Source: Deltaproteobacteria bacterium
GTDB taxonomy: Bacteria; Myxococcota_A; Polyangia; Polyangiales; JADJMO01
Assembly: GCA_025363655.1 (NCBI GenBank)
Contig: JANYDK010000057.1
Location: forward strand, 1 to 42,610
Direction: 5' to 3'
DNA: 42,610 bases
Part shown: in pieces, positions 1 to 42,610 of the stretch
Layout of the letters: each line of letters begins with the position of its first letter
Position numbering within the stretch: the first letter of the stretch is position 1
Made by a program: the position numbers and the translations under genes
Notes under the pieces: model-generated
What the model saw: only the letters and a program-made list of their open reading frames with translations
The model's database searches: none
What the model was told of the DNA's origin: nothing

Positions 1-33
1 CGATTCGAGCTGGTGGTCGAGCCCTGGGTGTGA
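1..33 (+). CDS. C-terminal tail of an upstream gene (partial)
   Basis: Frame 1 from the first base reads RFELVVEPWV and then TGA at 31-33. The rest of the gene lies outside the window, so no function can be named. A compact hairpin follows five bases later, which fits a gene end. With only ten codons this could be chance. Confidence 0.3.
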   Translation, partial: RFELVVEPWV

Positions 34-37
34 AGAG

Positions 38-52
38 GCTCGGCAACCGAGC
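38..52 (+). terminator. Small GC-rich hairpin after the first partial frame
   Basis: GCTCGG and CCGAGC form a 6-bp stem closed by CAA. There is no run of T after it, only a short TTT at 58-60, so it is at best a weak intrinsic terminator. Position 53-274 shows no other convincing feature apart from the ribosome binding site of the next gene. Confidence 0.25.
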
Positions 53-274
53 TGCCGTTTCGATTCCTGTCCCAGCGCAGATTCGCGCGACAAATCTCCA
101 CACCTTTTTGCCTCGGCGCATACGGAGGCGATGGCGTCCGCTGCACACGGATGCGATGGTCCTGCTCGTCGAGTCGAGCTCTCGGGCGGGTCGCGCCAGG
201 GGGGGAGTCGATCGACGATGCTGTGAACGCCAACTGTACCTGGGCGCGCTCCCGCGTTGCCCGAGGGGGCACTC

Positions 275-1912
275 ATGCTCGGATCCAAGCACGTCCTCGT
301 GTCGCTCGTCGTCGTCGCCAACGCGTACGGCTGCACCGCCGCCACCGATGCACCGCACGATTCACCCGTGAAATCTCAGCGATCCGCGCTCAGCGTGGGA
401 GCCGAGCCGACCCACGAGCACGGCCTGCCGCCGATTCGTCAAGGCGCCTATCCGGCGGGCAAAGGCACTCCCCAACACGGTGGAGGCGTCACTTCGGGCA
501 CTTGGAGCGCGATCTCGACGACGCCGAACATCGCCGCCGGCTTCTCCATCCTCCTCACCGACGGCTCGGCGATGGTGCAAGATCTCACGAACGGCGGCGG
601 CGATTGGTGGCGCCTCGCGCCCGACGCGAACGGCAGCTACGCGACCGGCGTTTGGACGCAGCTCCCGTCGATGCCGAACGGCTACGCGCCGCTCTACTTC
701 GCTTCCGGGGTGCTCCCTGACGGTCGGGTCATCTTCATCGGCGGCGAATACCAAGCGTTCGTTGCGTCGTGGCAGACGCAGGGCGCGATCTTCGATCCGG
801 CGACCAACCAGTGGACGCCGGTGGCGCCGCCGGCCGGTTGGCAGAACATCGGTGATGCCCAGAGCGCGGTGCTCGCCGACGGTCGGTACCTGATCGCCAG
901 CTGCTGCTCGACGCAGATGGCGGTGCTCGATCCGGCGACGTTGACGTGGACCGAGATCGCGTCGACCGGCAAGGCTGACATCTTCGACGAAGAGGGCTGG
1001 ACCCTCCTCCCGAACGGCAAGCTCCTCACGGTCGACTCGAACAACGCCAACAACCTCACGAACAGCGAGCTCTTCACGCCGCCGGACGCGAAGCACGTGG
1101 CCGGTTGGGCGAGCGCTGGCAGCACCATCAACCAAATCGCCGACTTCAACGCCGACGGGACGGGCTCGTGGGAGGTCGGTCCGGCGATGCTCCGCTACGA
1201 CGGCACGGTCTTCCAATCGGGAGCCACGGGGCACACGTCGATCTACGACGTGCGCAAGGGCCTCTGGCACGCGGGGCCGGATTATCCGGTCATCGCCGGT
1301 GAAGGCCAGCTCGATCAGGCCGACGGCGGCGCGGTGCTCCTCCCGAACGGCAACGTCCTCGTCGCCGCCAGCTGGGGCGTCTTCAACGGCCCGGCGCACT
1401 TCCTCGAGTTCGATGGGAAGAACCTCACCGAGGTCGCCGCTCCGGCGTCGGCCGCGTTCGACTCGTCGTACAACATCAACTTCCTCCTCTTGCCGAGCGG
1501 CGAGGTGTTGGAGACCGATTTCTCGGGCGACGTCGAGCTCTACCAGGCGGCCAACCCGCGCCCCGTCGAGGCGGCGCGCCCCGAGATCGACGAGTGCGGT
1601 CTGATGCACACGCTCAAGGCCGGAAGCAGCTATCCCCTCTCGGGCAATCAGCTGCACGGTCTCTCCGCGGGCGTTTCGTACGGTGACGACGCACAGGCAG
1701 CCACCAACTACCCGATCGTCCGCATCAAGAACCTCGCCAGCGGTCACGTGACCTTCGCGCGCACGCACGGCTTCAGCAACTTCTCCATTGCTCGCCACGC
1801 GCAGAGCGATGCCACCTTCGACGTCCCCGCGGGCGCCGAGAAGGGCAAGAGCGAGCTGGTCGTGATCGCCAACGGCATCGCCTCCGACGCCGTTCGCGTG
1901 AACATCAAGTAG
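275..1912 (+). CDS. Kelch / galactose-oxidase-like lipoprotein with C-terminal early-set domain
   Basis: The 545-residue product starts at the ATG preceded by GAGGGGG (263-269), which decides the start over an upstream in-frame ATG at 257. A hydrophobic leader ends in AYGC, an imperfect lipobox, so an exported lipoprotein is likely. The body carries repeated beta-propeller blades of the kelch kind, seen as LPDGRVIFIGG, LADGRYLIAS, LPNGKLLTV, LPNGNVLVAA and LPSGEVLE, each about 50-60 residues apart. Residues from about 430 on (CGLMHTLKAGSSYPLSG onward) resemble the DUF1929 domain found at the C-terminus of galactose-oxidase-like proteins. The Tyr/His copper ligands of true galactose oxidase were not identified, so enzymatic activity is unproven. 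A second kelch lipoprotein lies at 13273-14454. Confidence 0.8.
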   Translation: MLGSKHVLVSLVVVANAYGCTAATDAPHDSPVKSQRSALSVGAEPTHEHGLPPIRQGAYPAGKGTPQHGGGVTSGTWSAISTTPNIAAGFSILLTDGSAMVQDLTNGGGDWWRLAPDANGSYATGVWTQLPSMPNGYAPLYFASGVLPDGRVIFIGGEYQAFVASWQTQGAIFDPATNQWTPVAPPAGWQNIGDAQSAVLADGRYLIASCCSTQMAVLDPATLTWTEIASTGKADIFDEEGWTLLPNGKLLTVDSNNANNLTNSELFTPPDAKHVAGWASAGSTINQIADFNADGTGSWEVGPAMLRYDGTVFQSGATGHTSIYDVRKGLWHAGPDYPVIAGEGQLDQADGGAVLLPNGNVLVAASWGVFNGPAHFLEFDGKNLTEVAAPASAAFDSSYNINFLLLPSGEVLETDFSGDVELYQAANPRPVEAARPEIDECGLMHTLKAGSSYPLSGNQLHGLSAGVSYGDDAQAATNYPIVRIKNLASGHVTFARTHGFSNFSIARHAQSDATFDVPAGAEKGKSELVVIANGIASDAVRVNIK

Positions 1913-1932
1913 TCGATTCCGCGTCAGTTCGG

Positions 1933-1966
1933 GCACGTCGCTCACTCGGGAAGAGGAGCGACGTGC
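1933..1966 (+). terminator. Perfect 11-bp inverted repeat after the kelch gene
   Basis: GCACGTCGCTC (1933-1943) pairs exactly with GAGCGACGTGC (1956-1966) across a 12-base loop. It begins 20 bases after the kelch stop codon and ends 16 bases before the DUF1361 start. It is followed by TCGTGCGTTT rather than a clean T tract, so it may act as a terminator, an mRNA 3' stabiliser or an operator for the next gene. Confidence 0.45.
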
Positions 1967-1982
1967 TCGTGCGTTTGCGCCA

Positions 1983-2654
1983 ATGGCCATGCGCGACCTC
2001 CTCCGAAAGCTGCCCCACGCGAGCTGGTTCTTCGCCGCCGGGCTACTTTCGGCCGGCTCGATCGCGATACGCGTCCTCGGCACCGGTCGGGTGACGTTCG
2101 TCTTCCTGGCATGGAACCTCTTCCTCGCCGGGCTCCCGTATCTCCTCGCCGCCGGGCTGGTGGCGCGTTGGAGCACACGCCGTCGCATCGAGCCGATCGG
2201 CGTCGTCATCTTCATCGCCTGGCTCGCGCTGCTCCCCAACGCCCCCTACGTGCTCACCGACTTCATGCACCTCCAGCGCTCCGATCCGCGGCTGTGGTGG
2301 TACGACGTGATGCTCCTCGCCACCTGCGCAGGGACCGCGTGGGCGCTCGGCCTCGTCTCGCTCGCGATGGTGCACGGGGTCTTGCGTCAGGCGATCGGCC
2401 AACTGCGCGCGCGCTTGGTCGTCGTCCTCGTCTGCGTCCTCGCCGCGATCGGCGTGTATTTAGGCCGATTTCTCCGCTTCAACAGCTGGGATGTCGTCGT
2501 CGCCCCGGGCGCGCTCGTCGAAGGAATCGCCGCACACTTCTGGGCACCGACGGAGCACCGACGCACGTATGCCTTCGTCGCCTTCTTCAGCGCGCTCCTC
2601 GTCCTCTCGTACGGAGCGCTGCGCACGCGCCTGACGCCGGCACCGACGCGCTGA
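1983..2654 (+). CDS. DUF1361 family integral membrane protein
   Basis: The 223-residue protein has about six hydrophobic segments (roughly 15-33, 37-61, 70-92, 107-130, 143-163, 197-215). It carries the hallmark strings of DUF1361: FLAWNLFLAG, LLPNAPYVLTDF and YLGRFLRFNSWD. Family members are uncharacterised inner-membrane proteins, so no reaction can be assigned. A second in-frame ATG at 1989 is an equally possible start; neither has a strong ribosome binding site. It runs convergently into vgrG with only 31 bases between the stops. Confidence 0.85.
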   Translation: MAMRDLLRKLPHASWFFAAGLLSAGSIAIRVLGTGRVTFVFLAWNLFLAGLPYLLAAGLVARWSTRRRIEPIGVVIFIAWLALLPNAPYVLTDFMHLQRSDPRLWWYDVMLLATCAGTAWALGLVSLAMVHGVLRQAIGQLRARLVVVLVCVLAAIGVYLGRFLRFNSWDVVVAPGALVEGIAAHFWAPTEHRRTYAFVAFFSALLVLSYGALRTRLTPAPTR

Positions 2655-2685
2655 ATGTCGGCGAGAACGCTCGCGCTCGGAGTTC

Positions 2686-5274
2686 TCAGAGTTTCTTCGT
2701 TTTGCTGACGTCGGGAAAGACGAGGGTGCCGGAGCCGTCGTTGGGGAGGACGGCTTTGCCCTTGTCGTCGGTGAAGCCGCTGATCACCGTGCCGTCATCG
2801 TAGGTGGCGAGGAAGCGCTGGTTCGGCAGCGGCTTGCCCTTCTCGTCGACGAGCTCGATTTCGGTCGGCGGCGGCGGCGGCTCGACCTTCGCGTCGGTGG
2901 CCTGCGACGGCGAGTTGAGGAGAATCTTCGAGCCGTCGACCTTCACCTCTTTGCCGAGGGCGACGCTCGCTTGGCTCGATTTCAGGAGCATTTTGTCGGC
3001 GACGAGGCTGGCTTCGCCCTTCGTCTTCATGACCAGCTTCTCACCCGCCGAGAGGCTCGAGTCCTTGCCGACGACGCTGATCGACGCGGCGCTGAGCTCG
3101 ATGCCGTCGGGCGACAGGCGCAAGGTGCTCTTGCCGACGCGGAGGACGATGCTCTTGTCGGAGCTGATCTCGACCACCGTGGTGCCGGTGAGTTGCGCGG
3201 CGCCCTCGACGTGGAGCGCGTAGGCCCGCTTTTTCTCGGAGAGGCCGACCAACGTCGTCAGCGAGCCCTGCACGCGCTCGAGACGATCGTCGCGATAGAG
3301 CACGTTGGAGGCGCCCGTGGTCTCGCGCATCTCGCTGCCGCCGACGTGCTCGACGAGGTCTTGCTTCACCCGGACGTCGACCGCACCGTCGACGAGATCG
3401 GTGCGCCCGCCTTCGACGTGGATCGATTGATCGCCGACGACGTGCGTCGACTCTTTCTGCTTCGTCACGCGCTCGCGGTTGCCGACGACGGTGTCGGAGC
3501 GGTTTCTGGCGATGGCGATGATCTCGTCGTTCTCGACCTTGAGCGTGTGGTTGCGCAGGACCTCTTCGTCCAAATCGCGCTGCGCGTGCAGACGAATCTG
3601 CTCTTTTCCCTGCTCGTCCTCGAAGGAGAGCTCGTTGTAACCGCCGCCGCCGGGCGAGCTCTGCGTGCGCAGACCGCTGCGGGTCTTGTCGGCCGGCAGC
3701 TCGAACGAAGGTGGGTGCGTGGCGTTGTAGAGACAGCCGGTGACCACCGGACGATCGACCTCGCCACCGAGGAAGGTGACGAGCACCTCCATGCCGATGC
3801 GAGGGATGAACTGTCCACCGAAGCCGGAGCCCGCCCAGTTTTGGCTCACGCGAATCCAACAGGAGCTGCGCTCGTCGCGTTTGCCGTCACGATCCCAGGG
3901 AAATTGCACCTTGATGCGGCCGAGCGCGTCGGTGTGGATCTCTTCGCCCTTCGGTCCGACGACGGTGGCGACCTCGACGACCTGTTGAATCGCGCGACGG
4001 CGCGGCTTCTGTCGCGCGGGAACGATGGCCGGCAGACAGGTGAAGCGATTCTCGTAGATCGACGTGCCTCCCGGAGCTGGCGCATCGAGGAGGTTGGCAG
4101 GGACGAAGCCGCGATGTCGAACCGTGGCGACGACGTGCTCGCGATTGAAGGTGGCGTCGGGGTGCTCGTCGACGCTGAAGCGATGTCCGGGCGCGAGGCG
4201 CGTCGAGACGCTGATTCCCTCGCCACGAAGCGCATGCGCGCGATATCCGTCGAGCAGGGTTCGTGCGCCGCGGGCCTGGACGTCGTCGCCGACGTGCTCG
4301 TCGTAGTGCTCGTCGTACACTTCGAGCCGCTTCGGATCGTAGACGGCACCCGTGTCTCCACCGGCGATGCGCGGCGGCGACTCCACCGACGATCGCAGCT
4401 CCAGGAGCGGGTGATCGTAGTCGTAGTCGTGCACCGTCACCTGCGTCGGTCGCAACGTGCGCTCGAGGGTGATCGAAGTGACGGCCGTGTCGTCGTCGAC
4501 GGCGAAGCCTTGCGCCGGTCGATACGAGAGCGCGGGCGCGGGGATCATGCCACCGAGACCAATCGCATCGGCCACCGCGGTGACCGCGCCCGCGACCGCC
4601 GACGCCGGCTCGATCGGCGGGTAGGCACGAACGCCATCTCCGAAGACGACCGTCTCGCGCAACGTCTCGGCGAGTACGCCGACGAGCCCAGCCGCACTGG
4701 CGCGCTCGAAGAAGAAGAAGAGGCCCGCCTCGCGCGCCAACCGGACGACGAAGTCGTAGTCGCTCTCCCGATATTGCACCACGTACGCGCGTGGCGTGTA
4801 GGTGGCCTCGACGCTGAAGCGATAGGTGATGCCCGCCTCGTCGAGGATCGCGGAGATGATCGCGACGATCGTCAAGTCCTGGAAAATTCGGGTGTTTCGT
4901 CGTCGCTTCAGCAGCCACATCGTCGGCACGAGCCGCAAACGAAAGGCGCGACCGTGATGCGGAATCGGACCGCACTGCCGCACCGAGGCGATGACGCCGG
5001 TGACCGAGCGCGGGCTCGACGGGGTCGCGCGCATGATCAGCGTCGCCGAGCGGCCGAGGACACTCTCTTCGACGACGACGGGGTCGAGCGAGGTCGCGAC
5101 CTCGAGGTCGAAGCGGAAGCACTCGGAGAAGGCCTCTCGCCCCTCGATGCGTCGCACGCGCAGCTCGCCGGTGACGAGGGCGCCAGAGCGCAGCTCGAAC
5201 GGCATCGCCGACTGATCACTCGCCGCGGTAGGGTCGAAACGCGGCGGAACGTCGAGGAGATCGCTGAAGGTCAT
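2686..5274 (-). CDS. vgrG: Type VI secretion tip protein VgrG (TssI)
   Basis: The 862-residue product has the VgrG layout. A gp27-like base spans about residues 25-400, including the stretch YRESDYDFVVRLAREAGLFF. A gp5-like OB fold follows, with FPWDRDGKRDERSSCWIRVS and GFGGQFIPRIGMEVLVTFL. Then comes a long DUF2345-type beta-helical spike with VxV/I repeats. After a PPPPPTE linker near residue 800, a 55-residue C-terminal beta module (VDEKGKPLPNQRF to the end) resembles domains that carry or dock effectors on VgrG. The trimer punctures target membranes at the tip of the Hcp tube. No other T6SS core gene is in the window, so this is an orphan vgrG locus. The adjacent divergent gene (5438-6706) may encode a partner, but that is inference. 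Confidence 0.93.
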   Translation of the reverse strand: MTFSDLLDVPPRFDPTAASDQSAMPFELRSGALVTGELRVRRIEGREAFSECFRFDLEVATSLDPVVVEESVLGRSATLIMRATPSSPRSVTGVIASVRQCGPIPHHGRAFRLRLVPTMWLLKRRRNTRIFQDLTIVAIISAILDEAGITYRFSVEATYTPRAYVVQYRESDYDFVVRLAREAGLFFFFERASAAGLVGVLAETLRETVVFGDGVRAYPPIEPASAVAGAVTAVADAIGLGGMIPAPALSYRPAQGFAVDDDTAVTSITLERTLRPTQVTVHDYDYDHPLLELRSSVESPPRIAGGDTGAVYDPKRLEVYDEHYDEHVGDDVQARGARTLLDGYRAHALRGEGISVSTRLAPGHRFSVDEHPDATFNREHVVATVRHRGFVPANLLDAPAPGGTSIYENRFTCLPAIVPARQKPRRRAIQQVVEVATVVGPKGEEIHTDALGRIKVQFPWDRDGKRDERSSCWIRVSQNWAGSGFGGQFIPRIGMEVLVTFLGGEVDRPVVTGCLYNATHPPSFELPADKTRSGLRTQSSPGGGGYNELSFEDEQGKEQIRLHAQRDLDEEVLRNHTLKVENDEIIAIARNRSDTVVGNRERVTKQKESTHVVGDQSIHVEGGRTDLVDGAVDVRVKQDLVEHVGGSEMRETTGASNVLYRDDRLERVQGSLTTLVGLSEKKRAYALHVEGAAQLTGTTVVEISSDKSIVLRVGKSTLRLSPDGIELSAASISVVGKDSSLSAGEKLVMKTKGEASLVADKMLLKSSQASVALGKEVKVDGSKILLNSPSQATDAKVEPPPPPTEIELVDEKGKPLPNQRFLATYDDGTVISGFTDDKGKAVLPNDGSGTLVFPDVSKTKKL

Positions 5275-5437
5275 GGTTTCGTGGGGCGCTCCCGCACGAG
5301 CCAGTAACGCAAGGCGGGCCCCCTTCCGTCAAGCCTCGTTGCGTCGTTGCAATGCTTCGATCGCGACTCGACGGCAGGAGGTCGGACGTGGACATCGGAG
5401 CGGCGGACGTGATTGTCTTTGCGGACGCCGCGAGTCG

Positions 5438-6706
5438 ATGAGCAACGACGATCCGCCCCCGACCGACGAGACATCACGCGCGCCTGATTCGCGCGTCGTC
5501 GGCGGCGTGCTCACGCTGCTCGACTACGCCTCGCTCGCCCGCGGGCTCGAGCTGTTGCCTGCGCGACGCAGCGAAGTGCTGGCCTGCTTCGAGCTCGACG
5601 AGACGCTCGGCACGCCTGAAATCGCGCGTTGGAAGGCCTGGCTCGAGAAGCACCCGCAGGACGAGGTCGAGCGCATCGCGATGGGCGAGCGGATGACCGA
5701 CTACTGGCGCCGCTGGGACAAGACCACCCAGGTCGTCGCCAACTCCGACGTCGAAGAAGAAAAGACCCTCGATCCCGAGCACGCGCCGCTCGAGGTGCTG
5801 GCGTCTCTCTCGCAAGGTCTCGAGCTGCTCCCCGATCGCCGCGCCGAGGTCTTCGGCGTCTTCGGCGCGCGCACCCACGAAGATCGCCGAGACCTCATGA
5901 TCGCGCTCGATCGCATCGTCGGCTCGCGTGACCTCGACGTCGTCCACTGGCTCACCGTGCGCTCGGGGACCGAATCGTTTTGGCGACGCTGGCTCGAGCC
6001 GCCGACGATCTCGCTCTTCGACTACGCCCAGCTCATCGTCGAGCTCGAACGAGCACCGAAGAATCGCGCGCTCTCCATCTATCGCAACCACCGCTTGGCC
6101 CGCGTCAGCGCCGAGCGCGAGCTCCACCTCTGGGAGCGCATCCTCGCCGGTTCGCCCGACGAGAAGACGCGCTACGACCACCTTCGCGAGCAGCTCTTGC
6201 GCGGTAGTAGTGAGCCGGTGCGTGGCGTCGCTCCTCCTTCGCGACGTGACCGAAGTGATCGAAGTGATCGAAGTGATCGAGACTTCGCCCCACACACCGC
6301 GCGTGCCGTCGCCGGGCACGGTTTTCTCGCGCGATCGGCGGTCCCGCTTCCGGACAATCCGAACGTGCCGCACACCACGCCGGCCATGCTCGCGAGTCGG
6401 CCGAGCGAGCCGCTCGTGAGCACGCCACGCCCCGTCTTCCAGGCCGCGCCACCGCCTGCGCTCGCACCAAAGAGCGGCCCTCCGCCGCTCGGACTCCTCG
6501 AGTACACCGTCCTCTGCGTGCAGCTCGAGCTCGACGGAGCGCGCACCGAGATGCACTACCAACGGCTTGGCCTGATGACGAACGACCAACGCGACGGCGT
6601 GCACGCGTATTGGCAGGCGCGGTTCGAGGTCGATCCCGGCGCGCGCGCGGAGTGGCTGGCGCAGGCGAATCGTCTGCGGAAGAACTGGCAAGGGGCGCGG
6701 AAATAG
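5438..6706 (+). CDS. Unknown protein with four helical repeats, divergent from vgrG
   Basis: I chose the ATG at 5438; the frame is open further upstream, but that part is Arg-rich and reads as non-coding. The 422-residue protein has no signal peptide or membrane segment. Four related modules of about 65 residues are visible. Each opens with a leucine-rich phrase (LLDYASLARGLELLPARRSEV, VLASLSQGLELLPDRRAEV, LFDYAQLIVELERAPKNRAL, LLEYTVLCVQLELDGARTEM) and ends near a Trp-rich helix (YWRRW, FWRRW, LWERIL, YWQARF). A Pro/Ala/Ser-rich linker separates modules three and four and contains an RSD tripeptide run. I do not recognise the family. Position 163 bp from vgrG on the opposite strand suggests a link with the T6SS tip, for instance as adaptor or immunity factor, but nothing in the sequence proves it. 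Confidence 0.75.
   Translation: MSNDDPPPTDETSRAPDSRVVGGVLTLLDYASLARGLELLPARRSEVLACFELDETLGTPEIARWKAWLEKHPQDEVERIAMGERMTDYWRRWDKTTQVVANSDVEEEKTLDPEHAPLEVLASLSQGLELLPDRRAEVFGVFGARTHEDRRDLMIALDRIVGSRDLDVVHWLTVRSGTESFWRRWLEPPTISLFDYAQLIVELERAPKNRALSIYRNHRLARVSAERELHLWERILAGSPDEKTRYDHLREQLLRGSSEPVRGVAPPSRRDRSDRSDRSDRDFAPHTARAVAGHGFLARSAVPLPDNPNVPHTTPAMLASRPSEPLVSTPRPVFQAAPPPALAPKSGPPPLGLLEYTVLCVQLELDGARTEMHYQRLGLMTNDQRDGVHAYWQARFEVDPGARAEWLAQANRLRKNWQGARK
6252..6278 (+). repeat. Three tandem 9-mers inside the four-repeat protein
   Basis: GAAGTGATC is repeated three times without interruption and encodes part of an Arg-Ser-Asp run in the linker between modules three and four. Such an in-frame 9-mer can change copy number without shifting the frame. 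Confidence 0.8.
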
Positions 6707-6796
6707 GGAGGAGACTGGCGTAACGCACCGCCGTCTCGCCCGACGCACACTTTCACCTCTGTTTCATTTCCGTGGTTCTCGAAGGGGGAGCGTTGC

Positions 6797-7123
6797 ATGT
6801 CTTGGTGGAGCCCGACTGACAAGGAGTACAAGCAGCTGAAGAAGGCGGTCGACGCTGACTTCTTCACGATCACCCGCCTCGCTCGGCAAGAAGCCCAGAG
6901 CTGGCTCGGCGGGCTCTATCCACAGATGTGGAGCGCGATTCGCTTCGAGCTCGAATGCAACGAAGACATCCGGCACGGTCGGTACACCGGCGGCGCGACG
7001 CGCTTCGTCTTCGAGTTCGATCTCCGGGGCAAGCCGACCTATGTCGAGGTCGAGCTCAGCGACTACGGGAGCGGTCCCGAGGCGCTCGTCACCGCCTGCC
7101 ACGAGATCGTGAAAAAGGTCTGA
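6797..7123 (+). CDS. Small soluble protein of unknown function
   Basis: The 108-residue protein starts at an ATG with GGGGGAG (6784-6790) just upstream, a strong ribosome binding site. It has no signal peptide. It looks like a mixed alpha/beta fold: helices in the first half (KEYKQLKKAVDADFFTITRL) and strands in the second (TRFVFEFDLRGKPTYVEVEL). I do not recognise a family. It follows the four-repeat protein by 90 bases on the same strand. Confidence 0.65.
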   Translation: MSWWSPTDKEYKQLKKAVDADFFTITRLARQEAQSWLGGLYPQMWSAIRFELECNEDIRHGRYTGGATRFVFEFDLRGKPTYVEVELSDYGSGPEALVTACHEIVKKV

Positions 7124-7207
7124 AGAGATCGCCGCGGTCGCGAGGGGTGCGAGCCCTGCGTCAAAACGCGCAGTTCCACCTCTCGCCGCAGCGGCGATAA
7201 TGCTCCC

Positions 7208-7723
7208 TTGCGACGACGACTCGCACCGATCGCGCGCCTCTCCCGGCTCGCGCTCCTCACCGTCCTCGTCGGCAGTGCCGTCTCGTGCCGCGGCTGCTGG
7301 TGCACCAACCTCTTCCACGCTTTCACCGACGCGCCTCCGAAGGAGCTCGTCCGCGAAGAGGCCGAAAAGAAGCTACGCAAAGATCCTAGCCTCGCCTCCG
7401 AGCTTTGTGGCGTGTCGCTCGAAGGTCTGAAGAACGTCGTCCTCGAGGTGACGTCACAGACCGCGGGCGTGAGCACGGTCCACATCACCGCCGACCCCAC
7501 GGAGCCCGCAGAGTCCGATGCCGGCGCCCAAGAAGGCCTCGACGTGAAGAAAGCGCTCGTCTGCGCCGGCGTCCTCACGGTCATCCTGGTGCCCATCCTC
7601 GACGGCGACGGCAAGGAAACAGGCTGGAAATTGAGCTCGATCGAGATCGCGGGGATCGAGACCGAAGGCGTGAAGTTCGACGAAGCCAAACACCACCACC
7701 ACCACCACCACCACCACCACTAG
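7208..7723 (+). CDS. Lipoprotein with a natural C-terminal ten-histidine tail
   Basis: The frame begins at TTG (7208) and gives 171 residues. No good ribosome binding site precedes it, so the start is the weak point. The first 27 residues form an Arg-rich, hydrophobic leader ending AVSC, a plausible lipobox, followed by a cysteine cluster (CRGCWC). A charged helix (KELVREEAEKKLRKD) and a beta-rich domain follow. The protein ends in ten consecutive His codons, all CAC, immediately before TAG at 7721. A cluster of histidines at the exposed C-terminus would be expected to bind divalent metals such as Ni or Zn. The function is unknown. Confidence 0.65.
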   Translation: MRRRLAPIARLSRLALLTVLVGSAVSCRGCWCTNLFHAFTDAPPKELVREEAEKKLRKDPSLASELCGVSLEGLKNVVLEVTSQTAGVSTVHITADPTEPAESDAGAQEGLDVKKALVCAGVLTVILVPILDGDGKETGWKLSSIEIAGIETEGVKFDEAKHHHHHHHHHH

Positions 7724-7753
7724 GTGTTCGTCGCCGGACTAGGTGTCCGTCGC
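7691..7753 (+). repeat. (CAC)10 microsatellite and a 15-bp duplication spanning a stop codon
   Basis: Ten uninterrupted CAC units occupy 7691-7720. Immediately after, CTAGGTGTTCGTCGC (7720-7734) recurs with one mismatch at 7739-7753; both copies contain TAG. The block fills the short space between the His-tailed lipoprotein and the convergent fabF. Confidence 0.85.
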
Positions 7754-7771
7754 AGTCACGCGCTCGACTTC

Positions 7772-9010
7772 TCAGCTGACGCGCGAGAGCACCAGCGAGG
7801 CGTTGGTGCCACCGAAGCCGAAGCTGTTGGAGAGCGCGTGATCGATGCGGGCCGCGCGCGCGGTGAGCGGCACAAGATCGAGCCCGGCGACCTCGTCGGC
7901 AGGATCGGTGAGGTGGAGCGTCGGGGGAATCATCCCCGTTTCCATGGCGAGCGCGCAGATGGCTGCTTCGGCTCCGCCCGCTGCGCCGAGGAGATGACCC
8001 ATCGACGATTTGGTCGACGAGACCAGGAGCCCCGAGGTGGCGTGCGCGCCGAAGCAGCTGCGGATGGCCAGCGCTTCCTGGATGTCGCCTTGCGTGGTCG
8101 AGGTGCCGTGCGCGTTGACGTAGCCGATTTTTTCGGGCGAGAGCTTCGCTTCCTTGAGCGCCATGCGCATCGAGCGGAGCGCGCCTTCGCCTTCGGGGGC
8201 GGGCTGCGTGATGTGGTGCGCGTCGGAAGATGCGCCATAGCCGGTGACCTCGGCGTACATGCGCGCGCCGCGTTTCTTGGCGCGCGAGTAGCTTTCGAGG
8301 ACGAGGATGGCGCTGCCCTCACCGATGACGAAGCCGTCGCGGCCCTTGTCCCACGGACGCGAGGCGGTGGCGTCGCCGCGCTTGCTGAGCGCGTGCATCG
8401 CGCAGAAGCCGCCGACGCCGAGCGGAGAGATGGTCGACTCGGCGCCGCCGGCGATCATCACCTCGGCCATGCCGCGACGAATCCACTGGGCGGCCTCGCC
8501 GATGGCGTGCGCGCTCGACGAGCAGGCGCTGGTGGTCGCGAAATTCGGCCCCTTGAGCCGATAAATGATGCTGATTTGCCCGGCCGCCATGTTGGCGATG
8601 ACCTGGGGGATGAAGTACGGCGTGATGCGCTTCTGGCCCTTGGTGCGGAGGACCTCGTGCGTCTTCTCGATGGTCTCGAGGCCGCCGAGGCCGACGCCGA
8701 CGATGGCGCCCGCGCTCTCGCGTTCTTCCTCGGTGAGGGTCAGCTGCGCGTCTTCCATCGCCATCTTGCAGGCGGCGACCGCGAACTGGCTGAAGCGATC
8801 GAGCTCGCGCGCTTTGCGCTTGTCCTCGAGGTACGGCTCGATGGCGAAGTCTTTCACTTCCCCGGCGACCGTCGAGGCGTACTCGGACGCATCGAAACGC
8901 GTGATTTTTCCGATGGCGCTGACGCCGGAGAGCAGGTGCTCAAAGGCCGGCTTGGTGCCGATGCCGTTCGGAAGAACGAGCCCAATCCCGGTGACGACCA
9001 CACGTTCCAT
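7772..9010 (-). CDS. fabF: 3-oxoacyl-[acyl-carrier-protein] synthase II
   Basis: The 412-residue product is a full-length beta-ketoacyl-ACP synthase II. It condenses malonyl-ACP with a growing acyl-ACP in type II fatty-acid elongation. The thiolase-fold active site is intact: Cys163 in TTSACSSSAHAIG, His301 in NAHGTSTTQGD, Lys334 and His339 in STKSSMGHLLGAAGG, and the glycine-rich SNSFGFGGTNASL near the C-terminus. It lies 77 bases downstream of acpP on the same strand, the usual acpP-fabF order, so the two are probably co-transcribed. Confidence 0.96.
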   Translation of the reverse strand: MERVVVTGIGLVLPNGIGTKPAFEHLLSGVSAIGKITRFDASEYASTVAGEVKDFAIEPYLEDKRKARELDRFSQFAVAACKMAMEDAQLTLTEEERESAGAIVGVGLGGLETIEKTHEVLRTKGQKRITPYFIPQVIANMAAGQISIIYRLKGPNFATTSACSSSAHAIGEAAQWIRRGMAEVMIAGGAESTISPLGVGGFCAMHALSKRGDATASRPWDKGRDGFVIGEGSAILVLESYSRAKKRGARMYAEVTGYGASSDAHHITQPAPEGEGALRSMRMALKEAKLSPEKIGYVNAHGTSTTQGDIQEALAIRSCFGAHATSGLLVSSTKSSMGHLLGAAGGAEAAICALAMETGMIPPTLHLTDPADEVAGLDLVPLTARAARIDHALSNSFGFGGTNASLVLSRVS

Positions 9011-9087
9011 GCTGCTCTGCCTTGGATGCAGCCCGGGACAGCGCGGACACGCGGCCCCGAGTTGCTTCCACTCCGGTTACGAAGAGA

Positions 9088-9324
9088 TCACTTCTTGGCG
9101 TGCGCTGCGATGTAGTCGATGGCGTCGCCGACGGTGCGGATCTTCTCGGTGTCCTCGTCCGGGATGTCGATCTCGAAGTTCTCTTCGAACGACAGGACGA
9201 GCTCGACGACCTGGAGCGAGTCCGCGCCGAGGTCTTCGATGAACTTTTGATCGCGGGCGATCTTGGAGACGTCCTCCTGGAAGTGCTGCGCGATGATCGA
9301 CTTGACCTTCCCCTCGATGTCCAT
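9088..9324 (-). CDS. acpP: Acyl carrier protein
   Basis: The 78-residue acidic protein carries the phosphopantetheine attachment site GADSLQVVEL with Ser36. It shuttles acyl chains between the Fab enzymes. An AGGTCAGGA sequence sits eight bases before the ATG as ribosome binding site. Together with fabF it is separated from fabG by a plus-strand lipoprotein gene, so it must have its own promoter in the 251-bp divergent gap at 9325-9575; no clear -35/-10 pair was identified there. Confidence 0.96.
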   Translation of the reverse strand: MDIEGKVKSIIAQHFQEDVSKIARDQKFIEDLGADSLQVVELVLSFEENFEIDIPDEDTEKIRTVGDAIDYIAAHAKK

Positions 9325-9575
9325 GTGCGCGTCCTGACCTTTTTCCGGTAAACCCGGGGTGTCTCGTTGTCACAGCGGCTCTCTCGTCCGGAAGAGCGAG
9401 GCCCTCATACTCGACATCGGAGCGGTACCAAAGCCCTGAATTGGGCGCGAAAACCGCTTCGCACGCACGGCGTCGAACAGGTGAGCAAATGGTGTGATCT
9501 TGCGGGATTTCCCGTCGTGCATTTTGACGCGAGCCTTTGGAACCGTGCGCAGCGCGTCGTGTCAGACTGGATTCC

Positions 9576-10556
9576 ATGCGGCACGCACGCACGCTCGTCT
9601 TGCTGCTCGGCCTCGCGGCATGCGTCGATCGGCGCGCGCTCACCCACCGCGATCCCAACGCCGACGTAGAAGTGCCGCACTCCACATCGAAGCTCCCGCT
9701 TCCGGCCGATCCGCTCTTCGTGACCATCGATCGCGAGGGCGTCTACGTCGAAGCCTACGATCAGCCGGTCGTTCGTCGACCACGAGACGATGGGCATGCC
9801 GGCTTTGCCGCGGTCGACAAGATCCACGGGAAGCAGAGCGATTGGGTGCTCTCGCCGCTGCGCATGGCGCTCGAAGCGCGCCTGCAGGAGCGGCAGCCGC
9901 GACCGAAATTCGCCGTCGTCGTGGTCGACCGACGTGTGGCGTTTCGTGAGGCCGCGGAGGTCTGGCATACGCTCGCCGGACAACAGCTCGAGCCCTTGCT
10001 CGCCGTCGCCACCGAGGCAGGCCCGCGCGCGATTCGCCTCATTCCACGGCCGCGATACGGGAGTTGCGGCACCTCGGCGCGCTCGTTCGAGCTACGGATT
10101 CGTCCGGAGGGGGCAGCCTACGCGCTCGATCTCTGGCGCTCGCCCGAGGATCTCGAGCGAGACGCGATGCAGGCTGCGCTCGTTCAGGTCTCGGCGACCA
10201 TGTACGGGACCTACACGACGGTCGCGACGCCGTCACCGCCCGCTCACGACCTGGAGGTCGGTTCACTCGGGCCGTCCTGCCGAGAGAAGGGCGAAGGTCC
10301 GGCCGTCGCTCCTAGGCCAGATGGAACGGCCGATCCGCTCGCGCTCTTCGCTTGCATCGGCGAGGTCCTGCGGCGCGCAGGAGAGGCTCCGGAGGAGACC
10401 TGGGTGCCGATCGGCGTCGTTCCGACGGGCGAGACGACGATCGAGCGCCTGGTCGAAGCGCTCGACGTCGCCAACGACGCCGTCGCGACCAAGTACCCAG
10501 GGACGACGGGATACGACGCACTCCCCATGTTCGACGCGGCGAAGCTCGCCGATTAG
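9576..10556 (+). CDS. Lipoprotein with possible ExbD/TolR-like folds
   Basis: The ATG at 9576 starts a short leader ending LAAC, a good lipobox, giving a 326-residue exported lipoprotein. Residues about 45-160 (FVTIDREGVYVEAYDQPV, then KFAVVVVDRRVAFREAAEV) resemble the periplasmic fold of ExbD/TolR proteins, where a short strand pair is followed by a long helix and a VVVDR strand. The C-terminal part (ETWVPIGVVPTGETTIERLVEAL) may be a second, more degenerate copy. No transmembrane anchor typical of ExbD is present, so any role in proton-driven transport is speculative. The gene lies on the opposite strand to the fatty-acid genes and splits them. Confidence 0.65.
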   Translation: MRHARTLVLLLGLAACVDRRALTHRDPNADVEVPHSTSKLPLPADPLFVTIDREGVYVEAYDQPVVRRPRDDGHAGFAAVDKIHGKQSDWVLSPLRMALEARLQERQPRPKFAVVVVDRRVAFREAAEVWHTLAGQQLEPLLAVATEAGPRAIRLIPRPRYGSCGTSARSFELRIRPEGAAYALDLWRSPEDLERDAMQAALVQVSATMYGTYTTVATPSPPAHDLEVGSLGPSCREKGEGPAVAPRPDGTADPLALFACIGEVLRRAGEAPEETWVPIGVVPTGETTIERLVEALDVANDAVATKYPGTTGYDALPMFDAAKLAD

Positions 10557-10559
10557 GCG

Positions 10560-11306
10560 TCAGACGTAGAGCCCGCCGTTCACGCGGAGCACTTGCCCGG
10601 TGACGAAGCCCGCTTCTTCGCTGCTCAAGTACATCGCCGCCGCAGCGACGTCGGCGGGCGTGCCGTAGCGACCGAGCGGCGTCGCCTCGATCATGAACTT
10701 CTTCGCCTCTTCCGGGAGCGACGCGGTCATGTCGGTCTCGATGAAGCCGGGGGTGATCGCGTTGACCGTGATCGCGCGCGAGGCGTACTCCTTGGCGAGC
10801 GTCTTGGTGACGCCGAGGAGGGCCGCCTTGGTCGCCGCGTACGCCGTTTGGCCGGGATTTCCCATCTCCCCGACGACGCTGCTGACGAAGACGATGCGCC
10901 CGAACTTGGCGCGCATCATCGGACGCATCGCTGCCTTCGCGAGCATGATCGCGCCCTTGAGGTTGACCGCGAGGACCTTGTCGAGGTCTTCCTCTTTGAG
11001 ACGCAGGAGCAGCCCGTCGATGGAGATGCCGGCGTTGGAGATGACGATGTCGAGGCGACCCTTGTCCTTGGCGATCTTGGCGACCGCGTCCTCGACCGCC
11101 TTCGTCACGCCGACGTCGAAGCCGACCGGTTCGGCCTTGCCACCGGCGGCGATGATCGCGTCGCACGTCTCGCGCGCGGCGGCCTCGCCCTTGGCGTAGT
11201 TGACGAGCACCTCGGCGCCCGCCTTCGCCAGCATCGTGCTGATGGCGCGACCGATGCCGCGCGAACCACCGGTGACGAGAGCGACGCGACCTTCGAGACG
11301 GAACAT
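10560..11306 (-). CDS. fabG: 3-oxoacyl-[acyl-carrier-protein] reductase
   Basis: The 248-residue short-chain dehydrogenase reduces 3-oxoacyl-ACP with NADPH. TGGSRGIG (12-19) binds the cofactor, NAG is at 91-93, Ser143 with YAATK (Tyr156, Lys160) forms the catalytic set, and the end GQVLRVNGGLYV is typical of FabG. It starts 33 bases after fabD stops, which suggests one transcript. Confidence 0.96.
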   Translation of the reverse strand: MFRLEGRVALVTGGSRGIGRAISTMLAKAGAEVLVNYAKGEAAARETCDAIIAAGGKAEPVGFDVGVTKAVEDAVAKIAKDKGRLDIVISNAGISIDGLLLRLKEEDLDKVLAVNLKGAIMLAKAAMRPMMRAKFGRIVFVSSVVGEMGNPGQTAYAATKAALLGVTKTLAKEYASRAITVNAITPGFIETDMTASLPEEAKKFMIEATPLGRYGTPADVAAAAMYLSSEEAGFVTGQVLRVNGGLYV

Positions 11307-11339
11307 GTGTTTTCCCCTGAGTTTACGAGAGTTTTTGCT

Positions 11340-12293
11340 TCAGCCGAGAAACGCAGCCACGCCTTCGAGCGAGGCGGCATCGGAGACGCCGTAGAGCTTC
11401 ACCTCTTTGGCGATGCGCTTGACGAGACCTTGCAGCACCTTGCCGGGGCCGATCTCGATCGCGTGGGTGACGCCGGCGGCGGCCATCGATTCGACCGTCG
11501 CTTGCCAGCGCACCGGCGCGTCGACCTGACGGACGAGCGCGTCTTTGATCTGCGCGGGTTCGGTGCGACCGACGGCGTCGACGTTGGCGACGACGAGGAA
11601 TTGGGGAACCGAGACCTCGATGGAGTCGAGCGCGGCGCGCACGACCTCGGCGGCGGGATGCATCAACTGACAATGGAACGGCGCGCTCACCTTGAGGGCG
11701 ATGGCCTTGCCTTTGCGCAGCGCGACCAGCTCACCGGCCTTGGCGACGGCGGCAGCGCTCCCGGCGATGACGATTTGCCCCGGGGAATTGTAATTGGCGG
11801 GGCTGACGACGCCCGAGGTCGCGAGAGCGGCTTCGCGGCAGATCTCTTCGAGCACGGCGGGCTCGAGGCCCATCACTGCGCTCATCGCGCCTTCACCCGC
11901 CGGCACCGCCGACTGCATCGCCCTGCCACGGCGGTGGACGACGACGCACGCATCCTCGACGCGGAGCGCCCCGGCAGCGACGAGCGCGGCGTACTCCCCG
12001 AGCGAGTGACCGGCCGCGAAGGCCGGCTTCGGCAGACCCGGGAATTTCTCACGGAGCGCAGCGAGCAGCGCGATCGAGGTGGCGACGATGGCCGGCTGGG
12101 TGTGCGCCGTGAGGACGAGATCGCTCTCCGGCCCCTCGAAGCAAATCTGCGAAAGCGAGCGGCCGAGCTCGGGAGCGAGAGCCGCATCGACACGCGCGTA
12201 GACGTCTCGCGCCGCCGGCGAGGCAGCCGCGAGCTCCTTGCCCATACCGACGAACTGAGAACCCTGTCCGGGAAAGAGCCAAGCGATCGTCAT
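11340..12293 (-). CDS. fabD: Malonyl-CoA:ACP transacylase
   Basis: I place the start at the ATG at 12293, because the frame upstream is Arg/Pro-rich and the protein then begins MTIAWLFPGQGSQ as in the family. The 317-residue enzyme transfers malonyl from CoA to ACP. GQGS is at 9-12, the nucleophile is Ser97 in GHSLGE, and His207 (SAPFHCQLM) completes the dyad. It follows the nucleotidyltransferase gene by 52 bases and precedes fabG. Confidence 0.95.
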   Translation of the reverse strand: MTIAWLFPGQGSQFVGMGKELAAASPAARDVYARVDAALAPELGRSLSQICFEGPESDLVLTAHTQPAIVATSIALLAALREKFPGLPKPAFAAGHSLGEYAALVAAGALRVEDACVVVHRRGRAMQSAVPAGEGAMSAVMGLEPAVLEEICREAALATSGVVSPANYNSPGQIVIAGSAAAVAKAGELVALRKGKAIALKVSAPFHCQLMHPAAEVVRAALDSIEVSVPQFLVVANVDAVGRTEPAQIKDALVRQVDAPVRWQATVESMAAAGVTHAIEIGPGKVLQGLVKRIAKEVKLYGVSDAASLEGVAAFLG

Positions 12294-12345
12294 GAGCCGG
12301 CGCGGGTAGCGCGCAGGGCCAGGGAGGGCAACCTCGAGCGTAGAG

Positions 12346-13086
12346 TCAGGCCGTCTGGCGAAAGCGGGCATCGACCATCGCCCGCGCGCGAAGCAGGTCG
12401 GCCTCGGTGTCGATCTCGATGCAGGCGAGCTCGCCGAGGTCGACCGCCCGGAGCGTCACGCCGGCGCCGATGAGCTCGACGAACGAGGGCTCGTACCACT
12501 CGCGCACGCGCTTCTCCTCGCGCACCCGCTTGTCGAGGACGCGGAAGAGCGCAGAGCCCGTCCGCGCCGAGAAGACCGCGAGCCCGATCGATTCGCCCGC
12601 CGAGAGCGCGGGATCGATGCCTTTTCCCAGGTCGACGACGCAGCCGCGGGCATCGAGGCGCATCTTGATCTCTTCGTCGTCGAGCTCGCCTTGCGTGCGC
12701 AGCGCGAGCCGATCGAGCGATGCGTTCTCGAGCATCCGCAGCGGCACCCCCGGCTCGAAGACGACGTCGGCGTCGACGACGAAAATCGGCTCCGGACGAG
12801 CCGGACGCGCGAGCAACAGCGAGACGGCGTTGTCGGTCGTCGCGTACGAGTCGCTGTGCACGAACTCGAACCAACCGTCGGGAAATCGAGCCCGCAAGTG
12901 CTCGCGAACCTGAACGGCGCCGAAGCCGTCGACGATGGTGAAGCGCCGCAGCCCGAGGCTGCCGAGCGTGCGCACCTGACGCGCGAGGATCGACTCGCCG
13001 CCGACGTCGAGCAGGCACTTGGGCACGTTCTCGGTGAGCGGCCGGAGGCGCGTGGCAGCCCCTGCAGCGAGGAGGATCACCTTCAT
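12346..13086 (-). CDS. LicC-like nucleotidyltransferase
   Basis: The family-type start is the ATG at 13086 (MKVILLAAGAATRLRPLT); the frame extends upstream but is non-coding in character. The 246-residue protein has the NTP-transferase signature LAAGAATRLRPLT (5-17), PKCLL (22-26) and a metal-binding VDADVVF segment near residue 107. The phrase YATTDNAVSLLLA resembles the choline-phosphate cytidylyltransferase (LicC) branch rather than classical glucose-1-phosphate transferases. It would activate a sugar or polar head group for a surface polymer. The substrate is not known. It sits directly upstream of fabD, an unusual place. Confidence 0.82.
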   Translation of the reverse strand: MKVILLAAGAATRLRPLTENVPKCLLDVGGESILARQVRTLGSLGLRRFTIVDGFGAVQVREHLRARFPDGWFEFVHSDSYATTDNAVSLLLARPARPEPIFVVDADVVFEPGVPLRMLENASLDRLALRTQGELDDEEIKMRLDARGCVVDLGKGIDPALSAGESIGLAVFSARTGSALFRVLDKRVREEKRVREWYEPSFVELIGAGVTLRAVDLGELACIEIDTEADLLRARAMVDARFRQTA

Positions 13087-13272
13087 GCGTCTTTCAGGAG
13101 CAGAATCCGGGCCACGCCGACGGCGATGAATCGCCTTGTTTTTTCGACGATTCTGCGGCCTTGCGGCACCGGCGTCGCGCCTCCGCTGTGGCAGAAGGCG
13201 CACGGTGCCTGTGCCACGACAGGTATGCTCGAGGGCTCTCCACCGGCTCGGCGCACCTGATGAAAATCTTGG

Positions 13273-14454
13273 TCATGGATCTTTCGGCGGCGTGAAAAGC
13301 AGCACTTCGGCGACATCCACGGTGGGGCCCTCGGGGCCGCGGGAGACGCCGCCGAGGAGGAGCACGCGGCCGTCGCTGACCTTCACGCTCTCGTGGCGCG
13401 CCATCGCGAGCGGCATCGCCGGCACGTCGCGCCAGAGGTCGACGTGCGGATCGTAGAGCTCTGCCCGCGGCAGGGCTGGGCCGAAGCCGCCATCGGCGAT
13501 CGCGTAGCCGCCGGAGACGAGCACGAGGTTGCTATCGAGGGTGGTGGTGGCGAAGTCCGTGCGCGGCGTCGGCATCTTCGCGCAGAACGACCACGTCGCC
13601 GGCGACGGATCGAAGAGATGACACTCGTCGGTCTCGAGGAAGAGCAGCCGACCATCGCCCGTCAGCACCGTCGCGCCTCCGGCCTTCTGCACGCCGAGCG
13701 CTCGAAACGCATTCCTCGAAGGCTCGAAGGCCTCCATCGGCTCGCCCTTGCCAGAGAGCAGCACGACCGTGCCGTCGAGCAGACGATGCGCCGCGTGATG
13801 CATGCGCGCGCGTGACATCTTCGGGAGCGTGACCAGCGTGTTCGTCTCGGCCACCCAGCGCGTGGCGTCCGCGCGCGGCTCCGAGTGCCCTCCGAGCGCG
13901 CCGATCCAGTCGCTGCCACCCGTGACGAGCAGATCGCCGTTCTTCAGCACGGTCACGACGGCGCCCGCCGACGCAGGCAGCGCCGGGACGGGAATCCACG
14001 CGTCGTGCTCGAGGTCGTAGCCACAGCTGGCACCGGCATCGAAGAAGATGCCATCGCCCCACTCCGTCGCGACCTGCGTCAGACGAAGCGGATCGTCGGT
14101 GTACTCGAACGGACGGGGCCCCTTCGCGCACGGCGGCGGCTCCACACGACGAATGACGCCTTTCTTGGCGATGTCGCCGAGGTCGACGATGTCGATCGCG
14201 ACCTCTCTCCAGACGACCGCTCTCGAGAACGTCGAGCGCCGCGCGCGAACTCGGGCGGTGCCGAACGGGCGCCCTTCACCGAGCTTGCCGACGATTGACC
14301 ACGCGCCGATCGGCGGCCCAGTGTCGCGGGTGAGCAGCGGCTCGGCCCCAATCGTCGGCTTCGGCGGCTCTTGCAGGCAGCGACACCCGACGAACGCGAG
14401 GGGCGCGCTCACCAGCGAGAAGATCAGTCGAGTCGTGATGCGCAGAGCTCGCAC
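13273..14454 (-). CDS. Kelch-repeat lipoprotein
   Basis: The 393-residue product has a leader ending FVGC followed by RCLQEPPKP, a plausible lipoprotein signal. Propeller blades are visible as VLKNGDLLVTGG, LLDGTVVLLSG, LTGDGRLLFLE, LDSNLVLVSGGYA and VSDGRVLLLGG, each with a W or F about ten residues later. It is probably an outer-membrane or periplasmic beta-propeller of unknown partner. It lies between fabH and the nucleotidyltransferase on the same strand, inserting non-lipid genes into the fatty-acid run. The 186 bases downstream (13087-13272) hold nothing I can name. Confidence 0.8.
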   Translation of the reverse strand: MRALRITTRLIFSLVSAPLAFVGCRCLQEPPKPTIGAEPLLTRDTGPPIGAWSIVGKLGEGRPFGTARVRARRSTFSRAVVWREVAIDIVDLGDIAKKGVIRRVEPPPCAKGPRPFEYTDDPLRLTQVATEWGDGIFFDAGASCGYDLEHDAWIPVPALPASAGAVVTVLKNGDLLVTGGSDWIGALGGHSEPRADATRWVAETNTLVTLPKMSRARMHHAAHRLLDGTVVLLSGKGEPMEAFEPSRNAFRALGVQKAGGATVLTGDGRLLFLETDECHLFDPSPATWSFCAKMPTPRTDFATTTLDSNLVLVSGGYAIADGGFGPALPRAELYDPHVDLWRDVPAMPLAMARHESVKVSDGRVLLLGGVSRGPEGPTVDVAEVLLFTPPKDP

Positions 14455-14485
14455 GAGGCGATTGTCGGCGTCGCCCGCCGGCGTG

Positions 14486-14518
14486 TCACCAACGAATCAC
14501 CAACGAATCACCAACGAA
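14486..14518 (-). repeat. Three tandem 11-mers overlapping the fabH stop codon
   Basis: TCACCAACGAA is repeated three times exactly. The third copy supplies the complement of the fabH TGA at 14508-14510. Each copy contains a TGA on the minus strand, and because 11 is not a multiple of three the stops fall in all three frames. Confidence 0.85.
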
Positions 14519-15605
14519 TCAATGCGGAGCCCCAAGAGATGCCGGCGCCGAGCGCGCACATGAGCACGAGCTGCCCCTGCTTCAACTTCCCTTCGCCGAG
14601 CAGCTCGTCGAGCGCGATCGGAATCGAGGCGCTGGAGGTGTTGCCGTACTTGTGGATGTTGATGAAGAAGCGCTCCATCGGCAGCTCGACACGCTGCGAA
14701 ACTGCCTGCAAAATGCGGAGATTCGCTTGATGGGCGACGACCCAGTCGACGTCCTTGCCACTGACGCCGTTGGCCGCGAGCGCGGCTTGCGACGCGGACG
14801 AGAGGTTGCGCACGGCGGCCTTGAAGACGTCTTGCCCTTCCATGTGGACGAGGTGACGACGCTTGTCGACGACCTCTTGCGAGACCGGCTCCTTGCTGCC
14901 GCCGCCGGGGATGAAGAGCGAGCCGGCGAGTGAGCCGTCGGTGAAGATGTGCGTCGAGAGGATGCCGCGTCCGTCGCCGTCGTTCGGCCCGATGACCACC
15001 GCACCCGCGCCGTCGCCGAAGAGGACGCACGTCTTGCGGTCTTCCCAGTTGAGGAGGCGCGAGAGGAGCTCGACGCCGATGACCAGCACGTAGCGCACGC
15101 CGCCGGCGCGGATGAACCGCTCGCCGATGGTGAGCCCATAGAGAAAGCCGGCGCACGCGGCGCTGAGGTCGAACGACGGGCACGTCTTGGCGCCGAGCTT
15201 CTGCTGCACGAAGGCCGCGCACGCCGGCATCGGCATGTCGCCGCTGATGGTGCCGACGATGATCATGTCGAGCTCGTCGGCGCTGATGCCGGCCTTCTCG
15301 AGCGCCATGCGCCCTGCGGCCGCCGCCATGTCGCTCGTCAGCTCACCCGGCGCGGCCACGCGGCGCTCGCGAATGCCGGTGCGCTCGACGATCCACGCGT
15401 CGCTGGTGTCGACCATCTTCTCGAGGTCGACGTTGGTGACGATCTTCTCCGGCGTGTACCGCCCGGTGCCGAGAATGCGCACCGCCGGAGCGCCGACCTT
15501 GCCGCCGCCGAACGAACGAACGCTCGGAGGGCTCGACGGGGCCGAGGGGCTCGAGGAGGACGGTGGGATCGAGCCAGCGGCGGGGTGGTCGCTCGAAGAG
15601 GACAT
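14508..15605 (-). CDS. fabH: 3-oxoacyl-[acyl-carrier-protein] synthase III with Ser/Pro-rich N-terminal extension
   Basis: FabH starts fatty-acid synthesis by condensing acetyl-CoA with malonyl-ACP. The catalytic triad is visible as Cys151 (SAACAGFLYG), His292 (AHQANLRIL) and Asn322 (NIHKYGNTSSAS). The 365-residue product is about 40 residues longer than usual because of a Ser/Pro-rich leader (residues 1-40) before AVRILGTGRYTP. The leader seems real: AGGGAGAGG lies only a few bases upstream of its ATG at 15605, while no other start with a good ribosome site lies nearer the domain. The stop lies in a tandem repeat. Confidence 0.94.
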   Translation of the reverse strand: MSSSSDHPAAGSIPPSSSSPSAPSSPPSVRSFGGGKVGAPAVRILGTGRYTPEKIVTNVDLEKMVDTSDAWIVERTGIRERRVAAPGELTSDMAAAAGRMALEKAGISADELDMIIVGTISGDMPMPACAAFVQQKLGAKTCPSFDLSAACAGFLYGLTIGERFIRAGGVRYVLVIGVELLSRLLNWEDRKTCVLFGDGAGAVVIGPNDGDGRGILSTHIFTDGSLAGSLFIPGGGSKEPVSQEVVDKRRHLVHMEGQDVFKAAVRNLSSASQAALAANGVSGKDVDWVVAHQANLRILQAVSQRVELPMERFFINIHKYGNTSSASIPIALDELLGEGKLKQGQLVLMCALGAGISWGSALIRW

Positions 15606-15747
15606 ACCTCTCCCTCTAGCGCAGCCAAGCGAGCACTGCAGCGCGTAAGGAAGTGCGCAGCCGGTTGATTTTGAACTGAATTTTTCGCTTTAAGAGAACG
15701 CAGGCGCGGGTACGGGCGCAGACGCAGCTGCGAGTACGGGCGCCGAC

Positions 15748-15788
15748 AAAAGCACCAAAGGGAGCGCCGACCTCTCGGCCGAGCTCCC
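15748..15788 (-). terminator. Rho-independent terminator-like structure after rpmF
   Basis: On the minus strand GGGAGC (15788-15783) pairs with GCTCCC (15765-15760). This is followed by TTTGGTGCTTTT at 15759-15748. It lies 44 bases after the rpmF stop and would separate rpmF from fabH in the place where plsX is normally found. Confidence 0.5.
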
Positions 15789-15831
15789 ATGGCGCACAAC
15801 GTTTTCATCCGGGGGAAACCCCCGACGAAGC

Positions 15832-16032
15832 CTACTCGGAGGCGGCTGCGGTCGTCTTCTTGGCGACGACTTGGGCGCCCTTGTAGTGCCCGCACGAGGG
15901 GCACACGCGGTGGGGGACCGTCGGCTCGCCGCAGTTGCTGCAAGCGACGATGCTCGGCGCGGTGACCTTGTCGTGCTGCTGACGGCGCATCGCGCTCTTG
16001 CTGCGGGTGGTTCTACGCTTGGGGACGGCCAC
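15832..16032 (-). CDS. rpmF: 50S ribosomal protein L32
   Basis: The 66-residue protein begins MAVPKRRTTRSKSAMRR, the L32 signature. It keeps a zinc-ribbon pattern, CSNCGEPTVPHRVCPSCGHY, with four cysteines. It lies 51 bases downstream of the DUF177 gene, the conserved yceD-rpmF pair. Confidence 0.96.
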   Translation of the reverse strand: MAVPKRRTTRSKSAMRRQQHDKVTAPSIVACSNCGEPTVPHRVCPSCGHYKGAQVVAKKTTAAASE

Positions 16033-16083
16033 GGCGGTGCTCCTTCAGTCTCTTGGTCTTCAGTCAGTGCCCGGAGATCCGGG

Positions 16084-16710
16084 CTACGGCTTCTTCTCGC
16101 TGGAAATCGCGAGTTTCGCCAACGGGGCGAGGCGCGGATCGATCTTGGCTTCGGCGAGCCGGGCCGCGACCGCGGGGTCGAGGCGCATACCTGCGCACTC
16201 TTCGGAGCACAAGGGGGAGATCGGCATCTCGAGGAGGATCGCCTCGCGGACGAGGTCGTCGAGGATGACGGTCTCGCCGTCGTAGCTGGCGACGTCGGCC
16301 TCGTCGGGATCGAACTCGAGCTCGCCTTCGCTCTCCTTGGCCTTCTTCCCCCGCGGCGCGCGCGTCGTCTCGACGATTTTGGGGACGAGGAGGAGCGTGA
16401 TTTCGCCGTCGACGGGGATGGTCGCCGGGCCGAGGCAACGGCCACAGGTGGTGTCGACCGCCGCATGCACGTGACCGCGAAGGAGGAAGTTGTCGTCTCC
16501 GGCGGGCACGAGGTGCAGATCGACGCGGCCATCGCTCGAGGCGCCGAGCACGGCATCACCCTCGACGGCGACCTCGGCGAACTTCGTCACCAGCCACGCC
16601 TTGGGGAGCGGCGCGCGCACGTCCTTCGGACCGTTGTCGAGGTCTTTGCGGGGAATCGAGAGGAGCGGACGGTCGGTGGCCAAGGGGGGGCGCAAGGTAG
16701 CGCTATTCAC
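16084..16710 (-). CDS. yceD: DUF177 / YceD family protein
   Basis: I place the start at GTG 16710 (VNSATLRPPLATDRP); the open frame continues upstream but overlaps the divergent gene. The 208-residue protein has the DUF177 pattern: a central CGRCLG, an acidic loop (FDPDEADVASYDGE), LDDLVREAILLEMPISPLC and a second cysteine pair, CSEEC. In other bacteria this family is linked to 23S rRNA or ribosome maturation and always precedes rpmF. The start is uncertain by a few codons; a TTG at 16695 is possible. Confidence 0.85.
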   Translation of the reverse strand: MNSATLRPPLATDRPLLSIPRKDLDNGPKDVRAPLPKAWLVTKFAEVAVEGDAVLGASSDGRVDLHLVPAGDDNFLLRGHVHAAVDTTCGRCLGPATIPVDGEITLLLVPKIVETTRAPRGKKAKESEGELEFDPDEADVASYDGETVILDDLVREAILLEMPISPLCSEECAGMRLDPAVAARLAEAKIDPRLAPLAKLAISSEKKP

Positions 16711-16771
16711 GGAGAGCGCAAGGCGCAGGCAATCGCGCGCGCGTCGCCTCGTGCTATGAGGCCCCCCTCCG

Positions 16772-17689
16772 ATGCCGGCCGAGAAAAAGAGCAGCCCGCC
16801 CCCGAAGAGCGCGAAGCAGTCGCAGGTCGCCAAGCTCAAGGAGCCGATGGCCACCGCGACGCCGCGGCAGCCTCCGAAGATCGAAGTTCGATCGCTGCTC
16901 ATGCGGCTCGGTCTGCCACTCGCGGGCGTGTGGATCATCGCCATCCTCGTCCACCACTGGGCGGCCAAGGCGGTCGCGGGCGGGCTCACCCTCCTCGGGC
17001 TCGGCATCATCGGCTACGCGCTCTATTTCATGCGCAAAACGCAGCGCGTGGCGTCGATCGTCGGCGGCGCGAAGACGAAGGAAGAGCGCCAAGAGGCGAT
17101 CGAGCGCATCGACAAAGAGTTCAAGAAGGGCGACGCCGCCGCGACCTTCGCCAAGGCGCAGCTCGTGATGCAGGAAGATCCTCGCGCCGCCCTCGAGATC
17201 CTCGAGACGATCAACCTCGAGAAGGTCATGGCCAACGTCGCCGACGAGGCGCGTGGGCAGCGGGCGATGATCCACCTCATGCTCGGCGAGCCGCAGAACG
17301 CCCGTCCGCTCGCCGACGGCATCGACCTCGGCCGGCACCAAGATCAGAAGTCGAAGGCGACCCTCGGCGCCGTCGTCTGCGAAGCGTGGGCGCGCACCGG
17401 GCAGGCGAAGAAGGCGATCGACATCCTCGAGCTCTTCGACGCCAACGACGTGAACCTCGCCGACGCCAAGCCTGGCCTCCTCCGCGCGCAGGTGTTCGCC
17501 TACGGCGCGATGGACGACATCAAGAAGGCGCGCAGCGCGATGCACCAGCTCTCGAAGATCGATCCGCGCATCGTCGCTGGATTCGCTCAAAAAGGCGTGC
17601 ATCCGCTCCTCGTGCAAGAGGCGAAGAAGATCCTCGAGCGCTCGGGGGCGATGCCCAGGATCAACGTACGCGGACCGATGCGCGGGTGA
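16772..17689 (+). CDS. Membrane-anchored TPR-like protein
   Basis: The 305-residue protein has a Lys/Pro-rich cytoplasmic start, two hydrophobic segments (about 46-63 and 66-86), and then helical repeats from about residue 95 to 290 (KEERQEAIERIDKEFKKGDAAATF; ALEILETINLEKVM; KKAIDILELFDAND) in TPR-like spacing. It probably serves as a scaffold on the cytoplasmic or periplasmic face of the inner membrane. It is the first gene of a four-gene operon, with the next ATG six bases after its stop. Confidence 0.72.
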   Translation: MPAEKKSSPPPKSAKQSQVAKLKEPMATATPRQPPKIEVRSLLMRLGLPLAGVWIIAILVHHWAAKAVAGGLTLLGLGIIGYALYFMRKTQRVASIVGGAKTKEERQEAIERIDKEFKKGDAAATFAKAQLVMQEDPRAALEILETINLEKVMANVADEARGQRAMIHLMLGEPQNARPLADGIDLGRHQDQKSKATLGAVVCEAWARTGQAKKAIDILELFDANDVNLADAKPGLLRAQVFAYGAMDDIKKARSAMHQLSKIDPRIVAGFAQKGVHPLLVQEAKKILERSGAMPRINVRGPMRG

Positions 17690-17695
17690 CGGGAC

Positions 17696-20293
17696 ATGGA
17701 GCAGGGGATGGCTCACGGGACAGCGCAGGGGAAAGAGAAGTCCGAGCGCGAGGCTCGCGAGGAGCACGCCAAGCTGACACGCGGGCCGCGCATCTGGGCG
17801 ATGGTGTTCGTCGGCATCGGCCTCGTGGTCGACGTCGCTGCGGCGATCGCTGCGCGCCATTTCTGGCGTGATCCGAACCTCCCGGACAAGGCCGGCCGCC
17901 TCATCATCGCCGTCTGCGTTTCGCTGACCGGCCTCATCGTCGCCGTCAGCAACTTGGTCGAGCTCGATCGGCTCCGTCGGGTACCTGGTCCTGCCGACGA
18001 TCACGTCGAACCGCCGCCGCGCACCGTCGTCGACGCCGTGCCGCGGCTCATCCGCAACGGCTTCCGCGCGCTCCCCGGCAAGCTCCGCGAGTGGCTCGCC
18101 GACCCTGATTTTTCAGTCTTTTTCCTCGCCTTCATGCTTTTTGCGGCGGCGCTCTACCTGCGCGCACCCTCGACCACGGGCGGCTTCGTCTTCGACGAGC
18201 AAGAGGCCATCCTCGCGAACCCCTACGTGCGCGGAAAACAGCCGTGGCTCCTCGGTGACAAGACCAAGGGACTCGGCGCGCTCGGCGCCCTTCAACGCGA
18301 CTTCTGGGGCCTGCTCCCCGATCGATCCATCGGCAGCTATCGGCCGATCCCCAACCTCCTCTGGCGCGCGCTCTGGCGTCTGCAGGAGTGGCGCTCGAAG
18401 GGCGCGGGAGGCGTCAACACGCCGTTCGTCTGGTTCAACCTCGTCTTCCACGCGACCAACGCCGCGCTCCTCGCGACCATCGTCCGCGGTGTGACGAAGA
18501 AGGTCGGCGTCGCCTGGCTCGCCGGCTTCATCTTCGCGATGTGTGCGGTGCTGACCGAGGCGATCACCGGCATCGTCGGCGTCGCGGACGTGCTCGGCGC
18601 GCTCTCGCTCCTCCTCTGCATCGCCGCGCTCTCGCTCTCGCCGACCTTCGTCGGACCGGCGGTCTTCCTCGCGACCATCTTCGGCCTCCTCTCGAAAGAG
18701 ACGGCGATCGTCAACGTCGGGCTCGTCCCGCTGGCGGCGTTCATGTTGGCGCCGTCGATCGACGCCGAGAACCCTCGTCGCTACGAGCGCGCGGTCATCT
18801 CGCTCGTCGCCACCCTCGCCGCCTTCGGCCTCTACACCTGGATTCGGCACAATTTCTTCTACGTCGAGGTGGCGCTCGATCCCGAGGCCAAGAGCCGCAT
18901 CGCGGTGCTCGGCACCAAGCTCCAGCACTACATGGGCGCGCCGACGCTGCCGGTCGATCCGTTCAACAACCCGCTCGCCGAGCCGACCGCGACGAGCGGG
19001 CAGCGGATCATCGGTGCATTGCGTGTCTATGCACGTGGCGTCTCGCAGATCGCCCTGCCGATTCATCTCTCGCCCGACTACTCGTTCCCTCAGGAGCCGC
19101 TGCCGACGTTGCCCCTCGCGAAGGCGCCCGACTTCGTCACCTCGGTGCTCGGCGCGCTGCTCCTCGTCGGCCCGCCGATCACGGGCGTCTTGCTCTTCGT
19201 CTTCGGGACGAAGAAGGCCGAGGCCGACGCCACGCGACCGAGCAATCACCTCGAAGGCAGCGTGCTCCGCTGGGTGCGCTCGTCACGCGGTCACTCGAGC
19301 TTTCGTGCGCTCCTCGGCTATGCGCTGATCGCCTGGCCGGCGGCGTTCTTCCCCATCTCCAACATCCCCAAGGTGCTGCCGACGGTGCGCGCAGAGCGCT
19401 TCTGGTACACGCCGGCGCTCGCCACCAGCGTCGTCATCGCGCTCTTCCTCTGGTGGCTCTCCACGCGGGGAAAGAAGCTGTGGTACGCCGCCGCGGTCGT
19501 CACCCTCGCCTTCCTCGGCTTCCAGGGCGTCCGCGCGCGCATGCACGCGAGCAGCTTCAACAACGACCTCGCCTTCTGGCGCTCGGCGGCGACGCAGGTG
19601 CCGAACAGCGCCAAGGCCCACCTCAACTATTCGGTCATGCTCGGCGCGCGCGCGGTCGACGTCTGGGGCTGGACGCCGCAGCAAGCGCAGGAAGCACGTC
19701 TCATCGAGAACATTCGCGCCGCCGAGCTCGCGCCGCAGTGGGACATGGCGTTCATCTACGTCGGCGACACGCTCTGCCAGCTCAATCGCATGGACGAGGC
19801 GTGGGGCTGGTACGTGAAGGGCTTCCGCATCGGGCCCGCCAACTCGGGGCTGATCGCGCTCGCGCTGCAGTGCCTCTCCGATCACAACTCGCTCTTGGCG
19901 CACGAGGCGGAGGCCGAGGCGTTGATCGCGGAGAAGGGGATGCCGGGGAGCTGGCTGGCGTACCTGGTGAGCGACACGCTTTCTCGAGAGAGGAAGTGCC
20001 GCGGCGTGCTGGAGCCGGGGGAAGAGTTGTCGCCGGAGGAGATTTCGCCGGAGGAGGGGTCGCCGGACGAAGGTTTGGCGCCGGACGAGAGTGGGAGTGC
20101 GGGGGCGAGCGTGAGTGCGGGGGCGAGCGTGAGTGCGAGCACGAGCACGAGTGCGAGTGCGAGTGCGAGTGGGAGTGCAGCGGCGGAAGTCGTGGAGGAG
20201 CCGAAGAAGGTGGAGGCGAAGCCGTTGCCACCTTGTGGGGTCGATCCGCAGTATCGTCCTCGGGGGCTCGACGGCGACCCGAAGGGGGATTGA
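17696..20293 (+). CDS. TMTC-like polytopic membrane protein with TPR-like C-terminus
   Basis: The first ATG (17696) overlaps a better-placed one at 17708, which has GGAG six bases before it, so either may start the protein. The 865-residue product has two early hydrophobic segments, then a GT-C-like core. Its phrases FDEQEAILANPYVRG, SYRPIPNLLWRALW and FHATNAALLATIV recall TMTC/DUF1736 O-mannosyltransferase-like proteins, including an acidic pair after the first core helix. About twelve membrane segments follow. Residues about 600-760 form helical TPR-like repeats. The last 80 residues are low-complexity, acidic then Ser/Ala-rich. A glycosyl-transfer role is plausible but unproven. Confidence 0.75.
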   Translation: MEQGMAHGTAQGKEKSEREAREEHAKLTRGPRIWAMVFVGIGLVVDVAAAIAARHFWRDPNLPDKAGRLIIAVCVSLTGLIVAVSNLVELDRLRRVPGPADDHVEPPPRTVVDAVPRLIRNGFRALPGKLREWLADPDFSVFFLAFMLFAAALYLRAPSTTGGFVFDEQEAILANPYVRGKQPWLLGDKTKGLGALGALQRDFWGLLPDRSIGSYRPIPNLLWRALWRLQEWRSKGAGGVNTPFVWFNLVFHATNAALLATIVRGVTKKVGVAWLAGFIFAMCAVLTEAITGIVGVADVLGALSLLLCIAALSLSPTFVGPAVFLATIFGLLSKETAIVNVGLVPLAAFMLAPSIDAENPRRYERAVISLVATLAAFGLYTWIRHNFFYVEVALDPEAKSRIAVLGTKLQHYMGAPTLPVDPFNNPLAEPTATSGQRIIGALRVYARGVSQIALPIHLSPDYSFPQEPLPTLPLAKAPDFVTSVLGALLLVGPPITGVLLFVFGTKKAEADATRPSNHLEGSVLRWVRSSRGHSSFRALLGYALIAWPAAFFPISNIPKVLPTVRAERFWYTPALATSVVIALFLWWLSTRGKKLWYAAAVVTLAFLGFQGVRARMHASSFNNDLAFWRSAATQVPNSAKAHLNYSVMLGARAVDVWGWTPQQAQEARLIENIRAAELAPQWDMAFIYVGDTLCQLNRMDEAWGWYVKGFRIGPANSGLIALALQCLSDHNSLLAHEAEAEALIAEKGMPGSWLAYLVSDTLSRERKCRGVLEPGEELSPEEISPEEGSPDEGLAPDESGSAGASVSAGASVSASTSTSASASASGSAAAEVVEEPKKVEAKPLPPCGVDPQYRPRGLDGDPKGD
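20101..20178 (+). repeat. Low-complexity 18-mer and 6-mer repeats at the 3' end of the TMTC-like gene
   Basis: Two exact 18-mers (20101-20118 and 20119-20136) are followed by hexamers of the GAGCAC and GAGTGC type. They encode an in-frame Ser/Ala/Gly/Val/Thr-rich tail. All units are multiples of three, so expansion or contraction keeps the frame. Confidence 0.8.
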
Positions 20294-20296
20294 GAC

Positions 20297-21850
20297 TTGG
20301 CACAGGCGCTCGAACGGATCGCGTTGCATCAGACGCGGCTGCGGACGCCGGGGCTGGCGCTCGATCCGAGCGGCGTGGCGATTGGGGCGAAGGGGCTCGT
20401 GCTCTTGCCGACGCTGGAGCGGCTGGTCGCGTTTCTAGCCATTTATACGCGTGATCGTTCGCTCTCTGATTTGGTGGGGCACTCGGGGACCGAGCGGCTC
20501 GAGATTGCGGTGGTGAAGTCGAAGCTGGGGACGCGCGAGATCGTCGTCATTCTCCCGGCGCCTTCGACCACGTTGCTCGATGTCGTCGCCGACGTGGCGC
20601 GGCTGTCGGGGGGCATGACGTTCACGGGCGGCGGTCGCTACTACGTGCAGTATCGCGATCGCTCGGCGCCCTTCGGGTACGACGTGGTCGAGCTGCTTCG
20701 CGCGGAGGATGGCGTCGATTTCGCGCTGCACCATGCGTCGTTCACGCAGGCCTATGCGCGCGAGCGAAACGTCGACTTGGCGAACTTGGTGACGCGGCTC
20801 GAGCCGCGACGCGATCCGTCGGTGACTGCGCTTTCGGCGAAGCCTTTGTGGCTGGCGGTCGAGAGTGGCGTCGCTTCGGCGCTCATCGGGTACTTCGCGC
20901 GTGGCGCGGTCGACGCCGACGTCGGGGTGCTCGAGCTGCCGCCGTCCTCCAGCTTCGACGATGCACCGCGAAAGATTTCGCTCTTTCGCGTGCACGAGCT
21001 GCCGGCGCGAATGGTGCGGCTCGTCAGCGCGACGCCTGGCATCCGCGCGTTTGCACCGGCGGGGACGGGCGTGGCCGTCGAGGTCGGGCATCGTCACGCC
21101 ATCCACCTCACCGGATTGCCCATTTTTCCCGAGGCGGGGCTGGTGCTCTTGCCAGCGGCGCGCGACGGCGAGACGCGCGAGCCGATCGTCACCGCGCGGC
21201 TCCCGGAGATGGCGCCGGTGCTCTCGCTCGTCGACGTCAAGCTCGCCTCGGGTGACGTGCCGCGCGCGCGTCCGCTCGACCAAGGCGATCACTTGGCGAT
21301 GCCGTTGCAGCTCGCGCCCTCGGTCAGTGGCACGCGGCAGGTGAGCGCGGCGGTGATTCCGCTCGAGCGCGCGCCGCTGCTGAGACGGCTCGCCTACGCA
21401 CTGCCGCCGAGCGCGCTCGAGGCCTCGTCGATCGCGCGCGTCGAGACCCGCGAAGGGCACGGGTTGCTCATCCTCCGCGTGCCGAGCGGCGCCTTCGGCA
21501 TTCCTCTCGGCTCCCTCTTCAGCGAGCGAACTCCCGGGCTCTACGTGCAGGCGGGGCACGATTTGGTGCCTGCCTGTCCGCCTTCGCACCTCGCCTCCGC
21601 GCTCGGTGCGAGTGCGTCACGGTGCGTCTTCGTCTGGCGCGAAGCCGGAGACGTCGCCTCTTCGGTGCAAGCGATCTCCATCGACGTCTCGGCCTTCGTG
21701 CCGCTCGCCTCGGCGCTCGTTTCCCCGGAATCTTGGGGTGCGCTGATGCCCGTCGAGATCGTCGAGCTCGCGCGCACGGAGTTGGAAGAGAAGCTCGGCG
21801 GCGTCGAGATGGGCGACCTCGGCCTCGCACCGCTGCGAGGCGCACTGTGA
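20297..21850 (+). CDS. Conserved-looking protein of unknown function (517 aa)
   Basis: It starts at TTG 20297, decided by GAAGGGGGA at 20281-20289 that overlaps the end of the upstream gene. The 517-residue protein has no signal peptide and no membrane segment. It looks like a string of alpha/beta and beta-rich domains: an N-terminal part (LALDPSGVAIGAKGLVLLPTLERLVAFL), a GGGRYYVQYRD strand region, and a beta-rich second half with repeated LLP and PxxGxxVxVG phrases. I do not recognise the family. It lies three bases after the TMTC-like gene, and its TGA overlaps the GTG of the next gene, so the four products are likely needed together. Confidence 0.75.
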   Translation: MAQALERIALHQTRLRTPGLALDPSGVAIGAKGLVLLPTLERLVAFLAIYTRDRSLSDLVGHSGTERLEIAVVKSKLGTREIVVILPAPSTTLLDVVADVARLSGGMTFTGGGRYYVQYRDRSAPFGYDVVELLRAEDGVDFALHHASFTQAYARERNVDLANLVTRLEPRRDPSVTALSAKPLWLAVESGVASALIGYFARGAVDADVGVLELPPSSSFDDAPRKISLFRVHELPARMVRLVSATPGIRAFAPAGTGVAVEVGHRHAIHLTGLPIFPEAGLVLLPAARDGETREPIVTARLPEMAPVLSLVDVKLASGDVPRARPLDQGDHLAMPLQLAPSVSGTRQVSAAVIPLERAPLLRRLAYALPPSALEASSIARVETREGHGLLILRVPSGAFGIPLGSLFSERTPGLYVQAGHDLVPACPPSHLASALGASASRCVFVWREAGDVASSVQAISIDVSAFVPLASALVSPESWGALMPVEIVELARTELEEKLGGVEMGDLGLAPLRGAL

Positions 21851-22755
21851 AACTCCTCGCAGGGCTGGCGCTCGCGATGGCGGCTCTGGTCGGCTGTCAT
21901 AGCGATCGTGTCGGCGACCCGCCGACCGACGCCAATGCTGATGTCGATGCTGGCAAAGTCGACGCAGTTCTCGAGGACACGAAAGCCGACACGACGCTCT
22001 CCGATACGATCGGCGAGTCTGCCACCGAAGTCGCCTCTGACGCCGCCTCCGACGTCGACGCCGCCGTGGCCTCGTGCACCAAGCTGCATGGCGGAGCCAT
22101 GGTGAGGATCGACGCCCTCGCCGGCTCCTATTGCATCGACACGCGCGAGGTGACGATCGAGGAATTCAACGAGTTCATCATCGCCCCCGGCACGCCGTTC
22201 GACGCGCCGAGCGTGTGCACGGCGCAGAAGGCCAAGCGCCCCGCGCGCATCGACGATCCGACGAGGCAGAAGCTCCCGCAGGGAGAAATCTCCTGGTGCT
22301 ACGCCAACGCCTACTGCAAATGGGCCGGGAAAAGGCTGTGCGGCACGATCGGCGTCCCCGGCGGCGCGCCGAAAGGCGGCGACGACCTCGCGAGCGAGTG
22401 GACCTATGCCTGCACCAACGGCATCCTCAACTCGACGTTCCCCTACGGCCCCACCTACGACGCGACGAGGTGCTTCACCGAGCAGTCGTCGGAGTTGTCC
22501 ACCGAGGTGCCCGAGACCCACGTCGGATGTCACGGAATGAGCGGCCCCTACGCGCTCATCTTCGACATGTCGGGCAACATGGCGGAGTTCGACGACTGGT
22601 ACGACGTTCCCGACGGCGGAACCTCGCCCGCCACCCACTTCCGCGGCGGTGCGTCGAACGAAGGCGGCGGCCTCGTCGACTGCCATTCGCGCGAAGACTT
22701 CGGCTTCGAGACCATCTACGCCAACGTCGGCATCCGCTGCTGCGCAGACCCGTAA
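21847..22755 (+). CDS. Formylglycine-generating-enzyme-like (SUMF1/FGE-sulfatase domain) lipoprotein
   Basis: The GTG at 21847 overlaps the upstream stop (GTGA) and begins a leader with lipobox ALVGC, giving 302 residues. An Asp/Ala/Thr-rich linker of about 50 residues follows. The FGE-sulfatase fold then shows IDTREVTIEEFNEF, ISWCYANAYCKWAGKRLC, EWTYACTNG, FDMSGNMAEF, HFRGGAS and a terminal VGIRCC. True FGEs oxidise a cysteine in sulfatases using a paired-cysteine copper site. I cannot confirm that pair here, and many such bacterial lipoproteins are binding proteins rather than enzymes. It ends the four-gene operon. Confidence 0.83.
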   Translation: MKLLAGLALAMAALVGCHSDRVGDPPTDANADVDAGKVDAVLEDTKADTTLSDTIGESATEVASDAASDVDAAVASCTKLHGGAMVRIDALAGSYCIDTREVTIEEFNEFIIAPGTPFDAPSVCTAQKAKRPARIDDPTRQKLPQGEISWCYANAYCKWAGKRLCGTIGVPGGAPKGGDDLASEWTYACTNGILNSTFPYGPTYDATRCFTEQSSELSTEVPETHVGCHGMSGPYALIFDMSGNMAEFDDWYDVPDGGTSPATHFRGGASNEGGGLVDCHSREDFGFETIYANVGIRCCADP

Positions 22756-22791
22756 TTTACAGCCGATTTCGCGTCGTGCGGGCTCGACGAG

Positions 22792-23916
22792 TCAGTAGAG
22801 GTCGGCGTAGCGGTTGGCGACGGCCTCGGCCGAGAGCTCTTTCTCCGCCCGCGCACGGCCGGCCTCACCGAAGCGACGACGGAGCTCTGGATCGCCCGCG
22901 AGCTTGGCGACGGCGGTCGCGAGCGACGCCGAGTCGCGCGGGGGAACGACGAAGCCAGTGACACCGTCGGCGATGATGTCGGGGATGCCGAACCAGTCGG
23001 TGCCGATAGTCGGGAGGCCGAGCGCCATCGCTTCGAGGAGGCAGATGGGAAACGTCTCGCCCGGCATGTAGCTCGGCAAGACCACGGCGTGCGCCTTGCG
23101 CATGTGCGCCGGCACGTCTTCGTTGCGAACGTGGCCGACGAGCGTGACGTGGCCTTGCACGCCGTGCGTCGCGATGCGCGCCTCGATGGCGCCACGCTCC
23201 GGACCGTCACCGAGGATCGTCAGGTGCAGCTTGGGCCACTGCGGTGCCAGCGCAGCGATCGCGTCGACGAGCTCGGGGTGGCCTTTGCCCGGGACGAGGC
23301 GCGAAGCCATGAGAAGACGCAGCTCACCGGGCGCCGACGCCGCCGCCTCTCCGCGCTCGAATTTGCGTAGGTCGACACAGAAGGGGACGACGTGCGAACG
23401 TCCACTGGTGACGCCGTGGGCGATGAGCTCGTCGCGTGCCTTGGCGTACGGCGTGACCGAGGCGCGCACCCAACGCTTCTCGAGCGCGAAGCCGAGATCG
23501 CTCTGACGGCTGCGGAAGGGCGCGAAAAATTCGAGCGTCGCGTGATGCGTCACCAGCGCAGGGACACCCGCGGCTTTGGCAGCGAGGAGGGACTCGAGCC
23601 CGCCGACGCCGACGACGTGCGGGTGGACGACGTCGAACCCGCGGCGCGCGAGGCTGGTCATCGCGGCGACGCGGCGTGCGAGGAGCGTCGTGCCATCGAG
23701 CTTGCGCAAGAGGCCCGCGCGATCATCGTCGAAGACCGGCAGCGGATGGACGTCGACGCCGACGCGCGCGGCGGTGCGGAGGAGCTCGTCGCGTCCGGTG
23801 AAGGCGCAGGCGATGTGCGGCTCGTCTCCGCGCAGACGCTGCGCCTCGGCGAGGCAGAGGAGGAACGTCTCCACGCCGGTCATACCGACGTTGCCGAGGG
23901 TGTGGAGAATGCGCAC
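22792..23916 (-). CDS. GT4-family glycosyltransferase
   Basis: The family start is the GTG at 23916 ([20 protein letters not shown]); a GTG at 23991 is also open and would add 25 residues. The product of 374 residues has a GT-B fold. Its Rossmann C-domain carries [22 protein letters not shown] and [12 protein letters not shown], and the GT4 E-x7-E motif ETFPICLLE for the nucleotide sugar. It probably adds a sugar to a surface polysaccharide or lipid; donor and acceptor are unknown. It is divergent from thiG. Confidence 0.9.
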
Positions 23917-24008
23917 GAGGAACGGCTTCGTGCGTCGGCGACGGCCAGGCGGCAAGTGGAAGAACGGCGCCGCTTGCTCGCGGCCGGCCACGCACGTATC
24001 GACCCATC

Positions 24009-24803
24009 ATGTCCGGCGAAAACGATCCCCTCGTCATCGGCCCGTACACGTTTGCCTCGCGCTTGTTCGTGGGCAGCGGCAAATACAAAGACGTCGAAGA
24101 GACGCGCCTCGCCACCGAGGCCTCCGGCGCCGAGGTGATCACCGTCGCGCTCCGTCGCGTCGATCTGAAACAGCGCGGCGAAGGCACGCTGATGAGCCTC
24201 CTCGGCAGCCGCCGCTGGACGGTGCTCCCCAACACCGCTGGTTGCTACACCGCCGAAGAAGCGGTGCGCACCTGTCGGCTCGCGCGCGAGCTCGGCTTCT
24301 CGGGAGACAAGGCGCCCATCGTCAAGCTCGAGGTCATCGGCGACCAGCGCACGCTCTTCCCCGACAACGAGCAGACGTTGGAAGCGGCGCGGCTCCTGGT
24401 GAAAGAAGGCTTCGTCGTGCTGCCCTACTGCATCGACGATCCGATCATCTGTCGCAAGCTCGAGGAGGTCGGTTGCGCCGCGGTCATGCCGCTCGCCGCG
24501 CCGATCGGGAGCGGGCTCGGCATCCGCAACAAGCACAACATCCTCATCATCCGCGAGCAGGCGAAGATCCCGGTCATCGTCGACGCTGGCGTCGGCACCG
24601 CGTCGGACGCTGCGGTGGCGATGGAGCTCGGCTGTGACGGCGTCTTGATGAACACCGCCATCGCCGGCGCGAAGAACCCCGTGCTCATGGCAGAGGCGAT
24701 GCGCGAGGCGGTGAGCGCCGGTCGCAAAGCCTTCCTCGCCGGTCGCATCGGCAAGAAGCTCCATGCCAGCGCCAGCTCGCCGCTCGACGGACAGATCGAG
24801 TAA
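24009..24803 (+). CDS. thiG: Thiazole synthase
   Basis: The 264-residue TIM-barrel enzyme makes the thiazole phosphate moiety of thiamine from 1-deoxyxylulose 5-phosphate, dehydroglycine and ThiS thiocarboxylate. VGSGKYKD, the Schiff-base lysine Lys106 in [19 protein letters not shown] and [12 protein letters not shown] are all typical. No thiS, thiF, thiO or thiH is beside it, and no TPP riboswitch is visible in the short upstream gap, so it stands alone. No clear ribosome binding site precedes the ATG. Confidence 0.95.
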
Positions 24804-24860
24804 CCGCGCTTCGTTCGTGTTTTCGCGCTCGCGTTCGCATTCGCGTTTTCGCACTTCGAC

Positions 24861-25514
24861 ATGCCCCCTCGCTTCTTCCCCATCTTCGCCGTCGTCCTCG
24901 TCGGCATCGCGCATGCGTGCGCCTGGCGCGGCGCGCTCGGACAGAGCGCCTGGGTGTGGCTCGTCGTCACCCACGTGCCGCTCGTGGTCGTCGCCTTCTC
25001 GCTCCTGCGCAAGGCAGAGGTGCTCGGCGATCTCTATCGTCCAGCCGCCGGCGACATGTCGAAGGGGATCCTCGCCGCCGGAATCGGCGTCGGCGTCGTC
25101 TACGGCGTCTCGCTCGTCGCGCTCAAGGTCATGCCGGCGACGGTCGCCCGCGATTTGTTTGGCGTCATCAAGGTGGCGGGCAGCGTCTCGACGCTCACGC
25201 GCGGCATCATTCTCGTGACCTTCGCGATGATCGAAGAGCTGATTTGGCGCGCCGGCGTCGCCCACGGCTTGGAGGCGCGCTTCGGCTCGAAACGCGCGCC
25301 GTTCGTCGCCAGCCTGCTCGCTGTGGTGGCGTCGGCGGCGTCGCTCCACCCGTCGATCATCCTCGCGACGTTCGTCGTCGGCATCCTCACCGCCGTCACC
25401 CGCAAGTTGACCGGGCGCATCGTCGTACCCTTCGTCGTGCACGCCTTCTTCTCGTGGATTACTGTGGAGATGGTGATTCCGGCGCTCTGGCAGCGGATTC
25501 AAGCATTGGGCTGA
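24861..25514 (+). CDS. CPBP-family intramembrane metalloprotease
   Basis: The 217-residue polytopic protein carries the CPBP (Abi/CAAX protease) motifs: EELIWR with Glu125, Glu126 and Arg130, a conserved His163 in SLHPSI, and His194 in VPFVVHAFFSW. Such proteins cleave near the membrane or protect against bacteriocins. The target is unknown. The intergenic stretch before it (24804-24860) is made of degenerate TTCGCG repeats. Confidence 0.85.
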   Translation: MPPRFFPIFAVVLVGIAHACAWRGALGQSAWVWLVVTHVPLVVVAFSLLRKAEVLGDLYRPAAGDMSKGILAAGIGVGVVYGVSLVALKVMPATVARDLFGVIKVAGSVSTLTRGIILVTFAMIEELIWRAGVAHGLEARFGSKRAPFVASLLAVVASAASLHPSIILATFVVGILTAVTRKLTGRIVVPFVVHAFFSWITVEMVIPALWQRIQALG

Positions 25515-25548
25515 GCAGGGCTGAGCAGGGCCGAGCAGGCGAGCAGGC
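25511..25548 (+). repeat. Tandem decamers spanning the CPBP stop codon
   Basis: GCTGAGCAGG occurs twice exactly and a third time as GCCGAGCAGG (25511-25540), followed by CGAGCAGG. The CPBP TGA (25512-25514) lies in the first unit. The block lies just before the ribosome binding site of the discoidin-like lipoprotein. Confidence 0.8.
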
Positions 25549-25570
25549 GAGACGGCGAGAGGAGACGACG

Positions 25571-26185
25571 ATGATCAAGTTCGCGCGAATCGGGTGTGGG
25601 GCTTTCCTGATCGTCGCTGCGAGCGCGGTCTTCGGATGTCGGCATCATCGCGATCCGCAGCCGTACTGGCCCGAGCAGGCCCCTCCCCCGCCCGGTGGCG
25701 CCGTCGCCCCGCAAACGACCGCGACGCGCGATCTCGGTCCTGTCGCCGAGGGCGCGTGCGACGTCGCGCCGCTCGTGTCGCTCGCGGGCGCCACCTGTCA
25801 TCGCGTCCCCGGCGTGCAAGCGACCGGCAGCGAAGCGGCGACCAGCGCCAACGCCTTCGACGGCAGCGCCTGCACCGCCTGGAACAGCGGCGGCTACGCA
25901 CCCAAGTTCGTCGCCGTCGACCTCGGCGCCTCGCAGACGCTCACCGGGGTCATCCTCGTCCCCGAAAGCACGCCGCCGGTCAACGGAGGCAAGCACGTCA
26001 TCGAGTCCTCGAACGACGGCGTGACCTGGAAAGTCGCCTACGTCGTCGAAGGACAGATGGCGACGATGCGCGCCTACTCGGTGCCCTTCGCCTCTCCCGT
26101 GAGCGCGCACTACCTCCGCGTCACCACCGAGAAGAGCGAGTCGTGGGTCGCGTGGCGTGACATCGTCCCCCTCGATTGCCGCTGA
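25571..26185 (+). CDS. Discoidin (F5/8 type C)-like lipoprotein
   Basis: The ATG at 25571 follows GAGAGGAGAC. The 204-residue product has a signal peptide ending VFGC and a Pro-rich linker. Residues about 85-200 look like a carbohydrate-binding discoidin jelly roll: GSEAATSANAFDGSACTAWNSGG, then VAVDLGASQTLTGVIL, then IESSNDGVTWK and HYLRVTTEKSESWVAWRDI. It is probably surface-exposed and binds glycans or phospholipids; the ligand is unknown. Confidence 0.82.
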   Translation: MIKFARIGCGAFLIVAASAVFGCRHHRDPQPYWPEQAPPPPGGAVAPQTTATRDLGPVAEGACDVAPLVSLAGATCHRVPGVQATGSEAATSANAFDGSACTAWNSGGYAPKFVAVDLGASQTLTGVILVPESTPPVNGGKHVIESSNDGVTWKVAYVVEGQMATMRAYSVPFASPVSAHYLRVTTEKSESWVAWRDIVPLDCR

Positions 26186-26203
26186 ACCAGCGCTGAACTC
26201 GAC

Positions 26204-26854
26204 CTATTTCGCCGATCGCGCAGCCACGGGGATCACCAACTTCTCGGCGGTGTGCGTCTCCGAAAACTTCGCCACTTTGACGTCGACGAGGCCGGCCTTC
26301 TTGGCGGCGGCGCGCGAAGCCGCTTCGGGGACAGGCGCGTCCTTGCCTTTTCGACGGACGATCCAAATCGCGCCGGCGGGTGCGAGCGAGGCCGTCAGCT
26401 TGGTCAACGAGGCGAGCTCCTTCTCGGTGGCGACGGCGAAGAAGATCAGATCGACGGTCTTTGCCGGCAGCGGGGCGAGGACGACGTCACGCGCGCGCAG
26501 CTGTTCGACGAACGTGCCTGATACGTCGGACACGTCGGAGGCATCTGACAGGTCACCGACGATGGCCACGCGCATCTTCGGCTTCACCCCCAGCTTGTCG
26601 AGGATGCCGCGCGGCGAGCGGATTTTATCGGCCCATTTCGTCGCGACCGCGGCGCCGAGGAGAAAGCGCGCAGGGCCCGCGGCGCGATCGAGCACCAGCG
26701 CGTCACCTTCGACGGCGATCGCGCGCACGTCGCGGAAGAGCACCTTGGCCTTGAGCGCGGCGCTGCGAAAGACGAGCTCTTCGGTCTCGAGGAGCGCCTT
26801 GCCCTCGGCGCGGACTCCATCGACGACTGCCACGCACTTCGCCTCGGCACCCAT
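26204..26854 (-). CDS. DUF3052-like protein with an N-terminal beta module
   Basis: The 216-residue protein has an N-terminal beta-rich part (about 1-85). From about residue 88 (LGVKPKMRVAIVGDL) it matches the pattern of DUF3052: a Rossmann-like half with DLIFFAVATEKELASL, GAIWIVRRKGKD and AGLVDVKVAKFSETH. An Asp/Ser/Val repeat (SDASDVSDVSG) interrupts the domain. Function unknown. It lies 15 bases after livF stops and is probably the last gene of that operon. Confidence 0.7.
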   Translation of the reverse strand: MGAEAKCVAVVDGVRAEGKALLETEELVFRSAALKAKVLFRDVRAIAVEGDALVLDRAAGPARFLLGAAVATKWADKIRSPRGILDKLGVKPKMRVAIVGDLSDASDVSDVSGTFVEQLRARDVVLAPLPAKTVDLIFFAVATEKELASLTKLTASLAPAGAIWIVRRKGKDAPVPEAASRAAAKKAGLVDVKVAKFSETHTAEKLVIPVAARSAK

Positions 26855-26869
26855 GGGCCAGAGAGTAGC

Positions 26870-27637
26870 TCAGCCGCCGAGGTACGCTTCCTTGACCATC
26901 GGGTCTTCGAGGAGCTCCTTCGCCTTGCCCTCTTTCGCCACCTCGCCGGTGCGCAAGACATAGCCGCGCGCGGCGACCTCGAGCGCGAGGCGCGTGTTCT
27001 GTTCGACGACCAAGACCGTCACGCCGGCCTCGGCGATTTGTCGAATGGCGCCGAAAATCTGACGCGCGAGGTTGGGCGCGATGCCGAGCGAAGGCTCGTC
27101 GAGCAAGAGAAGCGAGGGGCGCGCCATCATTGCCCGACCGATGGCCAGCATCTGCTGCTCTCCGCCGCTGAGCGTGCCGCCCTCTTGTCGCATGCGCTCG
27201 CCGAGCCGCGGAAAGAGCTTCACCACGTCGTCGATGGTCTCGCCGATGATGCGCGCGTCGCGGTGGAGATAGGCGCCGAGCTCGAGGTTCTCGCGCACCG
27301 TCAGGTTGGGAAAGATGGCGCGCCCTTCGGGGACCAGCGAGACGCCGAGCGCGGCGACCTCTTCGGTGCCGAGCGGACCGAGCTCCTGACCGGCGAAGCT
27401 CGCCGTTCCCGCGCTCCACGGTACGAGCCGCACGAGCGAACGCAGCGTCGTCGTCTTGCCTGCCCCGTTGCTGCCGATGAGCGCGACCACCTCGCCCCGA
27501 CGCACGGTGAGCGACACGCCCTTGAGCGCGCGAATGCCGCCGTAGCGCACCTCGATTCCGTGGACGGAGAGCAGCGGCGTCGCCGCGCTCGCGAACGACT
27601 CGGGCGGCTCTGGACGCGTCGGGTGCTTGGTCCTCAC
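26870..27637 (-). CDS. livF: Branched-chain amino acid ABC transporter ATPase LivF
   Basis: The 255-residue ATPase has Walker A GSNGAGKTT, signature LSGGEQQML and Walker B LLLLDEPSLGI. The sequence EGRAIFPNLTVRENLELGAY is typical of LivF. It powers uptake of branched-chain or related amino acids together with LivG. Its GTG start overlaps the livG stop by four bases (GTGA), indicating translational coupling. Confidence 0.93.
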   Translation of the reverse strand: MRTKHPTRPEPPESFASAATPLLSVHGIEVRYGGIRALKGVSLTVRRGEVVALIGSNGAGKTTTLRSLVRLVPWSAGTASFAGQELGPLGTEEVAALGVSLVPEGRAIFPNLTVRENLELGAYLHRDARIIGETIDDVVKLFPRLGERMRQEGGTLSGGEQQMLAIGRAMMARPSLLLLDEPSLGIAPNLARQIFGAIRQIAEAGVTVLVVEQNTRLALEVAARGYVLRTGEVAKEGKAKELLEDPMVKEAYLGG

Positions 27638-28440
27638 GAGACGACCTCGGCGCTCACTTCGGCCTCTTCTTCGCCGAGGTAGGCGGCGATGACCTTGCGA
27701 TCGCGGCGCACTTCTTCGGGCGTCCCTTCGGCGATGGTCTCGCCGTGATCGAGCACGTGGATGCGCTCACAGACGCCCATCACCACCTGCATGTTGTGCT
27801 CGACGAGGATGACGGTCAGCTCGTACTCGTCGCGGAGCGTACGAATCTGCTCTTTCAGCGACTCGGCCTCGCCGTAGTTGAGCCCGGCGGCGGGCTCGTC
27901 GAGGAGGAGGAGCTTCGGCTCGAGCATCAGCGCGCGGGCAATTTCCAGGCGTCTCTGCGATCCATAAGGAAGTGATGTAGCGGGCGCATCGGCCAGGTTT
28001 TCCAGGCCCATTTCGCCGAGGAGCTTGCGCGCACGGGCCTCGAGGGCCTGCTCGTCGTCGCGCGCCGTCTTGGTGCCGACGATCTCGCTGACGAGGTTCG
28101 CGCGTCGACGGAGCTCACCGGCGACGAGGACGTTGTCGAGCACCGTCATCGAGGCGAAGAGGCGGATGTTCTGGAAGGTGCGGGCGACCCCTGCGGCGGC
28201 GATGGCGGCGGGCGCAAGGCCGACCAGCTCGACGTCCTTGCCCTTGGCGTGAAGTCGAATCGCGCCGACGTCGGCGCGGTAGACGCCGGTCACGAGGTTG
28301 AAGACGGTCGTCTTGCCTGCTCCGTTGGGGCCGATGAGGCCGAAGATCGAGCCTTCGTCGACGGAGAACGAGACGTCGCCGACGGCGCGCAGACCGCCGA
28401 AGCGCTTGTCGACGTGCGAGAGGACGAGCGCGGCGGTCAT
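27634..28440 (-). CDS. livG: Branched-chain amino acid ABC transporter ATPase LivG
   Basis: The 268-residue ATPase has GPNGAGKTT, a LivG-style modified signature LPYGSQRRLEIARAL, Walker B LLLLDEPAAGLN and HNMQVVMGVCERIHVLDHG. VTGVYRADVGAI is typical for the family. Its ATG overlaps the livM stop (ATGA). Confidence 0.94.
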   Translation of the reverse strand: MTAALVLSHVDKRFGGLRAVGDVSFSVDEGSIFGLIGPNGAGKTTVFNLVTGVYRADVGAIRLHAKGKDVELVGLAPAAIAAAGVARTFQNIRLFASMTVLDNVLVAGELRRRANLVSEIVGTKTARDDEQALEARARKLLGEMGLENLADAPATSLPYGSQRRLEIARALMLEPKLLLLDEPAAGLNYGEAESLKEQIRTLRDEYELTVILVEHNMQVVMGVCERIHVLDHGETIAEGTPEEVRRDRKVIAAYLGEEEAEVSAEVVS

Positions 28441-29615
28441 GCTTCGGCCTCTGTCGCGACCGCGGGCTTCGTCGAGGTCGGCGGCTTCGGCCCACCCTTC
28501 GACTTGCGCTCCCAGACCTCACGCTCGCCGAAGAGACCTTCGGGTCGGACGAGCATGACGATGATGAGCGCGGCGGCGAAGAGCGTCATCCGCAGCGCAG
28601 CCGCGTCGATGTCGGCGAAGGCGGAGTAGTTGCGCGAGAGCTGCAACAGGCCCTCTTCGGCGGCGTAGAAGACCGTCGTGTAGAGCACCGCGCCGACGGC
28701 GACGCCGGTGACGCTCCCAGAGCCGCCGAGGATCACCATGGTGATGACCTCGAACGACTTGTCGAACTTCATGTTCGCGGGCGTGACGATGCCTGGTCCG
28801 TCGCGTCGCAAGACGAGGAGCGCACCGGCGATGCCCGCACCGACCGCCGCGAGCACGAAGGCGGTGATCTTGTATTTGGCGGGATCGACGCCGACCGCAG
28901 AGGCCGCGATCTCGTCCTCGCGCACGGCACGAAGCGCGCGACCGAAGCCCGAACGCTTGAGACGATAGGCGAGAAACACCATCAGCGCGGCGAGGCCGAA
29001 GATCCAGAAAGGGCCGGCGACGCTGGGAATTCCGACGAAATCGCCTGGGTCACCGCCTGGCACGCTCGGCCCGCGATAACCGAGCGATCCGCCGAGCGCG
29101 GCGATGCCCTTGGTGATGGGATTCTTCGCGCTGTCGGCGTTGGTGCCGAGGACGGTGAGCCGGAGGATCTCGGAGAAGCCGAGCGTGACGATCGCGAGAT
29201 AGTCGCCGCGTAGTCGCAGGCTCGGCAGACCGACGACGAGCCCGACGAGCGCGCACACCGCGGCGACCGAGAGGACGACGACGGGGAAGATGATCAGCGA
29301 GTGCGTGAGCGAGAGGTTGTCGCGCAGCTCGTCGAGGGGGATCTTCATCAACAGCGCCACGCGGGCGGCGACGAATCCGCCGAGGTACGCCCCGAGACCG
29401 ACGAAGCCGGCGTGGCCGATGGAGAACTGCCCGGCCATCCCGTTGACGATGTTGAGCGCGGTCGCGCCCACCACGTTGATGGCGCACATCACGGCGATGG
29501 TCAGCCAGAATTTGTACCCACGATCGGCGCTGACCGCCGCGTCGTAGGCGAGGTCGAGCCCGACGCAGACGGCCGCTCCGAGGAGCAGGAGGACGAAGGT
29601 GGGGACTCGTCGCAT
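28437..29615 (-). CDS. livM: Branched-chain amino acid ABC transporter permease LivM
   Basis: The 392-residue permease has about ten membrane segments and the LivM phrases GQFSIGHAGFVGLGAYLGG, VTLGFSEILRLTV and AVREDEIAASAVGVDPAKYK. A hydrophilic tail of about 25 residues rich in Lys/Pro/Thr ends it. LivM normally pairs with LivH, which is not in this operon. The gene begins nine bases after the macro-domain gene stops. Confidence 0.93.
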   Translation of the reverse strand: MRRVPTFVLLLLGAAVCVGLDLAYDAAVSADRGYKFWLTIAVMCAINVVGATALNIVNGMAGQFSIGHAGFVGLGAYLGGFVAARVALLMKIPLDELRDNLSLTHSLIIFPVVVLSVAAVCALVGLVVGLPSLRLRGDYLAIVTLGFSEILRLTVLGTNADSAKNPITKGIAALGGSLGYRGPSVPGGDPGDFVGIPSVAGPFWIFGLAALMVFLAYRLKRSGFGRALRAVREDEIAASAVGVDPAKYKITAFVLAAVGAGIAGALLVLRRDGPGIVTPANMKFDKSFEVITMVILGGSGSVTGVAVGAVLYTTVFYAAEEGLLQLSRNYSAFADIDAAALRMTLFAAALIIVMLVRPEGLFGEREVWERKSKGGPKPPTSTKPAVATEAEA

Positions 29616-29624
29616 GGTGGAGCC

Positions 29625-30185
29625 CTAGGCGAGGCGGCCTCGTCCGACGCGTGCGTAGGCTTCGAGAGTGTCTTCGTCGAAGAGAACGAATCGGACCAGC
29701 GCCGGGGCGCCGTGCTCTTTCAGCTCGGCGATCACCGTGTCGAGCGCGATCGCGGCGGCGGCATCGACGGGATAGCCATAGACGCCGGTGGCGATGGAGG
29801 GGAACGCGACCGACGAGAGGCCATGCGCACGCGCCAGCACGAGGGCTTCGCGGTAGCAGCTGGCGAGGAGCTCGGGAGCCTCGGCCTCTTCGCGCGCATA
29901 CATCGGGCCGACGCAGTGAATCACGTGCTTGGCGCGGAGCTGGAATCCCGGGGTGATGACCGCGCCGCCGGTGCGGAGAACGCCGCCCTGCAACGTCTTC
30001 TTCAGCGCGTGACAAGCCTCGAGGAGCTCGGGACCGGCCGCGCGATGAATGGCGCCATCGACCCCTCCGCCGCCGAGCAACATCGTGTTGGCGGCGTTGC
30101 CAATCGCGTCGGTGTCCTGCTGGGTGACGTCGCCGACGACGAGCTCGAGGAAAGAGGCTGCGACCGGCCAGCGGTACGAGGGCAT
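29625..30185 (-). CDS. Macro-domain protein (ADP-ribose-type hydrolase)
   Basis: I chose the ATG at 30185 (MPSYRWPVAASFLELVVGDVTQ); a longer frame to 30272 looks non-coding. The 186-residue protein is a single macro domain with IGNAANTMLLGGGGVDGAIH (residues 28-47) and IATGVYGYP (about 121-129), the ADP-ribose binding loops. It resembles O-acetyl-ADP-ribose deacetylases and mono-ADP-ribosyl hydrolases. It opens the operon that continues with livM, livG and livF, an unexpected partnership. Confidence 0.88.
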   Translation of the reverse strand: MPSYRWPVAASFLELVVGDVTQQDTDAIGNAANTMLLGGGGVDGAIHRAAGPELLEACHALKKTLQGGVLRTGGAVITPGFQLRAKHVIHCVGPMYAREEAEAPELLASCYREALVLARAHGLSSVAFPSIATGVYGYPVDAAAAIALDTVIAELKEHGAPALVRFVLFDEDTLEAYARVGRGRLA

Positions 30186-30253
30186 CTGGAGGGCGTAGAC
30201 CGGAGGGGGTCGGGAGCGAAGCTTCTCAACTTCGCGCGCGAAATTCTCGTTTT

Positions 30254-30279
30254 GCCAAAGATTGCTTCGCAACTTTGGC
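30254..30279 (-). other. Stem-loop upstream of the macro-domain gene
   Basis: GCCAAAG at 30254-30260 pairs with CTTTGGC at 30273-30279. After one unpaired base the stem continues with TTGC and GCAA around a TTC loop, giving about 11 bp. A second dyad, GCTTCGG (30281-30287) with CCGAAGC (30310-30316), follows directly. They fill the gap between the MlaF-like gene and the macro-domain gene. No T tract follows on either strand, so an operator or mRNA structure is as likely as a terminator. Confidence 0.45.
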
Positions 30280-30318
30280 CGCTTCGGTCAATCTCGCTCC
30301 GCTCGGTTGCCGAAGCTG

Positions 30319-31053
30319 CTACAGCGGCCCTTCGTCGAGCCCGTAGATGAACTGCTTCACCGCAGGATTCGTGCTCGATTTCACCTGTTCGGTCGTCCCG
30401 TCGAAGATGAGGCGGCCCTTGAGGAGCATGCCGACGCGGTCGGTGACGGTGAGGAGACGATCGACGTCGCTCGACACCATGATCACGGTGGCGTTCGACT
30501 GGCGCTGCTCGTCGCGGAGGAGGTTGAAGATTTTTTGCGAGGTCACCGGGTCGAGGCCGGCGGCGGGCTCGTCGTAGAGGACGATGGGGGCGCGGGTGAC
30601 GGTAGCGCGGGCGACGCCGATGCGTTTCTTCTGACCGCCCGAGAGGCCACCGACGGCGCGCTGCTGGAAGCCGGGGAGCGCCATGCGATCGAGGCGCTCG
30701 GCGACGCGCGATTGGATTTCGGCTTCCGGCAAGTCGTAGAGACGACGCAGGGGAAAGGCGATGTTGTCGCCGACTGGCATGTAGTCGAAGAGCGCGTTGT
30801 TCTGGAAGAGCATCCCGAACTTCAGGCGCAGCTTCTGGAGCGCGAGGTCGTCGAGCTTGGTGACGTCTTCGCCTTCGACGAGGATGCGTCCGCGATCGGG
30901 CTTCACGAGGCCGACGATCGATTTGAGGAGCACCGATTTGCCCGACGCGCCGGGGCCGATGAGGCCGTAGAGACAGCCAGCCGGCACGTTCAGCGAGACG
31001 TCGCGCAACACGGGGTGCGCGTAGGCCTTGGAGACGTGATCGAGCTCTATCAC
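30319..31053 (-). CDS. MlaF-like ABC transporter ATPase
   Basis: I place the start at GTG 31053 (VIELDHVSKAYAH), where the domain begins and which follows the upstream stop by four bases; a GTG at 31113 would overlap it. The 244-residue ATPase has Walker A GPGASGKSVLLK, signature LSGGQKKRIGVAR and Walker B IVLYDEPAAGLDPVTSQ. The A-S-G-K variant of Walker A and DPVTS are typical of MlaF ATPases that move phospholipids between membranes. No MlaE permease or MlaD MCE protein is in the window. Confidence 0.86.
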   Translation of the reverse strand: MIELDHVSKAYAHPVLRDVSLNVPAGCLYGLIGPGASGKSVLLKSIVGLVKPDRGRILVEGEDVTKLDDLALQKLRLKFGMLFQNNALFDYMPVGDNIAFPLRRLYDLPEAEIQSRVAERLDRMALPGFQQRAVGGLSGGQKKRIGVARATVTRAPIVLYDEPAAGLDPVTSQKIFNLLRDEQRQSNATVIMVSSDVDRLLTVTDRVGMLLKGRLIFDGTTEQVKSSTNPAVKQFIYGLDEGPL

Positions 31054-31057
31054 CGCA

Positions 31058-31879
31058 TCACCGTGACGCGCTCCGGGCCGGCGCAGGAACCGGCGGCGCA
31101 GCGGCTTCGTCACGCACGCGGCGCAGGCGGGCGAGGAGGACGAGGAGCGCGACGGAGAGCGCCGTGAGGAGGACGAAGACGCCGACGGCGACCGCGCGAA
31201 GGGTGCCGATCGAGCTTCGGGAGACGGCGACGGGGCCGAGGTAGGCGAGGCGCTGCCCGTCGGTGAGCGAGGTCGCGGGCACCGCGATGAGCACCACCGC
31301 GACGTCTTCGACGGCGAGCCCGGAGACGGCGCCGGCGACGAGGCGACGGAGGTCGTCGGGCGGGACGGGAGGCGAAGTGCCGCGGTGGCGAATCAACACC
31401 GAAGCGGTGGCGCGCGGCTTTTTCGAAGCATCGCCGGGAGGTGCGAGGGCCGCAGAGAGCGCGTCGACGACGGGGATGTCGAGGAGCACGCGCGCATCGA
31501 GCACGCCATCGATGGAGCCGAGCACACGTTCGACCTGCGCCGCCGTCCCCGCGATGCGCGCGGCGCGATCGGCCTCTGGAGACGCCACGAGCGACGATTC
31601 TTGGGGCGCCGGCGGGTGCTCTTTCGGGAGCTCTTCGGCGGCGAGGATGCTGATCGCAGCGGTGGCGTCGTCACGCGCGACGATCAGACGAAAGTGCCCT
31701 TCACTCGAGGGATCGGCGGCTTTTTCCGACTCGATGCCCGCGCGCGCGAGGGCGACGACGCCGCGATTGGCCTCCATCTCGTCGAGCCCGCCGGCGACGT
31801 CGCGCATGCAGCCCGCGAGCACGAGGGCTGCCGCGAGCACGATCATCGCACGCGACTTGGACGCCAGAGACCACCCCAT
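31058..31879 (-). CDS. YscJ/SctJ-like inner-membrane ring lipoprotein
   Basis: The ATG at 31879 gives a 273-residue product with a leader ending LVLAGC (Cys24). The ring-building motif RBM1 is seen as MEANRGVVALARAGIESEK with RDDATAAISIL. The second domain shows QVERVLGSIDGVLDARVLLDIP, ASVLIRHR and LRRLVAGAVSGLAVEDVAVVLI. A membrane helix near the C-terminus (VGVFVLLTALSVALLVLLA) completes the YscJ layout. This family builds the inner ring of type III secretion systems. No other T3SS gene is present here, so it is an orphan or a repurposed ring protein. It sits between the pseudokinase fusion and the MlaF-like ATPase. Confidence 0.85.
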   Translation of the reverse strand: MGWSLASKSRAMIVLAAALVLAGCMRDVAGGLDEMEANRGVVALARAGIESEKAADPSSEGHFRLIVARDDATAAISILAAEELPKEHPPAPQESSLVASPEADRAARIAGTAAQVERVLGSIDGVLDARVLLDIPVVDALSAALAPPGDASKKPRATASVLIRHRGTSPPVPPDDLRRLVAGAVSGLAVEDVAVVLIAVPATSLTDGQRLAYLGPVAVSRSSIGTLRAVAVGVFVLLTALSVALLVLLARLRRVRDEAAAPPVPAPARSASR

Positions 31880-31937
31880 AGGCTCGCTATCCGACGAGTG
31901 CGCCGGTGCGTAAAGAGCGCAGCCCCGAAGGGTGAGG

Positions 31938-33512
31938 CTAGTTCGCCTTGAACGTGCGGATACAACCGGTGGCGGCCGGCATGTTGCGGAAGCTGACGCC
32001 GGAGATGGCGCCGCGCATGCACGCCTCGACGCCGGGCTGCGACGGGTTGGTGGTAACGCTGACGCCTTGGACGCGGCCCTTTTGCACCATGAATTTCGCG
32101 GTCGCGGAGCCGTTGAGGCCACAACCCGCGGCGATGCCGCCACCGACGGCGCTGCACTCGGAGATGGAGATGCCTTCGTCCTCGCTGCCGGAGACGCTGT
32201 TCTTGAGCGCATCTTCGTAGCTCTTGCCGCCGCCGCCACCACCGCCGCCACCCGCGCCGCCGGTCCACTTCGGCTTCTGCTTGGCGGCTTCGGCGGCCTT
32301 GATCGAGCCTTCGCCGGCGAGGCTCATCGCTTCGTCGCGCTTGCGCTTCTCTTCATCGTCCTGGCCCGCCTTGATGCGCCAGACGACAACGCCGATGACG
32401 GCGATGACCGCCACGACGAGCGCGATGCCGAGCGTGGCCTTGGTGGCGCCGGCGGCTTTTTCGCTGCGCTCGGCCTGCGCGACCGCCTTCACCTCTTTGA
32501 TGTTCTCGCGCTTCAGCTCGGCGTGGTGCGCGAAGCGGGAGAACTCGGGGTGCTCTTTGAGGGCGGTGCGCTTGTTCGAGTGCGTGTCGACGAGGATGTC
32601 GGTCGGCGTGAAGCGGTTGCTGGCGATCATCTGCAGGAGCTCGATGGCGGCGAAGGGGCCGTGATCCATCTTGTCCTTGACCATCATCCAACGCGGCGCC
32701 GGATCGGCTTCGAGGCGATCTTTGAGGGCATTGAGCTCTTCGGTCGCGCCGCCACCGCCACCGGCGCCCGAGGGCGAGCTGGTGCGCTGCTGCGAGATCG
32801 GCGCGGCGACGACGGCGAACGGATCGTCGAACGCAGCCGAACGCTGGGAGACGGGCGCGGCTGCAGCCGGGGCCATGTCGACCTCGATCGGGATCATCGG
32901 AAGCATCGAGCCGCGCATGTCGACGTCGACGTCGAAGGCGTGATCGTCGGCCATCGGCGGGGGCGCGATGCTCGCCGGCGCGAAGTGGTGAATGGCCTGC
33001 GCGAAGGCGGCGAGATCGTCGGGACGCTGCGCCGCATCGGTGAGGAGTGCCTTCGAGAGAATGGTGTCGACGATCGGCGGGATGCCGGGGAGCACCTGCG
33101 ACGGCGGCTTCATCCCTGGCCCGATGGGCGTGAGGGTGAGCATCTCGTAGACGATGGCGCCGAGGCTGAAGACGCTCGAGCGGGTGGTGGGCGCGCTGCC
33201 CTTTTGCAGCTCGGGGGCGATGGCGGCGAGATCGCGCGCGGCGGTCGGACGCGTTTTGGCGAGCTGCGGAACGAGGCGCGGGACACCATCGGGACCGGCG
33301 CCGATCGACCCGGGGTGGACGAAGACCGCTTCGCCCTTGGCGTGGAGCTGCGCGAGCTCGGTGCAGATGGGGACGACGATGGCGACGACCTCGCCGAGCT
33401 TGAAGCGTTCACCCTTGCTCTGCCGCCCGCTGAGGAGGGTGCGAAGGGTGACGATGCCTTGCGGCGCGGGCGCGGGGTCGAACGGCGGACTGACTGCCAT
33501 GGGGTCGCCCAT
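31938..33512 (-). CDS. Pseudokinase / GYF_2 / transmembrane / AgmX-like fusion protein
   Basis: Start taken at ATG 33512 (33500 is also possible); 524 residues. About 19-178 resemble a Ser/Thr kinase fold. The catalytic HRD is replaced by HPGS (66-69) and no DFG is present, while IAPE (98-101), FSLGAIVYEML and the last lobe persist, so it is a pseudokinase. Then come an Ala/Pro linker, a GYF_2-type domain (about 273-330, WMMVKDKMDHGPFAAIELLQ), one membrane helix (359-380), a Gly-rich stretch, and a C-terminal domain (435-524) like the TonB-type domain of AgmX/PglI gliding proteins with paired cysteines. It would link a cytoplasmic kinase-like sensor to a periplasmic module. Confidence 0.82.
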   Translation of the reverse strand: MGDPMAVSPPFDPAPAPQGIVTLRTLLSGRQSKGERFKLGEVVAIVVPICTELAQLHAKGEAVFVHPGSIGAGPDGVPRLVPQLAKTRPTAARDLAAIAPELQKGSAPTTRSSVFSLGAIVYEMLTLTPIGPGMKPPSQVLPGIPPIVDTILSKALLTDAAQRPDDLAAFAQAIHHFAPASIAPPPMADDHAFDVDVDMRGSMLPMIPIEVDMAPAAAAPVSQRSAAFDDPFAVVAAPISQQRTSSPSGAGGGGGATEELNALKDRLEADPAPRWMMVKDKMDHGPFAAIELLQMIASNRFTPTDILVDTHSNKRTALKEHPEFSRFAHHAELKRENIKEVKAVAQAERSEKAAGATKATLGIALVVAVIAVIGVVVWRIKAGQDDEEKRKRDEAMSLAGEGSIKAAEAAKQKPKWTGGAGGGGGGGGGKSYEDALKNSVSGSEDEGISISECSAVGGGIAAGCGLNGSATAKFMVQKGRVQGVSVTTNPSQPGVEACMRGAISGVSFRNMPAATGCIRTFKAN

Positions 33513-33626
33513 CATACGCGGCGACCGGGCTGCCTCGGTAGCGTCGGCGTGCCTTTTTTGGCGCCCGTCGCGCACGATGGAAGGTTGTAGGGTCGACGGA
33601 GTTTTCGTGGCGGAAGGTGCGTGGTC

Positions 33627-34076
33627 TCAGCCGGCCGCGTGGTTGGCACGCGCGAGGCGCGCATAGGCCTCGGCGAGCACCGTCTCTGCGGCGTCGAGCA
33701 ATTTCTGGTCGCGCGTCCGGGTGAGGATCTGGACGACCTCGGTCTTTTGCGCCGCGGGGTCGTCCATCAGCACGCGAGCAGCGATGCGTACCTCTGCGGG
33801 GATGGTGCTCCCATCGCGGGGGTTCGCCTCGGCCGCGAGCGAGCGCAGGTGATCGACGTAGGTGCGACCGAAGCTCGGGTCGGGCTCAGCGTCGACGTCG
33901 AGCGCGAGCACCGCGTTCCAACCCATACCCGCCGCACGGCGTAGACCGGCGAGCGCAGTGCGCTGGAGGCGGCTGCCGATGCTGTCGCGGGCGAGGCTGA
34001 GCTCACGCATCCCAGCGCGCAGCCACTCGTCGGCGGTGAGACGATGGAGCCAGTGCTTGGGGTCGGCGCCGGGCAT
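33627..34076 (-). CDS. Small helical protein, possibly HEPN-like
   Basis: The ATG at 34076 starts a 149-residue soluble protein; a longer frame would overlap lptB. It is almost all helix: WLRAGMRELSLARDSIGSRLQRTALAGLRRAAGMGWNAVLAL, then a YVDHLRSLA segment and a C-terminal helix. The pattern resembles HEPN-type helical bundles, but the catalytic R-x4-6-H motif is not evident. It is the last gene of the dynamin-lptA-lptB run, 44 bases after lptB. Confidence 0.6.
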   Translation of the reverse strand: MPGADPKHWLHRLTADEWLRAGMRELSLARDSIGSRLQRTALAGLRRAAGMGWNAVLALDVDAEPDPSFGRTYVDHLRSLAAEANPRDGSTIPAEVRIAARVLMDDPAAQKTEVVQILTRTRDQKLLDAAETVLAEAYARLARANHAAG

Positions 34077-34120
34077 CGCGCCACGATGGGCCGAGCCTCT
34101 CGCGCGCATCAACTCCGGCA

Positions 34121-34861
34121 TCAACTCCGTGAACGGCGCGCGGGCGGAACGCTCTCGCCGCTGCGCCAATGACCGAGGTAGCGTCCTTGGGCGGCGGGGT
34201 GCTCGGCGAAATCGGCGGGCGTGCCGCGCATCTCGACGACGCCGTCCATCAGGAGCATGACCTCGTCGGCGATGGCGAGCGACTCGACGACGTGATGGTC
34301 GGCGAGAACGACCGCGACCTCGTCTTCGTCGGCGAGCTCGCGCAGGAGCGTGGCGATGCGCTCGGCGCCCGCCGGGTCGACGCCGGAGAACGGCTCGTCA
34401 CAGACGAGCACGCGCGGACGGGCCGAGAGCGCGCGACAGATCTCGAGCCGTCGTCGTTCGCCGCCCGAGAGGTCGCCGGCGAGCACCCGGTGACGCGCCG
34501 AGAGCTCCATTCGGGCCCCGATTTCCAGCACTTCGCGCGCAGGGCGACCGACGATCGAGGCGTAGGTCTCGAGGTTGTCGCGGACGCTCAAATCGAAGAG
34601 CACGCTCGGCCCTTGCGGTAAGTAGCCGACGCCGCGACGGGCTCTTCGGTAGAGGGGTTCGCCGGTGACGTCGACGCCGTCGACGGTGACGCGACCTCGG
34701 TGCGGTGGCTCTTCGCCGACGACGACGCGGAAGAGCGACGTCTTGCCGGCGCCCGAAGGCCCGAGGACGGCGAGGACGCGCGCGCGTTCGACGACGAGAT
34801 CGACGCCCCGCAAGATGGGCGCGCCGTGGCGGCGGGTCTCGATCCCTTCGGCGCGGAGCAA
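34121..34861 (-). CDS. lptB: LptB-like lipopolysaccharide export ATPase
   Basis: The 246-residue ATPase has Walker A GPSGAGKTS, YRRARRGVGYLPQGPSVLFDLSV typical of LptB, signature LSGGERRRLEI, and Walker B VLVCDEPFSGVDP. It powers extraction of lipopolysaccharide from the inner membrane. It lies 25 bases after lptA. No lptF or lptG permease is in the window. Confidence 0.88.
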   Translation of the reverse strand: MLRAEGIETRRHGAPILRGVDLVVERARVLAVLGPSGAGKTSLFRVVVGEEPPHRGRVTVDGVDVTGEPLYRRARRGVGYLPQGPSVLFDLSVRDNLETYASIVGRPAREVLEIGARMELSARHRVLAGDLSGGERRRLEICRALSARPRVLVCDEPFSGVDPAGAERIATLLRELADEDEVAVVLADHHVVESLAIADEVMLLMDGVVEMRGTPADFAEHPAAQGRYLGHWRSGESVPPARRSRS

Positions 34862-34886
34862 CGCGGCCCTCTCTATTTCTCTGGCT

Positions 34887-35525
34887 CTAAGGCTTCTTCA
34901 GCGCCCCGCCGACGGGGAGCGACGCCTTGACGTTCGTCATGGTGATGCGCGCGGAGTCGAGATCGATCTCGGCGCCGTCGGCGACGACCCAACCATCGCC
35001 GCGGAAGAGACGTACGCCGCCTCGGAGGGAGAGCTTCTGTCGCACGAGATCGAGCTCGAACTCGGGAGCCTCGCCGCGGACGCCTTTGACGTCGGCGAAG
35101 ACGCCGCCCGAGCCCTTCGCCCAGCTGACCCGCGGACCGCCCGCATCGTAACGGACCTCGATTTTAGGGCACTTCAGCGACAGGTCGGTGCCCTTGGCGA
35201 GGACGACGTTGCCGGTGAGGGTCGCCGTCTGCGCTTTGACGTCGACCTCGAGGAGGTCGGCGGAGAGATCGATGTTGCCGGGCGCGCGCGGCGGAAGTTG
35301 GACGTCGATGCCCTTCTTCTTCGGCTCGTTCGTCGAGGTCGTGGCGAGCGCAGTGGGGCTGCCGGCGGCCGTGTGCGTGACGTCCGTGGTGATGGACGTG
35401 GGCACCGCGAGGACGGTCGACGTCGGAGCGCCCGGCGTATCACCACGGCCGAGCGGCAGCGCGAGGAGCGCCGCGCCGGCGAAGGCGACGAGCGGGACGA
35501 GGACGTGCGGGACGCGCATCGGCAT
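34887..35525 (-). CDS. lptA: LptA/OstA-like periplasmic LPS transport protein
   Basis: I chose the ATG at 35525, which follows the upstream stop by seven bases. The 212-residue protein has an N-terminal hydrophobic segment, a Thr/Ala/Pro-rich linker, and then OstA-like beta repeats: IDLSADLLEVDVKAQTATL, TGNVVLAKGTDLSLKCP and a later GWVVADGAEIDLDSARITMT. It would form the bridge that carries LPS across the periplasm, or the related LptC. LptB follows directly. Confidence 0.78.
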   Translation of the reverse strand: MPMRVPHVLVPLVAFAGAALLALPLGRGDTPGAPTSTVLAVPTSITTDVTHTAAGSPTALATTSTNEPKKKGIDVQLPPRAPGNIDLSADLLEVDVKAQTATLTGNVVLAKGTDLSLKCPKIEVRYDAGGPRVSWAKGSGGVFADVKGVRGEAPEFELDLVRQKLSLRGGVRLFRGDGWVVADGAEIDLDSARITMTNVKASLPVGGALKKP

Positions 35526-35532
35526 CTTCGTT

Positions 35533-38217
35533 CTAGCACTGCTCACCGGCGAGCGCCGCGAGGAGCGCGGACAGCTCACGGGCCCGCGCCGGAGCCCCGT
35601 CGACGGCCGTCACTTCCCGCGTCGCTCGGGAACGCAGGCGCTGCGAGAGCACCCCGAGGAGAGCGCGGACGAGCCCGCCTTCGAGATCGCCCGCACGCGG
35701 GACGTCGACCGCCGCGACGCCGCCGGCAGAGAAACCGCGACCGAGCGCGGCGGCGAAGGTCCAGAGCTCGTCGAGCGGGAGCGATCCATCACCCGCCGGC
35801 GCCCCAGTGGCCGAGAGCGCGCTGGCCATCGCGCGCGCGGCGGACGTCTCGACGTGCTCGCCCAGCCGACGCTCGAGGTACGGCGCCATCGAGGGCTCGT
35901 CTTTGGCGAGGAGCTCGTCGCGCTCGCGGCGAAAGGCGTCGATGGCAGCGCGCAGCTCGTCACGCACGGCCCGGCGACCCTCGTCTGCGCGAGCGTCGTC
36001 GCGGGCGGTCGCGGGCAGTTGCGTGCTCCGCGCACGATCGACGTCGAGCGAAATCGCGCGTTCGAGGAGCGTCGCTTGCGCGAGCATGCGAGCACGAAGG
36101 GCGCGATCGTCGTCGCGACGCACCATCGCCGCATCGAGCGCGCGCTGTCCGCCTTGGGCGAGGAGCGTTGCCACGTCGTGCGCACGTCGACGGAGCGCGC
36201 GCTCCTTGAGCACCGGTCCATGCGCCGGCAGCTCGTCTTCGAGCAGCGCGCGGACCGGCACGAAGCCGCTCTCGAGGAGCTTCTGTTCGTCGCCGGCGAT
36301 GCGCGCCTCGACCGCCCGTCGCGCCGAAAAAGCGAGCGGCGGACGGAACGACGAGAGGCCGATCGACTTCGAGTCCTCCGCGAAGACGCTCATCACCTTC
36401 GCGAGATCGGGGCCCGACATCCGATCGGCCTTGTTGAGGAGCGCCTGAATGGGAATGCCGCGCTTGACGATGGCCTCGATGACGCGCCGTTCGCTGGTTT
36501 TCAAGGCCTGTCCGGCGTCGAAGAGCCAAATCGCGAGATCGACGCCGGCGCCCTCGATGAGCGTGTCCATCGCCACCTTGGCGTGCGTCGGATCGGGGGC
36601 GTTGAAGCCGGGCGTGTCGACGAGCTCGACGCGCTGCAAGTATGGAAAAGGCACCTCGACGTCGACGCCGTCGACGGTCCCCTCACCGAGCTCGCCGAGT
36701 AGCGCCTTCAGCCTCTCGGGAGGTACCGTACGCGCGCCGCCGCGGAGCAGACGTGCGCGCGCGATCGGATCGGGGCCGAACCGAAGCGTATGCGCGACCG
36801 CGGTCGTCGGGAGGATGCCGGTGGGCGCGACGTCCATGCCGAGGAGCGCGTTGACGAACGTCGATTTTCCAGCGTTGAACTCGCCGACGATGGCGACGCG
36901 GAGGGGCCGCGCCCGCTCGCTCGCGAGATGTTCGAGACGACGAATGGCGTCGAGATCGCCGAGGGAACGGGCGTGCGAGGCGAGTCTTCCGGTGAGCAAA
37001 TCCCAGCTCGCCGGCTCATCGCGGGGCAAGAGTCGTCCGGCGAGCGCGCGGGTGAGCTCGCCGGCCCACGCGAGCCGCGCCGGATCGACGCTCGCGTTCG
37101 CACCTTCGAGGAGCGCATCGAGCGCCGGTTCGAGCTCGGCGACGCTCTCGGCGTGCACGCCCGTGGCGCCGTCGGCGAGCGCACCGTCGAACGTCAGCAT
37201 GACGTCGACAGGTTCAGGCGTCTCACGCACAGATGCGAGGCAGAGGGCGAGGAGTCGCTCGTCACGAGCCGCGACGGCGAGCCCACGCGCAGCCGCACGA
37301 TCGGCCGTCGTCTCCAATTTCACACCCTTTTCGAGCGCATCGCGGAGAGCGATCGCCGCCGCCTTGGCATCTCCGCGTGCTGAGAGGAGCGCCGCACGCC
37401 AGAGGGGACGATTCTCCAAATCACGCGCGCGTGCCACGGTCTCGACGGCGCGCAGGGTCGCCGGATCGAGCCCCGCCGAACGGGCGACGACCTCGCGCAA
37501 CGCATCGACGGAGCGCTCGTCGCCGAGGATCGCAGCGCGCGAGAGGGATCGTGCTGCCGCAGCGTCGTCGCCGATCAACGTCGCCGCTTCCCCCGCGAGC
37601 CGCTGCCCTTCGGCGTCACCGACCTCCGGCGAAAAGAGCGGGAGAAGACGGGTCACGTCCTCGCGTGAACGACGTTGGAGCGCGCTCGCGAGCCGCCTTC
37701 GCGTCACGTCTTGGAATGGCGCACCTCCGGGTGCAGCATCGTCGAGCCGCGCCAGCCATCCATCGGCGCGCGCCGGGCTCCCCTCTGCCAGCTCCAGATC
37801 GGCGAGCGCGAGTCGCGCTGCGCGGGCTGCAAAACGAGCCTCGACGTCGGGATCGTCGTCCCACGCCACCGCGCGCGTGTACGCCTCACGAACCTCGCGC
37901 GACGAGGCCCCTACCCGCTGCCGCACCCGCCCGAGCCGAATCCACACGTCGGGCGATGCGCCTGCTTTTTTGGCGAGGAATGCCAGCGTCTGTTCGAGCT
38001 CGGCGTCGAGGCCGGCGCCTTCACACGCATCCGCGAGGAGCGCGAGACCGATGGGGGAATTCGGCGCGAGATCGAGGAGGCGACGCGCGGCCGAGCGGGC
38101 GCGGAAGAAATCTCCTTCGGCGAGGGCGCGTTCGGCGAGGACCCGCTCGTCTCGACCACCGACGAGGGAGACTTCGGCATCGGCGAAGAGACGGCGCAGG
38201 TCGGCGAGGAGGGACAT
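35533..38217 (-). CDS. Dynamin-like GTPase with N-terminal TPR-like repeats
   Basis: The 894-residue protein starts with about 430 residues of helical, TPR-like repeats (ALAEGDFFRARSAARRLLDLAP and later units). A dynamin/GBP-type GTPase follows: P-loop GEFNAGKSTFVNALLG (446-460), G3 DTPGFNAP and G4 LNKADRM. The rest is a helical bundle with long charged helices and a C-terminal helix ending in Cys. No membrane segment is visible, so membrane binding would be peripheral. It is the first gene of a minus-strand run with lptA seven bases after its stop, lptB and a helical protein. This order suggests a role in envelope or LPS transport, which is inference. Confidence 0.88.
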   Translation of the reverse strand: MSLLADLRRLFADAEVSLVGGRDERVLAERALAEGDFFRARSAARRLLDLAPNSPIGLALLADACEGAGLDAELEQTLAFLAKKAGASPDVWIRLGRVRQRVGASSREVREAYTRAVAWDDDPDVEARFAARAARLALADLELAEGSPARADGWLARLDDAAPGGAPFQDVTRRRLASALQRRSREDVTRLLPLFSPEVGDAEGQRLAGEAATLIGDDAAAARSLSRAAILGDERSVDALREVVARSAGLDPATLRAVETVARARDLENRPLWRAALLSARGDAKAAAIALRDALEKGVKLETTADRAAARGLAVAARDERLLALCLASVRETPEPVDVMLTFDGALADGATGVHAESVAELEPALDALLEGANASVDPARLAWAGELTRALAGRLLPRDEPASWDLLTGRLASHARSLGDLDAIRRLEHLASERARPLRVAIVGEFNAGKSTFVNALLGMDVAPTGILPTTAVAHTLRFGPDPIARARLLRGGARTVPPERLKALLGELGEGTVDGVDVEVPFPYLQRVELVDTPGFNAPDPTHAKVAMDTLIEGAGVDLAIWLFDAGQALKTSERRVIEAIVKRGIPIQALLNKADRMSGPDLAKVMSVFAEDSKSIGLSSFRPPLAFSARRAVEARIAGDEQKLLESGFVPVRALLEDELPAHGPVLKERALRRRAHDVATLLAQGGQRALDAAMVRRDDDRALRARMLAQATLLERAISLDVDRARSTQLPATARDDARADEGRRAVRDELRAAIDAFRRERDELLAKDEPSMAPYLERRLGEHVETSAARAMASALSATGAPAGDGSLPLDELWTFAAALGRGFSAGGVAAVDVPRAGDLEGGLVRALLGVLSQRLRSRATREVTAVDGAPARARELSALLAALAGEQC

Positions 38218-38313
38218 CGGGCCGGGATACTAGCCCGAGGCCGGGGCCGGGCGCGGGGCGGGCGCGGGGCACGTGTTCCAAGGACAGTGCGGGTCACTTG
38301 GGGCGATAGGCGA

Positions 38314-38505
38314 GTCGGTGGCCGGGTAAGCTCGGTCGGTTGCCGGGTAGTCTCGGTCGATTGGCGGGTAACCTCGGGTCGGTTGCCGGGAAGTCTCGCG
38401 TCGGTTCCCGCGTAAGCTCGGTCGGTTGCCGGGTAGTCTCGGGTCGGGTGCCGGGTAAGCTCGGTCGGTTGCCCGGTAACGTCGGGTCGGTTGCCGGGAC
38501 ACTCG
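38314..38505. repeat. Nine-copy tandem array of 21/22-bp units upstream of the dynamin-like gene
   Basis: Units begin at 38314, 38335, 38356, 38378, 38400, 38421, 38443, 38464 and 38486. Their lengths are 21, 21, 22, 22, 21, 22, 21, 22 and 20. Each reads GTCGGTTGCCGGGTA followed by a variable pair and CTCG, with few differences. The spacing is close to two DNA turns, so equivalent bases lie on one face of the helix. GGTTGCCGGGTAACC-like cores are partly palindromic. All three reverse frames are repetitive, so this is not coding. The array ends about 97 bases upstream of the dynamin-like start codon. Confidence 0.9.
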
Positions 38506-38551
38506 TCGACCTTCCGGACCCAGTCGGGTTCACTGTCCGAGGTAGGCCCTT

Positions 38552-38721
38552 TCACTTCGGTGCGCACTGCGCCGGGGGCGCCGCATTCGTACCCGCGTCC
38601 ATGCCCGCCTTGTCGCCCCAGCCCTCCTCCATGCAGGTCCAATACGCTTCCGGCGCCTTGGGTGCACAGCGGGCGCCTCGAGCTTTTCGCAGAGCTCCTG
38701 TTGCCGCCTCCTCCTGCTGAT
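38552..38721 (-). pseudogene. Possible remnant of a small gene
   Basis: On the minus strand one frame reads APEAYWTCMEEGWGDKAGMD, then ends QCAPK and TGA at 38554-38552. A neighbouring frame reads QQELCEKLEAPAVHP just upstream. Both look protein-like and would join by a frameshift near 38650. No start codon with a ribosome site was found. The rest of the long gap (38218-38956) holds only the tandem array and GC-rich sequence near 38230-38275. Confidence 0.3.
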
Positions 38722-38956
38722 GTGATCACCGCCCATTTCGACCCGGCCGCGTGAGGGCTGAGGAGATGAGAGCATTGCAGCCGGCGCAAATTTGGCGACA
38801 GCGGTGACAAGATCAACCGTCCATTGCTGGTCGAATGACCGGCCTATACTCTGCTGCCAGCCAATGGCTCGAGAGCGGCGTAGACACGCGCGCAGACCAG
38901 ATGTCACCTTCGAACGGGAGGGCGCCGCAGCAGTCGTGAACCCCTCGGCGCGAAGT

Positions 38957-39265
38957 ATGGCGACTGAGCTCGCCAAGCTCTGCGCATATGGTGAATCGTC
39001 TTATGCCTCGCTCACGAGTGCCGACGGAAGCTATGTGCAGGTGGCCGGTGGGGGAGCAGGCTGCACCGTGGAGCGTCACGACTCTTCCGCGAAGAAGCAG
39101 TATCGCGCCTACACGACGACACCCGTTGTATCGCTGCCCGATGGTACGGAGTTGGTATTCGCCTCGGGCCGCATTCCCCTGCGGCACGACGAATGGCTCG
39201 ACATCGAAGTGGTTACCGAAATATTCGGGCTCTCCGAGAGGTTTGATGGAACCGCAGCGGGGTAG
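38957..39265 (+). pseudogene. Small protein cut off by the ISL3 element
   Basis: The likely start is ATG 38957 (MATELAKLCAYGESSYASL); the frame is open back to 38792 and ATG 38864 is possible. The host part, about 90 residues, reads SYVQVAGGGAGCTVERHD, PDGTELVFASGRIPLRHDEWLDIEV and so on. It is a compact beta-rich domain resembling small immunity-like proteins, but I cannot name a family. From 39228 on, the frame runs into the IS inverted repeat and ends after 12 foreign residues. The gene is therefore probably 3'-truncated. Confidence 0.5.
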
Positions 39266-40644
39266 GCCGAGCATTGCGGCACGAGAAACCGCGGCGATCG
39301 CGACGTAGGAAGCGGTGACGACGATGGTGATGGAACGCGCACGATCGAAGGGCTACCTCGGGGGTTCCTACACCATCCTCGGAGACCCGATCGACCGTGC
39401 GCGCGACCACCTTGCTCAACAACCTCCTCGGCATCAAGCGGACACGAGTCGTCGGTCTCTTCTTCGACGAAGACGGGCTGGTGATCGACGTCCGGCCCAC
39501 GACGCGAGTGGCATGGTGCTCGTGTTGCGGGCGCCGCGTACGCGAGATCCACGACGCGCGCGAGCGCTATTGGCGCCATCTCGACCTGGGCGGCATGAAG
39601 TGGCACTTGCGTTACCGCCTTCGACGCGTGCGATGCGCTCGCTGCGGCGTGACCGTCGAGATGGTGCCGTGGGCGCAACCTGGGTCGTGGTTCACCGACG
39701 CCTTCGAGACGACGGTGGCCTACCTCGCGCAGTCGGCCGCCAAGACCGTGGTCGCGGAGATGATGCGCATCGCGTGGGCGACCGTCGGTTCGATCGTCGC
39801 CCGGGTCGTCGGTCGCCACCGCGGCGAGGATCTGCTCGACGGCCTGACCTTCATCGGTATCGACGAGCTCTCCTACCGGAAGCATCACGAGTACGTGACC
39901 GTCGTCATCGATCACCGGAGGGGCAGGGTCGTCTGGGCCGCGCCCGGGAAGAACGCCGACACCCTCCGACGCTTCTTCGCCGAGCTCGGCCCCGAGCGGT
40001 GCGCGAAGCTCTTGGGGGTGACGATCGACATGTCGGGCGCGTACATCGCCGCGGTGACCGAGGCGGCGCCGCGAGCGAGGCTCACCTTCGATCGTTTCCA
40101 CGTACAGCGGCTCGCGCACGACGCTCTCGACCAGGTCCGTCGTGCCGAAGTGCGTGCGCTCGAGGACCCAGAGGATCGGCGAGCGCTCAAGAACACGCGC
40201 TTCGCGCTGCAGAAGAACCCGTGGAACCTCACCGCCATCGAGAGCGGCAAGCTCGCCGACGTGCAACGCACCAACGCGCCGATCTACCGCGCCTATCTCC
40301 TCAAGGAGACGCTCGCGGCGATCCTCGACCGGCGTCAGCCCAATGTCGCGCGGCGGATGCTCGACGACTGGATTGGCTGGGCCGCCCACTCGAGACTCGC
40401 GCCCTTCGCCAAGCTCGCGAGAACGATACGTGCGCACCTCGAAGGCATCATTGCCTATGTCGCTACTGGCCTGTCCAACGGTCGCACCGAGGGCCTGAAC
40501 GGCAAGGCGCGCACCATCACCCGTCGCTCCTACGGTCTGCACAGCGCCTCGAGCCTCATCGCGATGCTCTTCCTCTGCTGCTCAGGCCTCACGCTGCGCC
40601 CAGCGCACGCCGTGCCGAGCTTCCACTAAACCTCTCGGAGAGCC
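39228..40644 (+). mobile_element. ISL3-family insertion sequence (1417 bp)
   Basis: Both ends are perfect 17-bp inverted repeats: GGCTCTCCGAGAGGTTT at 39228-39244, and its complement AAACCTCTCGGAGAGCC at 40628-40644. Similarity continues inward with two mismatches. The terminal GGCTCT matches ISL3 ends. The single gene inside is the transposase at 39397. The flanking octamers (AATATTCG left, ACTTTATT right) do not match, so no 8-bp target duplication is seen. Both neighbouring genes end inside the repeats. Confidence 0.88.
39397..40629 (+). CDS. tnp: ISL3-family transposase
   Basis: The 410-residue product starts at GTG 39397. A zinc-binding N-terminus (CSCCGRRV ... CARCGV) and helix-turn-helix precede the DDE core: FIGIDELSYRKHH, VTIDMSGAYIAAV and NGRTEGLNGKAR supply the two Asp and the Glu. 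FDRFHVQRLAHDALDQVRR is the ISL3 hallmark. The gene looks intact and runs into the right inverted repeat. Confidence 0.95.
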   Translation: MRATTLLNNLLGIKRTRVVGLFFDEDGLVIDVRPTTRVAWCSCCGRRVREIHDARERYWRHLDLGGMKWHLRYRLRRVRCARCGVTVEMVPWAQPGSWFTDAFETTVAYLAQSAAKTVVAEMMRIAWATVGSIVARVVGRHRGEDLLDGLTFIGIDELSYRKHHEYVTVVIDHRRGRVVWAAPGKNADTLRRFFAELGPERCAKLLGVTIDMSGAYIAAVTEAAPRARLTFDRFHVQRLAHDALDQVRRAEVRALEDPEDRRALKNTRFALQKNPWNLTAIESGKLADVQRTNAPIYRAYLLKETLAAILDRRQPNVARRMLDDWIGWAAHSRLAPFAKLARTIRAHLEGIIAYVATGLSNGRTEGLNGKARTITRRSYGLHSASSLIAMLFLCCSGLTLRPAHAVPSFH

Positions 40645-41731
40645 ACTTTATTGTCATGTAATACAGTCGCAGCTGTGCGACAAGCGGATTGCCGTCGGCG
40701 TCTAGTTCAATCAAGACGTTGATCGGGATATTGATATCGGCGCCGTCCTTGCCTGAATGCAAGAGCCACCAAAACCACACTCCGGCGCGAGATCCATCGG
40801 CGCTCGGTCCGTATGCCCTATAGTGCTGAATCACTGAGAAGTCGGGATGCTGACGAAGCGCCTCGTCAAGCGCTTTGCGCGCAACTTCCTCGAACGCATC
40901 ACCGAGTGCGTGCATGTTGATTCGAATAGCAATCGCCTCGTCTGGGGGTTGGCTCACGCTGGGCTGAAGCGGCACGTATGTTATGGGATCATGGGGCGCC
41001 ATCTCGGCGAGTAGAGTCAAAGCGCCCTTGCAGTTCCTGGTTCCCGTCAGCGTGACGGCCGAAGTGGCGAGTCGGCTCAGCGGAAGAGTAGGCAGTTCTA
41101 TCGAGCTCGACGCCTTGCGTACCTCTAGCTCTAGAGTTCTCTCCATGGCACTAGCAGCGCGATTCGACAGTGGCGCGTCTATTAGTTGCAGCGAGCTTGC
41201 TAGATAAACGGTTGCTACGCCTAGCGCCACGTGGATCCCGAGGACTAGCGAGAGTGCGCCCGTTCCGATCACTGTGTCATCAGGTGCAAGAAAGAGGCAG
41301 TCTGCATAGACTTCCAATTGATTTGAGGCGGCTGGTCGCTGCCTCATCGCGTCCGCTGGCGCCAAGGAGACAGTCACAGACGCCGGGCGTATCCCAAAGC
41401 TGCCCTGGCGAGCGCCCAGCGCGCGCTGGAGGAAGCGGAGTGTCGCGCCGGTGAGGTGGCTTTGCTCGACGCTTAACTCGATGTCCAGATGGCGGAGAGA
41501 TATGCTAGTAGCTATAGTAGTCGTAAGCTCCAATGCCATTCGGAGCTGTTTGCGACTGGCCACTCGGCTCATCACCTGCGCCTGAAGCGCGGCTGAGAGG
41601 TGCTTGTTGCGTGTCGTAGCGTGAAGGATATCCGGGATGGAGTCGCTCAATTGCCGAGTGGCATCGCTCGACTGCTCTACTGCCGCAACTAGCTCCTGGA
41701 GCTCGTCGCTCACGCGTGTGGCGACCGTCAT
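40589..41731 (-). pseudogene. Unknown protein, C-terminus replaced by the ISL3 end
   Basis: The 380-codon frame starts at ATG 41731, overlapping the upstream stop (ATGA). The first 360 residues are host sequence: a helical N-terminus with Ser/Gln (VAAVEQSSDATRQLSDSIPD), a hydrophobic stretch around ALSLVLGIHVALGVATVYLA, and a beta-rich end (INIPINVLIELDADGNPL). The last 18 residues (WLSERFSGSSARRALGAA) are encoded by the IS, so the native C-terminus is lost. I do not recognise the family. Its codon use has more A/T-ending codons than its neighbours, suggesting transferred DNA. Confidence 0.6.
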
Positions 41732-42423
41732 GGTATCCGCAGTGCAGCCTTGATCTGCGCTAGTGACTGATTGACAGCATTTATATCGTTAAAATCTCCG
41801 GAGACTCGCGTGACGTCCTCGAGTTGCCTCAGTGCCTGCGACAGGTTCGCCTCGATGGCTGCGCTGCTTGAGGCCAACCCGTCGGTCCCCGTTATCTCGT
41901 TGTTTACCTGCGAGAGAAGGTCGTTGTTGATTGCCACGTCGGCTCGTATCCGTTCCAGTAGCGCGGCGAGAGGAGATACGCACAGGAAGGTGACATTGAT
42001 CGTAAGCTCCCCGTCCCCTATGCCCCCGTCTCCTCGCGCTGGGGAGAAGCGAAGACTTCGTATTTGATTGAGTGGCGGATGAGCTGCCATCTTGCCGAGA
42101 ACGTCGCGCCCGAGGCGAATCGGCGGAATGTTGATTCCAGAGTAGACGAAGTTAATGGGATGTAGTGAGCCGCTCCAGCCCATGGCTCGGTCTCCGAGTT
42201 TTCCACCCATTGCCGTAGTCCAGGGGCGCTCGCGCGCAATTCGGTCGACGACGGCTCGTTCAACGTCGAGCGGTGATGGGTATAGCCCGGCAAGTTGGCT
42301 GACCACCTCGTCGACTTGACGGTCGGCAGCGGCGCGATACTGCCGTTCCGCGCCTGGATGTGCGTCGAGAAGTGCCCCCAGCCCCCCGTGCCAATAACTG
42401 GTGAGACACCGGCCGACTGGAAT
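41728..42423 (-). pseudogene. Unknown protein, N-terminus lost at a second IS border
   Basis: The frame is open to 42423, where a stop lies, and reads protein-like from about 42402 (SYWHGGLGALLDAHPGAERQY) through GTG 42306 to the end at 41728. The annotated GTG is therefore probably internal and the true start is missing upstream, where the second IS begins. Visible parts are GLYPSPLDVERAVVDRI, a beta-rich middle (ELTINVTFLCVSPL) and a helical C-terminus with heptad-like spacing. Family unknown. It is translationally coupled to the gene at 40589. Confidence 0.5.
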
Positions 42424-42610
42424 TCAATGTCCGAACCCCGTGGGGCGGAGGAGAGCCAGCCGTGCCGAAACCGAAGACCGAGACCAAGGAGACCGAAGTG
42501 GTCCCCGCACGCCAGAACGACCGTCGACAGCGTCGCGCCTTCACCGCCGACGACAAGGAGCGAATCCTCAAAGAGGCCGCCGCATGCAGCGAGCGGGGCG
42601 AGGTCGCGGC
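42403..42610 (+). mobile_element. Left end of a second insertion sequence (partial)
   Basis: The host-like coding on the minus strand stops being plausible near 42403, and a transposase-like gene begins at 42462 on the plus strand. The exact border and its inverted repeat cannot be fixed, because the other end is outside the window. TGAGACACCGG at 42402-42412 is a candidate terminus. Confidence 0.45.
42462..42610 (+). CDS. IS transposase OrfA-like protein (partial, runs off the window)
   Basis: GTG 42462, preceded by GGAGGAGAG, starts a frame that stays open to the window end (49 codons). After a charged leader it reads RRAFTADDKERILKEAA, then ACSERGEVA, which matches the start of helix-turn-helix OrfA proteins of IS3-like elements (RRFTxExKxxILxEA). 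The remainder is outside the window, so the family is a probable assignment. Confidence 0.6.
   Translation, partial: MPKPKTETKETEVVPARQNDRRQRRAFTADDKERILKEAAACSERGEVA

Follow-up and report, generated by a model that had tools for sequence, protein, structure and literature searches.

Why does a gene for a dynamin-type GTPase stand directly ahead of genes for lipopolysaccharide (LPS) transport in a member of the Polyangiales, and does its product take part in LPS export? The window analysed here, 42,610 bp, is the entire contig C115 of a 9.03-Mb genome in 150 contigs, from a family (f1) represented by five genomes. It carries a row of four minus-strand genes (Table 1), whose open reading frames, strands and lengths were all confirmed as described in the first-pass annotation, with intergenic gaps of 7 bp between the TPR-dynamin gene (DYN) and lptA, 25 bp between lptA and lptB and 44 bp between lptB and the helical gene. 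An alternative ATG for the helical gene, at 34121, would overlap the lptB stop codon, and the 44-bp gap is supported because the sole homologue found (L082:5522-5962) begins at the internal MPG. A promoter and terminator between these genes had been named as a sign that they do not belong together; a scan of the gaps of the four-gene row found no sigma-70-like promoter or terminator, which is weak evidence in a GC-rich myxobacterium. At the site of the ISL3 transposase gene upstream of DYN, relatives in the family have a VOC-like gene and metG (L079, L083).

Table 1. Features of the DYN locus, in positions of the window
Feature	Position	Strand	Basis
TPR-dynamin gene (DYN)	35533..38217	minus	894 aa, ATG start; ORF; Dynamin_N 64 bits
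TPR-like alpha-solenoid of DYN, residues 3-435	36913..38211	minus	predicted: AlphaFold2 (AF2) helical hairpins; VIA-align to TPR proteins Z ~16; engineered TPR 9qhb 60 bits
GTPase domain of DYN, residues 438-645	36283..36906	minus	G1 GEFNAGKS 445-452, G2 T471/T472, G3 DTPG 534-537, G4 NKAD 595-598
Neck/trunk long helices of DYN, residues 652-894	35536..36264	minus	predicted: AF2 H652-728, H738-770, H777-803 and others
LptA-like periplasmic protein gene	34887..35525	minus	212 aa, ATG; PF03968 above gathering cut-off
LptB-like ABC ATPase gene	34121..34861	minus	246 aa, TTG start; ABC_tran 98 bits
Helical protein gene	33627..34076	minus	149 aa, ATG; no Pfam match
Kinase-remnant-like protein gene	31938..33575	minus	weak kinase/PASTA-kinase matches (Pfam, NCBIfam)
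21-bp tandem repeat, ~8.6 copies	38314..38498		upstream of DYN; TRF
ISL3 transposase gene	39397..40629	plus	upstream of DYN; PF01610 241 bits

We identify DYN, from its sequence and predicted structure, as a bacterial dynamin-like protein (DLP) composed of a GTPase domain, a helical trunk and an N-terminal TPR solenoid. The earlier description of an 894-residue TPR-dynamin GTPase was borne out: Dynamin_N matched above its cut-off (E 2e-17, residues 441-584), and the AlphaFold2 model (pLDDT 89.7, pTM 0.74; 52-sequence alignment) predicts a TPR solenoid and a dynamin-superfamily fold. The G1-G4 motifs expected of a DLP are present, with core residues invariant across 14 homologues and most of them also across 52, and in the model the GTPase domain is followed by a helical neck and trunk. 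Foldseek and VIA-align matched residues ~400-894 to IniA, Fzo1/mitofusin, BDLP and the Cj-DLP pair, and the N-terminal part to TPR proteins. VIA-align Z scores were 23.3 for IniA (305 residues), 23.0 for Fzo1, 21.6 for BDLP and 21.5 for Cj-DLP, and the alignments to IniA, Fzo1, MFN1 and BDLP extended to residue 891-894. Although Nostoc BDLP1 and mycobacterial IniA share this fold, their chains align only from DYN residue ~400 on and not with the TPR solenoid, and their genome context differs. A profile search of PDB sequences gave the Campylobacter jejuni Cj-DLP pair as the best match (5owv, E 9e-36), with BDLP at E 1e-24. No transmembrane (TM) segment was found in DYN by hydropathy (L087).

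Bacterial DLPs are mostly found as operon pairs (PMC6104087). Like DYN, Cj-DLP1 and Cj-DLP2 (5owv, 5oxf; PMC6104087) combine a GTPase with a helical neck and trunk, and their genes lie side by side, as do those for a long and a short DLP in relatives of the window. By contrast with the C. jejuni pair, DYN has an extra TPR solenoid of ~430 residues. In the Polyangiales the gene for its short partner lies apart from it, and no short partner was detected in DYN's own genome (one DLP match only), which is 96% complete, so that a contig may be missing. A tree of 56 DLPs showed a single clean split between long TPR-bearing and short proteins (support 100/99), with DYN in the long set beside an f1 relative. 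Genes for an M48 peptidase, a short DLP and a long DLP stand in tandem in other families of the class (L058, L060, L062, L069, L070, L155); in f1 and f2 the short DLP gene still adjoins the M48 gene and the long gene has a separate location (L195, L196, L071). Since the window contains no second DLP gene and the genome gave a single match, we do not file DYN as one of a side-by-side pair; it appears to belong to a heterotypic pair type as its long member, the one with the TPR part, the pair itself not being seen in this genome.

PADLOC gave weak matches to LeoA/LeoBC, with stronger ones for the short partners, which raises the idea that DYN is a phage-defence dynamin, LeoABC-like or other, placed in a housekeeping cluster by chance. 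On the long protein, however, these matches fall mainly on the GTPase part, inheritance tracks family groupings in the tree, and no defence genes were seen around DYN in this housekeeping cluster. A defence role was rejected because the LeoA/LeoBC matches were weak only, and we rate this explanation as very improbable.

The labels LptA-like and LptB-like reflect that both proteins, judged by profile scores, are under the NCBI equivalog cut-offs. The LptA-like protein exceeded the PF03968 cut-off (34.2 against 20.4 bits) and stayed below that of the NCBIfam equivalog TIGR03002 (32.6 against 71.7 bits). Its gene is the sole PF03968 match in the genome, and its homologues adjoin DYN in relatives. 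For the LptB-like protein, the best of 181 matching NCBIfam families was TIGR04406, at 175 bits under a cut-off of 240, and the gene lies downstream of lptA in relatives too. Of the 115 genomes of the order, 28 carry LpxC (PF03331) and 27 carry LptA; 26 carry both (Fisher 2e-22), and none of the genomes with LpxC or LptA lies outside f1 and f2. The LptA-like naming is supported by this co-occurrence with LpxC in 26 of 27 genomes. LpxB gave matches in 29 genomes of the order, two of them weak, and these too are confined to f1 and f2. By eye, the LpxC of the window's own genome has H, HKxxD and the downstream H where they are expected.

To compare gene order, we searched for DYN in three sets of genomes (235 from Myxococcota, 115 from the order, and named public records); neighbourhoods were gene-called by a simple script and compared by BLAST. 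Most relatives are metagenome-assembled genomes, and some public loci come from the same genomes as members of the 115-genome set. Family f2 was placed with the Polyangiaceae through the named records Labilithrix, Sorangium, Polyangium and Minicystis; metagenome-assembled relatives of Labilithrix carry the linked genes. DYN homologues occurred in 70 of the 115 genomes (E<=0.001; long and short paralogues pooled). In 31 public loci lptA comes directly after DYN, both on one strand, with a median gap of 42 bp and ~29-62% protein identity to the window. Because adjacency recurs at such divergence, the order exceeds chance. The lptA and lptB genes share 4 bp in 15 of the 31 loci, and rpoN comes after lptB in 20. 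The order DYN-lptA-lptB is ancient, and both the window's family and the Polyangiaceae retain it; an operon-like arrangement of DYN with lptAB, conserved across the two families, is supported, and lptA-lptB are probably co-transcribed with DYN in LPS-making lineages.

In Proteobacteria, the corresponding cluster runs lptC-lptA-lptB-rpoN-hpf-ptsN-rapZ. The usual row in Polyangiaceae (f2) is DYN-lptA-lptB-rpoN-hpf-ptsN-hprK-rapZ-HPr-ptsI, with the downstream genes confirmed by Pfam, and so shares the order lptA-lptB-rpoN-hpf-ptsN-(hprK)-rapZ. By contrast with the Proteobacterial cluster, DYN precedes lptA here, and the row in the window's own family breaks off after lptB, which rpoN does not adjoin. 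A homologue of the helical gene turned up in one genome only, G238, where it lies two genes downstream of lptB and just ahead of the same kinase-remnant-like gene (L082:3894-5417); in G237 and G236 other genes come after lptB. On this distribution, the helical gene is a companion of its downstream kinase-remnant-like neighbour and no stable member of the lptAB row.

Among the 27 genomes with an LptA match, DYN is directly linked in 17 (G302 among them) and lies elsewhere than lptAB in six (G286, G296, G305, G306, G307, G196). One, G284, has no detectable DYN and keeps lptAB-rpoN, its lptA following the usual DYN-flanking gene after a gap of ~167 bp (L184); for the remaining three (G236, G300, G061) the assignment is uncertain. 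The match in G061:C535 (30 bits) is doubtful, as no LptA gene was called there.

The first-pass annotation had also remarked on the absence of lptF and lptG at this locus. They are indeed absent locally, but this is ordinary because lptFG is usually unlinked from lptAB; the unusual part is their absence genome-wide. No canonical LptF/LptG (PF03739 above cut-off) was found in any of the 115 genomes of the order, including the 26 that have both LpxC and LptA, yet the model scored above cut-off in 76 of 235 genomes of the phylum, two of them from the same class. The LptD model PF04453 matched in 0 of 115, which says little about LptD because among the controls this model matches only E. coli and Caulobacter. 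Weak PF03739 matches in G000:C112 (the window's own genome) and G032:C220 were rejected because they sit in apparent atp and nuo operons, and a PF03739 match in G258 because it lies within a 406-aa FtsX/MacB-like permease (L077). Literature searches returned nothing relevant on LptF in Myxococcota.

A class-specific profile built from the nearest LptF/G proteins (A2), with the best candidates per genome scored, found nothing in the order except one short protein of G006 (23.9 bits), which is LptF/G-like and has 240 aa and six TM segments. The homologue of this protein in G237 (36% identity, phmmer E 3e-9) is at the site of an earlier sub-cut-off PF03739 match, and hhalign of the pair against A2 gave a probability of 92.9 over ~99 columns (TM1-3). 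The predicted TM3-TM4 stretch of the G006 protein, only ~60 residues, looks too short for a jelly-roll. These short six-TM proteins are candidate LptF/G-like permeases. It is conceivable, but highly improbable in our estimation, that LPS-making Polyangiales use a reduced Lpt exporter, made of LptA, LptB and such permeases without the periplasmic jelly-roll, together with a co-transcribed TPR-dynamin that tethers the membranes where the bridge is incomplete. The search does expose a gap, namely LPS-making Polyangiales without recognisable LptF/LptG.

Is DYN then a dedicated helper of LPS export, one that keeps inner and outer membrane near each other or organises LptB complexes so that the LptA bridge can form? 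Its adjacency to lptAB, with operon-like gaps, is kept over large sequence divergence, and the apparently reduced Lpt machinery of the order makes a substitute part conceivable. The strict long DLP is also commoner in LPS-making genomes (25/29, against 22/86 elsewhere), counts that ignore shared ancestry. However, losses separate the two in both directions. DYN lies directly beside rpoN, without lptAB, in the LPS-less families f3, f5 and f6 (L046, L047, L049, L056, L052, L061), which have no LpxC, LptA or LpxB. It is retained in LPS-less Polyangiaceae that have neither lptAB nor LpxC (G120, G226, G280, G309), its stop codon in G226 being 11 bp from rpoN. Sorangium has DYN without lptAB (L142, L146), and S. 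cellulosum has an outer membrane without LPS according to a passage in PMC6372800 that cites Keck et al. 2011. In the other direction, lptAB occurs without an adjacent DYN in G307 and G196, as does lptA in genus g185, and G284 keeps lptAB with no DYN detected.

These losses make a dedicated LPS-export role unlikely, and we consider it quite improbable. A gene unlinked from lptAB in relatives, which the first-pass annotation held to speak against its proposal, is what we found in the LPS-less families and in Sorangium, Polyangium and Minicystis. Of the proposed role in envelope biogenesis or LPS export, the broad envelope or membrane part is plausible, as for any bacterial DLP, but the specific LPS-export part did not stand, given that DYN is kept in LPS-less families. 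DYN probably acts as a membrane protein of general function, outside the LPS export machine. Literature searches returned nothing relevant on a dynamin-lptB link.

The recurrence of rpoN at these loci suggests another explanation, in which DYN is tied functionally to rpoN-hpf-ptsN (sigma-54 and the nitrogen phosphotransferase system (PTS)), for example as a co-controlled, stress-induced envelope protein. More families have DYN near rpoN, namely f3, f5 and f6, as do five public loci without lptAB. However, the DYN-rpoN gaps, of up to 159 bp, leave room for separate promoters; rpoN does not adjoin lptB in the window's family; and Sorangium, Polyangium and Minicystis have DYN away from rpoN as well as from lptAB. 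We regard such a tie as unlikely.

The explanation that we favour, and hold to be reasonably probable, is that DYN is a long, TPR-bearing DLP, a cytoplasmic membrane-tethering GTPase whose gene has long stood beside the lptAB-rpoN cluster. Judging by its own anatomy and by analogy with the C. jejuni pair, DYN would hydrolyse GTP on the cytoplasmic side of the inner membrane, its trunk would bind lipid, and it would tether or remodel membrane, probably together with a short DLP partner; the TPR part may be a docking surface for another protein. In Polyangiales the long and the short gene have come apart, and the long one is often beside rpoN. LPS-making lineages have lptA-lptB between DYN and rpoN, and LPS-less ones lack lptAB and retain DYN. 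We therefore read the neighbourhood as an inherited cluster of a membrane protein, LPS transport, sigma-54 and nitrogen PTS, and it is no proof of an LPS-export function because lptAB is lost while DYN stays in LPS-less lineages. Two observations count against this explanation: the enrichment of long DLPs in LPS-making genomes would also be expected from a functional link, and a short DLP is missing both from the detected genes of this genome and from DYN's side in the window.

The analysis marks out a branch of bacterial DLPs in Myxococcota that is TPR-fused and little studied, and in which the split of a former pair can be traced. It also corrects a case of guilt by association: a strongly conserved operon with LPS-transport genes need not mean a role in LPS, since natural losses in both directions separate DYN and lptAB.

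The place upstream of the TPR-dynamin gene that holds an ISL3-family transposase in the window is occupied in family relatives by a VOC-like gene and metG, and this difference is a local rearrangement in the window's genome. That genome yielded only one dynamin-like match; in G237 and G238, which belong to the same family, there is an extra short dynamin-like protein gene, and it adjoins an M48 peptidase gene. Near lptAB in G238 (neighbourhood L082), we also observed genes that look similar to the window's branched-chain-type ABC transporter and Macro-domain set.

Where lptA lies away from the dynamin gene (neighbourhoods L183, L185, L191, L192 and L193), it is preceded by a gene for a protein of 117–137 amino acids belonging to one common family. 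Judged by eye, the start of this protein appears to resemble sigma-70 region 1.1.

LpxC and LptA occurred together in 26 of the 115 genomes of the order, and no canonical LptF/LptG was found across these 115. Two genomes, G006 and G237, encode short six-TM LptF/LptG-like proteins of about 240–260 amino acids that seem to have no room for the periplasmic jelly-roll. Upstream of each lies a small divergent gene, the product of which looks like a lipoprotein. These short proteins are candidates for the order's missing LPS-export permease.

Features of the window and of neighbourhoods in relatives
Feature	Location	Strand	Remarks
Branched-chain amino acid-type ABC transporter permease, two ATPases, Macro-domain gene	window 26870-29615 and 29625-30185	-	
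ABC ATPase gene	window 30319-31053		adjoins YscJ/FliF-family gene
YscJ/FliF-family protein	window 31058-31846	-	PF01514, 36 bits
21-bp tandem repeat	window 38314-38498		about 8.6 copies; lies upstream of the dynamin gene, about 100 bp from its start
ISL3-family transposase	window 39397-40629	+	
Short LptF/LptG-like protein	L233:1207-1929	-	G006
Short LptF/LptG-like protein	L085:7422-8201	+	G237
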